Assembly: GCF_009789235.1 (NCBI RefSeq) | Contig: NZ_WSTB01000001.1 | Location: forward strand, 248,001 to 312,000 | Reading direction: 5' to 3' | Length of the DNA stretch: 64,000 nucleotides | Source: Flavobacterium hydrocarbonoxydans | GTDB taxonomy: Bacteria > Bacteroidota > Bacteroidia > Flavobacteriales > Flavobacteriaceae | Shown here: piece by piece, positions 1 to 64,000 of the stretch | How the letters are laid out: every line of letters begins with the position of its first letter | Numbering within the stretch: the first letter of the stretch is position 1 | Translations under genes and position numbers: made by a program | The notes under the pieces: model-generated | What the model saw: only the letters and a program-made list of their open reading frames with translations | What the model was told of the DNA's origin: nothing | Databases searched by the model: none

Positions 1-1
1 A

Positions 2-1465
2 GACCCTGAAGGTGGTAAAACGAATAACGCTAGAAAAGTTGATGATAAAACGGAAATGATATTTAACGGCTTATTTAAAAACCAGTTGCACAAGCCAACG
101 CCTACAGAAGTTGCACGTAACTACGATGCTTTTCTAAACGGATATGCGGAAGTATATAATCAGGACACCGGAGAACTATATAACCCTAAAGATTTTAAAG
201 CTCTGTCAAATGCAACCATTATAAGCTATATAAATAAGTGGGAAAACAAATTGGCTACCCATAAAGCGCGAAGCGGTGATCGTCAGGCTTACATGGGGAA
301 TTTTAAGCCACATCATCAAATGGAAATGCCAACGTTAGCGGGCTCTATTTTATCAATCGATGATAGGCAGCCACCATTTGTTTACAACACAAAAAACGAC
401 AGAGTTTGGTTCTATTTGGGTGTTGATATTGCTTCACAATGCTTTACAACATTCGTTTACGGCAAAACTAAAGAAGGAATTATCGTTGATTTTTACCGAC
501 AAATGGTTAGAAATTATACTGAATGGGGTTTTTGCCTGCCTCATGAGCTAGAATGTGAAAGCTCTTTAAATAGCAGTTTTAAGGACACTTTATTAAGGCC
601 GGGTAATATGTTTCAAGAAGTCAAAATCGAAGCAAATAACGCACGTGGAAAGTATATTGAGCGTATGAATGGAAAGCTACGCTACGAAGTTGAGAAAAGC
701 GCTTCGGGATGGTTGGCCAGACCTACAGCAAAATCAGAAGCAAATCAGTTGAGTTCTGCTAAAAAACAAGTCATTCCTTATGATATTTTGGTAAATGAAA
801 GGCTTTTAGAGATTGAAAAATGGAATAATAGCCCTCACCCTGAAAACAAAGAGTTAAGCCGTTGGGATTACTTCGAGAGAAACCAAAATCCAAACTTAAA
901 ACCTACAAATTGGAGCGGAATTTTGCCAACAATAGGCTTTAAGGAGAAAACATCATGTAATGGCGGATATGTGAGACTTCAAGGAAAAAAACGAGCCATT
1001 GCTGATGAAGGAAAAATTTTAACTGGTGAAGCACTTATTCAGCAAATGCGAATAATTGAAGGTAAAGAGTTTGATGTTTATTGGATTGATGGAAACGACA
1101 GTAAAGTATTGAAAGCACTGGTTTACATGAATGATAAATTTATTTGTGAGATTATGGAAATGCCAAGATATAACAGAGCAACCATTGAACGAACTGATGC
1201 AGATTACGAAGCTATAAAATTACAAAGCGCTTATGTTGCCTCGGTTGATGCTTTCGAAAAACGTCAAAGAAATCGAATTGAAAACATCCAAATTATTGAT
1301 AATACACCAAAAACAATTAACTCAAATTTCAAAATACCAAATCTTAAAAGATATGAAGTTCGCGAAACTCCAGTAGAAGTTTTTGCAGATGATCCAGATG
1401 ATGATAATGTATTTGTACCCAGCCAAAAAGCGGCTCCAGGATGGCGATCTAATTTTAACTTATAA
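2..1465 (+). CDS. MuA-type transposase, 5'-truncated by the window edge
   Basis: DDE-type recombinase that would cut and join the phage ends to target DNA in replicative transposition. The frame is open from the first full codon, so the visible 487 codons are the C-terminal part of a protein probably near 600-700 residues. The RNase H-like core runs from about the SIDDRQPPF motif (first acidic residue), through a strand with GVDIAS, to ARGKYIERMNG, whose Glu fits the third catalytic position. At the expected second Asp the sequence reads ELECESSLN, so the triad may be D-E-E. A C-terminal beta-barrel region with KVLKALVYM follows, as in MuA domain II. The MuB-type gene starts 12 bases downstream. 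Confidence 0.9.
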   Translation, partial: DPEGGKTNNARKVDDKTEMIFNGLFKNQLHKPTPTEVARNYDAFLNGYAEVYNQDTGELYNPKDFKALSNATIISYINKWENKLATHKARSGDRQAYMGNFKPHHQMEMPTLAGSILSIDDRQPPFVYNTKNDRVWFYLGVDIASQCFTTFVYGKTKEGIIVDFYRQMVRNYTEWGFCLPHELECESSLNSSFKDTLLRPGNMFQEVKIEANNARGKYIERMNGKLRYEVEKSASGWLARPTAKSEANQLSSAKKQVIPYDILVNERLLEIEKWNNSPHPENKELSRWDYFERNQNPNLKPTNWSGILPTIGFKEKTSCNGGYVRLQGKKRAIADEGKILTGEALIQQMRIIEGKEFDVYWIDGNDSKVLKALVYMNDKFICEIMEMPRYNRATIERTDADYEAIKLQSAYVASVDAFEKRQRNRIENIQIIDNTPKTINSNFKIPNLKRYEVRETPVEVFADDPDDDNVFVPSQKAAPGWRSNFNL

Positions 1466-1477
1466 AACCAAAAAATC

Positions 1478-2356
1478 ATGAACCTAACAAAACAATTTAA
1501 AGAAAAAGTAAGAGAAGCAATTTTAGAAAAAAGAGAAAATTACGGTGGAAGTGATGCCGATTTTTCTAAAAGCCTAGGAATTAACAGCGCTATTTACAGC
1601 AGGTTAAAAAAAGGTGAAACTGACAAAATAATGAGTGACACGGTTTGGATAACTATAGGCCGTGAATTACAAGTAAAGGTTTTTGAAGACAACTGGAAAG
1701 TAGCAAGGACAGCAGTTTACGACGAAATAGAAGACAACTTAAGTTTTTGTAAAGAGTTAAGCCGTTCAATGGTTTTAGTTGATGATTGCGGAATCGGGAA
1801 AAGCTTTTGTACAAAGCACATCATCAAAAAAATGAAAAACACTTTTTATGTTGATTGTTCACAAGCAAAATCAAAACAATTGTTTATCCGTCTGCTTGCC
1901 AAAACGGTCGGTATTGATAACCAAGGCAAATATTACGATGTATTAGCAAATCTTAAGTATTACATCACAACCCTTGAAAAACCTTTAATAGTAATCGATG
2001 AGGCGGGAGATTTGGAGTACTCAGCATTTGTGGAACTGAAAGGAATTTGGAACGGTACCGATGGGGTTTGCGGTTGGTACATGATTGGAGCTGATGGACT
2101 AAGAGCAAAAATACAAAAAGGTATCAGCGGTAAAAAAGTAGGTTTTGCAGAAATATTTAGCCGCTTTTCTGATGAGTTTATCAAGTTGGTACCGAACGGA
2201 AAAGAAGACAGACAAGCTTATTATTCTGATCTGATCGGGACGGTTGCCATAGCCAATATGAAAGACCAATCTAAAATTAAACCTCTTATAAAAAAGTGCT
2301 TAGACAAAGAAACCACGCTAAGATATTTGGAAACGCTTATAAAAATGGGTGCATAA
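1478..2356 (+). CDS. MuB-like AAA ATPase, transposition target selector
   Basis: 292 residues. The N-terminal ~70 residues look like a lambda-repressor-type helix-turn-helix (SLGINSAIYSRLKKGETDK), as in MuB. The AAA core has a Walker A with DDCGIGKSF near residue 107 and a Walker B PLIVIDEAGDL near 170. MuB coats target DNA, delivers it to the MuA complex and gives target immunity. The gene lies directly after the transposase and ends 1 bp before the next ATPase gene, so the three form one operon. The family assignment rests on domain order, motifs and position. Confidence 0.88.
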   Translation: MNLTKQFKEKVREAILEKRENYGGSDADFSKSLGINSAIYSRLKKGETDKIMSDTVWITIGRELQVKVFEDNWKVARTAVYDEIEDNLSFCKELSRSMVLVDDCGIGKSFCTKHIIKKMKNTFYVDCSQAKSKQLFIRLLAKTVGIDNQGKYYDVLANLKYYITTLEKPLIVIDEAGDLEYSAFVELKGIWNGTDGVCGWYMIGADGLRAKIQKGISGKKVGFAEIFSRFSDEFIKLVPNGKEDRQAYYSDLIGTVAIANMKDQSKIKPLIKKCLDKETTLRYLETLIKMGA

Positions 2357-2983
2357 ATGGCAAGAGGAATCACAACAAAAACACTCTTAAATAAAAAATT
2401 TAAAACATTCAAGTTTGACGGAATTTGGGAAAAAGTCTTAGGTGAGCAAGAGCGAAGTGGAATTTGGGTGATTTATGGAAATGAAAAAAACGGAAAAACA
2501 ACACTAGCTCTATTGCTTTCAGAATACCTCACCAAGTTTGAAAATTTGAATTACATATCTGCTGAGGAAGGAACCGGATTCTCTTTTCAGCAAGCAGTAA
2601 AAAGAGCTCACATCGATTTTAAGAGCTCAAAAATAAAGTGGCATGATTACCTAGAAATTGAGGACTTGTCAAATGTATTAGAGAAAAGGCAGTCGGCTAG
2701 AATAATGGTCATAGATAATGCCACTGCTTATGTAGATGATTTAAAAACTGCAGATTTAAGAAGAATAAAAAGGAAAAACCCTGACAAGCTCATCATTTTA
2801 ATGGCGCACATGGAAAAGAACGAACCTACAACAGCAGTTGCTAAACTAGCAAAAAAGCTATGTAATGTTTATTTCAGGGTTGAAGGTTTAACGGCGTTTG
2901 TCGGTGGCAGATGTCCGGGGGGTGTTTTAACAATTAACGAACAAACAGCAATGCTTTATCACGGAAGCGATATAAAAAAATAG
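2357..2983 (+). CDS. RecA-like P-loop ATPase of the phage early operon
   Basis: 208 residues with Walker A GNEKNGKTT near residue 42 and a hydrophobic Walker B strand ending MVIDNATAY near 120; a later IILMAHMEK strand fits a sensor. The layout resembles small RecA/RadA-type or AAA_24 phage ATPases that act in recombination or DNA remodelling. The start codon directly follows the stop of the MuB-like gene, so translation is probably coupled. It has no counterpart in phage Mu itself. The exact role cannot be read from sequence; a part in transposition or replication is inferred from the neighbours. Confidence 0.75.
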   Translation: MARGITTKTLLNKKFKTFKFDGIWEKVLGEQERSGIWVIYGNEKNGKTTLALLLSEYLTKFENLNYISAEEGTGFSFQQAVKRAHIDFKSSKIKWHDYLEIEDLSNVLEKRQSARIMVIDNATAYVDDLKTADLRRIKRKNPDKLIILMAHMEKNEPTTAVAKLAKKLCNVYFRVEGLTAFVGGRCPGGVLTINEQTAMLYHGSDIKK

Positions 2984-2987
2984 AGCA

Positions 2988-3347
2988 ATGAAATCAACAA
3001 TTCAAAAATTAGCAATTACTCCAGAAGAACACGAATCGTTAATCTGGAATATTTACCAAAACTGGTGTGAAAGTGCTAGTACAACAGTATTAGAGTATCA
3101 GCAAGTATTGGCAAACGCCTCAATTAACCGGTGGTTTATGCTAGAGCTTACGAAATGTGAAGCTGAATTTCACAAGCTTACAGACAGATATGAAAATACT
3201 AGTGTGACAGCAAAAGATATGGAAAAATGCTACAAAGAATGTGCAATAGGGTTATTTAATATTCGACCAATGGCTTTATTACATCAAATAGCAAAACCAA
3301 AAATAGATAAAGGAATCAGAGTTTTTAACGCCTTATATCCTAACTAA
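2988..3347 (+). CDS. Early phage protein of unknown function
   Basis: 119 residues, not recognised. It is predicted all-helical, Glu/Lys-rich, with several Trp and Cys residues (NWCESAS, KCEAEF, EKCYKECAIG) and no clear domain. It starts 4 bp after the ATPase gene and ends 3 bp before the next, within the dense early operon, which supports it being real. Soluble, with no signal or membrane segment. Confidence 0.65.
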   Translation: MKSTIQKLAITPEEHESLIWNIYQNWCESASTTVLEYQQVLANASINRWFMLELTKCEAEFHKLTDRYENTSVTAKDMEKCYKECAIGLFNIRPMALLHQIAKPKIDKGIRVFNALYPN

Positions 3348-3350
3348 TCC

Positions 3351-3650
3351 ATGAGTAAAACAGAAACAATGCAAAGATTAGAGGATTTACATAATGCTTT
3401 AGCGTATTGCTCAGAACGTCAAAGCATAGGTAAAATTTATGTGTTTACAACTCTTGAAAGGGTTTGCATAAATCAAGAGAGAGGCTCCCTTATGTCTATG
3501 ATAAACGAAGATAATTTTCCGCATGAGGTTCGGAATTATAAAATTCCGCCAAGCATCGAAGCGAAAGTAAAAATTTCGCTAGAACACATACAAGCAACTT
3601 CCTGGGGAGGTTTTAATCAAAAACAATTTACAAACGATAAATACTATTAA
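3351..3650 (+). CDS. Early phage protein of unknown function
   Basis: 99 residues, not recognised. Mixed helix and strand, no membrane segment, ending in an aromatic-rich tail (WGGFNQKQF...KYY). It lies 3 bp after one gene and 11 bp before the DUF3164 gene in the same operon. Small proteins at this place in transposable phages often act in replication control, but nothing here proves that. Confidence 0.6.
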   Translation: MSKTETMQRLEDLHNALAYCSERQSIGKIYVFTTLERVCINQERGSLMSMINEDNFPHEVRNYKIPPSIEAKVKISLEHIQATSWGGFNQKQFTNDKYY

Positions 3651-3661
3651 AATACATCACT

Positions 3662-4357
3662 ATGAACGCAGAAACAAATACAGAATCAATCGATTTAACA
3701 AAATTTTCACCGGAACAATTAAAAGCAGCTCTGGCAAAAGTTGAATCAAAAAAAGACAATGATAGGCTGGCTTACAAACAGCTAGTAGAACAAACAGTAC
3801 CTCAGGCAATTTTCACACTTTGTGCCGCTTCTGAAATGATTTCGAATGCAAAAACAAAGGCTTTTAAATATTTTGAAGATGTTTTAAAACTAAAAGCTGA
3901 TGTGTTCGGAATCAAGGAAAAACAGCAGTCACATACATTTTCATACAAAAACGGTGAAATAACAATTGGCTACCGAGTTACTGACGGATGGGATGACACA
4001 GTAAGTGCTGGAATTGCCAAAGTAGAAAAATACATCAGTTCGCTAGCAACAAATGAATCAACAGCATCACTTGTAAATATTGTTTTCAATCTTTTAAAGA
4101 AAGATGCCAAAGGAAATCTAAAAGGCAGCAGGGTTTTAGAACTCCAAAAATTGACGAAGGAAATTAATGATGAGGAATTTACTGACGGCGTGAACATCAT
4201 TTCAGAATCGTATAAACCAGTTCGCTCAGTATGGTATGTCGAAGCTACTCACATAGATGATGACGGAACAAGAACACCAATTCCGCTTTCAGCCAGTTCA
4301 GTTGATTTTTCACAAGGTTACAAATTCGATTTTTACAGTGAACCAGTCAAATCTTAG
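3662..4357 (+). CDS. DUF3164 family protein, typical of Mu-like phages
   Basis: 231 residues. The central part (YKNGEITIGYRVTDGW, then a helix and a KGNLKGSRVLELQKL segment, then the ISESYKPVRSVWYV block near the C terminus) matches the pattern I know for DUF3164: a short beta-rich part, a linker with a 'GxLxxxRVLxLxKL' core, and a conserved SxKPVxSxxYV-like strand. This family sits in the early region of Mu-like prophages. Its function is unknown. It starts 11 bp after the preceding gene and is followed by small membrane-protein ORFs. Confidence 0.75.
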   Translation: MNAETNTESIDLTKFSPEQLKAALAKVESKKDNDRLAYKQLVEQTVPQAIFTLCAASEMISNAKTKAFKYFEDVLKLKADVFGIKEKQQSHTFSYKNGEITIGYRVTDGWDDTVSAGIAKVEKYISSLATNESTASLVNIVFNLLKKDAKGNLKGSRVLELQKLTKEINDEEFTDGVNIISESYKPVRSVWYVEATHIDDDGTRTPIPLSASSVDFSQGYKFDFYSEPVKS

Positions 4358-4481
4358 TACTATCCTATTATTAACGATACTGTTAATATGGACCAATCGA
4401 AAGCCAATAGCCACTTATACAGAGTGGCTACAATTTAGAATCAGATCACTTTACAAACAAAGCAAAAATCAAAACACATGA
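4338..4481 (+). CDS. Possible small single-span membrane protein
   Basis: A 47-codon frame that could start at a GTG inside the end of the DUF3164 gene. It encodes one hydrophobic helix (STILLLTILLIW) followed by a basic tail. Its stop overlaps the next start in an ATGA arrangement, typical of coupled genes in this operon. There is no clear ribosome binding site and the start is a guess, so this is tentative; but the 120 bp would otherwise be a gap in a tightly packed operon. Confidence 0.35.
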   Translation: MNQSNLSTILLLTILLIWTNRKPIATYTEWLQFRIRSLYKQSKNQNT

Positions 4482-4681
4482 GTAATAATAAAGACAATTC
4501 AGACAGCGTAGGCCTTATTATAATAGTTGTAACCACAATAATTTTTATCAGTTTAAAACTAACCAATACAATCGATTGGAGTTGGTATTGGGTCTTTTCT
4601 CCAATTCTAAGCGTGATTGCCTTGCTAATATTTTTAGGCATTGTAGCATATATATACGAGTTTTTTTTAAGAAAAAAATAG
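4478..4681 (+). CDS. Small two-span membrane protein
   Basis: 67 residues with two hydrophobic segments (LIIIVVTTIIFISL and WVFSPILSVIALLIFLGIVA) separated by a short polar turn, ending in a basic RKK tail. It overlaps the preceding short frame by 4 bp and lies 3 bp before the next gene. No family recognised. Small inner-membrane proteins of early phage regions may act in exclusion or host takeover, but this is not shown here. Confidence 0.55.
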   Translation: MSNNKDNSDSVGLIIIVVTTIIFISLKLTNTIDWSWYWVFSPILSVIALLIFLGIVAYIYEFFLRKK

Positions 4682-4684
4682 GTT

Positions 4685-5056
4685 ATGACAGCAACCAAAA
4701 AACCACAAATCTACAGCGGAACCGGTTCCGCTGTAGATAACTACAACAAACCAGAAAAGCAACTTAAAACCATTTTAGAAGGTGGTAGAAGTCATAGTAA
4801 AAGCAATTGGGGATTATTCGATAAAACCAATTCGCAACATAAATATGTGCTTTCTCTATTGAGACAAGCTCAATGGGTTGTACCAAATGAACGATATGGC
4901 GAAGTTCCTGACCTTGCTAGGTTAAGCGAATTTTTAAAGAGTGAAAAATCGCCAGTAAATAAGCCTTTAAAAAGTATGTTCCCTGAAGAGATTTCAAAAA
5001 TAATAATTGCCCTGGAAGGAATAGTAAAAACGGTTCATAGTTCTAAAAAAAGGTAG
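4685..5056 (+). CDS. Unknown phage protein, possibly GemA/gp16-like
   Basis: 123 residues, soluble, basic. After a disordered N-terminal ~35 residues, a helical part follows (HKYVLSLLRQAQW, then ARLSEFLKSEKSPVNKPLKSMFPEEISKIIIALEGIV). A short domain ending in 'L..M...E..KII.ALEGIV' is loosely like the C-terminal part of Mu gp16 (GemA), which lies in a similar place in the Mu early operon. The resemblance is weak and the name is only a hint. Confidence 0.5.
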   Translation: MTATKKPQIYSGTGSAVDNYNKPEKQLKTILEGGRSHSKSNWGLFDKTNSQHKYVLSLLRQAQWVVPNERYGEVPDLARLSEFLKSEKSPVNKPLKSMFPEEISKIIIALEGIVKTVHSSKKR

Positions 5057-5060
5057 GCAA

Positions 5061-5372
5061 ATGGAGTATTTGAAAATATTAATAATTCAGATAATAATTA
5101 TAATAGGTGCGTTTATGACGGCTTGGTATTGTGCAATCTCACTAACCAAAAAGAGAAAACGTAAATCAAAACCTATTAAGAAACTCCAAGACCTTTATTT
5201 TTTTGAATGTGAGCTTGAAATGCTGGCAATGGGAAATTATAGCATTACAGAAGTTTGCCCGCACAATATAGCCGAAATCAAAGTATTAGAAGCCACTTGT
5301 GGATGTGAAAAAACAGTAATCGTTTGCTCCGATTGTAGAAAAGAATTATCCGAACCTAAAACCGATTGTTAA
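5061..5372 (+). CDS. Small membrane-anchored protein with a Cys-rich tail
   Basis: 103 residues. One N-terminal membrane segment (ILIIQIIIIIGAFMTAWYCAI), then a strongly basic stretch (KKRKRKSKPIKK), then a cytoplasmic domain with a possible metal site made of CPHN, CGC, CSDC and a final Cys. The basic stretch after the helix predicts that the tail stays in the cytoplasm. It is 4 bp after one gene and 1 bp before the next. No family recognised; a small zinc-binding domain is plausible. Confidence 0.55.
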   Translation: MEYLKILIIQIIIIIGAFMTAWYCAISLTKKRKRKSKPIKKLQDLYFFECELEMLAMGNYSITEVCPHNIAEIKVLEATCGCEKTVIVCSDCRKELSEPKTDC

Positions 5373-5373
5373 A

Positions 5374-5709
5374 ATGAAAGTAAATCTAAAATTATCAAAA
5401 CAACATCTTAACGCTTTAGTTTTCCACTTTCCTAAACCGCCATACACTCCTGAGAAATCTCGCGAAGTAAGAGTAGCCAGATCGGTTTTAGATAAAGTGA
5501 TTCTGAAATTAGAGAAAAAGCAATTAGAACTGAACAGACAAGTGCCGACACTTTTCACAAAACCGAAAAAGATGTCTTTTAGTTTAGAATATTACGAGGC
5601 TCATTATCTCGAACAATTCATTTTAATAACTGAAAACTTTGCAATGAGTGATTATGATCGGAATGTACTTGGACTAATAAAAACAATCTTAAATCAACAA
5701 TTAGCCTGA
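5374..5709 (+). CDS. Early phage protein of unknown function
   Basis: 111 residues, basic and helical, with a repeated pattern of Leu/Lys helices (SVLDKVILKLEKKQLELNRQ, then YEAHYLEQFILITENFAMS, then VLGLIKTILNQQL). Not recognised. Its stop overlaps the next start (TGATG at 5707-5711), showing translational coupling. Confidence 0.6.
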   Translation: MKVNLKLSKQHLNALVFHFPKPPYTPEKSREVRVARSVLDKVILKLEKKQLELNRQVPTLFTKPKKMSFSLEYYEAHYLEQFILITENFAMSDYDRNVLGLIKTILNQQLA

Positions 5710-5849
5710 TGAGAACAACCAAATACCTTAAACGGCCAACTCTTAAAATTGAAAGCATTTTCGAAACTGAAAAGAGACTACAAAAAGAGGCGAAACAAAT
5801 TTCACAAACTTTTGTCCATACCAAACCTGTAAAATTCCTTTTAAAATGA
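5709..5849 (+). CDS. Very small coupled ORF, 46 residues
   Basis: Starts in a TGATG overlap with the preceding gene and ends in an ATGA overlap with the following gene, so it exactly fills an otherwise empty 136 bp. The product is highly basic (about a quarter Lys or Arg) with a helical middle (SIFETEKRLQKEAKQI). No family recognised. The double overlap is the main reason to believe it. Confidence 0.55.
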   Translation: MRTTKYLKRPTLKIESIFETEKRLQKEAKQISQTFVHTKPVKFLLK

Positions 5850-6124
5850 AGATAAAAGAAGATCTAATTACTGATTGGCAAATGTTGATGTCAGGTATTA
5901 AGCAAATTGCTCAAAAGGTACCCGAATTTAAAGTGAAAGTTCTACCTGACAAGAAAATCATAATCAACAAATACGAAGTTATCTGTCACTTTATTAATAA
6001 CGAATATGTTGAAGCTAAGGTAAGTTTTAAAAATGAAGATTACTTATCGGTAAGGCATGTAAAAAGCCATGCTTCGACAGTTGAAACAATATTAACCTTT
6101 ATTCGAAACAATCCAAATCCATGA
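5846..6124 (+). CDS. Early phage protein of unknown function
   Basis: 92 residues; an N-terminal helix with Trp (ITDWQMLMSGIKQIAQKV) and then several short strands (FKVKVLPDKKIIINKYEVICHFI). Overlaps both neighbours by 4 bp. No domain recognised. Confidence 0.55.
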   Translation: MKIKEDLITDWQMLMSGIKQIAQKVPEFKVKVLPDKKIIINKYEVICHFINNEYVEAKVSFKNEDYLSVRHVKSHASTVETILTFIRNNPNP

Positions 6125-6450
6125 AAAAGAAAATATACATAGCCGGAAAAGTAACCGGTGAAGATCGGCAAGCTTGCATTGATAAATTCCAGAAAGCAAC
6201 GGATTTAGTCGAAATTATGGGATTTATAGCGGTGAACCCACTTGAAGTTGTTGGTGACTGGTCAGCTACTTGGACTGAGGCCATGAAGAAATGTTTAAAG
6301 GCATTATTCGATTGTGATGCTGTTTTGCTTTTAGATGATTGGCACTTTAGCGAAGGTGCAAAATTAGAACATGAGGTCGCTGTTAAATTGAAGCTTCCAA
6401 TATTTTCAACTAAAGAACCTAATAAATGGTTTTTAAAAAAAGTGAGTTAG
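6121..6450 (+). CDS. DUF4406 protein, nucleoside deoxyribosyltransferase-like fold
   Basis: 109 residues starting KKKIYIAGKVTG, then NPLEVVGDWSATWTEAMKKCLKALFDCDAVLLLDDWHFSEGAKLEHEVAVKLKLPIF. This is the DUF4406 pattern, related in fold to nucleoside 2-deoxyribosyltransferases: an N-terminal (I)YIAG strand, a helix of about 30 residues, a DAVLLLDxW strand and a conserved SxGAxxE motif whose Glu matches the catalytic residue of the larger family. The role in phages is unknown; nucleotide or NAD-derivative metabolism is plausible. Overlaps its upstream neighbour by 4 bp. Confidence 0.75.
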   Translation: MKKKIYIAGKVTGEDRQACIDKFQKATDLVEIMGFIAVNPLEVVGDWSATWTEAMKKCLKALFDCDAVLLLDDWHFSEGAKLEHEVAVKLKLPIFSTKEPNKWFLKKVS

Positions 6451-6452
6451 TT

Positions 6453-6899
6453 ATGGAGCCATTAAATACGTACAGAGCCAAAGGCAAAGAAATCGGTTTA
6501 GTATTCCTTTTTAAATACGATTTAAACGGCAATCTAAAGCAATTTGAAATCTCAGAAGGAGAATTAAACGAAGAACAAACAAAGTGGCTTTTTAGCTCAA
6601 ATTATCCGTCAAATGAGAATATTATGAAAACTATTTGGATGAAGGTTAAAAAATACCTTAAAGTTTTTGAGATAGAAAAATCACCCGCAGATTTAAGTTT
6701 TGAAGCATTATGGAATTTGTACGGATATAAGGAATCCAGAAAAGATGCTGAAAGACACTTTAAAAAACTAACTGAAGCACAAAAAATAAAATGTTTTATT
6801 CAGGTTCCAAAATACAAAAAAAAACTGGCTCGATCATCAACTGCGCAAGCATTATTGGCAACTTGGATTTTCAAGGAACGATTTAACGACGAATATTAA
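6453..6899 (+). CDS. Unknown early phage protein
   Basis: 148 residues from the ATG at 6453. An in-frame ATG at 6426 inside the DUF4406 gene is possible but less likely, because the later start is 3 bp after that gene's stop. The C-terminal part (FEALWNLYGYKESRKDAERHFKKLTEAQKIKCFIQVPKY) resembles the short helical repeat found at the end of replication-initiator proteins in other phages, where it is of unknown use. Three bp separate it from the next gene. Confidence 0.6.
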   Translation: MEPLNTYRAKGKEIGLVFLFKYDLNGNLKQFEISEGELNEEQTKWLFSSNYPSNENIMKTIWMKVKKYLKVFEIEKSPADLSFEALWNLYGYKESRKDAERHFKKLTEAQKIKCFIQVPKYKKKLARSSTAQALLATWIFKERFNDEY

Positions 6900-6902
6900 C
6901 TG

Positions 6903-7340
6903 ATGGACAAAGAGGCAGAACTTTTAAATGTAATTAAAGAAACTTCGGGCGGTCATTTTCATTTGGCCGCCAATAGTGAAGGAAATTGGACACTTCAGAT
7001 TTTTAAAACTAAAGTGATGTTTAAAGGCTCTTTAAACGAAGTTTTTCAACTTACCATTAACGAGCTAATCGAATCCAGAACACTCACACCTCCCTTTGCT
7101 AAAATTCCAAAACCGCACCGTAAAAAGTATCAATACCAAATTAGTAAAACTTTATTAAAGCAAAGCCAGGACAATAAAAACTTAGCAAATCCAAAAACAG
7201 CAGATCGCAATGGCAACTACACCATGAAGCTAAATTTTACTAAAAGCAAAGGATTTACTAACGTATGTGAAGGTATGGCAGCTTTAGGCAAAACAGCATT
7301 TGAAACCGAATTTAAACAATGGTTAAACAATCGAAAATGA
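6903..7340 (+). CDS. Unknown early phage protein
   Basis: 145 residues. N-terminal alpha/beta part (HFHLAANSEGNWTLQIFKTKVMFKGSLNEVFQLTINEL), basic middle and a C-terminal part with MAALGKTAFETEFKQWL. No known domain. Its last codons overlap the next gene's start in an ATGA arrangement at 7337-7340. Confidence 0.55.
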   Translation: MDKEAELLNVIKETSGGHFHLAANSEGNWTLQIFKTKVMFKGSLNEVFQLTINELIESRTLTPPFAKIPKPHRKKYQYQISKTLLKQSQDNKNLANPKTADRNGNYTMKLNFTKSKGFTNVCEGMAALGKTAFETEFKQWLNNRK

Positions 7341-7741
7341 AAAAAATTACAAAAAGAATAACGAATTACATCAAGGATATTTTAGGAATTACCAAGCTAG
7401 AAAACAAAATTTTCCTGCTTGAAAATAAAAATAAGTCAATTTGTTATAAGCTAGAATCTCATTCACGATGGCTAAATGAATCGAACTCAGATTATAAACT
7501 AATCCTGGGTCATGTTAGATTCCTGAATGATCAATTTTTTGTAGCGTCAGATATTAACCATTCAAAACATGCTCCTTCGGTTGTATTGATTATGCACAGA
7601 GGTAAGAAAGAAATAGTCAAGTCTTACACTTTTAATAATAAAACAGTTGAAGAAATCCACAGGATGCTGGAGGGTTTTGGTAAACATAACAACCATATTG
7701 ACCAACCTATAGGTTTTCCTAATCCACGATTTCGCTATTAA
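7337..7741 (+). CDS. Unknown phage protein with N-terminal coiled coil
   Basis: 134 residues from the ATG at 7337, chosen over an upstream in-frame ATG at 7319 because it gives the ATGA overlap usual in this operon. Residues 1-45 form an amphipathic helix, probably a short coiled coil (ITKLENKIFLLENKNKSICYKLE). A small beta-rich part follows (ASVVLIMHRGKKEIVKSYTF type). Not recognised. Confidence 0.55.
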   Translation: MKKITKRITNYIKDILGITKLENKIFLLENKNKSICYKLESHSRWLNESNSDYKLILGHVRFLNDQFFVASDINHSKHAPSVVLIMHRGKKEIVKSYTFNNKTVEEIHRMLEGFGKHNNHIDQPIGFPNPRFRY

Positions 7742-7767
7742 ACAATGATCACTTAAACAAATAAATC

Positions 7768-8052
7768 ATGTCAAAACAATTTACAAAAGTTACTCAAACT
7801 TACTCAACCAAAAACAAACTGCAGCTTTTGATTCTTGAAAATTTGCAAGCGGTTGACGGTTCGCTTTTCAAGAATAAAAGTGAAGCTATCGGAACAATTA
7901 AAACACTGTTTAAAGCAGCTTTAAACGAGTATAAAGGAAGTGCAAAATTACCAGAATTAAAGAACTACGAACCTCACAAAAATTCACATGTGTATCATGT
8001 TGATGAAGTGATTAATATTTCAATTTATAACGTTCAAAACGACTTAGCATGA
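7768..8052 (+). CDS. Unknown early phage protein
   Basis: 94 residues, basic; repeated Lys/Leu helices and a His-containing C-terminal part (YEPHKNSHVYHVDEVINISIYNV). It follows the previous gene after 26 bp and overlaps the next by 4 bp. No family recognised. Confidence 0.55.
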   Translation: MSKQFTKVTQTYSTKNKLQLLILENLQAVDGSLFKNKSEAIGTIKTLFKAALNEYKGSAKLPELKNYEPHKNSHVYHVDEVINISIYNVQNDLA

Positions 8053-8543
8053 TATTAGGATTTAGCACACATTTAAACGGAAAGCCTACTTTTTTTGTAG
8101 AAAAAATACATGTTGGAATTAGAATTGAAAACAAAGTAGGATTGAGCGAAGCGCATGTTACTCCAAACTATAACTTCTTTGTGAAATCCAAGTGCAAACC
8201 AAAAATACACAGTATCCGGGAAGACCCAAAAGACCGCTGGGAAAAAGGAAAAAAGATTGATTTCTTCATCAATGTTCGCAAAAAAGATATGTTTCGATTT
8301 GCTCCGGTTCTGCCGGTGGTCAGTACCCAGTCCGTTTATATGAGCTACGCTTATAATGACATTATTGAAATATCAATAAACGGGCAGCAATTGCACGATC
8401 AGAATAAAATATTAGAGTTTGTAAAAAATGACGGCTTCGATACCTGGGAAGACTTTTTTAATTATTTCTACCCCCTTATAAGAAAAACAAAGGATAATTG
8501 GTACGCTGCTAAAATTATTCACTGGACAGATTTAAAATACTAA
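8049..8543 (+). CDS. Unknown early phage protein
   Basis: 164 residues, mostly beta strands with many charged turns; an internal REDPKDRWEKGKKIDFFINVRKK segment is very basic. The C-terminal part has several Trp and Asp residues (FDTWEDFFNYFYPLIRKTKDNWY). No signal peptide. Starts in an ATGA overlap with the previous gene. Not recognised. Confidence 0.55.
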   Translation: MILGFSTHLNGKPTFFVEKIHVGIRIENKVGLSEAHVTPNYNFFVKSKCKPKIHSIREDPKDRWEKGKKIDFFINVRKKDMFRFAPVLPVVSTQSVYMSYAYNDIIEISINGQQLHDQNKILEFVKNDGFDTWEDFFNYFYPLIRKTKDNWYAAKIIHWTDLKY

Positions 8544-8560
8544 TTTAAACAAACGACAAA

Positions 8561-8884
8561 ATGAAAAATATAAGTAAAAAAGACGCAAACAGATCAGCAA
8601 GATTATACTGGTTTTTAATGGGTTTTCTCCTGGCATCGAGCCACTATCTACTTTCGTGCAAAGCAACTTTACTGAATAACTTTATGGTAACCGATTCTAA
8701 AAATTGTAATTACTATACTGATTCTTATACAATCGTTAATGACAGTATTTATTTTTCCCAAAGGAAACGAAACAAAACAGAACAAACTTTCGTTTTTCCG
8801 GTGAAGAATATAAAAATTGTTGACAAAGAAAGGAAAACCGTAAAAATAAAAGAATCTAACCTAATACCTTTGAAATATGAATGA
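8561..8884 (+). CDS. Small membrane-anchored or secreted protein
   Basis: 107 residues with a hydrophobic segment at about residues 14-32 (YWFLMGFLLASSHYLLSC) that could be a membrane anchor or a poor lipoprotein signal ending in Cys. The rest is a small beta-rich domain with NDSIYFSQRKRNK and VKNIKIVDKERKTVKIKE strands. It overlaps the next short ORF by 8 bp. Function unknown. Confidence 0.5.
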   Translation: MKNISKKDANRSARLYWFLMGFLLASSHYLLSCKATLLNNFMVTDSKNCNYYTDSYTIVNDSIYFSQRKRNKTEQTFVFPVKNIKIVDKERKTVKIKESNLIPLKYE

Positions 8885-9035
8885 TAAATATCAGCAAATA
8901 AGAGACAGGGAATACGCTAAATTAGCATTAATTCATGCGGAAATTGACAGAAAAACACAATTTAGAATTAGGATATTGGCAGCTTTAGTATTGTTTCTTT
9001 TTTTGGCTATTGTTTATGTTGTACTGTTTTATTAA
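8877..9035 (+). CDS. Small single-span membrane protein, 52 residues
   Basis: The ATG at 8877 overlaps the end of the preceding gene by 8 bp. The product has a charged N-terminal helix (NDKYQQIRDREYAKLALIHA) and one C-terminal membrane segment (ILAALVLFLFLAIVYVVLFY). It fills a gap of about 170 bp before the next credible start at 9055. A tail-anchored inner-membrane protein is likely; the role is unknown. Confidence 0.5.
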   Translation: MNDKYQQIRDREYAKLALIHAEIDRKTQFRIRILAALVLFLFLAIVYVVLFY

Positions 9036-9054
9036 TATATTTGAAATAAAAATA

Positions 9055-9396
9055 ATGGATTTAAAAAAGAATGAACCCCAAAAAAAAATAATTTATTCAA
9101 TAGAAAGAAGTATGTTTCCGATAGTAAATGAGTTTTTAATGGATTCACTTCGATATTTGCAACATGAATGTAAAGTTGATTACCGAAACATTCGAATATC
9201 AATGCCTAAGAGATTTATTGAAGCAATGGAATATTACAATAGAGAACTTTACAACGGACACGGAAGTACACTTTTTCCAGCTAAATACCATAACATTACC
9301 GTTTTGGAAAATTATAAAAACGAAATTGCAGTATTTTGTGTTTACTATGAAAATCATGAAAATGAATTAATTAAAATTTTAAATTTGCAACAATGA
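9055..9396 (+). CDS. Unknown early phage protein
   Basis: 113 residues from the ATG at 9055; the longer frame from 9010 would overlap the previous small gene. Alpha/beta protein with ITVLENYKNEIAVFCVYYENHENELIKIL near the C terminus. Overlaps the next gene by 4 bp. Not recognised. Confidence 0.5.
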   Translation: MDLKKNEPQKKIIYSIERSMFPIVNEFLMDSLRYLQHECKVDYRNIRISMPKRFIEAMEYYNRELYNGHGSTLFPAKYHNITVLENYKNEIAVFCVYYENHENELIKILNLQQ

Positions 9397-10103
9397 ATAA
9401 TAAGTCAAAATCAGGTTATACAGCGGAAGATTTAACGAATGGATTAATGAATCTTGCTAAAGCGGTTCAGGTGACGTCCCAATCTTTTAAAAATCTGGGA
9501 AATACACTTGAAATTTACCAAAGACCTTGGAGCCAAAGAGTGAAACAAAGGAAAGCAGTTAAAAAGCGCTTTCATATCGCAATTTTATTTTTGATTTCGA
9601 TGTTTGTCCAGGCTCAGGATGCAAAATATATTAAAGCTTTAGATTCATTAAGTAATGAATCAGCTAGAGAGTTCGCAGATCAGATCATTTCCAACAGCAA
9701 AACCAAATTTGAGTTTTTGAGAATTGACGAAACAACCAACCAACCTGAAAATTTTTATGAAGTTCTCTATATTCCTGCTGATGCAGTTAATAAAGAAAGA
9801 AAAGCAAAGTCGTTTTTTCAGTGTGACGAATGCTTAAAAGTTAAATTTTATATTGATCAAGCAGGCGAAAATATAGAATTAGAAAAAAAAGGAATTAGGA
9901 CTTTACGTTTTAATGAAGTAACCGGAAAGTACTTGGATTTATTTCCAGTTTGGGAAAAAGTTTTTAAACCAGGATTAAATGTTGAAAAAACGATTGAAGA
10001 TTACAAGAGTAGAGTATTAAAAATAAAAGAACCAAGAATTGAATATCGTTTTGACAAAAATGATTATGCGGAAAACAACTGGTACATCCATAATTACTCA
10101 TAA
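9393..10103 (+). CDS. Unknown protein with internal hydrophobic segment, possible fusion
   Basis: 236 residues and the last gene of the early operon. Residues 1-58 look like a short soluble phage protein (SGYTAEDLTNGLMNLAKAVQV) ending in a basic stretch. Residues 59-75 (RFHIAILFLISMFVQAQDA) look like a signal peptide or membrane span, and the rest is a periplasmic-type domain containing a CDEC pair. This suggests either a type II membrane protein or a fusion of a small gene with a secreted protein. A strong terminator follows directly. No family recognised. Confidence 0.55.
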   Translation: MNNKSKSGYTAEDLTNGLMNLAKAVQVTSQSFKNLGNTLEIYQRPWSQRVKQRKAVKKRFHIAILFLISMFVQAQDAKYIKALDSLSNESAREFADQIISNSKTKFEFLRIDETTNQPENFYEVLYIPADAVNKERKAKSFFQCDECLKVKFYIDQAGENIELEKKGIRTLRFNEVTGKYLDLFPVWEKVFKPGLNVEKTIEDYKSRVLKIKEPRIEYRFDKNDYAENNWYIHNYS

Positions 10104-10132
10104 AAAAAGCCTCCAATATGGAGGCTTTTTTT
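10104..10132 (+). terminator. Intrinsic terminator of the early operon
   Basis: Perfect inverted repeat AAAAAGCCTCC / GGAGGCTTTTT with a five-base AATAT loop, followed by more T residues. It begins at the stop codon of the last early gene. The A-run on the other side lets it also act leftward on the convergent late operon. Confidence 0.9.
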
Positions 10133-10148
10133 ATGCTTAAAAGTTGAG

Positions 10149-10179
10149 TTGTACGATATTAAAAATATATATATTTTTG
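10149..10179 (+). promoter_or_regulatory. Bacteroidota-type promoter (TTG-N20-TAnnTTTG)
   Basis: TTG at 10149-10151 and TATTTTTG at 10172-10179 fit the -33/-7 elements of Bacteroidota primary-sigma promoters. Only six bases separate the -7 element from the ATG at 10186, so the transcript would be leaderless or nearly so. Confidence 0.6.
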
Positions 10180-10185
10180 TCCTAT

Positions 10186-10431
10186 ATGAGTGCAACTAAT
10201 CAATCTATCGGAATCAGATATAATACGCTGAAACGCTATCAGCTTATTATGCAGTTATACAAAACTCATAAAACAGAAGACATCCCGGACACTGTTATTT
10301 TAAGAAAATACATTTGCCCGGTTTATCCGATTTCAAGAACTACATTTCACACTATAATGTGTACACCGGTTAACAAAGAAATTGCCGAGCTGGAGACATT
10401 AAAAAGCCAACAACTTAGAATGGCTATTTAA
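10186..10431 (+). CDS. Small basic phage protein of unknown function
   Basis: 81 residues from the ATG at 10186; an upstream TTG at 10144 would also read in frame but lies within the promoter. Basic, helical N-terminal half (IRYNTLKRYQLIMQLYKTHK), then a short part with CPVYPISRTTFHTIMCTP that could be a helix-turn-helix. It stands alone between the early operon and the leftward late operon, overlapping the latter's last gene by 4 bp. It might be a regulator. Not recognised. Confidence 0.5.
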   Translation: MSATNQSIGIRYNTLKRYQLIMQLYKTHKTEDIPDTVILRKYICPVYPISRTTFHTIMCTPVNKEIAELETLKSQQLRMAI

Positions 10432-10880
10432 ACATTGTGCAAACCAATTGTATAAACTACTTGATATTGTTGGATTCCATCATCACGCTTTACCCTTTTA
10501 AAAGATCGGCGCATTAGCTTTCCTGAGCCGATCACAGGCGCAAATCCATGTACTTTTGCATGCGCAGCTTCGATAATATCATGTATTGACCAGGCACTAT
10601 CTTTTTGGGCTTGTGGAGCTTTAAAACTTGTATTAGTAATTTTTAGGTTTGCAAAAGTCAATGTTACTAGTCCTGTTGCTTCCTGCCTGTTTTGTGGAAC
10701 TGCTTTTTTATCAATTCCTAAATCACTAAAATCTACATTGGACATATCAATTAAACAGCACGGCCAAATAACTGGTGAATTTGGTGAATAGTCGTCAAGT
10801 TGCCCCCAATCTTCGTCAATATATGGAATGCCGGTAACTTCGTTAATTTTTGCCTGAGTATTCTGTAAAAATTCTTTCAT
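10428..10880 (-). CDS. Phage neck/tail-completion-like protein
   Basis: 150 residues and the last gene of the leftward head operon. The pattern is short N-terminal helix, PVIWPCCLIDMSNVDFSDL, a strand run, a DIIEAAHAKVHGF helix, and a final MRRSFKRVKRDDGIQQYQVVYTIGL strand pair. It is like that of tail-terminator or head-tail joining proteins of contractile phages (Mu gp37 occupies a similar slot). It starts in a 4-bp overlap with the gpG-like gene. The call rests on fold pattern and gene order. Confidence 0.55.
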   Translation of the reverse strand: MKEFLQNTQAKINEVTGIPYIDEDWGQLDDYSPNSPVIWPCCLIDMSNVDFSDLGIDKKAVPQNRQEATGLVTLTFANLKITNTSFKAPQAQKDSAWSIHDIIEAAHAKVHGFAPVIGSGKLMRRSFKRVKRDDGIQQYQVVYTIGLHNV

Positions 10881-11425
10881 CGTCTAAATTGTTTCATAAG
10901 TTCATCACTATATATTTTTAAATTGTCGTCAATTACGCCTTTTACAATTTTGGTAACTTCCGGGTGACCTCCTATAATTTGGCGTTTTTCGACTTTTATT
11001 TTATGCCCTATTTTCATTAAAGCAAGGCTTTTCCATTTTTCAGCCTCAGCACTAAGATTAAGGTTTTTTTTGCTTTTTCTTTCAGCTCCGCTTTTCTTAG
11101 TTGTTATTCCGCCCAGGGCTTTATAATACATAGCCCAGAAATACGACTTCATTTTTGCCGTTACAACAATTTCACCGCCTTCATTATGTACTGAGGCATA
11201 AGGTAATGAACTGCTAAAGCGAATCACACCTTCACGAATATTATACCTTATTGATCTGCGTAGGTTTCCGGTTCTGTTCAATAAAGAACCTCGACTATTT
11301 GCAATTTTTGTGGTCGGCCACTTTTGAGTAAAAAAGGCTTTTCTTTCAAAATTTCGGTCAAACTCTTCGGTTAATTCAACCGCTAAATCATTGACTATTT
11401 TTTTTTCTAATTCCTTTAAATCCAT
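10877..11425 (-). CDS. Phage virion morphogenesis protein, Mu gpG-like
   Basis: 182 residues. The segment with LRRSIRYNIREGVIRFSSS and PYASVHNEGGEIVVTAKM is the core of the 'phage virion morphogenesis' family (P2 gpS / Mu gpG): a beta pair, then YAxxHxxGG. These proteins act in head completion or tail joining. A Lys-rich insertion (KKSGAERKSKKNL) follows. The gene lies between MuF and the neck-like protein, as gpG follows gpF in Mu. Confidence 0.75.
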   Translation of the reverse strand: MDLKELEKKIVNDLAVELTEEFDRNFERKAFFTQKWPTTKIANSRGSLLNRTGNLRRSIRYNIREGVIRFSSSLPYASVHNEGGEIVVTAKMKSYFWAMYYKALGGITTKKSGAERKSKKNLNLSAEAEKWKSLALMKIGHKIKVEKRQIIGGHPEVTKIVKGVIDDNLKIYSDELMKQFRR

Positions 11426-11443
11426 TTTTTACGGTTTATAGTA

Positions 11444-11473
11444 TTGTAAATCAAAATACTTATCTTAATTTTG
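11444..11473 (+). promoter_or_regulatory. Bacteroidota-type promoter (TTG-N19-TAnnTTTG)
   Basis: TTG at 11444-11446, nineteen bases, then TAATTTTG at 11466-11473. The ATG of the following gene is at 11479, five bases after the element, again implying a leaderless transcript. It drives a single rightward gene inside the leftward head operon. Confidence 0.65.
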
Positions 11474-11478
11474 TTGTT

Positions 11479-11757
11479 ATGGAAACCATATTTGACTTTA
11501 AACCAACGCCTCAGGAACTGAACGACATTCGTTTTGATTCCTTTTCGTTGTGCCTAAAATTTGGTATAGAAACCGACAAAGAGCTCACACAAGAGATTTA
11601 TAAAGAACTTGTCTCGCAAGAAAACGCCTATTATGATTTAGCCGTTTTATTTGAATTTAGAGAAGACCAGGACAAAGCAAAAGAATATTGGAAAAAACTA
11701 CCAAAAGCACTTCAAACCGAAGGTTTGGGTTATGATTGTGCCAATATTGCTATTTAG
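11479..11757 (+). CDS. Acidic orphan protein inside the head operon, opposite strand
   Basis: 92 residues, acidic, helical (PTPQELNDIRFDSF, KELTQEIYKELVSQENAYYDLAVLFEF, KAKEYWKKLPK), perhaps one TPR-like helical pair. It has its own promoter and is convergent with the MuF gene, overlapping its 3' end by 8 bp. Expression separate from the structural operon suggests a lysogeny-stage or accessory (moron-like) role. One idea is an immunity partner for the peptidase-like tail of MuF, but this is speculation from position alone. Confidence 0.6.
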   Translation: METIFDFKPTPQELNDIRFDSFSLCLKFGIETDKELTQEIYKELVSQENAYYDLAVLFEFREDQDKAKEYWKKLPKALQTEGLGYDCANIAI

Positions 11758-13192
11758 TATTTTCGTTTAAATATTTCGTGACCTTACTACCAATCGTGCT
11801 GTAATCCTCCATTAAAAAAGGCATCAAATGCTTAGCTGCTTTCTTCTCATCAATTTTCCTGTTTTTTAGATTTGCTCTAAAGTCAGTTATCCAGCTTTTG
11901 TAACCGTAGCCATTTTCTAAAATTTCTTTTTGGTGAATTGCTTCGCCTCCTAATTTTTTTATAAAGTCCGGGTATGTATGTCTTGCAACAAATTGGTTGA
12001 CCGTTTCCATATTTTTAGTACCAATTGTACTCAATTTTTTTGGCGGTGTTTTAGTTTTAGCGTGTAATATTTCATGCCATAAACTTTCAAAAGAATATTC
12101 CTGGTTAAAGGTCATTTTCTTACCGCTTTTAATTGCAGCCAAACCACCTCTAAACTCTTCAAGCGGATTAAATTTAATACTTGAAAACTCGTGACTGCTT
12201 AATGTTATGATTGAACCACCAACCCATTCACCGGAATTTCTATTGTGATACATGGCGTGTTGCATCATATATGAAGTTGATTTTAAAAACTTCACATCGT
12301 CCAGGCCTCTTCTAAAATCTTCCGGTGAAATATCAGCGTACTTTAAAAGAATAGCTTTCATTTCGTTATTGGTCGGATCTTCGCCTTTAATAAAGTCAGC
12401 CAGATCAATAGTGTTTTCTTTTTTCAATTCTTTAACTACTGCTTTTGCTCCTTTAACTTTAGTGTATGGATGCTCAGGCGGGAAAATCTTTTTTGTTAGT
12501 CCAGGATTAAACCTGAATATTGCAAGTTTGTTTTTTCCATCCTTACCGATTTGGCTTGTGGCTTTTTCACCATTAGCAATAGATTTTTTGCTGTCACTAA
12601 CATCAAATTTTCCTTTTCTAACCATGATAGCCAAACAACGACAACGCCACCCGTTTGGCGGATAATAGTAAATCCAAAACACATCGTCAGCCGCAAGAGT
12701 TACATTGTGCAATATTGCGTGGCTATCTCTTACTTTGTCATCACTAGCTGTTCTATATTGCAAATCATAATCACTTGAAACATCCGCCCAATTCGCTGCT
12801 GACTGTGCTGATGATCCTGCAAATTGCCATTCTGCTTCTAAGTAATTCTGATTGTAGTTTTCTTTGATTTTTGAGACATCTTTAGAAAACTGACTAAATG
12901 ATTTTTTTTTGTTTTCATCAGTCAACAAAAGGCTTGAAGCTTCAAATAATTGCGCATGTGTTTTAAGCCCCGAAAATATAAATATATCTTCTTTCAGACT
13001 TTTGAGCATTGCTTCCGGGATGTCATTATCTAAAATAGCAGATTCAAAAACTGAACTCGTTTCTTTAATCAGATTTTTATATTCTTTGGTTTTTAGTAAA
13101 TCTTCCGGGGTATATTTTCCGTTCTGATGCAGTTTTTTAAATGCCTTTTCAACGGTTTTTAAAACGCCTTTAAATTTGTTTTCTATTGCCAA
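11750..13192 (-). CDS. MuF-like minor head protein with C-terminal zincin-like domain
   Basis: 480 codons from a TTG at 13192. Residues about 120-195 carry the Mu gpF signature: NWADVSSDYDLQYRTASDD, VRDSHAILHNVTL, and PPNGWRCRCLAIMV. This minor head protein is packed with or near the portal. Beyond about residue 260 lies an extra domain with HEILH at 373-377 and a Glu at 396, a plausible HExxH...E zinc peptidase site; MuF proteins of temperate phages are known to carry variable toxin-like C termini. There is no ATG near the 5' end. The frame is open back into the end of the portal gene, and a -1 frameshift there would add 38 residues and fuse it to the portal. Confidence 0.85.
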   Translation of the reverse strand: MAIENKFKGVLKTVEKAFKKLHQNGKYTPEDLLKTKEYKNLIKETSSVFESAILDNDIPEAMLKSLKEDIFIFSGLKTHAQLFEASSLLLTDENKKKSFSQFSKDVSKIKENYNQNYLEAEWQFAGSSAQSAANWADVSSDYDLQYRTASDDKVRDSHAILHNVTLAADDVFWIYYYPPNGWRCRCLAIMVRKGKFDVSDSKKSIANGEKATSQIGKDGKNKLAIFRFNPGLTKKIFPPEHPYTKVKGAKAVVKELKKENTIDLADFIKGEDPTNNEMKAILLKYADISPEDFRRGLDDVKFLKSTSYMMQHAMYHNRNSGEWVGGSIITLSSHEFSSIKFNPLEEFRGGLAAIKSGKKMTFNQEYSFESLWHEILHAKTKTPPKKLSTIGTKNMETVNQFVARHTYPDFIKKLGGEAIHQKEILENGYGYKSWITDFRANLKNRKIDEKKAAKHLMPFLMEDYSTIGSKVTKYLNENTK

Positions 13193-13268
13193 TGTTACAA
13201 CGCTTTGTTTTTCTGTCTTGCAGTCTTCGCAATTGCAATCGTACAGAAAATTTAACCGGTTATGTAAC

Positions 13269-13312
13269 GCCCCAAAATACCCATCATAAGCTTTGGGGCC
13301 TAGACGAAAAAA
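13269..13312 (-). promoter_or_regulatory. Candidate -1 frameshift element joining portal to MuF
   Basis: Read on the minus strand, the last portal codons contain the heptamer T TTT TTC in the zero frame (13312-13306). Six bases follow, including the portal stop TAG, then a perfect 8-bp stem GCCCCAAA (13299-13292) / TTTGGGGC (13276-13269) with a 15-base loop. After a -1 slip the frame reads without a stop for 38 codons into the MuF frame at 13192. Slippery heptamer, spacer and stem have the layout of known programmed -1 sites. Confidence 0.75.
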
Positions 13313-14553
13313 CCCTCACCAAATGAAAGATTTGTTGCTGGAGCTGTTGCCGCTTGTAGAGGTCTTAATATTTTCAAACCAAAGGTCGAGTTCATCCATT
13401 CGATATCCATTTCATATTTTTGCATTGCTTCTTTAGTCATTGACCATAATTGCGCGATATCTTTAGTTTCAGGATATGAGAAAACACAATCGCCGGAAAT
13501 TATTCCAATATTTATCAATGCCGGAATTACAACTGCATTCCAATATTGCTCAATCAATGATAAATCACTATTAACTAAGGTTTGTAATGTTTCCTGCATT
13601 GATGCTTCTTTAGATCGGCTACCGTTTTTGGTGTCCTGACCCATTACAGCACCATTGAAAAGCATTGAAAGTTCGTTGTTACAAAATTTCATTAAACTTT
13701 CATAAACAACACCGTCCGCTTTTGTCGCTTCCGCAAATTCGAATGCTTCGTTTTCGTCAATAATAAACCAAGCCGCTGCGCCAAATTCTTTCATCATTCG
13801 CTCAGCTCTTCGAAGCATTGCAATATTTTGCGTATCGGTTTTCATAACACGTGGTGGAATGCCGGCAATCTCACAAAGTTCAGACCAACAGGATTGCGCA
13901 AAACGTTTAAACAACACGTGAGGTACAGCGCAATTCATCAGACCTAAATCTTCCGGGTCTCCAAACTCTAAAATCCATGTTCCGAATTCACGCATTTCAC
14001 GATATGCGAATCCTTTATCATCCCTGTAATCAGGATAAAATATGCCTTCTTTTGGATCAATGTTTTGTCTCTTTAAAAGCTTTGCGCCCAATTGCGGTTT
14101 CGTGGTCTCTACGTTGTTTAATTTTTTAATCCAATCTAACTCTACAACGGAATGACCATGCGTAACGGTGCCTAAAATTGCCTTATTGATTTCATTGACC
14201 CAAATTTTATCCTGCAAAAAGTTGGTAACCTCTTCGTTAAGTTTTCCGGCTTTATCTGTTATTTGAAAGTTACATGCTAATGACTTTAAAAAACGGTTGC
14301 CGACCTGAGAACGAAGTAAACCATCGATGTTAATTTCATCGTATAGGTTCATTAATAGAAAACGTTTTGGTTTTTCGGTTTTACCCGCCATTGTTAGTGC
14401 CGTTTTCCACGTTAACACGTCCTGACGCACACGCGACATTGCAACCGGAACAATTTGATTTACTAATCCGGGAGAGCCTCCCTTTGCGGTTGTTGTTTTT
14501 GATGCCAATTCTATTCTATTTCGGGCTAGTGATCTAACTTTTCTACTGCTCAT
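13300..14553 (-). CDS. Portal protein, DUF935 family (Mu gp29-like)
   Basis: 417 residues. The portal forms the dodecameric ring at the head vertex through which DNA is pumped. The match to DUF935 comes from its N-terminal part (RVRQDVLTWKTALTMA), the central block with FLQDKIWVNEINKAILGTVTHGHSVVELDW, CAVPHVLFKRFAQSCWSELCEIAG, and the ELSMLFNGAVMGQDT segment. Length fits the family, though many are nearer 500. It lies between the gp36-like gene (3 bp) and MuF. Its last codons carry a slippery sequence, so a minor fraction may be made as a ~934-residue portal-MuF fusion. Confidence 0.88.
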   Translation of the reverse strand: MSSRKVRSLARNRIELASKTTTAKGGSPGLVNQIVPVAMSRVRQDVLTWKTALTMAGKTEKPKRFLLMNLYDEINIDGLLRSQVGNRFLKSLACNFQITDKAGKLNEEVTNFLQDKIWVNEINKAILGTVTHGHSVVELDWIKKLNNVETTKPQLGAKLLKRQNIDPKEGIFYPDYRDDKGFAYREMREFGTWILEFGDPEDLGLMNCAVPHVLFKRFAQSCWSELCEIAGIPPRVMKTDTQNIAMLRRAERMMKEFGAAAWFIIDENEAFEFAEATKADGVVYESLMKFCNNELSMLFNGAVMGQDTKNGSRSKEASMQETLQTLVNSDLSLIEQYWNAVVIPALINIGIISGDCVFSYPETKDIAQLWSMTKEAMQKYEMDIEWMNSTFGLKILRPLQAATAPATNLSFGEGFFV

Positions 14554-14556
14554 TTT

Positions 14557-14982
14557 TTACTCGTGATTAAATTTTATTCGTGAACCAAAACCAAAACCGT
14601 CCAAATCGTCTTGTTGATCATCAATAGGAATTGTGGGTAAATCGTCTAATTTTACCGTTCCTTTAGATAATTTAATAAACCAGGCTACAGCTCTGTCGTA
14701 TCGTTCTTTTGCCTGCTCATATATTATGTCAGCATTGCATAATTCTACCAGATACCATTTTGCAACGGTTACTGTGTGTGTAAGAATCAAAGGATTTCGA
14801 GCCGTTCCCGTTGCTGCAAATGTGGCGACAACATCATAAGACGACGTCCCGGACAAATACCCGCCAACTTCCTGAATGGCTGCGCCGATGGCCTGCAATA
14901 CTAAATCATCATTCCCTTCGGTGATCTGATCAATCTGATAGCCATAAATGGCACTTCCTAAATCGCTTTTTTCTAAAAACAT
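14557..14982 (-). CDS. DUF1320 family protein (Mu gp36-like)
   Basis: 141 residues. The pattern is an N-terminal FLEKSDLGSAIYGYQID segment, a helix with LQAIGAAIQEVGGYLSG, a long middle helix VAKWYLVELCNADIIYEQAKERYDRAVAWFIKLS, and an acidic C-terminal tail. This fits the DUF1320 family of Mu gp36, a head-tail connector-type protein of about this length. It lies between the terminase (3 bp) and portal genes, whereas in Mu it lies further downstream. Confidence 0.75.
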   Translation of the reverse strand: MFLEKSDLGSAIYGYQIDQITEGNDDLVLQAIGAAIQEVGGYLSGTSSYDVVATFAATGTARNPLILTHTVTVAKWYLVELCNADIIYEQAKERYDRAVAWFIKLSKGTVKLDDLPTIPIDDQQDDLDGFGFGSRIKFNHE

Positions 14983-14985
14983 ATG

Positions 14986-16515
14986 TTAATATTTTCTATT
15001 ACTACCCCCTCCGTATGAATAACCGCCCTCCATTGGAACCGCTTTGTTATCCAAAATCCAACAACCGCCTTCGAGCATATCGGGCCCGTCCATTGTTTTT
15101 GCATTTTCTTCAACTCCCAACATTTGCCCTTCCATAACTACCATATCAGGGTTTGTCTTTTCATCAATATTGAAAATCAAATTACCTTTTGAGTGAATTG
15201 GTTCCAGCGTTCCTTCAATCCTGAAAAATTTCTCAGGTTTCTTTCGTTTGTCTTCTGTTATTGGCAAATGCAAATCCAAATCCCTGCTTCTTTTTTTAAT
15301 TTCAGGAGTGATTACTTGCTCGTAGTGCGGGTCTTGCAGTGAGTTATTTTCAATGTAGATTCTTTTGATATCGACTTTGTTTTGAACCAGGTATTCGTAA
15401 GCTTCAAAAAGCCAGTTCACAAAAGTTGCGTTGTTGGTTTGCTTAAGCCAAATTTTGTATAAGTACCTCTTAGAACCTTTTTTGCCAATAATACCTACTG
15501 ATTTATAAGAAGCCTGTTTACTTGCTCCTTTGTCTTTATTTGAAGTTGACGGGTCAGCATAAGCCAGGACAGAATCACAGGAGCTTAAAGGCGGACATTT
15601 GCCGTAAAGAACTTCTTTGAATACATCACCATCAGCAACCGGATTATTATAATATTCCTTTTGTTGAGCTGTCCAGGATATTTTTGAAAGCGCACGATCA
15701 ATTAGAGTTTCAGTGTTTTTTTGTGGCCAAGTCGAAACTCCGTTTTTATCACGAATGTTTATGATCTCATGTTCGTCGGCAACTTTTGCCATTTCAGTAA
15801 CACAACAATATTTAGCAATAATGTTACCGCAGGCAATCCACAATAAAGGGTTTGAAATAGAACGGGTACCATATAAAGCTTCTTCTAACCATTTTACTTT
15901 AGCTTTGATTCTGGAAGCGTTACGACACTCTTCGTCCGTATCAATGTCATCAATCAAAATACAGTCTGGACGCACTTCGTCTTTACGAGTTCCACGCGGT
16001 GACTGTCCGGCACCAAGCGCACGAAACGAAACGCCTTTTTTAGTAACAAATTCGCCCGCCTCCCAAGCTCCTAAACTTTCCTGTTCGCCATAATCATTGA
16101 TTATCCTGTTATTGGCTTCTAATATCGATTTGTAAGGAAGCAATAAACGTTCGGCGTTATCATAAGTACTGGAGACTAATAAGATGTTTTTCTTTTTCCC
16201 GGTCATTGCCAGGAAAAGAACTTCCATCATTGTACGTCCTGTTTTTGAAAGTTCACGAGACCAGGAACGAACCTCATACCATTCCGGGTTGCTTAAAACT
16301 CTTTTGGTTGCAGCTTTATGGAACGGTGCCGGTTCTGATGTATAGAAATTAGGGAAATAGTATTTAAACCATTGTTCAGGGTTTTTCTCTAGTTTGGCAA
16401 TACGGTTTTGTTTGTCAACTAAAGTTTCAGTTAAATCAATAGGTGTCGCCTTTCGGGTGTTGTCCCGAAACTGCTGCCATAATTCAAAATACTTTTTATC
16501 TTCCGCGTTAGCCAT
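14986..16515 (-). CDS. Phage terminase large subunit (Mu gp28-like)
   Basis: 509 residues. Motor-nuclease that packages DNA into the prohead. The N-terminal ATPase half has a Walker A-like SRELSKTGRTMM region and a DCILIDDIDTDEE Walker B; a GTRKDEVRPD block precedes it. The C-terminal RNase H-like nuclease has SVLAYADPST with its catalytic Asp, a KRIYIENNSLQDPHY strand and a late acidic segment. The motifs fit the gp28/Terminase_6 group used by headful-packaging transposable phages. The start codon overlaps the small-subunit stop. Confidence 0.88.
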   Translation of the reverse strand: MANAEDKKYFELWQQFRDNTRKATPIDLTETLVDKQNRIAKLEKNPEQWFKYYFPNFYTSEPAPFHKAATKRVLSNPEWYEVRSWSRELSKTGRTMMEVLFLAMTGKKKNILLVSSTYDNAERLLLPYKSILEANNRIINDYGEQESLGAWEAGEFVTKKGVSFRALGAGQSPRGTRKDEVRPDCILIDDIDTDEECRNASRIKAKVKWLEEALYGTRSISNPLLWIACGNIIAKYCCVTEMAKVADEHEIINIRDKNGVSTWPQKNTETLIDRALSKISWTAQQKEYYNNPVADGDVFKEVLYGKCPPLSSCDSVLAYADPSTSNKDKGASKQASYKSVGIIGKKGSKRYLYKIWLKQTNNATFVNWLFEAYEYLVQNKVDIKRIYIENNSLQDPHYEQVITPEIKKRSRDLDLHLPITEDKRKKPEKFFRIEGTLEPIHSKGNLIFNIDEKTNPDMVVMEGQMLGVEENAKTMDGPDMLEGGCWILDNKAVPMEGGYSYGGGSNRKY

Positions 16516-16952
16516 TATTTCATTTTTGCAGTGATGAAGACATCAAAATGATTTGTAATTGTTTTAGCAAGCTCCAAATCCTGAGGGCGTACAAACTCAA
16601 TGAAGTTTCTTGCAACTTCTACAGTGTCGCCAATTGATGTTTCGGTTTCAAGTCGATTAATGGCAGCAGTTATTTTTATAATGGTGTCTGCCTCCTTTCC
16701 GGTAGCAACCTTAAATTCTCTTTTCGAAATATCAGTATTAAGAAAATCAAGCTGATCATATAAAAATGAAAGCTGGGTTTGTTTGGTAGTCAGTAAAGAT
16801 TTTTTAAGACTGTCCCATTTTCCTTCCTTAATCCATCTGGCTAAAGTTTTTTCGGTTACAGTAACTCTTTCCGCTATTTCCTTTTGAGTTAATCCGCCTC
16901 CTATATATAATGATTTCGCGTACTCTTTTTCCTGCGCCTTTTTTAGTGCCAT
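16515..16952 (-). CDS. Terminase small subunit-like DNA-binding protein
   Basis: 145 residues from the ATG at 16952; the frame extends to 17006 but the later ATG starts the typical MALKKAQEKEYAKSLYIGG. Residues 10-60 are a helix-turn-helix (LTQKEIAERVTVTEKTLARWIKEGKWD) of the kind in Mu gp27-type or DUF1804 small terminases. A helical C-terminal oligomerisation part follows. It recognises viral DNA and recruits the large subunit. First gene of the leftward head operon. Confidence 0.78.
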   Translation of the reverse strand: MALKKAQEKEYAKSLYIGGGLTQKEIAERVTVTEKTLARWIKEGKWDSLKKSLLTTKQTQLSFLYDQLDFLNTDISKREFKVATGKEADTIIKITAAINRLETETSIGDTVEVARNFIEFVRPQDLELAKTITNHFDVFITAKMK

Positions 16953-17006
16953 TGTGTCGATTTTATAAGCAAAATTGATGGAATAAAGGCGGTTTAAAAA
17001 AATCAT

Positions 17007-17059
17007 GTTCAGGGAGTTTATAACCTTATACGGTCAGTTTATACAAAGGTTCAGGGAGT
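17007..17059. repeat. Paired 11-bp direct repeats between divergent late operons
   Basis: GTTCAGGGAGT occurs at 17007-17017 and again at 17049-17059, 42 bp apart (four DNA turns), in the 183-bp region between the leftward packaging operon and the rightward capsid-tail operon. The spacing suggests a binding site for a late activator that would control both directions. No clear -7 element was found for either operon. Confidence 0.45.
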
Positions 17060-17135
17060 GTCACTATTTTTTTTTAAGGCGTTCTAACTACTAATCTTTG
17101 CCATCTCAAAATGAAATAAACACACACATTAGATT

Positions 17136-18092
17136 ATGCCTAAACCTTTTGTTTTTAACGATCAAACACAGGACAATAGTTATGGATTTAGCATTGTAAC
17201 ATCTGGTATCAGTTTGAAGAGATTCAAAAAAAACCCGATGATGTTAAATCAACATTGGAACTCTACCAGTAATGTTTTGGGTAAGTGGGAAAATTTGAAA
17301 GTTGACAATGACTTACTACTTGCTGAACCTGTTTTCGATTTAGATGATGAGGACGCAGCGTTTGTTTCCGGTAAGGTTGATCGTGGCTTTATAAATTCAT
17401 GCTCAATGGGAATTACGTTTAATCGCGATGATTTAAAAATTATCGGTGATAAAGTGGTAATGACCAAATGTGAACTTTATGAATGCTCTATCGTAGCCGT
17501 TCCGTCAAATGCTAACTCTATCCGTCTTTACACCCAATCTGGCGAACTCTTAAAAGATGAAGAGGTTAAGGAATTGTGTTTATCAATACAGCCTGAACCA
17601 GGCGACACCCAAAAATTAGATTTAAACCCTAAAAACGATATGAAAAAAATCACACTAACATTAGCTGTGTTAACAGCTTTGAGTTTTGATAAAGCGACAC
17701 CGGAAGTGGATGTCGAAGCTGTTGAAGCCGCGATCTTAAAATTGTCAAAAGACAATACCGAAATGAGTGCTAAACTTTTGGCGTTACAAACTGAAAAGGA
17801 TAACGCTGCCACTTTGGCCATTGAAGAAATGGTAACATTAGCAATTACAGAAGGTAGAATCCCGGCCACAAAAAAGGATGACTTTGTGAAGCTTGCTACT
17901 GCTGATTTTGCATTGGCAAAAACAACTATTGAAAGCATTCCGGCAAAGGTCACTTTAGGAGACAAAACAATTGTTCCTACTGGTGGTGTAACCACTAAAG
18001 AAGAGTTTCAAAAATTAAGTCTGGATGCTCAGTTGGCTTTCAAAACCACAAATCCAGACGAATACAAAAAAATGTTTAACGTAAAAAAATAA
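17136..18092 (+). CDS. Prohead protease fused to scaffold (Mu gpI / HK97 U35-like)
   Basis: 318 residues. The N-terminal ~150 residues resemble HK97-family prohead proteases: FKKNPMMLNQHWNSTS with a candidate catalytic His, RGFINSCSMGI with a candidate Ser, and ELYECSIVAVPSNANS, a conserved strand of the family. The C-terminal half is helical with a coiled coil (AAILKLSKDNTEMSAKLLALQTEKD), as expected for a scaffold. This matches Mu gpI, where protease and scaffold share one gene. The major capsid gene follows 3 bp later. Confidence 0.83.
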   Translation: MPKPFVFNDQTQDNSYGFSIVTSGISLKRFKKNPMMLNQHWNSTSNVLGKWENLKVDNDLLLAEPVFDLDDEDAAFVSGKVDRGFINSCSMGITFNRDDLKIIGDKVVMTKCELYECSIVAVPSNANSIRLYTQSGELLKDEEVKELCLSIQPEPGDTQKLDLNPKNDMKKITLTLAVLTALSFDKATPEVDVEAVEAAILKLSKDNTEMSAKLLALQTEKDNAATLAIEEMVTLAITEGRIPATKKDDFVKLATADFALAKTTIESIPAKVTLGDKTIVPTGGVTTKEEFQKLSLDAQLAFKTTNPDEYKKMFNVKK

Positions 18093-18095
18093 AAG

Positions 18096-19019
18096 ATGCC
18101 ACAAAATTTCCCAGAAATTTGGTTAGATCGTGTGATCGAAAACCTAGATGAAGCAGACCAAGCGCCATGGTTAGAAGGTGTTGCCGAGCTAGACGCTGAT
18201 GTTAGCCAGTTGGGTGAAAACACAGCAACGGAACAAAATATTATTCACATTGCTGCAACTGATTTTGAAGTTGATGTTTTAGTCAATAATAATACCTATC
18301 CAATTCCTGTACAGGAGTATGCAGATGGACATTTACAATTTACGCTTGATAAGTATCAAACAAAAGTTGTTACGGTTTCAGATGATCAGATTATGGGTGC
18401 ATCCTATGATAAGATCGATACAGTAACCAAAAGTTCTGTTAGAGGGATTTTGGTTGAGAAATATAGCAAAGCCATTCACTCGATAGCTCCACAAACCAAT
18501 ACTGCTAAAACACCGGTTATTTTCGCTACAGGTGTAAACGGAACTGATGCGCCTTTAATGGACGGAACGCGTCCAAGACTTACATACGATGATTTAGTAA
18601 GACTTAAAGCGGCCTGTAAGTCAGGTAAGTTTCCTTTAAAGGATAGACGTTTGGTTTTAACGGAAGATCATTGGAATGATTTGTTACTAGATCGTAAAAA
18701 CTTTGGTGATAAACTGATCAATTACACTGAGGGAATGCCAGCTCCTAAAATTTTAGGGTTTCATTTATACACTTATGAAAACATGCCTTACTATACGGAT
18801 GCGGGTGTTAAGAAGGCTTATGGCTCAGTACCTGCCGGAACTGATAAAGCTGGTTCTATTGTTTTTGGTCTTACTGGTGTTGCAAAGAAAACAGGTAATA
18901 CAAAACAGTATTTTACCCCTGCTGCAACAAATCCATCAGGTCAAACAAATGATTTGGCTTACCGTCACTACTTCTTAGCGACTCCTTTCAGAGCTGAAAA
19001 AATAGGCGCAATTCTTTAA
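18096..19019 (+). CDS. Major capsid protein (HK97-fold type)
   Basis: 307 residues directly after the protease-scaffold gene and followed by a terminator, the usual place for the major head protein. Supportive segments: a long N-terminal arm with ENLDEADQAPWLEGVAELDADVSQLGE, QEYADGHLQFTLDKYQTKVVTVSDDQI (E-loop-like), and a RLTYDDLVRLKAACK helix with DRRLVLTEDHWNDLLLDRKNF in the later P domain. No sequence motif alone is decisive; order and length carry the call. Confidence 0.8.
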   Translation: MPQNFPEIWLDRVIENLDEADQAPWLEGVAELDADVSQLGENTATEQNIIHIAATDFEVDVLVNNNTYPIPVQEYADGHLQFTLDKYQTKVVTVSDDQIMGASYDKIDTVTKSSVRGILVEKYSKAIHSIAPQTNTAKTPVIFATGVNGTDAPLMDGTRPRLTYDDLVRLKAACKSGKFPLKDRRLVLTEDHWNDLLLDRKNFGDKLINYTEGMPAPKILGFHLYTYENMPYYTDAGVKKAYGSVPAGTDKAGSIVFGLTGVAKKTGNTKQYFTPAATNPSGQTNDLAYRHYFLATPFRAEKIGAIL

Positions 19020-19043
19020 TTAAAGCCACAGATATAAATATGT

Positions 19044-19092
19044 AAAAAGGCTCTACTATGGTTTTAAAAATCCACTTATAGAGCCTTTTTTT
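19044..19092 (+). terminator. Intrinsic terminator after the capsid gene
   Basis: AAAAAGGCTCTA (19044-19055) pairs with TAGAGCCTTTTT (19079-19090), with a 23-base loop and trailing T residues. It lies 25 bp after the capsid stop and would separate abundant capsid mRNA from the lysis and tail genes, perhaps with partial readthrough. Confidence 0.8.
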
Positions 19093-19104
19093 AAAAACGA
19101 TTAA

Positions 19105-19404
19105 ATGGAACAAATTGTTTACCCGGCTATTACAGCTTTTTTATCTGGATTAATTACCTGGCTCTTTTCACGAAGAAAAACGCTCGCTGAAGATAGAGCG
19201 GCGGAACTTGATAACGCTGTAATGGCTGTTAAATATTACCGGGACATGCTCGATGATATGGCAACGAGATTGACCGCAGCTTACGAGACCATCAAGGCTT
19301 TGGAAATTCAACACAGGGAATTAATGTTAATAAATCAGCAGTTAGTAGATGAGTTGCAAAAGTTCAAACAATTAAACGGAAAGCCACATGAAACTACGAA
19401 GTAA
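19105..19404 (+). CDS. Small membrane protein, candidate holin
   Basis: 99 residues. One N-terminal membrane helix (VYPAITAFLSGLITWLFS) and a long cytoplasmic coiled coil (EDRAAELDNAVMAVKYYRDMLDDM to HRELMLINQQLVDELQKF). Its place directly before the endolysin, overlapping it by 17 bp, suggests a holin or a lysis accessory protein. A single-span type III-like holin would fit, but the long coiled coil is unusual for one. Confidence 0.6.
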   Translation: MEQIVYPAITAFLSGLITWLFSRRKTLAEDRAAELDNAVMAVKYYRDMLDDMATRLTAAYETIKALEIQHRELMLINQQLVDELQKFKQLNGKPHETTK

Positions 19405-19846
19405 AGCTCTAGCAATAGCCCAAAGCCAAATTGGCGTACAGGAAATACCGAAAAACAGCAATGCTGGACCAGCGGTTGAAAAATATTTAAAATCAGTGGG
19501 ACTAGGAAAAGGTTACGCGTGGTGCATGGCTTTCGTTTATTGGTCAATAAAATCAGCTTCTATTGAATTGAATGTTTTAAACCCATTGGCAAAAACAGCC
19601 GGTGTTTTGGACATGTACAATAAGATGGCAAAGCTCAGAGTAACCACACCACAACCAGGTGACTTTTTTATAATGGATTTTGGAAATGGTACCGGACACA
19701 CAGGATTTGTTGAAAAGGTTTTAGACAACGGAAAACTTCAAACCATTGAAGGAAATACCAATGACGAAGGAAGTCGTGAAGGGTACGAGGTAGCTCGAAG
19801 ATACGACAGAAAAACATCTCAAATGAAAGGTTTTATAAGATTTTAA
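19388..19846 (+). CDS. Endolysin with CHAP-like amidase domain
   Basis: 152 residues. Peptidoglycan hydrolase for host lysis. The domain has catalytic Cys in KGYAWCMAFVYWS (about residue 42), His in GTGHTGFVEKV (about 105), and a polar residue in the following IEGNTNDEG strand, which is the CHAP/NlpC-type triad. The N-terminal ALAIAQSQIGVQEIPKNSN is the usual lead-in of such amidases. No signal peptide, so it would need a holin. Overlaps the candidate holin. Confidence 0.85.
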   Translation: MKLRSKALAIAQSQIGVQEIPKNSNAGPAVEKYLKSVGLGKGYAWCMAFVYWSIKSASIELNVLNPLAKTAGVLDMYNKMAKLRVTTPQPGDFFIMDFGNGTGHTGFVEKVLDNGKLQTIEGNTNDEGSREGYEVARRYDRKTSQMKGFIRF

Positions 19847-19870
19847 AGCCTATTTAAAAAGCAATTAAAT

Positions 19871-20386
19871 ATGAAAAACAGCATTAAAAAAACTCTCTGT
19901 TCATTTTACTTTTTGTTTTTTGTTTTCTTGATTGGAACGTTCGTTGCTTGCAAAAGCAACAGCGTTCCTTTATCAACCAAGACAGAAGTAAACACAGTTA
20001 CAACAAAAGTAGTTGTACGTGACACAGTTTTCGAAATTAAACCAGATAGCTCTTATTACAAGTCCTGGTTAGAATGTATTGACGGTAAAGTCAAAATTAA
20101 AGGAATTCCAGAAATTAAACTTGGTAACTTTTTAAAACCGCCTAATGTCAGCCTCTTCAATAATCAGCTAAAAGTTGATTGTTCAACAGAAGCTCAACGG
20201 CTTTTCGCTTCCTGGAAAGATACATACATATTAGAAAACAAGCAGGGCGAAATAACAATTCCAGTTCCTTACGAAAAACCTTTAACCTATTGGCAACAAA
20301 CCGAAATATGGTGCGGCAGGCTATTTATGGTACTGGTCATATTGGGACTGATCTATTTTATTTATAAACTCAAAAAACCTATTTAA
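19871..20386 (+). CDS. Candidate unimolecular spanin (lipoprotein with C-terminal span)
   Basis: 171 residues. The N terminus is a lipoprotein signal ending FVACKSNS, which would anchor Cys ~28 in the outer membrane. The C terminus is one membrane helix (LFMVLVILGLIYFIYKL) with a basic end. Between them is a periplasmic domain of about 115 residues with beta strands. That topology is the definition of a u-spanin, which fuses inner and outer membranes at lysis, and the gene directly follows the endolysin. Confidence 0.6.
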   Translation: MKNSIKKTLCSFYFLFFVFLIGTFVACKSNSVPLSTKTEVNTVTTKVVVRDTVFEIKPDSSYYKSWLECIDGKVKIKGIPEIKLGNFLKPPNVSLFNNQLKVDCSTEAQRLFASWKDTYILENKQGEITIPVPYEKPLTYWQQTEIWCGRLFMVLVILGLIYFIYKLKKPI

Positions 20387-20387
20387 A

Positions 20388-20873
20388 ATGAAAATAGCAG
20401 AATTTTTTACAACCTCAGACGGGCAGGAATTTTACAAAGAAGATACAGCCCGCAATCATGCTAAAACTTTAGCAAATAAAAATGTAATTCTTCCTGGACA
20501 GGAAATTCATGAAGCTGTCGATGTAAACAACATTGAGGTTGATGCGGAAGAATTAGACGGAATTGATCATGTAACATTGAATGTTATCGCTCCTGCTTCC
20601 GATGCTCCTGCTTCTGATGCTCCTGCTTCCGATGCTCCTGCTTCTGATGCTCCTGCTTCTGATGCTCCTGCTTCCGACGCTCCTGCTTCTGATGCTCCTG
20701 CTTCTGATGCTTCTGCTTCTGATGCTCCTGCTTCCGACGCTCCTGCTTCTGATGCTTCTGATGCTCCTGCTTCTGATGCTCCTGCTTCCGGCGCTCCTGC
20801 TTCTGATGCTCCTGCTTCTGATTCTCCTGCTTCTGACGCAAAAAAAGATACTAAAACTAATACCAAAAAATAG
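20388..20873 (+). CDS. Phage protein with PASDA tandem repeats
   Basis: 161 residues. Residues 1-66 form a small domain (MKIAEFFTTSDGQEFYKEDTA, later EVDAEELDGIDHVTLNVI) of a kind seen in minor virion proteins before the sheath gene. Residues 67-148 are about 16 copies of the five-residue unit APASD, with a few variants (SASD, PASG, one shortened SD unit), followed by a Lys-rich tail. The repeat is probably a flexible, disordered linker. Two bp after the candidate spanin and directly before the sheath gene. Function unknown. Confidence 0.6.
   Translation: MKIAEFFTTSDGQEFYKEDTARNHAKTLANKNVILPGQEIHEAVDVNNIEVDAEELDGIDHVTLNVIAPASDAPASDAPASDAPASDAPASDAPASDAPASDAPASDASASDAPASDAPASDASDAPASDAPASGAPASDAPASDSPASDAKKDTKTNTKK
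20589..20840 (+). repeat. 15-bp coding tandem repeat (GCTCCTGCTTCYGAT)
   Basis: About 16 near-identical copies of a 15-bp unit in frame with the host gene, one shortened and several with silent or single-residue changes. Because the unit is a multiple of three, copy-number change would keep the frame. The same stretch is open in other frames on both strands, but those frames are by-products of the repeat. Confidence 0.95.
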
Positions 20874-22106
20874 ATGTTACCAGGAGTAGAAATTGAATTT
20901 CAAAATGGACAGCTCGGAACGATCACAGATCGTCCTGATGGGGTGTTTGGAGTGTTGGCCAGTGCTATAGCTGTATCAACTACTTTTCTGCTTGAAAAGG
21001 CATACGAAGTGAAAAGCATGTTAGATGTTGCCGCTTTAGGAATTTTGCCAAGCGTAGGAAACTATCGCTTGTATAAATTCTGTGAAGAGTTTTATAATGA
21101 AACTGGTGAAGGTGCAAGCTTGTGGATTATGGGATTTGACAATACGGATAAAGTAAGCGATTTTTTTACTCCTGATGTTGTAACTCAAAAAACACCTGCT
21201 GAAAAATTACTTGATGCTGCTAATGGTGCAATATCAGGTTTGTTTGTAAGCTTTGACCCTGACAATACTTACGTTCCTGTTATTACAACAGCCATTGATG
21301 CTGATGTTATAGCCGCAATGCCAAAAGCGCAATTGCTTGCAGATAATTACACAGATAAAGAGTACGCTCCATTTTTCGTGTATTTAGAAGGTTATGCCTT
21401 TAGTGGTGTCAAAAGTGATCTGGTTGATTTAACGACTTTAGAATATAATCGTGTTGGGGTTTTGCTGGGCGATACTATTACTAAAAGCGGAAATCCTGCA
21501 TCAAAAGGCGCAGCTATTGGAGTTTTAGCAGGTCGTTTAGCTTCTAAAGCTGTACACATTAATCCAGGCCGTGTTCGTGATGGTGCCATTAAGCCTACAA
21601 CTGCTTTTATTTTAGATATACCAGTTGAGCTCTATGATATAGCTTCATTGCATGATAAAGGCTTTGTTTCTTTCAGAAATCACAAACGTAAAACGGGTTA
21701 CTATCTTACAGATGGTCCTTTAGCATGCGAAGTTGATGATGACTACCATTATATCACTCATCGAAGAGTAATCGATAAATCGTATCGCTTAGCTTATGAT
21801 GCTTTGGTTGAATTCACATTGGATGATCTTGATGTAAACCCTAACGGAACCATTCAGGCACTTTCTGCAAGTGTTATAGAACAGGCTGTTGTTGCTAAAA
21901 TATACAGCGAAATGACATTGGAAGGTGAACTATCTTATAACCCATCTGATTCAAGTGATAGAGGTGTAATCTGTAAAGTTGATCTTACGCATAACGTTGC
22001 ATCAACAGGCAGAATAAAAATCAAACAATTACAGGTGCGATCAAAAGCGTATGCGAGATACATTAACGTACCGCTTGGATTTGTGCCTATAACTTCTAAT
22101 AACTAA
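20874..22106 (+). CDS. Contractile tail sheath protein (DUF2586-like)
   Basis: 410 residues. Polymerises around the tail tube and contracts on infection. It starts MLPGVEIEFQNGQLG, and has GVFGVLASAIAVSTTF, SLWIMGFDN, a long middle with GVLAGRLASKAVHINPGRVRDG, and a C-terminal domain (DGPLACEVDDDYHYITHRRVIDKSYRLAYDALVEF) typical of the conserved sheath end that binds the tube. Its size fits small Bacteroidota sheath proteins. The tube gene follows 3 bp later. Confidence 0.82.
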   Translation: MLPGVEIEFQNGQLGTITDRPDGVFGVLASAIAVSTTFLLEKAYEVKSMLDVAALGILPSVGNYRLYKFCEEFYNETGEGASLWIMGFDNTDKVSDFFTPDVVTQKTPAEKLLDAANGAISGLFVSFDPDNTYVPVITTAIDADVIAAMPKAQLLADNYTDKEYAPFFVYLEGYAFSGVKSDLVDLTTLEYNRVGVLLGDTITKSGNPASKGAAIGVLAGRLASKAVHINPGRVRDGAIKPTTAFILDIPVELYDIASLHDKGFVSFRNHKRKTGYYLTDGPLACEVDDDYHYITHRRVIDKSYRLAYDALVEFTLDDLDVNPNGTIQALSASVIEQAVVAKIYSEMTLEGELSYNPSDSSDRGVICKVDLTHNVASTGRIKIKQLQVRSKAYARYINVPLGFVPITSNN

Positions 22107-22109
22107 AAT

Positions 22110-22523
22110 ATGCCTTTTAATAGTAGAGAATTTGAATGGGCTGATCTAACATTGATTGTTGGAGGTCGTGATGTCACAGGCGTTCGTGGTGTTAAATATT
22201 CTGAAAAAATAGAACGAGAACCAATTTACGCCAAAGGCCGTAAACCAAAAGCAATTCAGAGCGGTAACATTGCCTATGAAGGTGAATTTATGATGTTGCA
22301 GTCTGAATATGATGCCTTAGAAATCAGCGGCGGTGGCTCAATCCTAAGCCTTTCCGTTGATGCTTTGGTTTCTTTTGGAAATCCTATTGATGGGAACTTT
22401 ATGAAAACAGATGCGCTTGATGGCATCCGTTTCCTTGAAGGTGTAAAAGAATATAAACAAGGAGACAAATTCGCAGATATAACAGTCCCGTTTATTTGCC
22501 TTGACATCCGTAAAAACGTATAA
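22110..22523 (+). CDS. Tail tube protein
   Basis: 137 residues. Beta-rich with short loops: FEWADLTLIVGGRDVTGVRGVKYSEKIE, a PIYAKGRKPKAIQSGNIAYEGEFMM strand pair, and a C-terminal FADITVPFICLDIRKNV. Small single-domain tubes of contractile tails have this length and strand pattern, and the gene sits between sheath and tail-assembly chaperone as in other myophages. Confidence 0.8.
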   Translation: MPFNSREFEWADLTLIVGGRDVTGVRGVKYSEKIEREPIYAKGRKPKAIQSGNIAYEGEFMMLQSEYDALEISGGGSILSLSVDALVSFGNPIDGNFMKTDALDGIRFLEGVKEYKQGDKFADITVPFICLDIRKNV

Positions 22524-22528
22524 AAAAG

Positions 22529-22846
22529 ATGCAAAAAACAACAATAGAAACGTTCGCGGAAATTACTCCGGAACAAATTGCAGAGTGGAAAGAAAAGTAC
22601 GAAGACATCTATAAATTAGGTTGTGACGGTAAATTTTGCATCGTCAAATCAGTTGATAGAAAAACGCTGTCTTATTCATCCAGTGTCGGAACGAAAGACC
22701 CGATGAAGTTTAACGAAATGCTTTTAAAAGGTTGCTGGCTTGGGGGAGACATCGAAATCCAAACAGTTGACAAATATTTTATTTCCGTGGGTCAAAAACT
22801 GGCCGAATTGCTTCAAATCAAAGAGGCTACATTGGAAAAGCTTTAG
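22529..22846 (+). CDS. Tail assembly chaperone, short form (G-like)
   Basis: 105 residues located between the tube and tape-measure genes, where tail phages encode the paired chaperones that coat the tape measure during assembly. Segments: FAEITPEQIAEWKEKYEDIYKLGCDGKFCIVKSVD and an EMLLKGCWLGGDIEIQTVDKYFISVGQKLAELLQIKEATLEKL helix. A start-less second frame in -1 continues past its stop to 23007, so a longer form is expected by frameshift. Confidence 0.75.
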   Translation: MQKTTIETFAEITPEQIAEWKEKYEDIYKLGCDGKFCIVKSVDRKTLSYSSSVGTKDPMKFNEMLLKGCWLGGDIEIQTVDKYFISVGQKLAELLQIKEATLEKL

Positions 22847-23007
22847 AGGTTGCCGAAGTTCAAGACAAAGATTTTTTCCGAATTAGTAGCGCTCAACTCC
22901 GTTACTATTTTAAAATTGACCCCGACAGCCTCAGTGATGAAGAATGGGCAATGAGATTACAAGAGTTGAAATGGATTAGGCAATCTGAAAAGAAAAACGA
23001 AGAGTAA
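22771..23007 (+). CDS. Tail assembly chaperone extension in -1 frame (GT-like)
   Basis: This frame is open from 22771 to the TAA at 23005-23007 and has no ATG, GTG or TTG start of its own before the gene's end. It overlaps the chaperone in the -1 frame and continues VAEVQDKDFFRISSAQL, DPDSLSDEEWAMRLQELKW and a charged tail, then overlaps the tape-measure start (TAATG). The slip site is probably GGAAAAG at 22834-22840 (zero frame G GAA AAG), imperfect as a heptamer but with a good A-site AAG-to-AAA shift. The product would be about 160 residues. Confidence 0.7.
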   Translation, partial: QIFYFRGSKTGRIASNQRGYIGKALEVAEVQDKDFFRISSAQLRYYFKIDPDSLSDEEWAMRLQELKWIRQSEKKNEE

Positions 23008-25013
23008 TGAGCAACAACTTATTTGAATACATGTTTAAGATTACTTCCAATGCGGAAGCCATAACGGCAAGCATGGGTAAGCTTAATGCAACTGTTGAAA
23101 AGGTTGAGGCAAGTACCGTTCAAATGGACCATAGCTTTACGAAAGCTTTTGATTCCATACAAAAGGATGTAAAAGCAATAAAGCTTAGTTCTATTCTTGA
23201 TCAGGTTGACCGAGTGACTAATTCGTTTACGAATTTGAACAAACCTGGAATGGAGTTAAGCACTTCGATGTATGACCTATCGGCAATGACTGGAGTTGCT
23301 GGCGAAAAGCTTGACCAAATTGAAAAGAATGCGCGAAAATCAGGTTTAGCATTTGGAAATTCTGCTGCCTCTGGAGCTGAAGCTTACAAATTAATTTTAG
23401 GACAATTAACTCCTAAAATTGCTGAAGTTCCTGATGCGCTTGATGCAATGGGTAAATCTGTTGGTACAACGAGCAAATTAATGGGTGGTGATCAGGTTGC
23501 TGCAACTCAGCTTTTGACAACTGCAATGAACCAATACCAGGTTTCGCTTGAAGACCCGATTAAAGCCAGTGGAGAAATGGCAAAAATGATGAATGTTATG
23601 GCTGCCGCCGCTGGTGAAGGTTCTGCCGAATTGCCACAGATTAAACTGGCTCTTGAACAGGCGGGAATGGGTGCTAAAATGGCAAATGTATCTTTTGAAG
23701 AGACAAACGCAGCTTTACAAATTTTAGACAAAGCTGGTAAGAAAGGTTCTGAAGGCGGTGTTGCTTTAAGAAATGTTCTTGTAAAACTTGGCCAGGGAAA
23801 ATACATCCCAAAAGAATATCAAAAACAATTACAGCTCTTAGGTGTTGATACAACAAAATTAGCAGATAAAAACGCCACATTATCGGAAAGATTGGCGGCT
23901 TTAAAGCCTGCAATGAAAGATAGTGCCTTATTGTCTGCTTGGCTTGGCGAAGGTGCTGACGGTGCCACAAAAGCATTAATTGAGCAAATCCCTGAGCTAG
24001 AAAGGTTAACCGGAGCGATAACCGGAACAAACGAAGCTTATGAGCAAGCGGCTATTGTAATGGAAAGCCCATTAGAAAAAAACAAAAGGCTTCAGGCGCA
24101 AATTGATGATTTTAAAATATCATTATTCAATGGAACAAACGGCTTAATCGGTTATGCAGATGTATTAGGAGGCTTAGCACGTGATGTTTCAGATATGTCA
24201 CCTCTTTTTAGTGGCATGGCAACCGTTTTTTCAACATTGGCATCTGCGCAAAAAAGAGCTGCATTTTTTGCTAAAGTTTCCTCGGTTTGGAACTCGATAG
24301 CTGCTGTGGCAACAAATCTTTTAGCTACGGCACAATGGAACCTAAATATAGCAATGGATGCCAATCCCGTTGGTTTGATCATATTAGCAATTATGGCACT
24401 ACTTACCTATGTCACGATAGCTATAAAAAGATGGGATGAGTTTGGCGCCGCAATGCTCTTAATGTTAGGTCCTATCGGATGGATTATAAACGGCTTTATG
24501 ACAATAAAAAAGCACTGGGACAGTATTGCAAAGGCTTTTACAACTGATGGTATTATTGGAGGTCTTAAAAGAATCGGTCTGGTATTTTTTGACATGCTGC
24601 TTTATCCAATGCAGCAATTACTAGAATTGCTAGCCAAAATACCAGGCTTAGAAAATCTTGCTGGTGGTGGTGCTGAAAAAATAAAAGCACTTAGGAAATC
24701 GATGGATTTAGTTACCCCTGACGAAGCTCAAAAAGAAGTAGAAGCGAAAGCTGGAATACTACCGCCAACAGTCCCAGGAACAACACTTAACGAAAACGGC
24801 AAGCCTGTTGATGGAACCGCTACAAATAAAACAAATGAAGCGATTGCAACCGGAGGTACAAAAAATACGGTTATCAATATCACATTAAAAAATTTGATTG
24901 AATCTGTTCAAATCACTGGAAAAGATTTTAAAGATTCAGCCAACCAAATGAAAGAACAAAGCCAGGATGCTTTAATGAGAGTTTTAGCATCTGCAAATAC
25001 AGCAGCAGGATAA
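23007..25013 (+). CDS. Tape measure protein (TP901-type)
   Basis: 668 residues. Sets tail length and is ejected with the DNA. The N-terminal half is coiled-coil rich, followed by a TP901-like core (AAVATNLLATAQW, SGEMAKMMNVMAAAAGEGSAELPQIKLALEQAGMGAKMANV, LSERLAALKPAM). Hydrophobic segments at about residues 450-510 (NPVGLIILAIMALLTYVTIAI and FGAAMLLMLGPIGWIINGF) would insert into the host membrane. At about 668 residues it predicts a tail of moderate length, near 100 nm by the usual rule of ~1.5 A per residue. Confidence 0.9.
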   Translation: MSNNLFEYMFKITSNAEAITASMGKLNATVEKVEASTVQMDHSFTKAFDSIQKDVKAIKLSSILDQVDRVTNSFTNLNKPGMELSTSMYDLSAMTGVAGEKLDQIEKNARKSGLAFGNSAASGAEAYKLILGQLTPKIAEVPDALDAMGKSVGTTSKLMGGDQVAATQLLTTAMNQYQVSLEDPIKASGEMAKMMNVMAAAAGEGSAELPQIKLALEQAGMGAKMANVSFEETNAALQILDKAGKKGSEGGVALRNVLVKLGQGKYIPKEYQKQLQLLGVDTTKLADKNATLSERLAALKPAMKDSALLSAWLGEGADGATKALIEQIPELERLTGAITGTNEAYEQAAIVMESPLEKNKRLQAQIDDFKISLFNGTNGLIGYADVLGGLARDVSDMSPLFSGMATVFSTLASAQKRAAFFAKVSSVWNSIAAVATNLLATAQWNLNIAMDANPVGLIILAIMALLTYVTIAIKRWDEFGAAMLLMLGPIGWIINGFMTIKKHWDSIAKAFTTDGIIGGLKRIGLVFFDMLLYPMQQLLELLAKIPGLENLAGGGAEKIKALRKSMDLVTPDEAQKEVEAKAGILPPTVPGTTLNENGKPVDGTATNKTNEAIATGGTKNTVINITLKNLIESVQITGKDFKDSANQMKEQSQDALMRVLASANTAAG

Positions 25014-25672
25014 TGGAAAACAAGGAAATATTATTTGCATCATTGGTTGGTTCTAAAGTTGTTGAACAAATACCGCGCTTTAGTGTTATTCAAAATGAAT
25101 TAGCAAAACATGTATTGCCGGCAATTCCTTTTCTGCCTTTGCGCAACCAGGACAAAATTAAAAAAGCTTCTGTGCTTGGCTTTGAAGATTCATGGTGGCT
25201 TAAAGATTCAGGACCTAAAGAAGATCAGCAGTTTTTTCCGCTGTCTTTTTCTTTAACGCCAAATGGTCAAAAATATTTATTGCCATACGAAACAATGATT
25301 TCAATTAATGGTAAAAACCAAGTTATTAAACGAAGTGTCGCCAAAGGAAATAAGATACCAGGTAAAGTAAAAGAACGCTGGTCACAAGACGATTATGATA
25401 TTACGATCACCGGTGTTTTGTTAGGAGATTACGAAATAGGTACTGTTGAAAACTGTTATCCTATTTCTGATTTTAGAAAATTGAAAAGCTTTCTAACAGC
25501 ACCACAGGCAGTATATGTTTTTTGTGAACCCTTTCAGCTGTTAGGTATAAATAAAATTGTTATTGAAGATTTTAGTTTCCCATTTACGAAAGGCGAAAAT
25601 GTTCAAGCTTACGAAATAAAGGCATGTAGTGATTTTGATTACGCATTGATATTAAAACTAAACGAGGTGTAA
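25013..25672 (+). CDS. Baseplate/tail protein, DUF6046-like
   Basis: 219 residues. It lies between the tape measure and the hub protein, the place of the tape-measure-to-baseplate adaptor in Mu-like phages. Segments: KKASVLGFEDSWWLKDSGPKEDQQFFPLSFSL, YETMISINGKNQVIKRSVAKGNKIPGKVKERWSQDDYDITITGVLLG, and a conserved-looking YVFCEPFQLLGINKIVIEDFSFP. This organisation is one I associate with the Bacteroidota DUF6046 family. No membrane segments. Confidence 0.65.
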   Translation: MENKEILFASLVGSKVVEQIPRFSVIQNELAKHVLPAIPFLPLRNQDKIKKASVLGFEDSWWLKDSGPKEDQQFFPLSFSLTPNGQKYLLPYETMISINGKNQVIKRSVAKGNKIPGKVKERWSQDDYDITITGVLLGDYEIGTVENCYPISDFRKLKSFLTAPQAVYVFCEPFQLLGINKIVIEDFSFPFTKGENVQAYEIKACSDFDYALILKLNEV

Positions 25673-25673
25673 T

Positions 25674-26642
25674 ATGTTAGACATGGACTGGAGAATCACT
25701 TTTAAAACGAAAGATGCTAAATATCAATTGATGTTAATATCTGAAGTTGAAATTGATGAATCTGTTGAAAATTTGGTTGATACAGCTACAATCACTTTAC
25801 CTGAAGCTGTAATGAATCAGGTTTTAAACTTTCAACAAACGATTGGGCGTGGCAGTGAGGTTTTAATAGAATTAGGTTATGATAAGAATTTAGAAAAAGA
25901 GTTTGTTGGATATGTTCTGGACATTGTTGCTAATGACAGCAGTTTACAAATACTTTGCGAAGATGCTCTTTTCTTGTTTCGTGTTGGTGTTAAAGATGCT
26001 GAAATGAAGCCTACTTCATCTAAAAAAATTGCAGAATCAATTATTGATCAGATCGACAAAACTTTTAAAGTTTCCTGCGATTATGATATTGGTTTTGAAA
26101 AATTCATTATCCATCAGGCGACAGGTTACGATGTTCTTAAAAAATTGCAAGAAGAAACTAAGGCGAACATCTATTTTGATACTAAAGATAAAGTACTTCA
26201 CATTCATGCACCATATTTAGAAAAAGGCGGTGATGTGGTTTATTCAATGCAAGAAAACATCGAAAAATCTTCCTTAGAATATAAACGAGCTCTTGATAAG
26301 AAAGTTGAAGTTACGATTGAAAGTATTGATCTAAAAGGTAACGTTAGAAGTTATACAACCGGAACAACCGGAGGTGAGAAAATCACGTTAAAGGTTGGAG
26401 CTGTAACCGAAAGCGATATGAAGAAAATTGCCGCAACTGTTTTGCAGCAAAATAATTATGATGGTTTTGATGGCTCAATTGATACTTGGTTGATACCGTT
26501 TGTTAAACCAACATATTCGGCTCACTATTCAGATGATGATTACCCGGAAAAAAAAGGAGTTTATTACGTGGTCTCTACTAAAACAACTTTTAGTGATGCA
26601 GGCGCTAAAAGAGCAGTAAAATTTGGAATTAAACTAGCATAA
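25674..26642 (+). CDS. Baseplate hub protein (gpD / late control D-like)
   Basis: 322 residues. Has the layout of P2 gpD and Mu gp44-type hubs: an N-terminal beta domain (VENLVDTATITLPEAV, IGRGSEVLIELGYDKN, FVGYVLDI), a middle domain with ATGYDVLKKLQEETKANIYFDTKDKVLHIHAP, and a C-terminal strand domain with KRAVKFGIKLA. The hub trimer joins tail tube to spike. It starts 1 bp after the previous gene and overlaps the spike-like gene by 1 bp. Confidence 0.78.
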   Translation: MLDMDWRITFKTKDAKYQLMLISEVEIDESVENLVDTATITLPEAVMNQVLNFQQTIGRGSEVLIELGYDKNLEKEFVGYVLDIVANDSSLQILCEDALFLFRVGVKDAEMKPTSSKKIAESIIDQIDKTFKVSCDYDIGFEKFIIHQATGYDVLKKLQEETKANIYFDTKDKVLHIHAPYLEKGGDVVYSMQENIEKSSLEYKRALDKKVEVTIESIDLKGNVRSYTTGTTGGEKITLKVGAVTESDMKKIAATVLQQNNYDGFDGSIDTWLIPFVKPTYSAHYSDDDYPEKKGVYYVVSTKTTFSDAGAKRAVKFGIKLA

Positions 26643-27145
26643 TGGATACACCCGTTAAAATAAAAGCCTTATTACAACAAATTGTTGGTGCAAACTCAAA
26701 TTTACCAATAACCGGAAAGGTTATTTCTATAGAGGGTGAAAGTTGTACAGTTCAGCTAATATCTGGATTAAAGGTCTCTGATGTAAAGCTGAAAGCCACA
26801 ATTAATGAGCAAGATAATTTTATCCTGGTAACACCTAAAGAGGGTTCAAGCGTGATTATGCTTTCTTCAACTGGAGACTTAGAAAACCTCACAGTTATAA
26901 AAGCTGATCAGTTTGAAAAAATGGAAATAAATCAAGGTGGGTTAAACATTCTTATTGATTCTAATGATGGAAAAGTTAGTATTAAAAATGATTCTGTTTC
27001 GCTGAAAGAAATATTATCAGATTTATCAGAATTGTTAAAAAACATCAAAGTTTTTACTCCAATGGGACCTTCAGGAAATCCTTTGCCGGACAGTATCCAA
27101 GCAATTGTAAATTTTGAAACCAAAGTTAATCAGTTATTAAAATAG
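26642..27145 (+). CDS. Baseplate spike-like protein (gpV / OB-fold)
   Basis: 167 residues. Residues about 20-95 look like an OB-fold (GKVISIEGESCTVQLISGLKVSDVKLKATI, ILVTPKEGSSVIMLSS), followed by a short beta part (MEINQGGLNILIDSNDGKVSIKND) of the kind that makes a triple-stranded spike, then a helical C-terminal tail with GPSGNPLPDS. This is the pattern of small membrane-piercing spikes. No His-x-His metal tip was seen, so tip formation may need another protein. Confidence 0.65.
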   Translation: MDTPVKIKALLQQIVGANSNLPITGKVISIEGESCTVQLISGLKVSDVKLKATINEQDNFILVTPKEGSSVIMLSSTGDLENLTVIKADQFEKMEINQGGLNILIDSNDGKVSIKNDSVSLKEILSDLSELLKNIKVFTPMGPSGNPLPDSIQAIVNFETKVNQLLK

Positions 27146-27152
27146 ATTTAAA

Positions 27153-27362
27153 ATGGGTTTAAATAAAGGAGCTTTAAAACAGGACATCTTAGATATTATT
27201 ACCGATATGCGCAACCGGGATGAAAATTCAGACGATGAGTTTGCAACTCGATTATCAACTGCAATTGATACTTATGTTAAAACGGCAGTAATTGTTTATC
27301 AAAGCGGTTTAACTGCTCCTAATGGAGCCGTAACCGGAACCTTTCAAGGAAACTTAGAATAA
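27153..27362 (+). CDS. Small tail protein of unknown function
   Basis: 69 residues, mostly helical (ALKQDILDIITDMRNRDENSDDEFATRLSTAIDTYVKTA) with a short beta-like end (YQSGLTAPNGAVTGTFQGNLE). It lies between spike and baseplate wedge genes, 7 bp after the first and 2 bp before the second. Its place suggests a minor baseplate component. Not recognised as a family. Confidence 0.6.
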   Translation: MGLNKGALKQDILDIITDMRNRDENSDDEFATRLSTAIDTYVKTAVIVYQSGLTAPNGAVTGTFQGNLE

Positions 27363-27364
27363 TT

Positions 27365-27706
27365 ATGAAAAGCATCGGCATTCAATTAATAGATAACAAC
27401 GACCAGGGCGAACCAATGGATTTAAAAATTAATCCTGTGCGTGATGTAACAGGAAAAATAATTGCCGGGATCGTAATCGGAAACATTTTAGAGCAAAACA
27501 AAGCGCTTATAATTATTGGTTCAGAAGGCGATCTAAAATTTAGACCTGATATAGGGGTGAATTTTGGTGATGTATTGTTAAATGATAATCTTTTAGAATA
27601 TCGACATAAAATAAACGAGCATTTCGATAAGGATGGTTTGAAAATTTCCGAATTAGATTTATACACACTCGATAATATCAAAATAGTAGCTGATTATGAA
27701 AGCTAA
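27365..27706 (+). CDS. Baseplate wedge protein, gpW/gp25-like
   Basis: 113 residues. Wedge proteins of the T4 gp25/P2 gpW family form the inner baseplate ring. The sequence has a GDLKFRPDIGVNFGDVLLNDN segment and a helix-strand end (LLEYRHKINEHFDKDGLKISELDLYTLDNIKIVADY). The order spike - small - wedge - J-like matches the family's usual neighbours. It overlaps the next gene by 11 bp. Confidence 0.6.
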   Translation: MKSIGIQLIDNNDQGEPMDLKINPVRDVTGKIIAGIVIGNILEQNKALIIIGSEGDLKFRPDIGVNFGDVLLNDNLLEYRHKINEHFDKDGLKISELDLYTLDNIKIVADYES

Positions 27707-27980
27707 ACAAGGACAGAGTTTTTGTGATTTGGTAATTCAAGGAACTGGCAATATTGAAAACGCTGTTGAGATGGCGATATTGAATAACCTATCAATAACT
27801 GATAATTTAAGTATTGATCAGGTATTAATGCCGGCAGGAAAAGAAAATAAATCCATTCTTGAAATATGGAGCGAATATAATTTACCCGCAACCGCATTAA
27901 CAGATGAAAACCTGTCAGTTATAATTCCAGATGAGGGTATTGGAGCAATGATCATTGAAGATACATTTATAATAAGATAA
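27696..27980 (+). CDS. Small baseplate protein, LysM-like
   Basis: 94 residues. QGQSFCDLVIQGTGNIENAVEMAILNNLSITDNLSIDQVLMPAG resembles a LysM domain (GxSxxDLxxQxxG, then NNLSITDxLxxGxxLxIP). Such small proteins sit next to the wedge and hub in contractile tails and bind the tube or hub. It overlaps both neighbours. The ending DEGIGAMIIEDTFIIR is not part of the domain. Confidence 0.6.
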   Translation: MKAKQGQSFCDLVIQGTGNIENAVEMAILNNLSITDNLSIDQVLMPAGKENKSILEIWSEYNLPATALTDENLSVIIPDEGIGAMIIEDTFIIR

Positions 27981-28852
27981 TGGCAAGAACAAAAACGCAA
28001 ATAAAATCAGAGATCACAACACCATTTATGGCAAATGAAACATTATCGGTAAAATATGGATTTGCCGTTGGAGCTTCGTTTGATTCTGAATTTTCAATAT
28101 ATAGTTTAGAAAACATTCTTTTTGAAATAGTGGCTTTAGCTATATATCTTCATGAACAATTTTTTGATCAGCACAAAAAAGAAGTTGACGAAAAACTTGC
28201 AAATGAAAAATCGGGTACACTTCCCTGGTATCGAACAATGGCTTTGCGTTTTCAGGACGGCTTTGATTTGGTACCAGACCAGGATTACTTCGATAACGGA
28301 ACCGCGACACCTGAGCAAATTGAAAACTCGAAAATCATTAAATATTCTGCGGTAAATGAAGCTGAAGACAGCAGCCGTGTAATTGTAAAAATAGCCGGTG
28401 AAACCGCTGGAGTACTTTCGCCAATTACACAGGAACAAAAGGACGCATTCGAGCTTACTTACATGAAGGAAATCAAATGGGCGGGTATTCAAATTACTGT
28501 AATTAATTATCTCCCGGACAAGTTGTATTTGATCATTCAGATTAAGCGTGATGCTTTGGTTTTATCATCGACCGGACAAAGTATATTATACGGTAATTAT
28601 CCGGTAAATGATGCAATTGAACAATTTTTAAAGGAATTACCTTTTGATGGGGATTTACGTTTGTCGGCGATTGTAGATAAACTGCAAACGGTACCGGGTG
28701 TCAAAGATGCAACGATTTTGAGCGCAAAAAGTGCATGGATTAATCCTGATACCGATGGTTATGAATCTCCTTTGCCAATCAATATTTCGACAATACCGGT
28801 ATCTGGATATTTCGAAATTCAAGGATTTCAAGACATAAGCTATGTGGTATAA
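27980..28852 (+). CDS. Baseplate J-like protein
   Basis: 290 residues. The pattern fits the Baseplate_J family of Mu gp47/P2 gpJ: an N-terminal part with AVGASFDSEFSIYSLENILFEIVALAIYLHEQFFDQHKKEVDE, then a QEQKDAFELTYMKEIKWAGIQITVIN strand region, and YGNYPVNDAIEQFLKELPFDGDLRLSAIVDKLQTVPGVKDATIL near the C terminus, as in J proteins. Forms the outer wedge of the baseplate. The start overlaps the previous stop. Confidence 0.75.
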   Translation: MARTKTQIKSEITTPFMANETLSVKYGFAVGASFDSEFSIYSLENILFEIVALAIYLHEQFFDQHKKEVDEKLANEKSGTLPWYRTMALRFQDGFDLVPDQDYFDNGTATPEQIENSKIIKYSAVNEAEDSSRVIVKIAGETAGVLSPITQEQKDAFELTYMKEIKWAGIQITVINYLPDKLYLIIQIKRDALVLSSTGQSILYGNYPVNDAIEQFLKELPFDGDLRLSAIVDKLQTVPGVKDATILSAKSAWINPDTDGYESPLPINISTIPVSGYFEIQGFQDISYVV

Positions 28853-29327
28853 AATCAATTTTAAAGTACTGGCCGTTCAGCTGCTGCCAACATTTTTGCG
28901 AAAGCAAAATTTAGCTCAGTTGATGCAATTATGTGTCACTCCAATTTCTTCGCTTTATGATTTATGGTATGACTGGCGTTTTAAAAACATTTACAAATTA
29001 GAGCACAATGGTCAGGTTTGTTCATTAAGAGGTTCTTTAAATGATCTGTTTGACCCTGTAGAGCGTCGGATTTATATTGGCGAAGGTCAATTTTATGAGA
29101 CAACTTACATTTTTACTGAAGCTGAAGGGCAAGAAGTTTGGATTGAAACGGATTCTGAAGATAAAACTATTTTTCTACGTACAGAATCAGAGACAGCAGA
29201 TACCGGATTAGACTTCATTGTTTATGTACCGGAGACAATTTATAATTTATCTCTTGATGGACTAAGAGCTCACATTAATTTTTACAAAGCAGGCGGAAAA
29301 CGCTATAATATTTTTATCGATGAATAA
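28842..29327 (+). CDS. Tail baseplate protein, Mu gp48 / P2 gpI position
   Basis: 161 residues. The N-terminal half has LLPTFLRKQNLAQLMQLCVTPISSLYDLWYDWRFKNIYKLEHNGQVCSL, and the rest is strand-rich (IYIGEGQFYETTYIF, ETIYNLSLDGLRAHINFYKAGGKRY). Position directly after the J-like gene and before the fibre genes is that of gpI-type proteins linking baseplate to fibre. Weak sequence evidence. Overlaps both neighbours by 11 and 8 bp. Confidence 0.55.
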   Translation: MWYKINFKVLAVQLLPTFLRKQNLAQLMQLCVTPISSLYDLWYDWRFKNIYKLEHNGQVCSLRGSLNDLFDPVERRIYIGEGQFYETTYIFTEAEGQEVWIETDSEDKTIFLRTESETADTGLDFIVYVPETIYNLSLDGLRAHINFYKAGGKRYNIFIDE

Positions 29328-30114
29328 ATCAAATTTTAATCAAACAGGAGGTTACCCACTTAAAACAGAAAGGTTACAAGAGCTACAAACGTCTTTTGAG
29401 ATATTTAACGCTTTTGGTTCACTTGCGGGTAATCTTGCAATTGTTTCAGGATGTGAGATTGTTGGCTCTACTGTCAAAAACGGCTTTTTGTACATTGATG
29501 GTGAGCTTTTGGAATTTAGGGAATCAGCACTTGCAATCGATTCTACAGTTGTAATTTTTGAAGAGCCGGTTAAGAGATTTTTTGAAAATGACCCTTTAAG
29601 GGAAGTTTACACCATTCGATACACCTCTTTTGGAACTGCTGAAGAATCATGGTTATGGACTGATTTCAAACGTCCGATTGAGACCAAAAGCATTCCAACT
29701 GATCTAATTTCCAGGCTAACACTAATTGAAAAGAAGTTAGCCATTTTCCAAAGCGGTGGTGTTGTTTTTCCCTGGTTCAAACCTGTTGGCGAAATACCAG
29801 AAGGATTTCAGGAAGTTGCAGACATGAAAGGGCGCATGATTATAGGTTATGACCCTACACAGACTGAATTTAATTTGATTGGTAAAAATGGCGGACTTAA
29901 GAATAAAACCCTCAGTATTTCTGAAATGCCGTCACACGACCATACATTTAGTGGTAGTAACAGTAATAGTTCCGGAACGAGTAACCATGTAATTACAACT
30001 GGTCAAGCCGATGAAGGAAGTGGAAAGTTTGGAATGCAACCTACTGGAGGCGGCCAAGCATTTTCATTATTAAACCCTTACCGCGTGGCAGCGTACATTG
30101 AATTTATAGGATAA
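29320..30114 (+). CDS. Tail protein with collar (T4 gp12-like) domain
   Basis: 264 residues. The C-terminal half is a phage tail collar domain: GRMIIGYDPTQTEFNLIGKNGG, then NKTLSISEMPSHDHTFSGS with the conserved MPxHxHxxxG motif, and ending LNPYRVAAYIEFIG. The His residues could bind metal as in short tail fibres. The N-terminal part is a coiled/strand region that would attach to the baseplate. It is probably a host-binding component. Confidence 0.78.
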   Translation: MNKSNFNQTGGYPLKTERLQELQTSFEIFNAFGSLAGNLAIVSGCEIVGSTVKNGFLYIDGELLEFRESALAIDSTVVIFEEPVKRFFENDPLREVYTIRYTSFGTAEESWLWTDFKRPIETKSIPTDLISRLTLIEKKLAIFQSGGVVFPWFKPVGEIPEGFQEVADMKGRMIIGYDPTQTEFNLIGKNGGLKNKTLSISEMPSHDHTFSGSNSNSSGTSNHVITTGQADEGSGKFGMQPTGGGQAFSLLNPYRVAAYIEFIG

Positions 30115-30117
30115 GTT

Positions 30118-31098
30118 ATGGCAACAAATATAAACACAATATTAAGCTGGTTTGTAACCGGCGCGAAACCAACTCAGGTGCAATTTTGGGCCTCATGGCA
30201 ATCATTTTGGCATAAAGATGAAGCAATACCTCAATCCAGTGTTCAAAACTTAGCCGCAACGCTTAATTCAAAAGCGGATAAATCTCAGTTTGATGCTCAT
30301 AAAACTGATACTGATGCGCATGCTGATCTATTTAGTAGTAAAGAAGATAAAAATCAAAAAGGTGCTGTAAATGGTTACGCTCCATTAAATGAGTTTCAGA
30401 AAATTGCTGCTGAATATTTGAGCATTGTAAATGATCTTATTACTGGAGGTACGACATCGTTACTATCGGCAGAGCAGGGAAAAGAATTACAAAGCCAAAT
30501 TGATGGTATAAACATTATTTTATCATCTGATGATATAAATCTTGACACAGTACAGGAGCTTGTAGATGCCATCAAAGAAGTTGAGACTTCGCTTGAAACA
30601 ATTTTAGTAAATGATCTTACAACCGGAGGCATTACCAAAGCTTTAACCGCTGAAATGGGTAAAAGCTTAAAGGCTTTAATTGATGGTTTAAACACTAACA
30701 AAGTTGATAAAGTTGCAGGTGAAAGATTGATAACAGCTGCTGAAATTGTTAAGCTCGAAGGAATAGAAGCCGGCGCACAAGTAAATCAAGACATGTCCGG
30801 CAAACAGGATATTGATAATCAAATTTTCGTGAGTGCTTCGGGTTTGGTGCAAGATTCTTGGCATGGTAAAATAGTAACTTTTACAGCTAGTTCAACACAG
30901 ACAGTTCCTGCAAGTGGTTTACGAGACGGGTTTAAATTCGATGGTATTGTTGATCCTACAGTAACAATTACAACTGCGATAACAGCTCCTAAATCATGGT
31001 TAGGTGGTTATTCAGGAGCTTCAATAACTGAGAATTCAATTTTTACTTTTATTCAAAGAAAAGGCGATGATTCAAAAGTTTCAATTTATGGATTATAA
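30118..31098 (+). CDS. Tail fibre protein with internal repeats
   Basis: 326 residues. N-terminal helix with TGAKPTQVQFWASWQSFWHKDE, an attachment motif seen in many Bacteroidota phage fibre proteins. Two similar segments follow (NDLITGGTTSLLSAEQGKELQSQ at about 103-126 and NDLTTGGITKALTAEMGKSLKAL at about 162-184), of the coiled-coil shaft kind. The C-terminal ~90 residues form a possible globular tip. Three bp after the collar protein, 2 bp before the next gene. Confidence 0.7.
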   Translation: MATNINTILSWFVTGAKPTQVQFWASWQSFWHKDEAIPQSSVQNLAATLNSKADKSQFDAHKTDTDAHADLFSSKEDKNQKGAVNGYAPLNEFQKIAAEYLSIVNDLITGGTTSLLSAEQGKELQSQIDGINIILSSDDINLDTVQELVDAIKEVETSLETILVNDLTTGGITKALTAEMGKSLKALIDGLNTNKVDKVAGERLITAAEIVKLEGIEAGAQVNQDMSGKQDIDNQIFVSASGLVQDSWHGKIVTFTASSTQTVPASGLRDGFKFDGIVDPTVTITTAITAPKSWLGGYSGASITENSIFTFIQRKGDDSKVSIYGL

Positions 31099-31100
31099 AT

Positions 31101-31898
31101 ATGTTATTAACTAAAACAATATTCGGAAGATCAAAATATATAAAGGTATCAGACCCACATGCGCAGGCTTTCGTTATTGCAATAAAAACAAAAAGTAATC
31201 CTATAGCTAATGCTGTAAATCAGCTTTGTATTGATCTGAAAGCGGCCAATTTATGGAATAAAATGCAATGTGTTTACCCTTTTGTTGACACTTCAGAATT
31301 TGCCCATAAGTTTAATTTATTAGACCCACGAGACAGCGATGATGCTTTTAGGATATCATTTGGAAGTCCTTCCGGACTCACATCTCATTCTGCTTTAGGG
31401 TTTGTTAGCGGCAACCAGTTAGCTAATACGCATTTTATTCCATCAATAGTTCAAAATGTATTTTCAAACGGCATTACAATTGTTTGTGGTACTCATATAA
31501 CAGGTGATGTGAGATCAATTGGAGCTTACATGTCCACCACACAAGCAAGTGTAGTTTCAATTTGGGCTAATCCTTACTTTGTTTCTCGAATGAATGGTAG
31601 TAACATAGTCTATGGTAATACTGACTCAAAAGGAATTTACACAGCTCAAAGAGTTTCCAGTACAGTTAGTAATCAATTTAGAACAGGAGTTAAGGTTACA
31701 ACATCAAACAGTGGAGGTGTTTTACCTACAATTCCTCTCTATATCGCGTCAGTTAATGAGAATGGACTCCAAAAATATCCTGACCAAAAACGAACACAAT
31801 CAACTTACATACATGAGGGTATGACTGATTCAGAGGTTGTCTCATTTCATACTATAATAAATACTTTCGAAAATTCATTATCTCGTAAAACTTGGTAA
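31101..31898 (+). CDS. Tail tip / receptor-binding-like protein
   Basis: 265 residues. Beta-rich with small residues (FVSGNQLANTHFIPSIVQNVFSNGITIVCGTHITG, TAQRVSSTVSNQFRTGVKVTTSNSGGV). The C-terminal STYIHEGMTDSEVVSFHTIINTFENSLSRK resembles a short ending helix found on many such fibre-tip proteins. It follows the fibre gene and precedes small genes, so a host-recognition role is likely; the fold is not certain. Confidence 0.6.
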   Translation: MLLTKTIFGRSKYIKVSDPHAQAFVIAIKTKSNPIANAVNQLCIDLKAANLWNKMQCVYPFVDTSEFAHKFNLLDPRDSDDAFRISFGSPSGLTSHSALGFVSGNQLANTHFIPSIVQNVFSNGITIVCGTHITGDVRSIGAYMSTTQASVVSIWANPYFVSRMNGSNIVYGNTDSKGIYTAQRVSSTVSNQFRTGVKVTTSNSGGVLPTIPLYIASVNENGLQKYPDQKRTQSTYIHEGMTDSEVVSFHTIINTFENSLSRKTW

Positions 31899-31916
31899 AA
31901 ATTAAAAAAAATAATT

Positions 31917-32261
31917 ATGATAAGATCAACAGTACCGCTTTTATATGATGCTAGAAATGGAGAAAAATCCGCTATCGTTGAAATTGAAATTCCGAGTTGG
32001 CAAACAGGACAAGATGGCATTACTTATAACGTTCGAGATTATGCCATAAACAATGATGTAAAAGAGTTTATAAGCAGCAAGTTTGTTTTTTATTCGTGGG
32101 ATCAAATTAATAGTTTGAACGATTATATCGAAAGCATATATGTTTATTCAGGTTTAACAAAAAAGGAGACGGAATATTTAAAAGTTAAACATGCTTTACT
32201 ACTAGAAACGAAGACACGCCCTATTTACGGTTCAAACGCCAACCTTTGGGTTTTAATCTAA
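31917..32261 (+). CDS. Small tail-associated protein
   Basis: 114 residues, alpha/beta (STVPLLYDARNGEKSAIVEIEIPSWQTGQDGITYNVRDYAI then helical). Not recognised. The position after the tip protein suggests a fibre chaperone or minor tail part. Confidence 0.5.
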   Translation: MIRSTVPLLYDARNGEKSAIVEIEIPSWQTGQDGITYNVRDYAINNDVKEFISSKFVFYSWDQINSLNDYIESIYVYSGLTKKETEYLKVKHALLLETKTRPIYGSNANLWVLI

Positions 32262-32268
32262 ATTATTT

Positions 32269-32640
32269 ATGGGTACAATTTTAGCATTTATTTCTATTGT
32301 TATAGCAGCGATACTTTTTCCTTTAGGGCTTCTAATAACATTTGTTACTAATCTTTACAAAAGGCGTTGGAAGTTTTCATTTAAACGTTTAGATCAACAA
32401 CTTCTAAGCATCGCCACAAGCATAGACGCATCTGGCAATGTAATTTGTAAGGACTTGTTTAATCTGCTTTTAATAGAAAAAGGCGGTTATGAGTTTGGCA
32501 AGCGAAAGGAAACTATATCTAGCGCATTGGGTAAAAATCAACGTGATAACACATTAACCAAAACAGGAAAAGCAATCGTTTTTATCCTGGACAAAATAGA
32601 AACTGATCATTGCATGAAAAGCATTGATAGTTTGGTGTAA
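32269..32640 (+). CDS. Membrane-anchored protein at the prophage right end
   Basis: 123 residues. One long N-terminal membrane segment (LAFISIVIAAILFPLGLLITFVTNLY) and a basic cytoplasmic domain (YKRRWKFSFKRLDQQLL, GYEFGKRKETISSALGKNQ). Small inner-membrane proteins at phage right ends can block superinfection or act in lysogeny; no such function can be read here. It is the last gene of the rightward tail operon. Confidence 0.5.
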   Translation: MGTILAFISIVIAAILFPLGLLITFVTNLYKRRWKFSFKRLDQQLLSIATSIDASGNVICKDLFNLLLIEKGGYEFGKRKETISSALGKNQRDNTLTKTGKAIVFILDKIETDHCMKSIDSLV

Positions 32641-32689
32641 TGTTTCCTTAAAAGTGAAACAATAGAATGAATTTCAGGGAGGTTGAAAT

Positions 32690-32812
32690 AAAAAAAGTCC
32701 TCCAACAATTAAAAACTTTCTCAGGGTAATTTAATTAAGCACAAAGCCACAGCGTTGGAGGACAAAAAGTCTTCTATGCTGTGGCTTTAGTGTGTTTAAA
32801 AATTAACCTGAG
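32690..32812 (-). ncRNA. Candidate pseudoknotted phage small RNA with own promoter
   Basis: On the minus strand a promoter (TTG-N18-TATATTTG, 32846-32818) points into about 123 bases with three long complementary pairs. Outer stem: 32812-32800 with 32732-32720 (12 of 13 match). Inner hairpin: GCTGTGGCTTT (32778-32788 on plus) with 32743-32753, 11 of 11. The inner loop contains GTCCTCCAAC (32763-32754), exactly complementary to GTTGGAGGAC at the 3' end (32706-32697), which is followed by seven T residues. Start, fold and U-tail fit a small RNA whose terminator pairs with an upstream loop. No known family recognised. Confidence 0.65.
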
Positions 32813-32817
32813 AGGTG

Positions 32818-32846
32818 CAAATATAATATAATCAATCATCAATCAA
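32818..32846 (-). promoter_or_regulatory. Leftward promoter for the candidate small RNA
   Basis: On the minus strand TTG (32846-32844), eighteen bases, then TATATTTG (32825-32818), the Bacteroidota -33/-7 form. The expected start is about 32812, where the first stem of the RNA begins. It lies just upstream of, and divergent to, the gene at 32856. Confidence 0.6.
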
Positions 32847-32855
32847 AATCGAATA

Positions 32856-33494
32856 ATGAATAAGTATCATCAAATACTAAATAAAATCCTTGAAAAAGGT
32901 AAAAATCAAACAAATAAAAAAGGCTCAAACACTTTTTTACTTAATCAAAAGCTAGAATTAAAGCCAATTGATTTACTTGAACTGTTTGAGGGGCACGCTG
33001 TGGCTAAAAAGAAACTCAAAGATGAGCTACAATTGTTTATCCAGGGCGAACGCTCGACAGAAGCTTACCGGGAAATTGGTGTTTCATGGTGGGATTATTG
33101 CGGACCTATCCTGGTCAATAGTTATCCGACCTACTTCGAAAAGCTTCCGAAACTAATTGAAAAAATTAATAGGGAGAAACGATCATCAAAGAATTATGTA
33201 TTATTTCTGGGTTCTAACGATACCGAAAGCAATCAACAGCCTTGTTTAAGTTTAATACAATTTCAAATCGACAACGGTAAACTTGTAATAAGCGCATATC
33301 AGCGCAGTTCCGATGCGAATCTAGGATTACCCTCAGATATTTATCATTTGTACCTTATTTCGAAGAAAATCGATGTACAGTTGAAAAGCATTACATTGTT
33401 TCTTGGTAATGTGCATGTGTATGAGAATAATTTTGAGAATACAAAGCAGCTGCTTAATGGCGAAAGCGTCAAGTTTGCTTTAAACGTTGGTTAA
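32856..33494 (+). CDS. Thymidylate-synthase-fold protein, dCMP-type specificity residue
   Basis: 212 residues. Matches the thymidylate synthase/dCMP hydroxymethylase fold over most of its length: an N-terminal helix (QILNKILEKGKNQ), KKGSNTF (where TS has RTGTGT), ELQLFIQGE (TS: ELLWFLQGD), the active-site region QPC with Cys130, YQRSSDANLGLPSDIYHLYLI, and NVHVYENN with His187 and Tyr189. Arg150, Ser151 and Asp153 fit the phosphate/base site. The residue equivalent to E. coli TS Asn177 is Asp161, as in T4 dCMP hydroxymethylase, pointing to a cytosine nucleotide. It is shorter than TS (264) and lacks part of the central region. In Mu the DNA-modification gene mom also lies at this end. Confidence 0.7.
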   Translation: MNKYHQILNKILEKGKNQTNKKGSNTFLLNQKLELKPIDLLELFEGHAVAKKKLKDELQLFIQGERSTEAYREIGVSWWDYCGPILVNSYPTYFEKLPKLIEKINREKRSSKNYVLFLGSNDTESNQQPCLSLIQFQIDNGKLVISAYQRSSDANLGLPSDIYHLYLISKKIDVQLKSITLFLGNVHVYENNFENTKQLLNGESVKFALNVG

Positions 33495-33514
33495 TTGCGG
33501 TTTAAACTATAATT

Positions 33515-33546
33515 AAAAAGCCAATACGTTATGTATTGGCTTTGTT
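33515..33546. terminator. Bidirectional terminator between convergent genes
   Basis: Perfect stem AAAGCCAATAC (33517-33527) / GTATTGGCTTT (33533-33543) with a GTTAT loop, flanked by A on the left and T on the right. It lies between the TS-like gene and the convergent small gene and overlaps the end of the latter. Confidence 0.8.
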
Positions 33547-33762
33547 GTTTTGATGCTTGCTCATTAATTCTTTACAAACAGAATATAATTCATTTGTTCC
33601 TTCTCCTAGTTGGTAATGACCATGTGCAATGCAAAGTTCATTATATTCGCTGTCACTAAGGACTTGTTTTAAATCAATTTTTAATCTTTCCGCTTGTTGT
33701 TGACTTTGCCAGGCACCTGCTTTATTTCTAAATTTATCAAGTAAATCGTAAGTGTTTTTCAT
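33529..33762 (-). CDS. Small phage protein of unknown function
   Basis: 77 residues from the ATG at 33762 (a TTG two codons earlier is possible). Helical, charged (TYDLLDKFRNKAGAWQSQQQAERLKIDLKQVLSDSEYNELCIAHGHYQLGEG). No family recognised. Its -7 promoter element lies 3 bp before the ATG, so it would be leaderless. Single gene opposite to its neighbours. Confidence 0.5.
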   Translation of the reverse strand: MKNTYDLLDKFRNKAGAWQSQQQAERLKIDLKQVLSDSEYNELCIAHGHYQLGEGTNELYSVCKELMSKHQNNKANT

Positions 33763-33765
33763 GTC

Positions 33766-33784
33766 CAAATATATTATAAATTTG
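33766..33784. promoter_or_regulatory. Two back-to-back -7 elements between divergent small genes
   Basis: TATATTTG on the minus strand (33773-33766) and TAAATTTG on the plus strand (33777-33784) lie 3 bp apart, together forming a near-palindrome. They serve the leftward 77-residue gene and the rightward 60-residue gene. No clear -33 TTG was found for either, so the call rests on the -7 elements alone. Confidence 0.45.
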
Positions 33785-33791
33785 TAAAAAA

Positions 33792-33974
33792 ATGGAAATT
33801 TTGATTTGCAAAAATGGAAATTTTGATTTTTCGATTATACTATCAGGAATATTGGCGGCTAAAGCTGGCGGATCAAAAATTCTAAAAGCAGTTTTACGTA
33901 TCTGTATCTGGGGTACTTTTGCAATAACAATGTCAGCTTTGGCTGGTTATATTTTTGGTGTTCAGACTACTTAA
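33792..33974 (+). CDS. Small membrane protein near the prophage right end
   Basis: 60 residues with one C-terminal hydrophobic stretch of about 22 residues (LRICIWGTFAITMSALAGYIFGV). The coding start falls in a 20-bp direct repeat (33788 and 33810, period 22), so the first residues (MEILICKNGNFDF) may come from a duplication. Function unknown; it may be the last phage gene. Confidence 0.4.
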   Translation: MEILICKNGNFDFSIILSGILAAKAGGSKILKAVLRICIWGTFAITMSALAGYIFGVQTT

Positions 33975-34491
33975 AAAGAAATATTTTTTTTTGGAATAGG
34001 AATGTAATATGAATAATATCCCTAACCATATCGATAGAGTTATCGCCATAAATTCCCTTAAAAAATAATTTGTTTTCCATGTATATTTTTAACTCAAAAC
34101 TCTAGATTGGAAAAACGGTCAAATTGATCGCACTTTTTCTTCTGCAATTTACACCAATTCCTATAGCGCAAGGTCTTTTTATGATAGACCATCTGTGTGG
34201 AACTAATTTTGAATTTAACTACAATAAAAAACTAAAACAGTACTTGTACATTTTGTACAAGTATTGGATATTTGTGAGGTTAATAACAAATAAAACGTAG
34301 GTATTGCGTAACATAGAATTTGTCTCGTCCTACCTAAGATTATTTCCCTTCAAATCCATCAAACGGAAACACAATCTTATAATATTATCCTCTTTAACAT
34401 CACCATCCTGATCTATACTCATATTAGTATACATAACTCCCTGCATAGCAATTGCAAGACAAGGAGTTTATATTCTTTACAACAAAAAACT
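33975..34491. other. Gene-poor stretch likely containing the prophage right end
   Basis: About 517 bp without a clear gene. It holds a strong palindrome, TACTTGTACA-TTT-TGTACAAGTA (34241-34263), a smaller hairpin (GGTCT...AGACC near 34171-34190), and on the minus strand a 38-codon frame (34446-34330) that looks partly coding (starting MQGVMYTNMSIDQDGDV) and may be a gene remnant. The host-phage junction is probably here. I could not fix it, because the left end is missing and no 5-bp target duplication can be matched. Confidence 0.5.
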
Positions 34492-34818
34492 TTATGCTTC
34501 TTCTATTATGGCATCAGGAGCATTTTTTTTCACCGATTCAATTCCATTCTCTCTGGCAGCAGTACTTTCGTACATCTCACTAGTACCTATGATTTGACCA
34601 TTAGATGCTTTCAGATTAAAGTATTGCTTACCACTTGATGATTCTTTACGATCATAGCGATTATCATCTGGTGCATTTTTTTTCACAGAGGCAATACCAT
34701 TTTCGCAGGCAACTTTGGTGTTATAACCTTCGCTAGCTAAGATGACCTGCCCGTTACCAGCTTTTAAGTTAAATTGAAATTCGCCATTCTTTCTAGTTGA
34801 GATCAGAAATTTTCCCAT
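34492..34818 (-). CDS. YegP/DUF1508 family protein
   Basis: 108 residues made of two similar halves, each a DUF1508 motif: GKFLISTRKNGEFQFNLKAGNGQVILASEGYN (residues ~2-33) and SGKQYFNLKASNGQIIGTSEMY (about 62-83), each followed by a helix ending xxNGIxSVKKNAPD. This is the tandem YegP arrangement, a small alpha/beta protein of unknown function common in bacteria, sometimes stress-related. First confident host gene after the prophage. Confidence 0.88.
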   Translation of the reverse strand: MGKFLISTRKNGEFQFNLKAGNGQVILASEGYNTKVACENGIASVKKNAPDDNRYDRKESSSGKQYFNLKASNGQIIGTSEMYESTAARENGIESVKKNAPDAIIEEA

Positions 34819-35038
34819 ATTTTGTTTTAGTTTTAAGATTAGAAAACTAAATTAATCATTTTACCTATGCAATAAACTTATTTAGAGTTTTTCTTTTTTG
34901 AAATTTAGCAATAAGCATATTATAAAAACTACTGGCATATAATTCAATTTATTTTTTACAAAATAGTTATCAACTTACTACTGATTTTATTAAAATTTAT
35001 TTAATTTAGTTTTTATTAACCAAAAAAAACAAATTAGT

Positions 35039-35452
35039 ATGGGATTTTTTAGTGATTTTAAAGCCTCTTTAATGAAAGGCGATGTGTTAAGTTTAGCAAC
35101 AGCAGTAGTCATAGGTGCTGCTTTTGGAAAAATAGTAGGATCTGTTGTTGATGATGTTATTATGCCAATTGTTGGTTTACTTACTGGCGGAATTGATTTT
35201 ACAACAAAATTTATTACCCTTGATGGTGAAAACTATGAAAACTTAGCTAAAGCAAAAGAGGCTGGTGCTGCTGTTATTACTTACGGTAATCTTGTTCAGG
35301 CAATAATCAATTTTGTTATTATTGCCCTTTTTATTTTTATTATTCTTCGTGCTGCTGAAAAAATGAAAAAGAAACAAGAAGTTCCTGTTGTTCAATCAGG
35401 CCCATCTCAAGAAGAACTGCTTACTCAAATTAGAGATTTATTAAAAAAATGA
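35039..35452 (+). CDS. mscL: Large-conductance mechanosensitive channel MscL
   Basis: 137 residues. Pentameric inner-membrane channel that opens on osmotic downshock. It begins [26 protein letters not shown], a typical MscL start with the N-terminal amphipathic helix, followed by TM1 ([22 protein letters not shown]) and TM2 ([23 protein letters not shown]), with the charged periplasmic loop between and a cytoplasmic helix at the C terminus. Length fits the family (about 130-150). Confidence 0.96.
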
Positions 35453-35600
35453 TCTACAACTTTTCTACAATTTCACCCGCTACATAATGATTATAGATTT
35501 AATTAGATCACAAACTCAATATATTTATTAAGTTAAGTAGAAATTGTATAGAGATTTTTTTAGAACTGAATACCTAATATTTAAAATCTTATACTTTATG

Positions 35601-35640
35601 AAATGGGAAAAAATATTTTCACACATTTTTTCCCATTTTT
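35601..35640. terminator. Strong hairpin terminator downstream of mscL
   Basis: AAATGGGAAAAAAT (35601-35614) and ATTTTTTCCCATTT (35625-35638) form a perfect 14-bp stem with a 10-base loop. T-rich on the right and A-rich on the left, so it can stop both directions. It is about 150 bp after the mscL stop. Confidence 0.7.
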
Positions 35641-35677
35641 CTATTTAATATCAACTGATTAGAATATGGAATACAAT

Positions 35678-35950
35678 TTCCTAAGTCCGTAAGAACGATA
35701 ACTTTCCTCTCATATACCTGCTATATTTACTATGATGTTTCTGTACGGTTTAGGACTTCAGTTTGTATTGCAACTTTATCCAACATCTTTAGCCTTATAT
35801 ATAGTTTCTGTTGGTCAGGTCAAGAGTTTACCTCCTGTTTTCTTCAGATTCCACTCACGCGGTGGCCCCCCTTGCATTCAGTTAACACTTCCCACTGTAA
35901 AGACGTCCTTGGAACTTACACCCTAGAGTTATCGCCCATTCCAGGCACAC
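35678..35950 (-). mobile_element. Truncated group II intron (5' ribozyme part only)
   Basis: On the minus strand from 35950 the sequence starts GTGTGCC, the GUGYG 5' boundary of group II introns. It continues with domain I features I recognise: GGTGTAAGTTCC (35924-35913), then the CCACCGCG...GTGGAATCTGAAG block (near 35869-35840), ACAGAAAC, and TTATCGTTCTTAC near 35700. Only about 270 bases remain. The intron-encoded reverse transcriptase and domains II-VI are missing, so it is dead. It lies about 100 bp after a broken SDR gene on the same strand. The short frames in this stretch are not genes. Confidence 0.65.
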
Positions 35951-36048
35951 AACAAAAAGCTGAGCACATTAATGAGTTCTGCTTTCTTATTTTGAATAAT
36001 CTTGCTCCTGGAAATAAAATTTTATTGACTTTCATTTTTGGTACGTCT

Positions 36049-36430
36049 TTAAAAACCATATATACTGCCAGAAACAGAAATCTGCTCTCTAGTGATCCAT
36101 ACAGCATCATCTGAAGCCAGAAATACGGCAGCTTTGGCAATATCTGCGAGTTGTCCTCTACGGCCAAGCGGTGTTTTTTTCGGCAAACATCTTTTCATAC
36201 TCACTGCCCACGGTGACACCCGCGCTTACTGCACCCTCTGTTTCCGTTCCACCCGGCAAAATAGAATTGACACGAACGTTTTTAACCCCCAACTTCTTAG
36301 ATAAAGCAATTGTGAAAGCGTCCAGTGCAGCTTTACTTGAAGAATACAAAGAGGCATTTTGGAGCGGATATTTACTTGCACTCGAACTGATATTAATGAT
36401 GTTCCCACCCTTATCTCCAAAAAGTTTCAA
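36049..36430 (-). pseudogene. Broken short-chain dehydrogenase/reductase (SDR), 3' part
   Basis: Remnant of an SDR oxidoreductase. The frame starting at 36430 keeps the conserved GGNIINISSSASKYPL strand and the catalytic YSSSK, then NVRVNSILPGGTET. At a run of seven A residues (36175-36181, T on plus) the frame breaks, and the family's usual end continues one frame away (TPLGRRGQLADIAKAAVFLASDDA, later ITREQISVSGS). The N-terminal cofactor-binding half is missing. So it is truncated and frameshifted. Confidence 0.8.
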
Positions 36431-36643
36431 AGCTGCCTAGATCAATATAAGAATCCAATTTTATCAGTCTTTTCACAAACAGACATTTAAAATGTTTTAT
36501 TTCAGAATGAATACTTTGGTTCATAAAGCCCTTGGTTTAGGAATTAGCCGCTTATGGGACTTTAATTACTTTCTAATTCTTTTACTGCAAGTGTACCTTC
36601 ATTAATAGTATACTTACCGTATTAAAAAGAAAAATTGATATAA

Positions 36644-37390
36644 TTAAGCTGATATTCCACCATCAATGGTAAAACTACTTCCTGTGATATAACTGGATTC
36701 TGGACCCGCTAAAAAATTGACCAACGAAGCTACTTCTTCTGGCCTGCCAAAACGTTTAAGCGGGATAGCATTAATGAAAGCCTCACGAATCGCATCATCG
36801 GAAGGCAGCATATCAGTATCAATAGCACCTGGCTCAACAGTATTTACTGTAATATTTCTTGGTGCCAAATCCCATGCAAGTCCACGGGTATAAGCTCCAA
36901 TTGCTGCTTTGGTAGCGATATAGTCAGACATGTGCGGACTTCCAATACGATGAGCACCAACAGATCCTATACTTACTATCCTTCCACCATCTGGCATATA
37001 TTTAACTACCGTACGTACAGCTTCAGATACTGCTCTGATGTTAACGTCGATCTGACGATCATATTCATCAATTCTTTCAGAAGCTGTTTCTAAAGATCCT
37101 TTTACTGCAATAGCTGCATTATTTACCAGAATGTCAATTTTGCCATATTTGTGGCCAATATCATCAATAGCTTTTTCTAGCGCGCCTTTTACTGAACTAT
37201 CTATTTTGATAGCGAATGAATCTCCACCTAATTCTTTTATACTTTTTACCATATTTTGTGCTGTCTCTTCAGAACTTACATAACTGAAGATAACATTTGC
37301 GCCTTCTGATGCTAAACGTTTTACAATTGCTGCACCCATGCCACGAGTTCCTCCCGTAACAAATGCTGTTTTACCTTTTAGTGTTGACAT
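36644..37390 (-). CDS. Short-chain dehydrogenase/reductase (SDR)
   Basis: 248 residues, full length for classical SDRs. TGGTRGMGAAIV (residues 12-23) is the NAD(P)-binding TGxxxGxG; DILVNNAAI contains the NNAG-like motif; SIGSVGAH has the catalytic Ser and YIATK (about 157-161) the Tyr-Lys pair; and the end IPLKRFGRPEEVASLVNFLAG...YITGSSFTIDGG is the usual C-terminal block. The substrate cannot be read from sequence. Transcribed leftward, 68 bp after the MDR gene. Confidence 0.9.
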   Translation of the reverse strand: MSTLKGKTAFVTGGTRGMGAAIVKRLASEGANVIFSYVSSEETAQNMVKSIKELGGDSFAIKIDSSVKGALEKAIDDIGHKYGKIDILVNNAAIAVKGSLETASERIDEYDRQIDVNIRAVSEAVRTVVKYMPDGGRIVSIGSVGAHRIGSPHMSDYIATKAAIGAYTRGLAWDLAPRNITVNTVEPGAIDTDMLPSDDAIREAFINAIPLKRFGRPEEVASLVNFLAGPESSYITGSSFTIDGGISA

Positions 37391-37458
37391 TGTGTATTTT
37401 TATTAAATGATTATTAATATTTAGAAATAAATTATTGTGAATAGTAGTAGTTTCGACT

Positions 37459-38403
37459 TTAATCCATTGCAATAACGATCTTACCTTGCGTGTGTCCTTT
37501 TTCAATTTCAAGATGCGCTTTTGCAATTTCCGTCCACGAAAAGACCTGCGATACATGCGGTACCAGTTTTCCTTCCTGTAATAGTTTTGCAACAAATTCC
37601 ATATCAGGTCCGCTATATGTTATCATATTATAAAAGGCATGTATATTCAATCTTTTTGCTTTCAAAGCTTCATCTGCTGTTATACCAGACCACAGACTAA
37701 TAAGACTGCCTCCAGGCTTCAGCACTTCCATACTTCGATTAATATGGCCGTCTGCTTTTACAGCTTCAATAACCAGATCAATATCTTTTACTACTTCCTC
37801 AAAAGGACCTTTCTGATAGTCAATAAACTCATCAGCACCAAGGCCTATTACAAAGTCTTTTTTAGCACCTGATGCCAAAGCAAGTACATAACCGCCAAAA
37901 TATTTTGCAAACTGAACGGCAAAATGTCCTACACCTCCCCCGGCCGCTGTTATTAATACACGGTCGTTTTCTTTTATACCTACTTTATTGATTGGTTGCA
38001 AAGCAGTAAGTGCCGCCAATGCAGAAGCTGCCGCCTGTTCATGACTAATATTTTTAGGTTTGACAGCTAATTGAGAAGCGGGAGCTACAACAAATTCTGC
38101 GTATGTTCTGCCTATATTAGGATGCTTCAATACTCCAAACACGTCATCACCAATCTCAATATTAGTAACGTTAGCACCTTTCTCAACAACCTGGCCAGAA
38201 ACATCCCACCCTAAAATCAATGGAAGCTCTTCGCCGAATATCCAACTGACACTTTTATTTTCCCTTACAATAGCATCAGCAGGATTTATACTAACTGCTT
38301 TTACTTTTATTAATACTTCATCGTCTTTAATATTTGGCACAGGAACAAACTCAAAAGTAAAATTTTCAACTCCACCCTGCTCTTTCAGCACAATCGCTTT
38401 CAT
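37459..38403 (-). CDS. Zinc-free MDR oxidoreductase (quinone oxidoreductase-like)
   Basis: 314 residues from the ATG at 38403 (MKAIVLKEQGGVENF, a typical MDR start); the frame extends 24 codons upstream without need. Medium-chain reductase with a Rossmann motif AAGGGVGHFAVQFAKYFGG near residue 152, and GWDVSGQVVEKGANV and EFVVAPASQLAVKP in the catalytic part. The zinc-binding Cys cluster of alcohol dehydrogenases is missing, so an NADPH:quinone or enone reductase activity is likely. Probably co-transcribed with the SDR gene downstream. Confidence 0.88.
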   Translation of the reverse strand: MKAIVLKEQGGVENFTFEFVPVPNIKDDEVLIKVKAVSINPADAIVRENKSVSWIFGEELPLILGWDVSGQVVEKGANVTNIEIGDDVFGVLKHPNIGRTYAEFVVAPASQLAVKPKNISHEQAAASALAALTALQPINKVGIKENDRVLITAAGGGVGHFAVQFAKYFGGYVLALASGAKKDFVIGLGADEFIDYQKGPFEEVVKDIDLVIEAVKADGHINRSMEVLKPGGSLISLWSGITADEALKAKRLNIHAFYNMITYSGPDMEFVAKLLQEGKLVPHVSQVFSWTEIAKAHLEIEKGHTQGKIVIAMD

Positions 38404-38577
38404 AATAAACAATCGAACATCTGGAAAAATAGGGTTATTTACAGGAGACAGCAGTGGAGGAGACTTTAATATCATTAAGATAAATTATAAAAAATAAAAA
38501 CATTACTTAATCTCTAATCATAGAGTTTTGCTCTCGTATAAAAACTCTTTATCAACTGTTTTAACCCCTATAATGTT

Positions 38578-38926
38578 ATGCTGAAAAGAATACTTTTAAT
38601 TATCTTGCTTTCTATTCCTCTTTTTGCTACTACATCACTGAAGGAAACTTTTAACATCTGGGGAAGGATTGTAGATAGTGGATTTAGTCCTATTGAATCA
38701 TTTTCGATTAAGGTTTTCGAATTTAATACTATTACAAATCAAAAAAAAATAACCCAAGATTTTAAAGTCAGAGATGATAATGGCGAATTTTTAATAAAAA
38801 AACCTTAACTCGGAAACCTATCTTATTGAAGTTACAGTTGAAAATTATACAAGGTACAGCATCATAAAAACACTTGGAAATAAAAATGAATCAGTTGGAG
38901 AAATAATTTTGCAAAATACTTGGTAA
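38578..38926 (+). pseudogene. Frameshifted secreted protein of unknown function
   Basis: Starts with a signal peptide (MLKRILLIILLSIPLFATT), followed by a beta-rich part like a carboxypeptidase-regulatory or Ig-like domain (FNIWGRIVDSGFSPIESFSIKVFEF). At a run of seven A residues near 38795-38801 the frame stops early. One frame over, the same fold appears to continue to the TAA at 38924 (ETYLIEVTVENYTRYSIIKTL, ending GEIILQNTW). The break in a homopolymer may be a real mutation or an assembly error. Confidence 0.65.
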
Positions 38927-39060
38927 ATTAAAAACAGATTCTTTCTATTTCTAGTAATCTTTTTTACCATAATTATTTTCTCAAAAAAAAATAGTATTAC
39001 AGTTCTTTTTTGTATTAAAACATCTGATTGCGCAATAAAGACATATCCTACCTTTATTAC

Positions 39061-39116
39061 GCCAATCTTTTCAAGTCTTGCATAAATTTTGTTAAATTTT
39101 GCCCCGTCGGGGTCAC
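39061..39116 (+). repeat. Degenerate 56-bp repeat, copy 1
   Basis: Compared by eye with 41765-41820, 42 of 56 bases match without gaps. The best conserved part is CCCGTCG-GGTCAC at the end. It lies in the 276-bp gap downstream of the broken secreted-protein gene. Nothing else was seen in this gap. The origin is unknown; it may be the relic of a mobile element or small genomic repeat family. Confidence 0.5.
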
Positions 39117-39202
39117 TATACAGCTAAAAAGGCAAGGTAACTTTGGATTTTTACATTTATTTTCTCTCTTCAAAAGAAACTTTAAAAACTTAAATAAAAC
39201 GA

Positions 39203-40114
39203 TTAATTAAACTTAGATCTGAACTTTAAAGGTGTTTCATTTGTTTTGTTTTTGAACAATTTACTAAAGCTCTGAAGGTGTTCGAATCCCAGCTCATACG
39301 CAATTTCACCAATTGACAAACTGGTGGTAGAAAGTTTTTCTTTCGCTTTTTCTATGAGTTTATTGTGAATATGCTGCTGCGTATTCTGACCAGTATGAAG
39401 CTTCAGTAAACTGCTTAAATAATCTGAAGAAACATTCATATTATCAGCAACGGTCTGGACAGAAAGAAGAATTCTCTGCTCAAAGTTTTTATCATCAAAA
39501 TAATTATTCAAAAATTCTTCAACTTTTGACAGTATCTGATGACTGGCGATTTTTCTTGTAAGAAATTGGCGACTGTAATATCTGTCGCAATATTTGAGCA
39601 GCAATTCTATCTGCGTAATTATTAAATCCTGCGTAAATCTATCAATGTTGATGTGGTATTCTTCTCTTATATTTTCAAAAATATTTACAATGATATTTTC
39701 CTCTTTTTCCGAAAGAAATAGTGCTTCATTAATTGAATAATCAAAAAACGTGTAGCTTTTTATGTTTTTCGCTAATGCTGAATTCCATAAAAAGTCTGGG
39801 TGAATTTGCAATAAATACCCTGCGCCTTTATGTAGTGAATCAGGATCCTGCTCCAGCCGCAAAACCTGCCCCGGTGCTATAAATGACATTATACCTTCGT
39901 CAAAATCGTAAATCTGCTGGCCATAATAAAGCTTGGCTCCAATATCCCGTTTTAAAGCAATAGAATAAAAATCCATCACAATGTTTGTCGTTTTTTCATC
40001 ATCAGGGAATTTTACCTGTGAATAATCGACCAGGCTTATTAAAGGATGTTCCGGCTTAGGAAGCCCTCTAAACCGATGATACTCTGTGATGCTTTTTATT
40101 CTAATTACTTCCAT
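39203..40114 (-). CDS. AraC-family transcription regulator
   Basis: 303 residues from the ATG at 40114; an upstream start at 40147 is possible. The C-terminal ~100 residues hold two helix-turn-helix motifs (LSVQTVADNMNVSSDYLSSLLKLHTG and LSIGEIAYELGFEHLQSFSKLFKNKT), the AraC DNA-binding pattern, ending TPLKFRSKF. The N-terminal ~180 residues form a sensing and dimerisation domain, probably a cupin. It may control the SnoaL and SDR genes just upstream on the same strand; no binding site is evident. Confidence 0.9.
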   Translation of the reverse strand: MEVIRIKSITEYHRFRGLPKPEHPLISLVDYSQVKFPDDEKTTNIVMDFYSIALKRDIGAKLYYGQQIYDFDEGIMSFIAPGQVLRLEQDPDSLHKGAGYLLQIHPDFLWNSALAKNIKSYTFFDYSINEALFLSEKEENIIVNIFENIREEYHINIDRFTQDLIITQIELLLKYCDRYYSRQFLTRKIASHQILSKVEEFLNNYFDDKNFEQRILLSVQTVADNMNVSSDYLSSLLKLHTGQNTQQHIHNKLIEKAKEKLSTTSLSIGEIAYELGFEHLQSFSKLFKNKTNETPLKFRSKFN

Positions 40115-40210
40115 AGATACAAATTTACATTTTTTTGACACCCTCAATTCAGATGAATTCTTTTAAATGTATATTCAAAAAATTATTATACGAATATGCT
40201 ATTTGATTTT

Positions 40211-40648
40211 TTATTCTTCTTTGCTCTGCATCAAAAGACCAAACCAGTCTTCTAAATGCCAGGTATGGGTCAGTTTGGCATTTTTCAAATAATGAAATTC
40301 ATGCAGCGCTATTGTTACTTTCTTATTGGTTGGAGCAATTCCCATAATTTCCTTTACATGTGTAAATTGCATAGAAGCTCTTACAGCTGCACGCTCGTGG
40401 CTGCCAAATATCTCATGAATTACGATTTCTATATCAGGACATAATTCGAACAAAAATTTCATAATTGCCTGCAGTCCTTTTGGGTTATCTTCTTGATGTG
40501 GTGCCAGTGGAATATCTTTCCAGTCGGGCATGCAGATTTCGTCTAATACTTCTGGCTTTTTGAGTTTCCAAGCTGCATAAAACCTTTCAATGGTATCTAT
40601 TTCCTGTTTCGACAGCGCTTTGACTACACCTTTATCTTCTTTTTCCAT
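40211..40648 (-). CDS. SnoaL-like / ester cyclase-type protein
   Basis: 145 residues. SnoaL-fold pattern: ALSKQEIDTIERFYAAWKLKKPEVLDEICMPDW, then PKGLQAIMKFLFELCPDIEIVIHEIFGSHERAAVRASMQFTHVKEIMGIAPTNKKVTI, and HTWHLEDWFGLLMQ. These small (about 140 residues) alpha+beta barrels bind small hydrophobic compounds and some are polyketide cyclases. The W-H-x-x-D ending is typical. The substrate is unknown. It sits between AraC and SDR genes, likely one unit. Confidence 0.78.
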   Translation of the reverse strand: MEKEDKGVVKALSKQEIDTIERFYAAWKLKKPEVLDEICMPDWKDIPLAPHQEDNPKGLQAIMKFLFELCPDIEIVIHEIFGSHERAAVRASMQFTHVKEIMGIAPTNKKVTIALHEFHYLKNAKLTHTWHLEDWFGLLMQSKEE

Positions 40649-40715
40649 TTTATATTCTTCTAATTGTATGTAAAATTCAGCTTATCGACTATACGTTAAC
40701 TATTTTTAAGCTTGA

Positions 40716-41480
40716 TTATAAATTTGAACCTCCTGAGATTTCTATACGCTGCGCATTGATCCACCCGCCGGCATCGCTGCATAAAAAGGCTACCACGCCC
40801 CCAATATCCTTGGGTAGTCCAACTCTTCCAAGAGCAGTTTGCGAAGCCAGGTATTGGTTCATTTCTGCATTGTCACGTACTGCACCGCCCATAATATCTG
40901 TTTCGACAGCACCCGGAGCAATAACATTTACTCTTATATTTCTTGCACCAAGTTCTTTTGCCTGATATTTTGTCAATGTTTCCATTGCTCCTTTTAGTGC
41001 TGCATAAGCTGCAAATCCCGGCGTGGCAAAACGGGTTAGTCCTGAAGAAACATTTACAATTCCTCCGTAAGCTCTTAGCAGTGGCAATAATTTTTGAGTA
41101 AGGAAAAATGGACCTCTAAGATGTACATTTTCCATTTCTGTAAATTGAGCTTCATTGATAGCATCAAAATTTGCATAGTGAATAAACCCTGCGTTATTGA
41201 TCAAGAAATCAATTCCATCTGAGTTAAAATAATTAGTTAAATGGTCTTTAAGATTTTTTTCAAACAAATCAAAACTAGAAGAATCTGAGACGTCTAATTT
41301 TATAGCGACCGCCTTTTGTCCGATATCATGAATTTGTTTTATAACATTTTCTGCTGCTTCTTTTTGAGTGTTATAGGTTAAAACTATATCCAATCCGTTT
41401 TTGGCAAGATTGATCGCCATATCTTTTCCAAGACCACGGCTCCCTCCTGTTACTACTGCAATTTTACTTTGCGATGACAT
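40716..41480 (-). CDS. Short-chain dehydrogenase/reductase (SDR)
   Basis: 254 residues from the ATG at 41480 (MSSQSKIAVVTGGSRGLGKDMA); the frame further upstream reads through a hydrophobic non-coding stretch. TGGSRGLG is the cofactor motif, DFLINNAGF the NNAG, GIVNVSSGLTR the Ser, and YAALK (about residues 165-169) the Tyr-Lys pair. The end VGLPKDIGGVVAFLCSDAGGWINAQRIEISGG is the usual C-terminal block. A palindrome GCAAATTTGC (41507-41516) lies about 30 bp before the start and may be an operator. Likely co-regulated with the SnoaL and AraC genes. Confidence 0.9.
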   Translation of the reverse strand: MSSQSKIAVVTGGSRGLGKDMAINLAKNGLDIVLTYNTQKEAAENVIKQIHDIGQKAVAIKLDVSDSSSFDLFEKNLKDHLTNYFNSDGIDFLINNAGFIHYANFDAINEAQFTEMENVHLRGPFFLTQKLLPLLRAYGGIVNVSSGLTRFATPGFAAYAALKGAMETLTKYQAKELGARNIRVNVIAPGAVETDIMGGAVRDNAEMNQYLASQTALGRVGLPKDIGGVVAFLCSDAGGWINAQRIEISGGSNL

Positions 41481-41764
41481 AATGATTATTTTAGTATTAT
41501 TATGTTGCAAATTTGCGCAGATACAGGAAAGAAAATTTAGCCAAAACCATAATTTAAGTAGCCAAAACTGGTAAAATGGAATTACCGACAACTTTAGTGG
41601 CAAGAACGACATTCAAATAATGATGGTGAGCTTATTCCTTGAGGCATTCCCAACAACCCAGATAAATTACAAAATTCAGTTTTTAAAAAAATCTCGTCTA
41701 TACCCAACAGGACATCCAAACCAAATTTATAAAGCCAATGAAAGACAGAAACTACATATAGTAA

Positions 41765-41820
41765 GCCAATTTCTTCAAATCATCCAAAAAAGATGTTGTA
41801 ATTTGTCCCGTCGAGGTCAC
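41765..41820 (+). repeat. Degenerate 56-bp repeat, copy 2
   Basis: Second copy of the element at 39061-39116 (about 75 percent identical by eye, same length, same orientation). It lies 10 bp before a strong terminator hairpin. Confidence 0.5.
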
Positions 41821-41830
41821 AAACAAGCCA

Positions 41831-41868
41831 AATGGCGTCAATTGAAGACAATTGACGCCATTTTTTTT
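41831..41868. terminator. Strong intrinsic terminator
   Basis: AATGGCGTCAATTG (41831-41844) and CAATTGACGCCATT (41849-41862) form a perfect 14-bp stem with a four-base AAGA loop, followed by eight T residues (from 41861). Oriented to stop rightward transcription; no rightward gene now lies upstream, so it may mark a lost gene. Confidence 0.85.
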
Positions 41869-42049
41869 ATAATCTCACTTTATTTTTATCAGTTTAAAGA
41901 TCCGGGCTCCTCAGCAGCCAATTGATATTTGTTTAATTGAAGATTATTATTCTCCATTTTTTACTTTTTTAGAAAGTTATTTATAAATACAAATTTCGGT
42001 ATGATGCCCCATGTATTGTTTTATTTATTGATTTGTGAGATTTACTGTT

Positions 42050-44467
42050 TTACTTTTTCCATTTTAAACGCAAGCTGTTACTTACCACACTTATACTGCT
42101 GAATGCCATTGCAGCGCCTGCAATCATAGGGTTAAGCAAAAAGCCGTTTATCGGATAGAGAATGCCCGCTGCAATGGGAATACCAATCAGATTATAGACA
42201 AATGTCCAAAACAGATTTTGTTTTATGGTAGCTACTGTCTGTTTGGATAATCTTATTGCCTGTGGAATTTTGGTAAGATCCGATGATATAATGGTCATCT
42301 TGGCTACATCCATTGCAATATCACTTCCTTTACCCATTGCTATACTAACATCGGCAGTTGCAAGGGCGGTACTGTCATTGATTCCATCGCCCACCATTGC
42401 AACGATTTTTCCTTGTTGCTGGAGTTCTTTTATAAAAGCGGCTTTATGCTGGGGCAGCACCTCTGCCTTATAATGTCTGATACCTGTTTGCTCAGCAATG
42501 GCTTTCGCAGTGGCTTCATTATCTCCGGTAAGCATATAAAGGTCAATGCCCATAGCCTGCATTTCCTGGATAGCCTGTGCTGATTTTTCTTTTATATTGT
42601 CAGATATTGCAATTACAGCAAGAGCTTGTCTGCTGTTTGAAAACCAAATAACAGTTTTGGACTGGCTGCCCCATTCTTCAGCCTGGATTTGTAATTGGTC
42701 ATCAGTAATGATATTGTTTTCTGCCAATAACTTTTTATTGCCCACATAATAGGTGTCATTGTCATGGCCGGCTTTTGCACCTTTACCGGTTATACTTTCA
42801 AAACCGGACAATGTGGGTGTCGGTAAGCCGTCAAAATGTTTCACTACGGCTTCTGCCAATGGGTGCTCCGATTGTTTTTCAATGCTCATTAAAACATTGC
42901 TGGCTGCATCATCATTGTTCAGCCATTTGAAACCCGTAACCTCTGGCCGCCCCTCAGTAATGGTTCCGGTTTTGTCTAAAACAATAGCGTCAACTTTCTT
43001 TGCCAGTTCAAGGCTTTCAGCATCTTTAATCAGGATGCCATTCTCAGCACCTTTACCAACACCTACCATAATAGCGGTTGGTGTTGCTAAACCCAAGGCA
43101 CAGGGACAGGCGATAACCAATACCGTAACGGCTGCGAGCAATCCATGTACCACTCCGTTATCGCCATCCAAAACAAACCACAACATAAATGTCAGGATGG
43201 CAATTCCTATCACAACAGGAACAAATATACCGGCAATCTTATCTACCAATTTCTGTACAGGTGCTTTGTTTCCCTGCGCATCCTGTACGGTTTTGATAAT
43301 TTGGGCAAGCATCGTTTCTTTTCCTACTTTAACGGCCTTAAATTGAAAGCTCCCTTTTTGGTTAATCGTTCCAGCAAATACTTTTTCACTTCCTTTTTTT
43401 AGTACTGGTATCGGCTCGCCGCTAAGCATACTCTCATCAACATAGGAACTCCCTGAGGTTACTATACCATCCACTGCAATTTTTTCGCCCGGCTTTACAA
43501 GAATAACGTCACCTGTAGCTACCTCTTCAATAGCAGTCTGTTTTTGGGTTCCGTCCGGTAGTATCACGATGACGGTTTTGGACTGTAGGCCCATCAGCTT
43601 TTTAATTGCTGAAGAGGTATTCCCTTTGGCTTTTTCTTCCAGTAATTTTCCCAGCAGAATGAATGCAATAATAACAGACGCCGCTTCAAAATAAACATGG
43701 GCGTGTAATCCGCGCCTGTGCCAAAATTCAGGCAGCAACATATTGAATACACTGAACAGATATGCAATGCCTGTACTGAGTGCCACCAGTGTATCCATAT
43801 TGGCTGAACGGTGTATAGCTTGTTTCCATGCATTGATGAAAAAATCTTTGCCTAACCATAAGACAACAGGTGTAGAAAACAGCCACATTATAGGGTCTGC
43901 GTAGGGCATATTCATAAAGAACATCCCAATAACAACCACAGGAGAAGACAGGATAGTTGCCCAAATGGTTTTGATTTTTAGATTCTGGAATTTTTGAGCA
44001 TGGATTACTTCTAAAGTTTCCTGCTGTTTGGTTTCATCCTCAATCAATAAATCGTAACCGATAGATTGTACCGCTTTTTGCAGTTTGGCCGCATCGGTCA
44101 TATTGGGCAGGTATTCAACGGTAAGATTACCCGTTGCAAAATTTACAGCAGCGCTTACCACTCCTGGCTCGTATGTAACAATGCTCTCGGCACTGCCCGC
44201 GCAAGAGGCGCACGTCATGCCCAATACTGGAAACGTGTTTTTTACGGTCGAAACGCCATACCCCAAGTCCTTGATTGCTTTGATCGCTTCCGCTACCGCT
44301 TGTGTGTTGTCAACCGTGATAACAGCCCTGCGGTTGTTCAGCTCTACCTGGTGTGTTTCTATGCTTTTCAATCGTGCCAGTCCCTTTTCAACGATGAGTG
44401 CACAATGTTCGCTTTCTACATCTTCCAAGGTAAGATAAATGACTTGCTTCTTTTTATCTGTTGCCAT
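42050..44467 (-). CDS. copA: Copper-exporting P1B-type ATPase CopA
   Basis: 805 residues. Pumps Cu(I) out of the cytoplasm. In order: a degenerate heavy-metal-binding domain without CxxC (residues ~10-75), a true HMA domain with GMTCASCAGS (about 83-92), eight membrane helices, the actuator loop with SGEP, the CPC motif in VIACPCALGLATPTA (sixth helix), phosphorylation site DKTGT, HP loop (SEHPLAEA), and the GDGINDSTA hinge. The CPC motif and HMA show Cu(I)/Ag(I) specificity. The neighbouring regulator gene, of a type usually paired with copA, is broken. Confidence 0.95.
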   Translation of the reverse strand: MATDKKKQVIYLTLEDVESEHCALIVEKGLARLKSIETHQVELNNRRAVITVDNTQAVAEAIKAIKDLGYGVSTVKNTFPVLGMTCASCAGSAESIVTYEPGVVSAAVNFATGNLTVEYLPNMTDAAKLQKAVQSIGYDLLIEDETKQQETLEVIHAQKFQNLKIKTIWATILSSPVVVIGMFFMNMPYADPIMWLFSTPVVLWLGKDFFINAWKQAIHRSANMDTLVALSTGIAYLFSVFNMLLPEFWHRRGLHAHVYFEAASVIIAFILLGKLLEEKAKGNTSSAIKKLMGLQSKTVIVILPDGTQKQTAIEEVATGDVILVKPGEKIAVDGIVTSGSSYVDESMLSGEPIPVLKKGSEKVFAGTINQKGSFQFKAVKVGKETMLAQIIKTVQDAQGNKAPVQKLVDKIAGIFVPVVIGIAILTFMLWFVLDGDNGVVHGLLAAVTVLVIACPCALGLATPTAIMVGVGKGAENGILIKDAESLELAKKVDAIVLDKTGTITEGRPEVTGFKWLNNDDAASNVLMSIEKQSEHPLAEAVVKHFDGLPTPTLSGFESITGKGAKAGHDNDTYYVGNKKLLAENNIITDDQLQIQAEEWGSQSKTVIWFSNSRQALAVIAISDNIKEKSAQAIQEMQAMGIDLYMLTGDNEATAKAIAEQTGIRHYKAEVLPQHKAAFIKELQQQGKIVAMVGDGINDSTALATADVSIAMGKGSDIAMDVAKMTIISSDLTKIPQAIRLSKQTVATIKQNLFWTFVYNLIGIPIAAGILYPINGFLLNPMIAGAAMAFSSISVVSNSLRLKWKK

Positions 44468-44554
44468 TTTTTTTTGCTTTAATTAACAATACAAAATTGG
44501 GATAATATGGGTGGGAAGCGTTGTGGAATTATGAAATGGATTTGTAAGATTTAC

Positions 44555-45113
44555 TTAGACCTTATCCGATGGTTTTCTTTTATCCTCCCGTCTTTGCTTG
44601 AAATAGCTCGGAGTAAGCCCGGTTACCTTTTTGAACTGGTTGCTTAGATAAGCAACACTGGAGTAATTAAGGTGAAATGCAATTTCACTGAGGGACAATT
44701 CGTCATAAACCAATAGTTCTTTTATCTTTTCTATTTTTTGGGCGATGAAGTACTTTTCAATGGTGGTGTCTTGCGCTTCGGAAAACAGGTTGGACAAATA
44801 ATTGTAATCATGTTGAAGTTTGTCGCTTAATACATCGGAAAGATTGGTTTTTACACCTTTTTTTTGATGATGTACTAAATCAATAATTATATTTTTATTC
44901 TTTCTACAGTTCTGTTTCTCTTATCGTCAATGATTTCAAATCCTAATGTAAGCAGCGTTTTTCCAATTTAAATAATTCTTGAGTCGTAGGTTCGCTGCTA
45001 AGTGTAATCTCCCCCAGCTTTATGCTCTTTAGGTTTAAGCCTAACTTTCCCAATTCATTCTGCACCACCATAATACAGCGGTCACAAACCATATTTTTTA
45101 TAATAAGCACCAT
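44555..45113 (-). pseudogene. HMA-AraC copper-responsive regulator, two frameshifts
   Basis: From the ATG at 45113 the frame encodes an N-terminal heavy-metal-associated domain (MVCDRCIMVVQNELGKLGL, with CxxC). At a run of five A (44958-44962, T on plus) the frame is lost and continues one frame over as LTLGFEIIDDKRN. At a second A run (44892-44896) it is lost again and continues as the AraC-type DNA-binding part (NLSDVLSDKLQHDYNYLSNLF, then LSLSEIAFHLNYSSVAYLSNQFKKVTGLTPSYFKQ). This HMA-AraC fusion is, to my knowledge, common beside copA in Bacteroidota. The parts are intact in sequence, so decay is recent or the indels are errors. Confidence 0.8.
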
Positions 45114-45164
45114 CACTTTGCTTCACATCTAAAGAAAACATTAATTTGAAACTCTAAAATAAAT

Positions 45165-45419
45165 TTATAACCGTTTATTCTTCAAATTTCCAATTGGTAA
45201 GTAATAAAGCAAACCGATTCCTATCAGAAATAATATCAATGAAGCTATAAATGCAGGAATAAGGATTTCTTTATTATTATCCAAAGCATTGTTCAAGGCG
45301 GCATATAATAACCAAATTTGAATAGTCACATTTAGTATTAATATAAAAATAATAGTAGAAAGTATCGCGTTTAATTTATTTGGATTGGCTTGATTCTGAC
45401 TAGTTCTAAAAGTACTCAT
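45165..45419 (-). CDS. Small membrane protein with two spans
   Basis: 84 residues. Two membrane helices (LNAILSTIIFILILNVTIQIWLLYAAL and LIPAFIASLILFLIGIGLLYYLP-like) separated by a short polar loop with several Asn. Last gene of the leftward nitrate reductase-type cluster, 19 bp after the Rieske gene. This kind of small two-span protein at the end of a respiratory cluster is likely an accessory subunit; DUF6755-like proteins fit. No motif allows a firm call. Confidence 0.6.
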   Translation of the reverse strand: MSTFRTSQNQANPNKLNAILSTIIFILILNVTIQIWLLYAALNNALDNNKEILIPAFIASLILFLIGIGLLYYLPIGNLKNKRL

Positions 45420-45438
45420 GGTTTTTTATTTTAGGGAT

Positions 45439-45957
45439 TTATCCTGGTTTCTCTTCCAGATTCTCTGATGCTCTTACATAAATGGCATTCTCTTTAAAAA
45501 GCACTTCCAATTTAGGCAAAGCTCTGGGCGGGGGCCCAGCGATAACATCTCCGGTTTGAGCGTCAAAAGAACCTTCGTGACAAGGACAATGAATAACTCC
45601 CGTGCCAGGCTTATAAAAAACAGAGCAGGAAAGATGGGTGCATTTTTGTTCATACGCTTTGAATTCTCCCGTCTCCAGATGAATCAATATATAAGGGATT
45701 GTACTTCCTTCGATAACAAAAGCACGTGTACCCCCTACAGGCACCTCTTCTTTTTTACATACAAAGTGCTCTCCATCCAGCTCATCTTTTGGAAATAGGT
45801 GCGCTTTGGCTGCCACCAGACCACTCCCAACCATTAACCCGCCTGATACTAGTGTAAGGAATTTAGCAAAATCGCGACGGCTCACATTGGTTGCCTGTTG
45901 TTTTTCGATTGGAAAATCTTTTTTCCAGTTTTTATTTAAATTATCTTCTTTAGACAT
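45439..45957 (-). CDS. TAT-exported Rieske [2Fe-2S] protein
   Basis: 172 residues. N-terminal twin-arginine signal with SRRDFAKFLTLVSGGLMVGSGLV near residues 26-48, which would act as membrane anchor. The Rieske domain has CTHLSC (about residues 111-116) and CPCHEGSFDAQTG (about 129-141): two Cys and two His for the cluster. A P-P-P-R-A-L segment follows as in QcrA-type proteins. Since it sits in a cluster with a molybdenum enzyme and ferredoxin subunit rather than cytochrome b, it is probably an electron-transfer subunit of that complex. Confidence 0.9.
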   Translation of the reverse strand: MSKEDNLNKNWKKDFPIEKQQATNVSRRDFAKFLTLVSGGLMVGSGLVAAKAHLFPKDELDGEHFVCKKEEVPVGGTRAFVIEGSTIPYILIHLETGEFKAYEQKCTHLSCSVFYKPGTGVIHCPCHEGSFDAQTGDVIAGPPPRALPKLEVLFKENAIYVRASENLEEKPG

Positions 45958-45962
45958 GAATT

Positions 45963-46532
45963 CTAATAAATTATTAATTGATTACTGCCTTTTGGCATCA
46001 TAATATTAACTTTTGTATTCACTACCTCTTCTCCAAAAAGGAAAGTATTTACTGGCGAACTATTTGGACGCATTTCCTGTATTTCCTCTCTGGTGCCGTA
46101 AAACAAAGCCCCACTTGGACAAACCGTAGCACACATAGGTTTTTTGCCCACGCTTGTTCTGTCGTAGCACATCGTACATTTCATCATCAAATCGTAGGAC
46201 TCTTCTTTTTTAGGCACGCCAAATGGACAGGCCATCACACAATTCGAACAACCAATACATCTTTCCGTATTGGCAGTATGAACAATTCCGAATTCGTCTT
46301 TTGAAATAGCATCAGCAGGACATACATTTGCACAAACAGGATCGTCACAATGCATACACACCTGTACAGTAGTTTGCACAGTTGATGCCCTATCGACATA
46401 ATTTACGTGAATTAAAGATTCCTGACCATTGGTTTCGCATTCAGCACAAGCCATTTCGCAGGCTTTACAGCCAATGCAACGTTGCATATCTACAAAAAAC
46501 TCTTCATTTTTATTAAAATTGGTATAATTCAT
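45963..46532 (-). CDS. Four [4Fe-4S] cluster electron-transfer subunit
   Basis: 189 residues in the NarH/DmsB pattern. Four Cys groups: [39 protein letters not shown], and [21 protein letters not shown]. No signal peptide. It passes electrons between a quinol-linked membrane part and the molybdenum subunit. The catalytic gene starts 17 bp upstream and the Rieske gene is 5 bp downstream, so they form one operon. Confidence 0.93.
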
Positions 46533-46549
46533 TTTTTGTTTTTTAGTTG

Positions 46550-48766
46550 TTAAACACTAGCGTAAGCCATAGATTCGCTCGAAGGTGGTGCTATTTCACG
46601 CAAAGGTTCCAGATGACAGGCACAAACTTTGAATTCCGGAATTTTAGAAATAGGATCTAATGTTCCGGGAGTTAATTGGTTTGCTGATTTTTTTCCAGAC
46701 CAGTGGTACGGTATAAAAACCGTGTCTTCGCGAATCGTTTCTACAATGTTTGCAGGAAAAATGCCTTCACCACGCCGGGTAGTAACTTTTATTAATTCCC
46801 TTTGTTTGATGCCGTATTGTTGGGCTAAATTTGGATGAATTTCCAATAAAGGCTCCGGATACTGATCAACCAATTTTCCAATTCTTCGTGTTTGTGTACC
46901 ACTCAAATATTGAGAAACCACACGTCCTGTCGTCAAAATTATTGGATAATCGGCATCTGGCACCTCACCTGGAACTTTGTACGGTGCCGGATTAAAATGA
47001 GCCCTTTCATCTGAGGTTTTAAATTTTTTATCTTCCCATAAACGCGGTGTTCCCGGATGTCCTATTTCAGGACAAGGCCAAAAAACACCCATTTCGTCTT
47101 CAATTCTTTGGTAGGTAATTCCATAATAATCAGCAGTTCCTCCTTTTGAGGCTACCCGCAATTCGTTAAAAACGGCTTCGCTGCTATCATACGTAAATTT
47201 ATCCTCCACCCCTAAGCGTTTGGCTAATTCCAAAATAATCGAAGTATCGGTTCTGGCATCTCCCGGAGGAGTAACTGCCTGACGGATTCGGATAACACGC
47301 CCTTCGGCTGAAGTGGTTGTACCTTCTTCTTCCTCCTGTAATGATCCTGCCAAAACAATATCGGCATGACGGGCCGTTTCGTTTAAGAAAAAGTCAATAC
47401 AAACATAAAATTCTAACTTTTCTAAAGCCTCCCGAACATAATTGCTGTTAGGCAGGGAAACTAGCGGATTAAAACAAATCGATAATAGCCCTTTAATCTC
47501 CCCACGATGAATGGCTTCGATTATTTCATAAGCCGACAACCCTTTTCCGGGCATATCTTTCTCATTAATACCCCAAACTTCTGAAATATATTTACGATGT
47601 TCCGGATTTTCAATATCCCTATTTCCTGGCAGCTGATCGCATTTATGACCGTGCTCTCTACCGCCTTGCCCATTTCCCTGTCCGGTAATAGTGGCATAAC
47701 CGCAATATGGCTTACCAATTCTTCCTGTTGCGAGTACCAAATTAATGCATCCCAACACATTATCTACGCCTTTAGAATGATGCTCAATACCACGGGCATG
47801 AAGTAAAAAGCTTGTTTTGGCTCTGCCCCATAATTCGGCTGCCTGTTGAATTTTTTCTTTTTTAATCCCTGTAACTTGCTCTGCCCATTCCAGGGTATAA
47901 TCTTTTACGGAATCTATAGTCTGCTGAAAACCTGAGGTATGGTTGGCAATAAAATCGTGATCCAGCATGTCATGATCCACCAAATATTTCAGCATTGCAC
48001 CATACAAAGCCGAATCTGTTCCCGGGCGGACATCCAAATGAAGATCGGCTGTTCTGGCTAATGGAATCATTCTTGGGTCAATAACTATCAATTTTGCACC
48101 ACGGTCTCTGGCTTTCCAAATCCAGTGGGTTAATGTTGGGAAAGTTTCACTAACATTGGCACCAGCCACAATAATTACTTCCGCATATTCCAGATCCGAA
48201 TAGTTATTAGAGCCCCGGTCCAGACCAAATGCTTTTTTATTTCCTGCTCCTGCACTTACCATACACAAGCGTCCATTATAATCTAAATTTTTTGTTTTTA
48301 GAGCGACACGGGCGAACTTACCCATCAAATAACTTTTTTCATTGGTTAGCGAAACACCCGAAAGGACTGAGAAGGCATCGTTTCCATATTGCGCCTGAAT
48401 CCTTTTAATTTCAGAAACTGTTTTACCCATCGCATCATCCCAGGACGTTGGTACAAATCCTTGCCCTTCTACTCTTTTTAGCGGGGACAAGAGACGGTCC
48501 GGATGATTGTTCTGTAAATAGCGCTGGACCCCTTTAGGGCACAAACGCCCTTCGTTGAACGGAAATTCCATCCAGGGTTCAAAACCTACTACTTTGTTGT
48601 CTTTAACCGACAATTGAATACCACACTGCATTCCACAAAAACAACAATGTGTTTTTACCAATTCATCTGGCTCATCCCTGCCCTCATAACCATCTTTCGG
48701 TGTGTAGTTTTTATGAGGTCCAAATTGCGTGATAATGTTTTGTTCCGAAACAGGTAATTTTGCCAT
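46550..48766 (-). CDS. Molybdopterin oxidoreductase, nitrate reductase-like (Nas/Nap group)
   Basis: 738 residues. Bis-MGD molybdenum enzyme. The N-terminal [4Fe-4S] site is [11 protein letters not shown]...GRLCPKG (about residues 40-76). [15 protein letters not shown] (about 158-172) carries a Cys where Nap/Nas enzymes have the Mo ligand, and GPGREG-like and [17 protein letters not shown] segments bind the cofactor. The C-terminal MopB domain has [19 protein letters not shown] and [22 protein letters not shown], both typical of assimilatory-type nitrate reductases. No TAT signal, so cytoplasmic. With narK and nirK nearby, nitrate is the likely substrate. Confidence 0.85.
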
Positions 48767-48841
48767 GTTTTATATTTTTTAACCGATGCGATAAAAAAAT
48801 CACCAGTGTTGTTTTTAATTTTCAATTCAACTAAAAAAAAA

Positions 48842-49891
48842 TTAGCCAAATAAATTTCCGCCTTCCAGTCGTGCTTTTAAGTGGGCTTGTGCCAAACGGG
48901 ATCTTTTACCTTCAGGGCTTAAATCTAAATGCGATGTTCCATCCGGTCTGTCAAAATTGAAACCTAATTCCTTAGTTACTGTTTTAAGATCTTTTATATG
49001 CAAATTGGTAGCGAATTCCTCTCCGGTGTGCTCACAAACTGCCATTCCCATTTTCATTCCCTGCTTTTTATATATATGTGCCCCAATTTGTGCCGGACGC
49101 TGAATGATATGAAAAAACTTTCCAAACGGAATCCAGATTAAAAACATAATTACCGTTACTGCATGCAGAACAGCTAGGAAATCAAATGCAAAACCTTTCA
49201 TAAACTGATAGGAATAGGTTAGCCCCAATCCTGTAGCGGAAATAGCAATTAATAAAATTAGGGGTAATAAATCGCCTTCAAAAGTTTGAGTAGCAATTAA
49301 ACCAGGATTGGTCAAACGTCTTCTTAAGTAGTATAACGAACCGAAAATAACCAAGTAAGAAGACCAGTTCAGGGCATGAAAGGTTAGGAAGGCCATAATG
49401 GAACCCAATTTAAATTCCATGACCTTGAAACCGAAAAAATGTGCTTCGTAAACCGATATTGAATCGGGGGCCATAGTAAAATGAATCCATCCAAAAGTCA
49501 ATGGAATCGTAATTAAAAAAGCGGAAGTACAGCCTATGGCAATCATAAAATGCGCCATCCACCGATATTTGCCCCGGGGATAAATAAATTTCTGAAAAGC
49601 AATATTTTCAATTGTTTCTTTTGAAGCAAACCAAAAGTGAGAAAACACTTTTCCCGTAAACAAGTAACTTACTCCTCTTTTGAAATAAATCCACGTTGGC
49701 GGCCTTTGCAGCCAAACAGAATAACGGTATACAATACCAAAAAAAGCAAATACTGTCCCAAATAAATACGTAATTAATGCCGCATCAAAATTTTGCAGTT
49801 TTCTGGATCCATAAAATACTAATATGATCATTAGCACGGACATGGAAGCGGCAATTAGTAAAGCCTTTATATTGTAGTTTCTATTTTTCAT
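48842..49891 (-). CDS. Membrane subunit, cytochrome b-like (DsrM/NarI-type)
   Basis: 349 residues. Two N-terminal membrane helices (ALLIAASMSVLMIILVFYG and ALITYLFGTVFAFFGIVYRYSVW), then a soluble loop with WFASKETIENIAFQKFIYPRGKYRWMAHFMIAIG, then four to five further helices with several His (HFMIAIG, HALNWSSYLVIFGSLY, DFLAVLHAVTVIMFLIW, PFGKFFHII) that could hold b-type hemes. The ~85-residue C-terminal tail is cytoplasmic. This shape is like membrane subunits of NarI/DsrM/HdrE type that take electrons from quinol, so it should anchor the molybdenum complex. 75 bp upstream of the catalytic gene. Confidence 0.7.
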   Translation of the reverse strand: MKNRNYNIKALLIAASMSVLMIILVFYGSRKLQNFDAALITYLFGTVFAFFGIVYRYSVWLQRPPTWIYFKRGVSYLFTGKVFSHFWFASKETIENIAFQKFIYPRGKYRWMAHFMIAIGCTSAFLITIPLTFGWIHFTMAPDSISVYEAHFFGFKVMEFKLGSIMAFLTFHALNWSSYLVIFGSLYYLRRRLTNPGLIATQTFEGDLLPLILLIAISATGLGLTYSYQFMKGFAFDFLAVLHAVTVIMFLIWIPFGKFFHIIQRPAQIGAHIYKKQGMKMGMAVCEHTGEEFATNLHIKDLKTVTKELGFNFDRPDGTSHLDLSPEGKRSRLAQAHLKARLEGGNLFG

Positions 49892-50149
49892 TTTAAATTA
49901 TCATTACTTCAAGTCACTTTTAAACACTAATTATTAAAGAATAACTGTTAATTTACAAATTACAATCCGAACCAAATACATGAAATAGGTTTCATTTTCT
50001 GACTATTTATAAAAACAGCTTTTAAAAATGTTGTACTACTAAAGAGGTTAATTTACAAAAAAAAAGCAAGAGGCTAATCGATTGCAAGATCAATTGATTA
50101 ATTTCGTTCTAATTTATAATAAAAATTAATAATATTTTATATTCATTGG

Positions 50150-51631
50150 CTATTCTGAAACATCTTTTCTATCCATATCCTGAGCAAATTCAGGTAGTTT
50201 TTCTTTAGTCACTTTTACAATTACACGGTGCATCCAAATCAAACAAATAATAGATAAGACAAAGATAAAGAGCCATGAACTGGTCCAAAAACCAGTAAAA
50301 GCAAGCAGGTATCCAAAAACTATTGGACCAATAAATCCTCCCAAACCACCAATCATTCCAACCATTCCTCCTATAACCCCTACCTGATTTGGAAAATATT
50401 CAGGAATGTGTTTGTAAACTGCTGCCGAACCAATTCCCCAACAAGTCCCAATTAAAATAACCAAGACAAGATAAACCCACATATTCGCTTCAAAATGAAT
50501 TTGCGTGATTCCGTCTGCAATTAATTCTTTTTTCTGAACTTTTTGATTTTCTGCTACAACAACTTCCTGCCATGTTTTTTTAGATGGAAAAAACGGATTG
50601 TGCTCTGCATTAACATCTTTTGAAGTAACTAAATATTCTTTTTCTCCAATAACTATTTTAGATGGTGAAACTTGTGTAACCGTTCCTGCTTTTGCTGCCA
50701 TCAAGCCGCTACCGGAAGTAGTAATATTCATTTTTGGAAACAAAAGTAAAAAACTCAACACTACCGAAGTACTCAATACCCAATACATCACTTTTCTTGC
50801 TCCAAATTTATCGGATAAAAATCCTCCAAAAGCACGAATAATACCAGCTGGTAAACTAAAACAAGTAGTAAACAGCCCTCCTAAAATTAAAGTTGTATGA
50901 TAAACATTCATAAAATTAGGCAACAACCATTGGGAAAATGACACAAACGAACCAAACAGCAAAAAGTAATAGGTTCCAAAGCGCCAAACACGCACCTCTT
51001 TAAGCGGTTGTAAAAGTTCTTTAACTGTTTTTGCTTTTGCTTCTATTTTTTTAGTTTTCGAAAAAAGAATAAAAACAATACCCATCGTCAACAATACTAC
51101 ACCGTAAATAACAGGCAAAAATTTCCACCCATTTACTGGATCTGACTCTGAAAAGTATTTTAGCATACTGGGTGCTATAAAGGGAGTAATAGAAGCTCCT
51201 GCAGTACCCATTCCGAAAATTCCTAAGGCACGTCCTTGCCATTCTTTAGGATACCATAGTGAAGTATAGGCCACACCAACAGCAAAACTTGTTCCTACCA
51301 TTCCGAACATAAAACTCAATAGTGCGAACATCCAAAAATTGGCAGCAAAAGGAAGCAAAAACAATGGAATAGATGCCAAAATCAGCAAAGCAGAATACAC
51401 CACTCGACCTCCATATTTATCTGTTAAAATACCCATTGGTAACCGCATGAGCGAGCCTGTAAGTATTGGAATTCCCAATAACCATCCGATTTGAACTACA
51501 TTCCAATCAAATATTTCCTGGTCAACTAAAAAAGTGACTAAAACACCATTTAAAGTCCAACAAGCAAAACAGACTGCAAAAGCAAGTGTGTTTAAAAATA
51601 ATATTCTGTGTGATTGTGATAAATTGCTCAT
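50150..51631 (-). CDS. narK: NarK-type nitrate/nitrite transporter (MFS)
   Basis: 493 residues, 12 membrane helices. Signature pieces: CWTLNGVLVTFLVDQEIFDW (helix 1), GILTDKYGGRVVY (loop 2-3), GVVGTSFAVGVAYTSLWYPKEWQGRALGIFGMGTAGASI (helix 5, nitrate signature with G-rich stretch), and LPAGIIRAFGGFLSDKFGARKV (loop 8-9). Between helices 8 and 10 it has an extra ~80-residue polar loop rich in Val/Lys, larger than in most MFS. Its start is preceded by a TGA-N6-TCA palindrome at 51685. Its place beside the nitrate reductase genes supports nitrate uptake or nitrite export. Confidence 0.9.
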   Translation of the reverse strand: MSNLSQSHRILFLNTLAFAVCFACWTLNGVLVTFLVDQEIFDWNVVQIGWLLGIPILTGSLMRLPMGILTDKYGGRVVYSALLILASIPLFLLPFAANFWMFALLSFMFGMVGTSFAVGVAYTSLWYPKEWQGRALGIFGMGTAGASITPFIAPSMLKYFSESDPVNGWKFLPVIYGVVLLTMGIVFILFSKTKKIEAKAKTVKELLQPLKEVRVWRFGTYYFLLFGSFVSFSQWLLPNFMNVYHTTLILGGLFTTCFSLPAGIIRAFGGFLSDKFGARKVMYWVLSTSVVLSFLLLFPKMNITTSGSGLMAAKAGTVTQVSPSKIVIGEKEYLVTSKDVNAEHNPFFPSKKTWQEVVVAENQKVQKKELIADGITQIHFEANMWVYLVLVILIGTCWGIGSAAVYKHIPEYFPNQVGVIGGMVGMIGGLGGFIGPIVFGYLLAFTGFWTSSWLFIFVLSIICLIWMHRVIVKVTKEKLPEFAQDMDRKDVSE

Positions 51632-51684
51632 ACTTACTTTAATTAATTCTTAAACAAAGATAAAATAGTCCGTAATCCTAAAAC

Positions 51685-51698
51685 ATGATATAAATCAT
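51685..51698. promoter_or_regulatory. FNR/CRP-like operator upstream of narK
   Basis: ATGATATAAATCAT contains TGAT-N4-ATCA, the half-site layout of Crp/Fnr proteins. It is 53 bp before the narK start codon. Closely similar sites lie before nirK (56122-56135) and before ric (56250-56263). Confidence 0.6.
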
Positions 51699-51874
51699 TT
51701 ATTGTTTTCAAGTCAAAATAACCAGAAAATAAAGATGAAATTAATAAAAATAAGCTATAAAACCCAGTATTTCACAAAATGAAAAAAAACAAATACTAAT
51801 CCAATCAGCCCATTGGGGTTATGCAAAACTTTCTAGAATATAGCATTTTAGACAGCTTTCAAGTGAATTAAAAA

Positions 51875-53152
51875 TTATTTTTTATGCGAAAAAATCTGAG
51901 GATTTACATTAATCATTACCCACGCCCAATTGTTAACGTGATCAACGTGGCCATCTTTCAATCTTTGCATGGTATCGGTAGCAAACATTTGGGAATAACC
52001 TCCCGTTACATTCACAAATTTATGCGCTGAATAGCCAAATGTAAAATCGATTTCCGTACCAAGATAGTTCTTCATTTCATTTCCATTAGCATCCAAAACG
52101 GTATTCGCAGTATTAAAAGCATGGGGAAATAACGCAAATTGCCATTTGTTGACATTGTATGCAAATTTCAAAAAAGCATCCTTTAAACCAACCGAATTTT
52201 TATGATTTCCCACATAGAAATAATCCATATATCCATTAAAGGCATGATTGGTTCCAAAAACAGGATGAAAGGATTTTATTGCTGAACTAGTATTTTCCTG
52301 GCTCTTTCCGGAAAGATATTCGTATCCAAAACCAGCTTTAAACTTATCGGTCAGGTCATAATTAAAATTAAGAGCTACGTCAAAAGCATTTACTGTATTA
52401 GTTGCATTTTTTCCTGTTTGCCCATAAAACCATAAGTCTACATCCCAGGATTTCCCTTTGGTTTTCCAATACGTTCCAAAAGTCTGCATGTAATCTACTT
52501 TCAATTCGGGTGTTGGTGTTGGAACTGGATCTGTTAATTTATTTTCATAACCTGTATTTAAAAACAAGAAACTCATATTTATTTTCAATAACTCAGTATG
52601 GTACCAAGCATATTGCATCGATTTGTAATTTAGCACGGTATAAGGTGTTGTAAGTTCGGTTTCAGCATTTGCATTATATGCAATCGCTACATCCAGATGA
52701 TTTTTGTTACTTTTAAAAGTTGCTATCGCAGCATCGTGACTTTGCGCTTGTTGTGCCCAATCGACTTCACCAAAAATGCGTTGATTGTCATACGAAATCA
52801 CCTGACGGCCTAAACGCGCACTCCATTTTTCACTAAAGTTATATTGCACCCAGGCTTCATATAACTGAATCCCGTTTACATCTGATTTGGTATTTGTGGG
52901 CACATCTCCCCAAACACGAACATTTTGCATAGTAAGTCTGGTAATAAATTGATCTTGCCTGAAGTTCAGATTCAAACGAGTTCTGGATGAAACAAATTGA
53001 GCTGCCGTTTCTCCATAAGGAATTGGGGCTTTATAGCCATTTCTAAACTCATAACGAGGTCTGATCTGTAAATTTGCATCCAGTTCCTGAGCAAAAGCAA
53101 TACAGCTGAACACTGGTAAAAGTGTTATAACAATAATTTTCAAGATTTTCAT
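51875..53152 (-). CDS. Outer-membrane porin, alginate-export type
   Basis: 425 residues with a signal peptide (IIVITLLPVFSCIAFAQ) and about sixteen amphipathic beta strands, with aromatic girdles (e.g. ARLGRQVISYDNQRIFGEVDWAQQAQSHDAA, KFVNVTGGYSQMF). This resembles the alginate_exp family barrels, which in Bacteroidota often sit near respiratory gene clusters and pass small anions or organic solutes. Co-directional with narK and SCO. A nitrate/nitrite role is suggested by place only. Confidence 0.8.
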   Translation of the reverse strand: MKILKIIVITLLPVFSCIAFAQELDANLQIRPRYEFRNGYKAPIPYGETAAQFVSSRTRLNLNFRQDQFITRLTMQNVRVWGDVPTNTKSDVNGIQLYEAWVQYNFSEKWSARLGRQVISYDNQRIFGEVDWAQQAQSHDAAIATFKSNKNHLDVAIAYNANAETELTTPYTVLNYKSMQYAWYHTELLKINMSFLFLNTGYENKLTDPVPTPTPELKVDYMQTFGTYWKTKGKSWDVDLWFYGQTGKNATNTVNAFDVALNFNYDLTDKFKAGFGYEYLSGKSQENTSSAIKSFHPVFGTNHAFNGYMDYFYVGNHKNSVGLKDAFLKFAYNVNKWQFALFPHAFNTANTVLDANGNEMKNYLGTEIDFTFGYSAHKFVNVTGGYSQMFATDTMQRLKDGHVDHVNNWAWVMINVNPQIFSHKK

Positions 53153-53175
53153 TTTGTAAGTTTTAAGAAAGAAGT

Positions 53176-53763
53176 TTACTCTATCTTTTCAGCTTCTTCA
53201 GTAATTTTTTTAATCGTTGCTTCAGAATTTACACCCAAACCTTCTTGCTGAAATGTTAATTCCCCTTCGGCATTAAAAACACTTATTATGTTAGAATGCG
53301 AAAAATCTAAAGGAGCAATTTTCTTGTAGTTGACTGCCAAAACCGCTGCAAACTCTCGGGTATTTTCTTCTGTGGATCTCAAAAATTCCCATTGTTCCCC
53401 ATCCATTTTATTAGCAATAGCAAATTCTTTTAATCGTGCCGGAGTATCAACTTCCGGATCTATGCTTACCAATAGGAACTTTACATCGGGTTTGATGTTC
53501 TCAGACAAACGAGATTCTATATTTCGCATATCGGCCACTAGTCTGGGACAAGCTGCCTTGCAGGAAGTATAAATCATTACCATAACGAGCACTTTGCCTT
53601 TTAAATCCTTCATTTCAAGATTTTGCCCATTTTGATTGGTCCATTTTGAAGGCAGATTGTATATGGATAAATCTGAAATCGGTTTATCTTCGGATTTTTT
53701 ATTAGTATTACATCCCTGTAAAACTAAAAGGACTAATGTTAATCCCAGGAACAGTTTTTTCAT
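53176..53763 (-). CDS. SCO1/SenC-type copper chaperone
   Basis: 195 residues. Lipoprotein signal (LGLTLVLLVLQGCNTN, Cys ~18). The thioredoxin-like fold has the copper site CKAACP (CxxxC; about residues 69-73, in MVMIYTSCKAACPRLVADM) and a downstream His in LDFSHSNIISVFNAEGEL. SCO proteins put copper into CuA or other copper sites. Here, between nirV and the porin in a nirK cluster, it may supply copper to NirK. Confidence 0.9.
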   Translation of the reverse strand: MKKLFLGLTLVLLVLQGCNTNKKSEDKPISDLSIYNLPSKWTNQNGQNLEMKDLKGKVLVMVMIYTSCKAACPRLVADMRNIESRLSENIKPDVKFLLVSIDPEVDTPARLKEFAIANKMDGEQWEFLRSTEENTREFAAVLAVNYKKIAPLDFSHSNIISVFNAEGELTFQQEGLGVNSEATIKKITEEAEKIE

Positions 53764-53787
53764 TTTTTTATATAAATAGTTTAGAAC

Positions 53788-54558
53788 CTATTTTAAATCT
53801 TTGGCACAGCGAAAACCTAAGTTTTTGGTGGTATAATTTGCTTTCAGGCTGCTTCTGAAAGCATAGCGCATAAAAGCCGCATAATCCATTAAATCGGTGG
53901 CATTTACGGATCCGCTGCCGCAAAAAAGATTTTTATCTGTAGCTTTATCTTTTCTGGACTCGCCAGAAAGAAAGATACTATTGAAATCGCCTGTCCATTC
54001 CCACACCAAACCGTGCATGTCATAAACGCCCCAGTAATTCCTGAAGGTTTGACCTACAGGGTTTAAATAGGTTTTTGGCTTCTCATACCACGACAAAATG
54101 TATTTATTGAATTCTTTTTTAGAACGTGCATCAATACGTTTTTCATCGGCCATGGCTACATATTCCCATTCGTCCATTGTTGGCAGTCTTTTGCCTTGAC
54201 ATTCGCAATATTTTTTGGCAGCAAACCAGGAAACATTGGTAACCGGGGCATTGTTTAAATTCTTTAAACCATAATCGAAATCACTTGTCCATTGTGCCAG
54301 ATAACTTTTATCTGCAAAAATACCTTTGATTTTAGAACGACTATACTCTGGGTATTTTTTGATAAAAGCAAGAAATTGTATATTGGTAACTGGATACACA
54401 TCAATAGTAAAAGAAGGTATGTTGACCGGTTTTTCAGAAGTAGCACCATAAAGGGGCACAAAACTACCGCCCTTTATGGATGCCATTTTTTCTTGTTGAG
54501 CAAAAAGAGAACTTACACAGAATATAAATAGGATTGATATTGTTTTAAATACTGCCAT
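53788..54558 (-). CDS. nirV: NirV-like formylglycine-generating-enzyme family protein
   Basis: 256 residues. Signal peptide (ILFIFCVSSLFAQ) and then the SUMF1/FGE-sulfatase fold: MASIKGGSFVPLYG, SFTIDVYPVTNIQFLAF, APVTNVSWFAAKKYCECQGKRLPTMDEWEYVAMAD, NYWGVYDMHGLVWEWTGDF, and AFRSSLKANYTTKNLGFRCAKD. These are all the signature blocks of the family. It follows nirK directly, the place of nirV in denitrifiers. NirV's role is not settled; the two catalytic Cys of true FGE were not identified. Confidence 0.85.
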   Translation of the reverse strand: MAVFKTISILFIFCVSSLFAQQEKMASIKGGSFVPLYGATSEKPVNIPSFTIDVYPVTNIQFLAFIKKYPEYSRSKIKGIFADKSYLAQWTSDFDYGLKNLNNAPVTNVSWFAAKKYCECQGKRLPTMDEWEYVAMADEKRIDARSKKEFNKYILSWYEKPKTYLNPVGQTFRNYWGVYDMHGLVWEWTGDFNSIFLSGESRKDKATDKNLFCGSGSVNATDLMDYAAFMRYAFRSSLKANYTTKNLGFRCAKDLK

Positions 54559-54580
54559 CTGTTACTTTTTTTGATTTATT

Positions 54581-56065
54581 CTAATGTTCCTGGGCTACTT
54601 TTGGAGCAGGTTTGGCTCTAACAGCTTTTACTTTTGCCGGAGTTATTACTGTTTTATTATTGCCCCAACTGTTGTATATGTATGTCAGAACATCAGCAGC
54701 TTGCTCGTCAGTTAGGTTCTGACTGGTCATCACGTTATTGAATTTCTTGCCATTAACGGTGATCTCTCCACTTAATCCGTGCAATACCGCGCCAATAGCT
54801 CTATCTGGATTCGCATTCAGGTAATCTGATTTTGCCAATGGAGGAAAAGCATTCGGAATACCTTGCCCTTCAGATTGGTGACAGGCATAACAGGTACGGT
54901 CAAATAAATCTTTACCGGCTTTAATTTGTTCAGGAACAGTTTTTGCAACAGTAGTTTTAGGAACTGCTTTGCCTTTTGGCATACCTTGAATTGTCCCACC
55001 TTCTGGTAAATAAATTCCATCTTGTATGGTTCCAGAATACAATTTTTTATTTTCCTCGCCTTCAACTTTCAGCATTCCAAGTGCTCCTTTATTAAAGGCT
55101 CTAAAAATCGAGTGGTCTACCAGTATAAAAGTTCCCGGAACATCTACTTTAAACTCCACAATGGCCGAACCACCTGCAGGTATTAAGGTAGTTTGTACGT
55201 TTTCGTTGATCATATCCCCTCCTTCAATATGCACTTTGTCGAAAATTTCTCCAATAACATGGAAAGATGACACCAAATTAGGACCTCCATTCCCCATATA
55301 AATACGGACAGTTTCACCAACTTTGGCCGTTAAAGACTTATCTCCGGCGAGAGCTCCAACTTTCCCATTGAAGACCACATAATCAGCTTGTTCCTTAATG
55401 GCTTTATCCATATCAAAAGGTTGAGAACCTTGTTCCCCATAACTGCCCTTGGTGTAAAAATCACCTTGCATGATGTAATATTCTTTATCAACTGGTGGCA
55501 AGCCTCCTTCTGGTTCAACCAAAATCAACCCATACATTCCGTTAGCAATATGCATTCCAACTGGTGCTGTAGCACAATGATACACGTATAAACCGGGATT
55601 TAAGGTTTTGAAACTAAACACTTTTTCGTGACCTGGGGCAACCAACGATGAGGTTGCTCCTCCTCCTGGCCCGGTTACCGCGTGTAAATCAATATTGTGA
55701 GGCATTTTGTTATCCGGATGGTTTTTTAGGTGAAATTCTACTTCATCACCCACTCTGGTTCTGATAAAACTTCCGGGAACAGAACCCCCAAAAGTCCAAT
55801 AGATATATTTTACACCATCTACCATTTCTCCTTCAATTTCCTTAATTTCCATATTGACCACTAATTTTGTAGCTTCACGGTCTCCTACTGCTTTCGGAAC
55901 AAACGGAGGCGCCGTGAGTTCGGCAGTTTGCTGCCCTTTGGCCTCAATATTTTGATAATTTTTTGCTTCATCGCTTCCTCTTTTGCAAGAAAAAAATCCG
56001 ACTAAAACAAGCAACATTATAAAAAACCCCCTTATTTGTCTGTTTAATTTAACACTGGTTTTCAT
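54581..56065 (-). CDS. nirK: Copper nitrite reductase NirK with C-terminal cytochrome c domain
   Basis: 494 residues. Reduces nitrite to nitric oxide in the periplasm. N-terminal lipoprotein-type signal ([18 protein letters not shown]). Two cupredoxin domains follow. [16 protein letters not shown] holds the Asp/His of the type 2 site and first His of type 1. [20 protein letters not shown] gives the Cys, His and Met of type 1. [11 protein letters not shown] in the second domain gives another type 2 His. After a linker, residues ~385-470 form a cytochrome c with CYACHQ and a late Met ([13 protein letters not shown]). The fusion would feed electrons directly to the type 1 copper. First gene of a leftward operon with nirV and SCO. 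Confidence 0.95.
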
Positions 56066-56095
56066 ATTATTTTGGTTTGAAATTTATAGTGTAAA

Positions 56096-56136
56096 AATAA
56101 AGGATAAAAATATCCTTTATTATGATATTTGTCATA
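56096..56136. promoter_or_regulatory. Operator and inverted repeat upstream of nirK
   Basis: ATGATATTTGTCAT (56122-56135) has the TGA-N6-TCA layout and lies 56 bp before the nirK start, matching the narK site in sequence and distance. Directly beside it is a longer inverted repeat with 11-bp arms and an AAAA centre (56096-56106 with 56111-56121, core AAAGGATA/TATCCTTT), which may be a second operator or a 5' leader hairpin. Confidence 0.6.
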
Positions 56137-56248
56137 TTCACTATTTTTAAAAAACTCCAAAAGAAAAGATATTTACAGCTGACTATTTTCCTTTAAAAAT
56201 AAAAATGGTTAAGGTCACTTTAAAAAAATATTTAAAAAAATGCAGTCT

Positions 56249-56264
56249 TATGATTTAAATCATA
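56249..56264. promoter_or_regulatory. Perfect FNR/CRP-like palindrome in the nirK-ric region
   Basis: TATGATTTAAATCATA is a perfect 16-bp palindrome including TGAT-N4-ATCA. It lies in the 372-bp region between divergent nirK and ric genes, 173 bp before the ric start, 183 bp from nirK. Nothing else notable was seen in the rest of this gap apart from the nirK-proximal sites. Confidence 0.6.
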
Positions 56265-56437
56265 TTCTGCATTTTATAATTATACGAATTTTACAATATC
56301 AAATAATACATTAAATAATAATAAGACAACTGGATAACAAAATAAATGATGAAGTGTGTTTAATTAAAAGACAAAATACTCTTTTATTAAGATCATCATC
56401 GTTTAATCATTTACAAATTATAATCTAAATAAAAATT

Positions 56438-57166
56438 ATGGAAACTTTAGAACAAATTACAATCGGAGAATACGTGGCAAAAGATTTTAGAACAGCAGCC
56501 TTGTTCTCAAAATACGGAATAGATTTTTGCTGTAACGGAAACAGAAGCATTGAAGAAGCCTGCCAGAAAAAAGCAGTGACTGCAGATGTTTTATTACAGG
56601 AAATTGAAACAGTTCTATCATCAAAAAGCGATTCAGGAATTGATTACAATGCCTGGCCGATTGATTTATTGGCTGATTATATTGAAAAAAAGCATCACAG
56701 ATATGTATCAGAAAAAACACCAATACTGCTGCAGTTTTTAGATAAGCTCAGCAGAGTGCATGGCGCAAAACATCCTGAACTATTATTAATAAATGAGCTT
56801 TTTAAAGGCTGCGCAGGAGAATTGGCACAACATATGAAAAAAGAAGAGCTGATTTTGTTCCCATTTATAAAAAAAATGGTTCATGCTACTCTATCTGATG
56901 AATTAATTGAGCTGCCTCATTTTGAAACCATTCAAAATCCAATTGCTATGATGATGCACGAGCACGACGCCGAAGGTGTCCGTTTTAGAAAAATAGCAGA
57001 ATTAACTAACAATTATACACCGCCAGCCGATGGCTGTAATACTTATAAAGTTACGTTTGCAATGCTAGAAGAATTTGAGCAGGATTTGCATAAACACATT
57101 CATTTGGAGAATAATATTTTATTTCCAAAAGCTGCCAAACTTGAAAAAGACTTTACAGCTCAATAA
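56438..57166 (+). CDS. ric: Di-iron repair-of-iron-centres protein (RIC; YtfE/ScdA)
   Basis: 242 residues. The N-terminal DUF542/ScdA_N part has the FSKYGIDFCCNG motif with its CC pair. The C-terminal hemerythrin-like domain has His/Glu ligands in KKHHRYV, VHGAKHPE, HMKKEELILFPFI, MMMHEHDAEGVRF and HKHIHLENNILFP. RIC repairs iron-sulphur clusters damaged by nitric oxide. It is divergent from nirK, which makes NO, and likely shares control with it. Confidence 0.95.
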   Translation: METLEQITIGEYVAKDFRTAALFSKYGIDFCCNGNRSIEEACQKKAVTADVLLQEIETVLSSKSDSGIDYNAWPIDLLADYIEKKHHRYVSEKTPILLQFLDKLSRVHGAKHPELLLINELFKGCAGELAQHMKKEELILFPFIKKMVHATLSDELIELPHFETIQNPIAMMMHEHDAEGVRFRKIAELTNNYTPPADGCNTYKVTFAMLEEFEQDLHKHIHLENNILFPKAAKLEKDFTAQ

Positions 57167-57199
57167 TAAGTAGCTTTCAATCACTAAGAACCAACAACT

Positions 57200-59305
57200 A
57201 TGGAAAATTATGTCATCAAAAGAAATGGAAAGTATCAGCCATTTGAAAGTTATAAGATCAAAGATGCAATTGAAAAAAATTTTCAGAGTGTCTCTATAGC
57301 TGTTGATGAAAGTGTTTTTGAAAGTGTGGCTATACAACTCGAAAACAAAGAAGTATGGTCTGTTGAAGAAATTCAGGATGTAATCGAAAAAAAATTATTC
57401 GATAAAAACCATTTTGATGCCATGCGCTCCTTTATGCTATACCGACACACCAGAAAGCTGCAACGCGAACATCTTGAAGGATTGAATGATGACACAACTT
57501 ATGTCGACAGCACCCAAACGATTGAAGAATACATACAACAAACAGATTGGCGGATCAACGCCAACGCCAACACCTCTTATTCGAACGCAGGATTGGTTAG
57601 CAATGTAGCAGGAAAAGTTATCGCAAATTATTGGCTGGATAAAGTGTATTCTAAAGAAGAAGGCTATGCACACCGCAATGGTGATATTCACATTCACGAT
57701 TTGGATTGCCTCACGGGCTATTGTGCGGGTTGGAGTTTGCGTGTATTGTTAAATGAAGGTTTCAATGGAGTCAGAGGCCGGGTGGAAAGCAAACCGCCAT
57801 CTCATTTTAGGGAAGCTTTAGGACAGATGGCAAATTTTCTGGGGATTTTGCAAAGCGAATGGGCAGGTGCACAAGCCTTTAGTTCTTTTGACACCTATTT
57901 GGCTCCTTATGTATTCAAAGACGATCTCCTTTATGATGACGTTTTAAAAGCGGTACGAAGTTTTGTGTACAACCTGAATGTTCCCGCACGCTGGGGACAA
58001 TCTCCCTTTACTAATATCACTTTAGACTGGGTTGTTCCTGACGATTTAAAAGCACAAATTCCGACTAAAAATGATTGTCATATTTTTGAAAAGAACAATA
58101 GTACAGACCTATTGACAAGGGCTAAAAGCAGAGGAGTTTCTGAAGTTACTAATTTACGATACGAGCATTTTCAAAAAGAAATGAATCTAATCAATAAAGC
58201 GTATTATACCGTAATGACAGAAGGTGATGCCAATGGGCAGCCCTTTACCTTCCCTATTCCAACGGTTAATATTACCGAAGAATTTGACTGGGATGGAGAG
58301 AACACAAACCTGCTTTTTGAAAACACAGCGAAAATTGGTTCTTCTTATTTTCAAAATTTCATTGGAAGCCAATATGTTTTGGACGAAAATGGCAATCAAA
58401 TAGAAAATGAAAATGCCTACAAGCCCAATGCTGTTCGCAGTATGTGCTGCCGTTTGCAACTCGATTTGCGCGAACTACTAAAACGTGGAAACGGACTTTT
58501 TGGAAGCGCTGAAATGACAGGAAGTATTGGCGTGGTAACTATTAATATGGCTCGTTTAGGTTATTTATTCAAAGGAAACAAAGCAGCTTTATTTCAACAA
58601 TTGGACAAGCTTTTATTGATTTCCAAATCAACTTTAGAGAAAAAAAGAACTTTTATTCAGGGAATGTACGATCGTGGATTGTATCCCTACACCAAACGGT
58701 ATTTACAACATTTCAGAAATCACTTTTCAACTATTGGTGTAAACGGAATGAACGAAATGATACAGAATTTTACCCATAATGAAGACGACATAACTTCTGA
58801 AACTGGTATTGAACTTGCTTCTGAAATTCTGGAACACATCCGGGACAGAATGAAGCAGTATCAGGAAGAAACTGGAAATCTTTATAATTTAGAAGCCACT
58901 CCGGCAGAAGGAACCACATACCGATTTGCCAAAGAGGATAAAAAACGTTTTGACGATATTATTCAGGCGGGAGCAGAAAAAAATATTTACTACACAAATA
59001 GTTCCCAAATCCCTGTAGATTTTACCCAGGATCCATTTGAAGCTTTGATGCTTCAGGACCAATTGCAATGCAAATACACAGGAGGAACCGTTTTGCATTT
59101 GTATATGAGCGAAAGAATAAGCTCACCTGAAGCTTGCAAAAATTTTGTAAAAAAAGTGATTACTAATTTTAAATTGCCTTACATCACAGTAACACCTGTA
59201 TTTAGTGTTTGCCCTGTTCATGGCTATCTAAACGGAGAGCATGAATATTGCCCAAAATGCGATGAAATTATCATTGAAGAAAAAACAAAGCTTATAGAGA
59301 TTTGA
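57200..59305 (+). CDS. nrdD: Anaerobic ribonucleotide reductase large part (NrdD without radical loop)
   Basis: 701 residues. Class III enzyme making dNTPs without oxygen. The N-terminal ATP-cone (residues ~1-95, starting YVIKRNGKYQPF) is followed by the ten-stranded barrel with active-site Cys motifs LDCLTGYCAGWSLR (about residue 176) and AVRSMCCRLQLD (about 413). The C-terminal zinc site is CPVHGYLNGEHEYCPKCD. Then it stops: the glycyl-radical motif expected about 20-30 residues later is missing. That motif is in the next ORF (59357-59521), in the same frame, after one TGA and 17 codons. So the radical domain is split off. Confidence 0.93.
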   Translation: MENYVIKRNGKYQPFESYKIKDAIEKNFQSVSIAVDESVFESVAIQLENKEVWSVEEIQDVIEKKLFDKNHFDAMRSFMLYRHTRKLQREHLEGLNDDTTYVDSTQTIEEYIQQTDWRINANANTSYSNAGLVSNVAGKVIANYWLDKVYSKEEGYAHRNGDIHIHDLDCLTGYCAGWSLRVLLNEGFNGVRGRVESKPPSHFREALGQMANFLGILQSEWAGAQAFSSFDTYLAPYVFKDDLLYDDVLKAVRSFVYNLNVPARWGQSPFTNITLDWVVPDDLKAQIPTKNDCHIFEKNNSTDLLTRAKSRGVSEVTNLRYEHFQKEMNLINKAYYTVMTEGDANGQPFTFPIPTVNITEEFDWDGENTNLLFENTAKIGSSYFQNFIGSQYVLDENGNQIENENAYKPNAVRSMCCRLQLDLRELLKRGNGLFGSAEMTGSIGVVTINMARLGYLFKGNKAALFQQLDKLLLISKSTLEKKRTFIQGMYDRGLYPYTKRYLQHFRNHFSTIGVNGMNEMIQNFTHNEDDITSETGIELASEILEHIRDRMKQYQEETGNLYNLEATPAEGTTYRFAKEDKKRFDDIIQAGAEKNIYYTNSSQIPVDFTQDPFEALMLQDQLQCKYTGGTVLHLYMSERISSPEACKNFVKKVITNFKLPYITVTPVFSVCPVHGYLNGEHEYCPKCDEIIIEEKTKLIEI

Positions 59306-59356
59306 AAAAACCACACCGCAAATTTTACACAATTCATAACTAAAAAAACAGCAAAT

Positions 59357-59521
59357 ATGAAACTAACAACCAACGCGATTTTAGAACAAAATCAAGAAGT
59401 TCGCACCAAATGCCTGGTGTACACAAGAGTAATGGGCTACCACAGACCCGTAGAAAGTTTTAATATCGGAAAAAAAGGTGAACACAAACAGCGAACCCAT
59501 TTCAATGAAGCAAAATGTTAG
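59357..59521 (+). CDS. Split NrdD glycyl-radical domain, 54 residues
   Basis: A separate ORF with its own ATG at 59357. It encodes the piece missing from NrdD: CLVYTRVMGYHRPVESF with the radical Gly27 in RVMGY, followed by NIGKKGEHKQRTHF, the usual end of NrdD. The frame is the same as nrdD, with only the nrdD TGA (59303-59305) and 17 low-quality codons between; the A-rich leader before the ATG looks like those of other genes here. So either it is made separately and docks in trans, like the spare-part glycyl-radical protein YfiD/GrcA, or some TGA readthrough occurs. Its end overlaps the activase gene by 17 bp. Confidence 0.8.
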   Translation: MKLTTNAILEQNQEVRTKCLVYTRVMGYHRPVESFNIGKKGEHKQRTHFNEAKC

Positions 59522-60194
59522 TGCCCCTATTTACAGTATTACACCGTTTACTTTATTAGATTATCCGCACCAATCAGCTTGCATTTTTTGGTTTTCAGGC
59601 TGTAATATGCGGTGTTTGTATTGCTATAATCCAGAAATTGTATACGGAAAAGGACGTATTACTTTTGATAAAGCACTTCAATTCCTCAAAAGCAGGGTTA
59701 ATCTATTGGACGCCGTAGTTTTTAGCGGAGGTGAATGTCTGTTACATAAAAAGGCTGTTTCGTTTATTACAGAAGTCAAAAAAATGGGTTTTTTGATCAA
59801 AATTGACACCAATGGATCACGGCCGCATATATTGGAAGAACTGATTCAAAAAGAACTCATTAATTATGTAGCACTTGATTTTAAAGCAATGCCTGCGAAA
59901 TTTGCAAAGATAACCCAATCAAAACTTTTCATTCCCTTTGCAAAATCATTACTTTTATTGCTTCATCATACAGTACCTTTTGAAGTTCGTACAACAGTGC
60001 ACTCTGATTTATTAAACAAAAGAGATATTCAGGAAATGGTGTTTTTTCTGGAAAATTTGGGATATTCAGGAAATTATTACATTCAGCATTTTATTAATGG
60101 ATCCTCGACAATAGAAAAACTTGGGCATTCTTTTAAAGAATTGGAAAACCAAAATATTGGTACAGAGAAAATTAAAATTCATTTTAGAGGATAG
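59505..60194 (+). CDS. nrdG: Anaerobic NrdD-activating radical SAM enzyme
   Basis: 229 residues from the ATG at 59505; a GTG at 59478 is also in frame. FWFSGCNMRCLYCYNPE (about residues 27-43) has the CxxxCxxC [4Fe-4S] motif, and VVFSGGECLLHKKA is the GGE motif of the SAM site. Activases of this 'NrdG2/PflA-like' kind are larger than E. coli NrdG (154). It abstracts the hydrogen to make the glycyl radical, here presumably on the separate 54-residue protein, whose gene it overlaps. Confidence 0.9.
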   Translation: MKQNVSAPIYSITPFTLLDYPHQSACIFWFSGCNMRCLYCYNPEIVYGKGRITFDKALQFLKSRVNLLDAVVFSGGECLLHKKAVSFITEVKKMGFLIKIDTNGSRPHILEELIQKELINYVALDFKAMPAKFAKITQSKLFIPFAKSLLLLLHHTVPFEVRTTVHSDLLNKRDIQEMVFFLENLGYSGNYYIQHFINGSSTIEKLGHSFKELENQNIGTEKIKIHFRG

Positions 60195-60229
60195 TAATTT
60201 ATTTTTTTAAATCAATCAATTTTAAGCAA

Positions 60230-60694
60230 ATGAAATCAACTACTCCCATCAAAAGAGCTCCGGAATTAAGGCCTTTAAGCCACGACCACCATCATGGTCT
60301 GCTGCTTTGCTGGAAAATTAAAACTGGAATGGCGAAAAATATTGACCTGCAGCGCATCAAAAAATACGTCGATTGGTTTTATGAAATTTATTTAAAGACG
60401 CACTTTGAGCTGGAGGAAAAATACGTTTTCACGATCTTAGAAGCAGATAACGCGCTCATTGAGCAGGCTTTGAAAGAACACAGAACGTTAAACGATTTAT
60501 TTGAAAGTACTTCAGATCTGGAAATAAATTTAAAAAGAATCGAAAAAGATTTAGACTCTCATATCCGTTTTGAAGAGCGTGTTTTATTTGCTGAAATTCA
60601 AAAAGCAGCCACAAAAGAACAATTAAAAAAAATAGAAGAAATACATTCAAAGGAAGCTTTTATAGAAAATGAAGATGCTGATTTTTGGAGCTAA
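60230..60694 (+). CDS. Hemerythrin-like domain protein
   Basis: 154 residues. Four-helix bundle with His/Glu ligands spread as in hemerythrins: RPLSHDHHHGLLLCWK, LKTHFELEEKYVF, LKEHRTLNDLFE and LDSHIRFEERVLFAEI. No signal, so cytoplasmic. Proteins of this family bind O2 or NO or store iron. Its setting among RIC, nirK and an NsrR-like regulator suggests NO or oxygen protection. Confidence 0.88.
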   Translation: MKSTTPIKRAPELRPLSHDHHHGLLLCWKIKTGMAKNIDLQRIKKYVDWFYEIYLKTHFELEEKYVFTILEADNALIEQALKEHRTLNDLFESTSDLEINLKRIEKDLDSHIRFEERVLFAEIQKAATKEQLKKIEEIHSKEAFIENEDADFWS

Positions 60695-60705
60695 AATTTA
60701 ACAAA

Positions 60706-61152
60706 ATGAAAAAAATAAAACTAGTATTATTTTTATTGGCCATTGTATCTATCGGATCATGCCAAAAAAACAAAGAAGATCAAACATCTAAAGAAGCAAA
60801 TGAAATAAATTCAGTTTCGGAAAAAAATACCGAAACAGCCGCGGAAGTGAGCCTGAACAAAGGACAATTATGGGAAGCCAACCCAGAAACTACTGAAGGG
60901 ATTACTACTTTACAAAAAATAATTCTGGAATCAGGCGAAGAAGAAAGCGCATTGATTTTGAAAGAGAAAATGAAATCTGAATTTGCCATGATTTTTAAAA
61001 AATGTACAATGAAAGGTGAAGCACACAATCAGTTACACAACTATTTGATTCCGTTAAAATTAAAAATCGATAATCTTGAGGATTCCAATAAAGCTGAAAT
61101 TAAAAAAGAGATCCAGGCTCATTTAGAGCAATATAAGCTTTTTTTCATTTAA
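60706..61152 (+). CDS. Small lipoprotein
   Basis: 148 residues from the ATG at 60706; the frame also has an upstream start at 60685 inside the previous gene. Lipoprotein signal LVLFLLAIVSIGSCQKN (Cys ~19), then an acidic helical domain (TTLQKIILESGEEESALILKEKMKSEFAMIFKKCTMKGEAHNQLHNYLIPLKLKID) with a Cys-Thr-Met-Lys-Gly-Glu segment and His residues. The CTMKGEAHNQLH pattern is one I associate with small periplasmic proteins near denitrification genes in Bacteroidota; a metal-binding role is possible. Confidence 0.6.
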   Translation: MKKIKLVLFLLAIVSIGSCQKNKEDQTSKEANEINSVSEKNTETAAEVSLNKGQLWEANPETTEGITTLQKIILESGEEESALILKEKMKSEFAMIFKKCTMKGEAHNQLHNYLIPLKLKIDNLEDSNKAEIKKEIQAHLEQYKLFFI

Positions 61153-61200
61153 AGCATGAACACACTTTTAAGCATCAAGAATTAAATCCTTTATAAAATC

Positions 61201-62412
61201 ATGAAGAAGAGTTGGTTACTCTGTACTTTTTCTAATTTTTTCATCGCTTCACTGATGGGACTGTTGCTGCGATGGATGTATGTTGCACCGATCGCCGGAG
61301 TCAATTTTCAGTTTTTAATGCACGGCCATTCACACGTGGCGATGTTAGGCTGGGTCTATATGATGTTGTACTGTTTGATTTTTCATTTTTTTGTTCCAAA
61401 AGAAAAACAGCAAAAACCCATCTACAACCAATTATATTGGACAACAGAACTGGCTGTAGTCGGAATGATGATTGATTTTCCGGCGCAAGGATACGCTTTT
61501 GCTTCTATTCTTTTTTCGACTTTGCATATTTTTTGCAGCTACTATTTTTGTTATTTAATTATAAAGGATGCCAATCCTACAACTCTGGCTGAAAAAAAGC
61601 TGCTTCGTACGGCTTTGTTTTTCATGATTTTTTCTACTTTGGGTGTCTGGTGCCTTGGTCCCGCAGTTTCATTGTTAGGTAAAGCAAGCGCTTTTTATCA
61701 AATTGCGATTCAGTTTTTTCTTCATTTTCAATTTAATGGCTGGTTCCTGTTTGCCACTTTGGCTTTGTTTTTCAAACAGGCAAAACTTATTATTGAAGCT
61801 AAAAAATTCAGGATATTTTATAATTTATTTGTTGCTTCTACTTTTTTAACATTGGCTTTGCCGGTAAGCTGGTATTTGCCTAACCCGGTTTTTTATTGGT
61901 TAAATGCTCTTGGAGTAATGCTTCAGCTATATGCTGCGGTACTTTTTATACAATTTATCCGCCCGCAGTTTCAGTCCTTTTTTGCTATTTTACCAACGAT
62001 CATAAAAATAGTTTATGGTTTTGCTTTGTTTTCATTGGCTTTAAAAGTCGTTATTCAACTGGTGGTTTTGTTTCCGGAATTGGCACAGGTATCCCATCAG
62101 ATTCGTAATTTTGTCATTGGATACATTCACTTGACTATGTTGGGAATTATTACAGGTTTCCTGTTTGGATTTGCATTACAAAATGATTTTTTAAATTCGA
62201 GAAACCGTATTCAAACATGGGGAATCGCAATTTTTTTATTCGGATTTTTTACAACTGAAATTCTTTTGTTTCTTCAGGGCATTTGGTTTTTCTTGGGTAA
62301 AGGTAGTTTACCGAATTATTATCAAAATCTATTCTTATCCAGTATTTTTATGCCAGCAGGCCTTATAATGCTATCTGTTAAAATTGTGAAACTAAAACCT
62401 AAAACTATATGA
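61201..62412 (+). CDS. Heme-copper-oxidase subunit I-like membrane protein
   Basis: 403 residues, 11-12 membrane helices. FLMHGHSHVAMLGWVYMMLY resembles the second helix of heme-copper oxidases/cytochrome cbb3 CcoN-type proteins, with two His on one face. FFLHFQFNGWFLFATLALFF and GYIHLTMLGIITGFLFGFAL carry further His. It is shorter than true subunit I (~470+), and a full CuB three-His set is not evident. So it may be a heme-binding relative (like NnrS) linked to nitric oxide. It sits between a lipoprotein and a CopD-like gene. Confidence 0.6.
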   Translation: MKKSWLLCTFSNFFIASLMGLLLRWMYVAPIAGVNFQFLMHGHSHVAMLGWVYMMLYCLIFHFFVPKEKQQKPIYNQLYWTTELAVVGMMIDFPAQGYAFASILFSTLHIFCSYYFCYLIIKDANPTTLAEKKLLRTALFFMIFSTLGVWCLGPAVSLLGKASAFYQIAIQFFLHFQFNGWFLFATLALFFKQAKLIIEAKKFRIFYNLFVASTFLTLALPVSWYLPNPVFYWLNALGVMLQLYAAVLFIQFIRPQFQSFFAILPTIIKIVYGFALFSLALKVVIQLVVLFPELAQVSHQIRNFVIGYIHLTMLGIITGFLFGFALQNDFLNSRNRIQTWGIAIFLFGFFTTEILLFLQGIWFFLGKGSLPNYYQNLFLSSIFMPAGLIMLSVKIVKLKPKTI

Positions 62413-62858
62413 GCCACCATTTATTGTTAATCATCCATCTTTTGAGTGCCACCATTTGGGTTGGTGGTCATTTGTTGCTTGTCTTTGGTTTTTTGCCACA
62501 AGCATTAAAAGAAAAAAATCAGAATATAATTCTCGATTATGAAAGAAAGTATGAACCTGTTGGCATGACTGCTCTCGTTTTGCTGGTCATTACCGGAATT
62601 TTAATGGCCTATAAATATGGTGTTAACATCGAATATTGGTTTCAGTTCGAGACACCTATAGAAAAAGTTGTTTCAACAAAATTAGCTCTTTTATTATTGA
62701 CGGTTCTTTTTGCTTTGAGTGCTCAATTTAGAGTGCTGCCAAAACTTGAAAAAAATGCTGAGAAGTTACCTGAAATGACCTTTCATATTCTATTGGTTAC
62801 CATAATTGGGGTTTTGATGGTTGTTTTTGGATCTTTTGTGCGTTATGGCGGGCTTTGA
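62409..62858 (+). CDS. CopD-like four-helix membrane protein
   Basis: 149 residues, four membrane helices, with His in MSHHLLLIIHLLSATIWVGGHLLLV, the start typical of CopD/DUF2269-type proteins (HLLSATIWVGGH). Later GMTALVLLVITGILM and an R-rich third loop. These bind heme or copper and often lie beside cytochrome oxidase-type genes. It overlaps the previous gene by 4 bp, indicating they are made together. Confidence 0.75.
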   Translation: MSHHLLLIIHLLSATIWVGGHLLLVFGFLPQALKEKNQNIILDYERKYEPVGMTALVLLVITGILMAYKYGVNIEYWFQFETPIEKVVSTKLALLLLTVLFALSAQFRVLPKLEKNAEKLPEMTFHILLVTIIGVLMVVFGSFVRYGGL

Positions 62859-62891
62859 TTTATATGATTTATACATTACAAAAAAAAGATT

Positions 62892-63326
62892 ATGTTCTCT
62901 AAAACATGTGAATATGGCATTCGTGCAGCTATTTTTATTGCTTTTCAATCCTATCAGGACAATCGCATCGGCTTGAAAGAAATTGCCAAAAAAATCGATT
63001 CTCCGGAGGCTTTTACAGCCAAAATTCTTCAAATCCTATCGCGAGACAATATTATTAAATCTATAAAAGGAGTGGGCGGAGGTTTTGAAATTTCCAAAGA
63101 GAATATGAAAGAAATTACATTAGCGCAAATAGTTAATTCTTTGGATGGCGATCGCATTTTGACCGGTTGTGCATTAGGATTAAGTAATTGTACTGAAGAC
63201 CATCCTTGTCCGATGCACGATAAATTTATATCTATTCGCAATGATTTGGTTTTCACGCTTGAAAATACAAATCTGGAAGAATTGGCTTTGGGTATTAAAT
63301 CGGGAGACACCTTCCTTAGGTATTAA
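62892..63326 (+). CDS. Rrf2-family regulator, NsrR-like
   Basis: 144 residues. Winged helix starts MFSKTCEYGIRAAIFIA, followed by IGLKEIAKKIDSPEAFTAKILQILSRDNIIKSIKGVGGGFEI. Three Cys in GCALGLSNCTEDHPCPMH (about residues 93-110) match the [Fe-S] ligands of NsrR/IscR-type sensors. As NsrR senses NO, and the neighbours are NO-related, an NO-responsive repressor is likely. Half-sites TGATTTATA occur just before its start. It may control ric-hemerythrin and nearby genes. Confidence 0.88.
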   Translation: MFSKTCEYGIRAAIFIAFQSYQDNRIGLKEIAKKIDSPEAFTAKILQILSRDNIIKSIKGVGGGFEISKENMKEITLAQIVNSLDGDRILTGCALGLSNCTEDHPCPMHDKFISIRNDLVFTLENTNLEELALGIKSGDTFLRY

Positions 63327-63483
63327 TTTTAGTGTCATAATGAAAGCTTTGTTTGATTGAATTTCCGAAAAACGAGCAAAACTTAATTTTCAAAAAACTT
63401 ACCGATTTTAAAAACCCAACATATGTATCAGCATCAACTCTTTTGTTTTAAAATAAAAGAGAATAATTAAAAATAATTTAATA

Positions 63484-64000
63484 ATGAAAAACCTTAAAGA
63501 GCGAATACTGAAATTAAAAAAAGAGAAGAATGCAGTTATTCTGGCACATTACTATCAGGAATCCGATATTCAGGATGTTTCAGATTATGTGGGTGACAGC
63601 CTGGGATTGTCACAAGAAGCAATGCAGGTGCATGCTGATATAATTGTTTTTGCAGGAGTACATTTTATGGCTGAGACTGCAAAAATTTTAAATCCAGGTA
63701 AAAAAGTTATTCTTCCCGATTTGCATGCTGGCTGCTCGTTGGCTGACTCTTGTCCCGCTAATTTATTTCAACAATTTACCCAAGCCCATCCAGACCACAT
63801 TGTTATTACATATGTGAATTGTTCTGCAGAGGTTAAAGCTTTAACTGACATTGTGGTAACTTCTTCTAATGCCGTTAAAATCGTCAATTCTATACCAAAA
63901 GACAAACCCATTATTTTTGCTCCCGATAAAAATTTGGGAAAATATGTAATGGAACAAACAGGCAGGGAAATGTTGCTTTGGGACGGTGCATGTGTGGTTC
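63484..64000 (+). CDS. nadA: Quinolinate synthase NadA, 3'-truncated by window edge
   Basis: First 172 codons. Condenses iminoaspartate with dihydroxyacetone phosphate to quinolinate in NAD synthesis, using a [4Fe-4S] cluster. Clear family motifs: [29 protein letters not shown] (residues ~16-44), [31 protein letters not shown] with the first cluster Cys (~84), and [26 protein letters not shown]. The rest of the gene is outside the window. In many Flavobacterium genomes it is followed by nadB or stands alone; this cannot be seen. Confidence 0.96.

What the first reader, a model, noticed from the sequence alone, without database searches (positions are those of the whole stretch)
13269..13312. 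Programmed -1 frameshift predicted to fuse portal with MuF
Seen in sequence: the portal gene ends with zero-frame T TTT TTC (13312-13306, minus strand), then six bases including its TAG, then a perfect 8-bp stem (13299-13292 with 13276-13269). In the -1 frame there are 38 codons without a stop directly into the MuF frame, which has no ATG of its own until well inside the protein (only a TTG at 13192). All three parts of a classical -1 element are present at the right distances. Inference: a fraction of ribosomes makes a portal-MuF fusion of about 934 residues, so the few MuF copies per head would be fixed by frameshift rate and held at the portal.
Basis: partly seen in the sequence, partly recalled or inferred. 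Interest (0 to 1): 0.85.

Follow-up and report, generated by a model that had tools for sequence, protein, structure and literature searches.

The report
Ribosome slip fuses portal to MuF
Mu-like phages of Bacteroidota bacteria carry a conserved slip site at the end of the gene for the DNA portal ring, which by evolutionary evidence makes ribosomes produce both the portal alone and the portal joined to the MuF head protein, which in some of them ends in a toxin-like domain.

Summary
Observation confirmed to the base: T_TTT_TTC at 13312-13306, portal stop one codon later, a perfect 8-bp stem, and an open -1 frame into MuF without an early ATG. Among 180 dereplicated portal-MuF junctions, 157 have MuF in the -1 frame, 10 in +1, 4 in the same frame, 9 fused. 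Of the 157, 149 hold a canonical heptamer (15 expected); T6C/T7 122 (0.27 expected). A stem follows in 134 of 149 (14-39 at control offsets), with compensatory changes and RNA-level codon bias.

A further result: many relatives encode portal-MuF in one frame yet keep slip site and stem in the linker (66 of 75 newly fetched fused ORFs). There the -1 frame ends within 30 codons and shows purifying selection. So the element seems kept to make both products, in either polarity, as in dnaX.

The -1 frameshift is very likely real and conserved. "Few MuF copies set by slip rate" is unproven and does not fit the swapped phages simply. All evidence is comparative; no expression data. Closest prior: a predicted, unverified slip in phage Emery.

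The parts
13300..14553 (-). portal gene (Portal_Mu / DUF935), zero-frame product 417 aa ending GEGFFV*
   Evidence: Pfam PF06074 E 1.3e-64
13306..13312 (-). slippery heptamer T_TTT_TTC (X_XXY_YYZ, portal frame)
   Evidence: T6C/T7 in 122 of 157 dereplicated -1 relatives
13300..13302 (-). portal stop TAG, one codon after the heptamer
   Evidence: heptamer starts 10 nt before the stop in 122 of 149 dereplicated loci
13292..13299 (-). 5' arm of the stimulatory stem, GCCCCAAA, 6 nt after the heptamer
   Evidence: a stem starting 4-9 nt after the heptamer in 134 of 149 loci against 14-39 of 147-149 at eight control offsets
13269..13276 (-). 3' arm of the stem, TTTGGGGC; it encodes part of the conserved FGALH motif in the -1 frame
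   Evidence: Gly codon of this motif is GGG in 54 of 54 scored loci against 202 of 1691 in MuF bodies
11750..13306 (-). -1 frame: MuF part of the fusion (518 codons after the slip, stop at 11752-11750)
   Evidence: Phage_Mu_F E 1.8e-11
12629..12898 (-). Phage_Mu_F domain (residues 132-221 of the stretch starting at 13291)
13190..13192 (-). TTG proposed as alternative start; conserved MuF sequence begins upstream of it
   Evidence: codons 5-38 upstream show coding-type substitutions
12062..12076 (-). HEILH (HExxH) in the C-terminal domain of MuF; possible metallopeptidase-like payload (motif reading is recalled knowledge)
   Evidence: sequence; no Pfam family there

Best explanation
This is a -1 programmed ribosomal frameshift element. 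Ribosomes reach U_UUU_UUC with the stem ahead of them. Those that stay in frame read one more codon and stop, giving the portal; a fraction slip back one base and continue into MuF, giving one chain, portal-MuF (934 aa here). The C-terminus of the portal is where MuF is attached, so MuF and any domain at its end would be built into the portal ring (inferred). The element is a conserved two-product device of Bacteroidota Mu-like phages. Where the frames have been exchanged, the unshifted product is portal-MuF and the slip makes the short portal. Shown by comparison: the -1 relation, the heptamer, the stem, coding of the -1 frame, and maintenance in both polarities. Inferred: that ribosomes really slip, the ratio of products, and that both sit in one portal ring.
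For: Frames: in the first set all 171 portal-MuF pairs that are not fused are -1; in the wider dereplicated set 157 are -1, 10 are +1, 4 share the frame and 9 are fused. Heptamer: 149 of 157 against 15 expected; T6C/T7 122 against 0.27. Stem: 134 of 149 against 14-39 of 147-149 at controls; 114 of 115 T6C loci have it. Covariation in 20 junctions: 98.8% of cells paired, 17 cells changed on both sides, covariation score reached by 0 of 500 shuffles. RNA-level constraint: Gly GGG 54/54 against 202/1691; Pro CCC 57/77 against 306/1591. No start: ATG 31 of 5960 codons after the heptamer against 422 of 29,656 in the body; MuF homology begins before the first ATG in 120 of 149. Swapped polarity: 66 of 75 newly fetched fused ORFs keep T6C/T7 in the linker; stem in 38 of 38 dereplicated U-type loci against 4-14 of 38 at control offsets. 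There, substitutions up to the -1 stop fall on zero-frame positions 1/2/3 as 18/55/37 (position 2 is the -1 frame's third position), then 55/26/197 after it.
Against: No translation, mass-spectrometry or reporter data. The window's own stem region has z only -0.85. RNAalifold on a mixed set of 48 gave no pairs (I attribute this to misaligned arms). In the set of 20, two of five measures do not clearly exceed the shuffles (pairs changed on both sides 32/500 as high; further pair types 472/500). 8 of 157 -1 loci have no canonical heptamer: 5 look like separate genes (L206, L211, L214, L215, L225), 3 have near-heptamers (L040, L120, L146). L177 has T6C but no stem by my criterion. Some relatives lack any element: 20 counted as separate (2 of them, L246 and L259, unclear) and 7 fused, of 237. 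Of 21 A-rich sites only 7 have a stem, and these could work by transcriptional slippage. The first ATG/GTG/TTG of the MuF frame lies within 30 nt of the portal stop in 35 of 149 and further upstream in 11. Sequences are related, so counts are not independent.
Confidence: 0.93

Rival explanations
1. MuF is an ordinary separate gene started at TTG 13192 or another non-ATG codon, by reinitiation after the portal stop; the -1 relation and heptamer are incidental.
For: TTG is in frame at 13192. Distant relatives have an ATG-started MuF. The first ATG/GTG/TTG of the MuF frame lies within 30 nt of the portal stop in 35 of 149 loci and further upstream in 11.
Against: Conserved protein sequence begins before the first ATG in 120 of 149 (alignment). 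Codons 5-38, before TTG 13192, change like coding sequence (139 silent and 110 amino-acid-changing codon differences; position 3: 207 against 73 and 56). Heptamer and stem are unexplained, and so is their retention in fused ORFs.
Confidence: 0.04
2. The joint is made by transcriptional slippage on the homopolymer, not by ribosomes.
For: Many A-type sites have long A runs and most lack a stem; one locus (L246, A11) has MuF in the +1 frame, which insertion or deletion of A could reach.
Against: For the window's type the run is only six T, the heptamer fits X_XXY_YYZ in frame, and a stem lies 4-9 nt downstream in 114 of 115. A_AAT_TTT, C_CCT_TTC and G_GGA_AAG sites (5, 1 and 5 loci) have no long run at all.
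Confidence: 0.03
3. Sequencing error or a decayed prophage gene gives a false frame break.
For: The window lies in a 41-contig assembly; homopolymers are error-prone.
Against: A -1 junction with a heptamer recurs in 149 dereplicated loci, and deposited phage records such as Peternella_1 and TCUEAP3 have one too; stems show compensatory changes.
Confidence: 0.005

Closest known systems
-1 frameshift of dsDNA phage tail assembly chaperones (lambda gpG/gpGT type)
   Same: Phage structural operon, slippery site near the end of the first frame, short product plus a minor C-terminally extended product (recalled; the Xu/Hendrix and Levin papers were seen only as references).
   Different: Different genes: here the portal ring protein and MuF, not tail chaperones; and the polarity is exchangeable between relatives.
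dnaX (tau/gamma) -1 frameshift of E. coli
   Same: A_AAA_AAG-type sites occur here too; in the swapped phages the unshifted product is the long one and -1 ends soon after, as in dnaX. Properties of dnaX are recalled.
   Different: Different proteins; in this family the polarity has changed repeatedly on the tree.
Brevibacillus/Paenibacillus phage Emery gp4/gp5
   Same: Deposited as a two-piece CDS; paper section 11 (read in full, PMC4168068) predicts 58.9 and 82.5 kDa products by slippage. The DNA shows T_TTT_TTA at L362:4718-4724 just before the stop of a portal-like gene (Portal_T4 match below cut-off) and a MuF-like -1 extension (the MuF call is by eye).
   Different: Another portal family, one phage, found by FrameD, described as a head morphogenesis protein and not as portal-MuF; not verified there, no comparison across phages.
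SPP1 gp6 (portal) and gp7 (MuF)
   Same: [quoted passage not shown] gp7-like proteins proposed as carriers of toxins (PMC5576092 and PMC6316719, passages).
   Different: gp7 is a separate AUG-started gene overlapping gene 6; the two SPP1 frameshifts named in that paper are of genes 17.1 and 17.5, not of the portal.
MuF polymorphic toxins, including Bxa of Bacteroides
   Same: N-terminal MuF domain with variable C-terminal toxin domains in prophages (PMC5576092, PMC11699363, passages).
   Different: 'frameshift' occurs 0 times in the main text of both; here the MuF part appears to be made as an extension of the portal. The Bxa locus itself was not examined.

Membership tests
-1 programmed ribosomal frameshift element | slippery X_XXY_YYZ heptamer in the zero frame within the overlap | tested here: met
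   T_TTT_TTC at 13312-13306; 149 of 157 -1 relatives, 15 expected
-1 programmed ribosomal frameshift element | downstream stem at about 5-9 nt | tested here: met
   8 bp at 6 nt; 134 of 149 relatives at 4-9 nt; covariation. Window alone z -0.85
-1 programmed ribosomal frameshift element | downstream frame lacks its own start and is conserved from the slip onward | tested here: met
-1 programmed ribosomal frameshift element | frameshift product made, and lost when heptamer or stem is changed | not testable with these tools
   needs reporter or mass spectrometry
Mu-like portal (Portal_Mu, DUF935) | Pfam PF06074 match above cut-off | tested here: met
   219.1 bits, cut-off 23.9
MuF (Phage_Mu_F) | Pfam PF04233 match above cut-off, gene directly after portal | tested here: met
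   45.2 bits, cut-off 29.6
MuF polymorphic toxin | recognisable C-terminal toxin domain | tested here: inconclusive
   none in Pfam for the window, only HExxH; toxin-type families in some relatives
MuF polymorphic toxin | adjacent immunity gene | not tested
   not examined
phage tail assembly chaperone frameshift | lies between major tail protein and tape measure | tested here: not met
   the two frames are portal and MuF

The most novel reading that the evidence does not exclude
Bacteroidota Mu-like phages build each portal ring from two recoded forms, plain portal and portal-MuF. What selection keeps is the making of both, not which one is unshifted: the slip site stays while the reading-frame polarity flips. 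If so, slip efficiency should be high, near half, in swapped phages, and MuF-borne toxin-type domains would be anchored inside the head at the portal, ready to leave with the DNA.
Probability: 0.4. Interest if true: 0.92.

Novelty: new variant of a known kind. Interest (0 to 1): 0.82.

Why it matters
Portals are usually drawn as rings of twelve identical subunits. This predicts that a large phage group makes two portal forms from one gene start, so that a ring could be mixed, with MuF tethered to it. It explains why some MuF genes of these phages look truncated in databases: the annotated starts lie 98 and 275 nt past the portal stop in Peternella_1 and TCUEAP3. It suggests a physical route for loading toxin-type C-terminal domains into heads. 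It also offers a natural experiment on what a frameshift ratio is for, since the same element is kept with the frames exchanged.

Tried and rejected
Single-sequence folding of the window junction is weak. RNAalifold on a MAFFT alignment of 48 junctions gave zero pairs, I think because the arms were misaligned; I then used 20 equal-length junctions. These were picked from 69 loci that already had a stem with a loop of 9 nt or less, so the paired percentage leans to the stem; the compensatory changes less so. A second small set was dropped because one row had wrong coordinates.

Rfam: no frameshift family, one chance-level match. AlphaFold of MuF from 5 sequences: mean pLDDT 50.9; the PDB fold search had no match at E 0.001 or better; dropped.

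I first counted fused ORFs as plain fusions; their linkers showed retained slip sites, which changed the conclusion. Chance in the linkers: any canonical heptamer is common enough (29 of 6501 positions outside the linkers) that L015 and L236 alone would not convince; T6C with the stem does.

I suspected that the L012 palindrome was a dispersed repeat: its genome holds only this one site, matched on both strands. The L025 stem does match a repeated sequence.

Searches for a prior report (open-licence PMC papers only, no bioRxiv): no portal-MuF frameshift in Bacteroidota seen in the listings or in the passages opened. PRFect (PMC10885494, passages) names MuF only together with VIP2 as single fusion genes. 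The hankyphage paper (PMC12135933, passages) has capsid mass spectrometry in a supplement I could not open. The P. gingivalis phage paper (PMC10367356, passages) mentions frameshifts once, for spanins.

Full report
Observation. The minus strand reads …GGT TTT TTC GTC TAG GCCCCAAA…TTTGGGGC… at the coordinates given. The heptamer T_TTT_TTC is in the portal frame, the stop follows after one codon, and an 8-bp stem begins 6 nt after the heptamer. The -1 frame is open from the heptamer to the end of MuF. Pfam names the upstream gene Portal_Mu and the -1 frame Phage_Mu_F. The window lies in contig 1 of a 5.05-Mb genome; a search with the portal found one match there, the portal itself.

Relatives by protein search. 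The first viral scan gave six loci, one of them 100% identical; all six keep TTTTTTCGTYTAR plus a stem. Further loci came from 150 same-genus genomes (11 with a MuF match, the own genome included), one genome-contig scan (80 kept of 557 relatives; titles nearly all Bacteroidota, two MAGs labelled Alphaproteobacteria, L044 and L081) and a second viral scan (80 kept of 588). Profile HMMs found 182 MuF ORFs in loci L001-L181: 10 had no portal in reach, 1 was fused in frame, and the other 171 all lay in the portal's -1 frame, none in +1. Copies exist among these: 155 distinct junction sequences.

Relatives by portal search, not biased to MuF. Portal_Mu was sought in 395 class, 395 phylum, 397 family and 395 order genomes (20, 44, 9 and 16 with a match). 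Tallied by eye over the 48 loci of the window's class (the own locus included): 42 have portal and MuF; 29 of these are -1 with a heptamer in the overlap, and 3 more (L198, L204, L236) are fused with a heptamer in the linker, so 32 of 42 carry the element. Without it are L194, L201, L202, L203, L205, L206, L247 and L260; L246 and L259 are unclear. Of the other 6 loci, 4 showed no MuF and 2 are incomplete. Among the loci read outside the class, most either show no MuF nearby or have it without a heptamer; Mu and D3112 have separate ATG-started genes. Two (L235, L239) have a -1 junction with an A-run, possibly an independent origin.

Statistics. Up to, 240 junctions have portal and MuF (217 -1, 10 +1, 9 fused, 4 same frame). 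After dereplication at 85% portal identity there are 180 (157, 10, 9, 4). Of the 157, 149 hold a canonical heptamer in the overlap; the rate in the portal bodies predicts 15.0. T6C/T7: 122 against 0.27. Loci with an off-frame canonical heptamer in the same overlap: 43 and 25. The heptamer starts 10 nt before the stop in 122 of 149. Types chosen: T6C 115, A6G 9, A7 7, T7 7, G3A3G 5, A3T4 5, C3T3C 1. The 8 without a heptamer are L206, L211, L214, L215, L225 (separate genes by appearance) and L040, L120, L146 (near-heptamers).

Stem. The 50 nt after the heptamer fold at -15.8 kcal/mol on average, against -8.0 and -8.1 in MuF and portal windows; median z is -2.2, 85 of 149 are below -2, and 41 of 149 fold better than all of their 100 shuffles. 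With one stem criterion at eight control offsets 14-39 of 147-149 pass; at the site 134 of 149 pass. By type: T6C 114 of 115, T7 7 of 7, A3T4 5 of 5, C3T3C 1 of 1, but A6G 3 of 9, A7 2 of 7 and G3A3G 2 of 5. So U-rich sites go with a stem, while A-rich sites mostly do without.

In 20 equal-length junctions, pair 19-29 is AU 9, GC 6, UA 5 and pair 20-28 is CG 14, GC 5; sliding the partner by one column drops pairing from 98.8% to 44-56%. Two of the five measures there do not clearly exceed the shuffles. Other loci build the stem from unrelated sequence (L012 and L026, L143). Codon choice shows that the constraint is on RNA as well as protein: Gly of the GLH/GAL/GAF motif is GGG in 54 of 54 (202 of 1691 elsewhere), and Pro is CCC in 57 of 77 (306 of 1591).

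No start for MuF. ATG makes up 31 of 5960 codons in the first 40 codons after the heptamer and 422 of 29,656 in the body. MuF-profile homology starts before the first ATG in 120 of 149. The first ATG is more than 90 nt past the portal stop in 121 of 149. Against this, the first ATG/GTG/TTG lies within 30 nt of the stop in 35 of 149 and further upstream in 11. In the window's locus and five close relatives the codons between slip and TTG 13192 change mostly at third positions (207 against 73 and 56), as in the body (634 against 301 and 192).

Polarity swap. The in-frame fused ORFs turned out not to be simple fusions. In P. gingivalis phages (L186, L263-L266), L198 and L267 the linker keeps T_TTT_TTC in the zero frame plus GCCCCG…CGGGGC-type stems; a -1 slip there ends the chain after 18-30 codons. 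A viral scan for this type (80 kept of 127), one for the A-run type (13 loci) and L263-L267 together gave 75 fused ORFs: 66 with T6C/T7, 7 with A7 or A6G (6 of them with a -1 stop after 1-4 codons), 1 weak and 1 none (near-copies included). A stem is present in 38 of 38 dereplicated U-type swapped loci, against 4-14 of 38 at control offsets. Of the nine fused ORFs found earlier, L186 and L198 are clear cases, L204 has A_AAT_TTT with a long stem, L236 and L015 are weaker, and L194, L202, L203 and L247 show no convincing element.

The -1 tails are not random. All 50 distinct tails begin [RF]..P, 24 carry a W.SPH-like motif, and all end within 6-30 codons, where 48% would by the control. Substitutions between heptamer and -1 stop peak at zero-frame position 2, the third position of the -1 frame (positions 1/2/3: 18/55/37). 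After the -1 stop the normal pattern returns (55/26/197) (42 pairs among 29 sequences, pairs not independent). Hence the -1 product appears selected in this clade too.

Tree. Over 337 junctions (237 dereplicated: normal U 136, normal A 26, swapped U 38, swapped A 7, fused without element 7, separate 20 including the unclear L246 and L259, near-canonical 3), a FastTree of 230 portals needs 13 changes between normal and swapped and 6 between U- and A-rich sites. Support is local only, some branches are long, and the swapped type was sampled on purpose, so 13 is a rough figure. Starred branches force at least 9 changes for swapped U and 4 for swapped A, each against all other groups.

Mechanism. 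Two products, portal and portal-MuF, share one start. [quoted passage not shown] With a zero-frame portal and a modest slip rate, a ring of twelve would hold a few fused subunits (inference). In swapped phages the same rate would make most subunits fused, so either the rate is high or the count is not what matters. That is the main open point.

Payload. I scanned 40 MuF ORFs: the window's and 39 taken from the 60 longest of 104 full-length ones, so the sample leans to long C-termini. 40 match Phage_Mu_F, 10 Gln_amidase, 4 ADPrib_exo_Tox, 4 CdiA_C, 2 ART and 1 each ATLF and Peptidase_M90 (one protein may count twice). These include known toxin folds. By the frameshift they would be carried at the end of a portal-linked chain. 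In the window only HExxH hints at this.

Prior knowledge. Two MuF papers (PMC5576092, PMC11699363; passages) have zero hits for 'frameshift'. The two SPP1 frameshifts named in its genome paper are in genes 17.1 and 17.5, and gp7 is a separate gene (PMC6316719, passages). The nearest precedent is Emery gp4/gp5, predicted by FrameD (PMC4168068, section 11 read). I read its DNA: T_TTT_TTA ends a portal-like gene and -1 leads into a MuF-like extension, so it looks like an independent case of the same idea. In the searches listed under Tried and rejected, which cover open-licence papers only, I saw nothing that describes the conserved portal-MuF element or its polarity swap.

Verdict. The frameshift is very likely real, conserved and functional; it is a new variant of a known mechanism, at an unexpected gene pair and with exchangeable polarity.

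Noticed in passing
L025, junction at about 2950-3010, and its genome (G1576): The stem after T6C contains CCCTTCGGGGGTTGGGGGG, found 25 times in that genome with up to one mismatch, control 0: a dispersed repeat may have supplied the frameshift stem.
   Followed up: partly
L012:2889-2940 (minus strand): Stem replaced by a long perfect palindrome GGGACAGGTCGCGACCTGTCCC, unrelated to the relatives' stems and the only copy in its genome at up to 2 mismatches.
   Followed up: yes
L040, L120 (portal stops): -1 junction with a hairpin-like sequence but CTTTTTC in place of a canonical heptamer; possible P-site-only slippage.
   Followed up: no
L246: A11 run with MuF in +1, while sister loci with A-runs are -1; assembly error or transcriptional slippage.
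   Followed up: no
L235, L239: Portal-MuF -1 junctions with A-runs outside the window's class, among relatives with separate genes; possible independent origin.
   Followed up: no
L362:4718-4733 (phage Emery): T_TTT_TTA before the stop of a portal-like gene, -1 into a MuF-like extension, in a Firmicutes phage with another portal family.
   Followed up: partly
L185, L188 (Peternella_1, TCUEAP3): Deposited MuF genes start 98 and 275 nt past the portal stop; MuF homology begins further upstream, so the starts are probably annotation effects of the frameshift.
   Followed up: partly
L187 (hankyphage p00): T6C with a GC-rich hairpin 46 nt before the portal stop, but also an ATG for MuF overlapping the stop: both routes look possible there.
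   Followed up: no
L259: T6C present, but the MuF match lies in the portal's own frame behind a stop, so this copy looks broken; described only.
   Followed up: no
window 20388-20873 (+): ORF with about 16 tandem A-S-D-A-P repeats, directly upstream of a 410-aa ORF.
   Followed up: no
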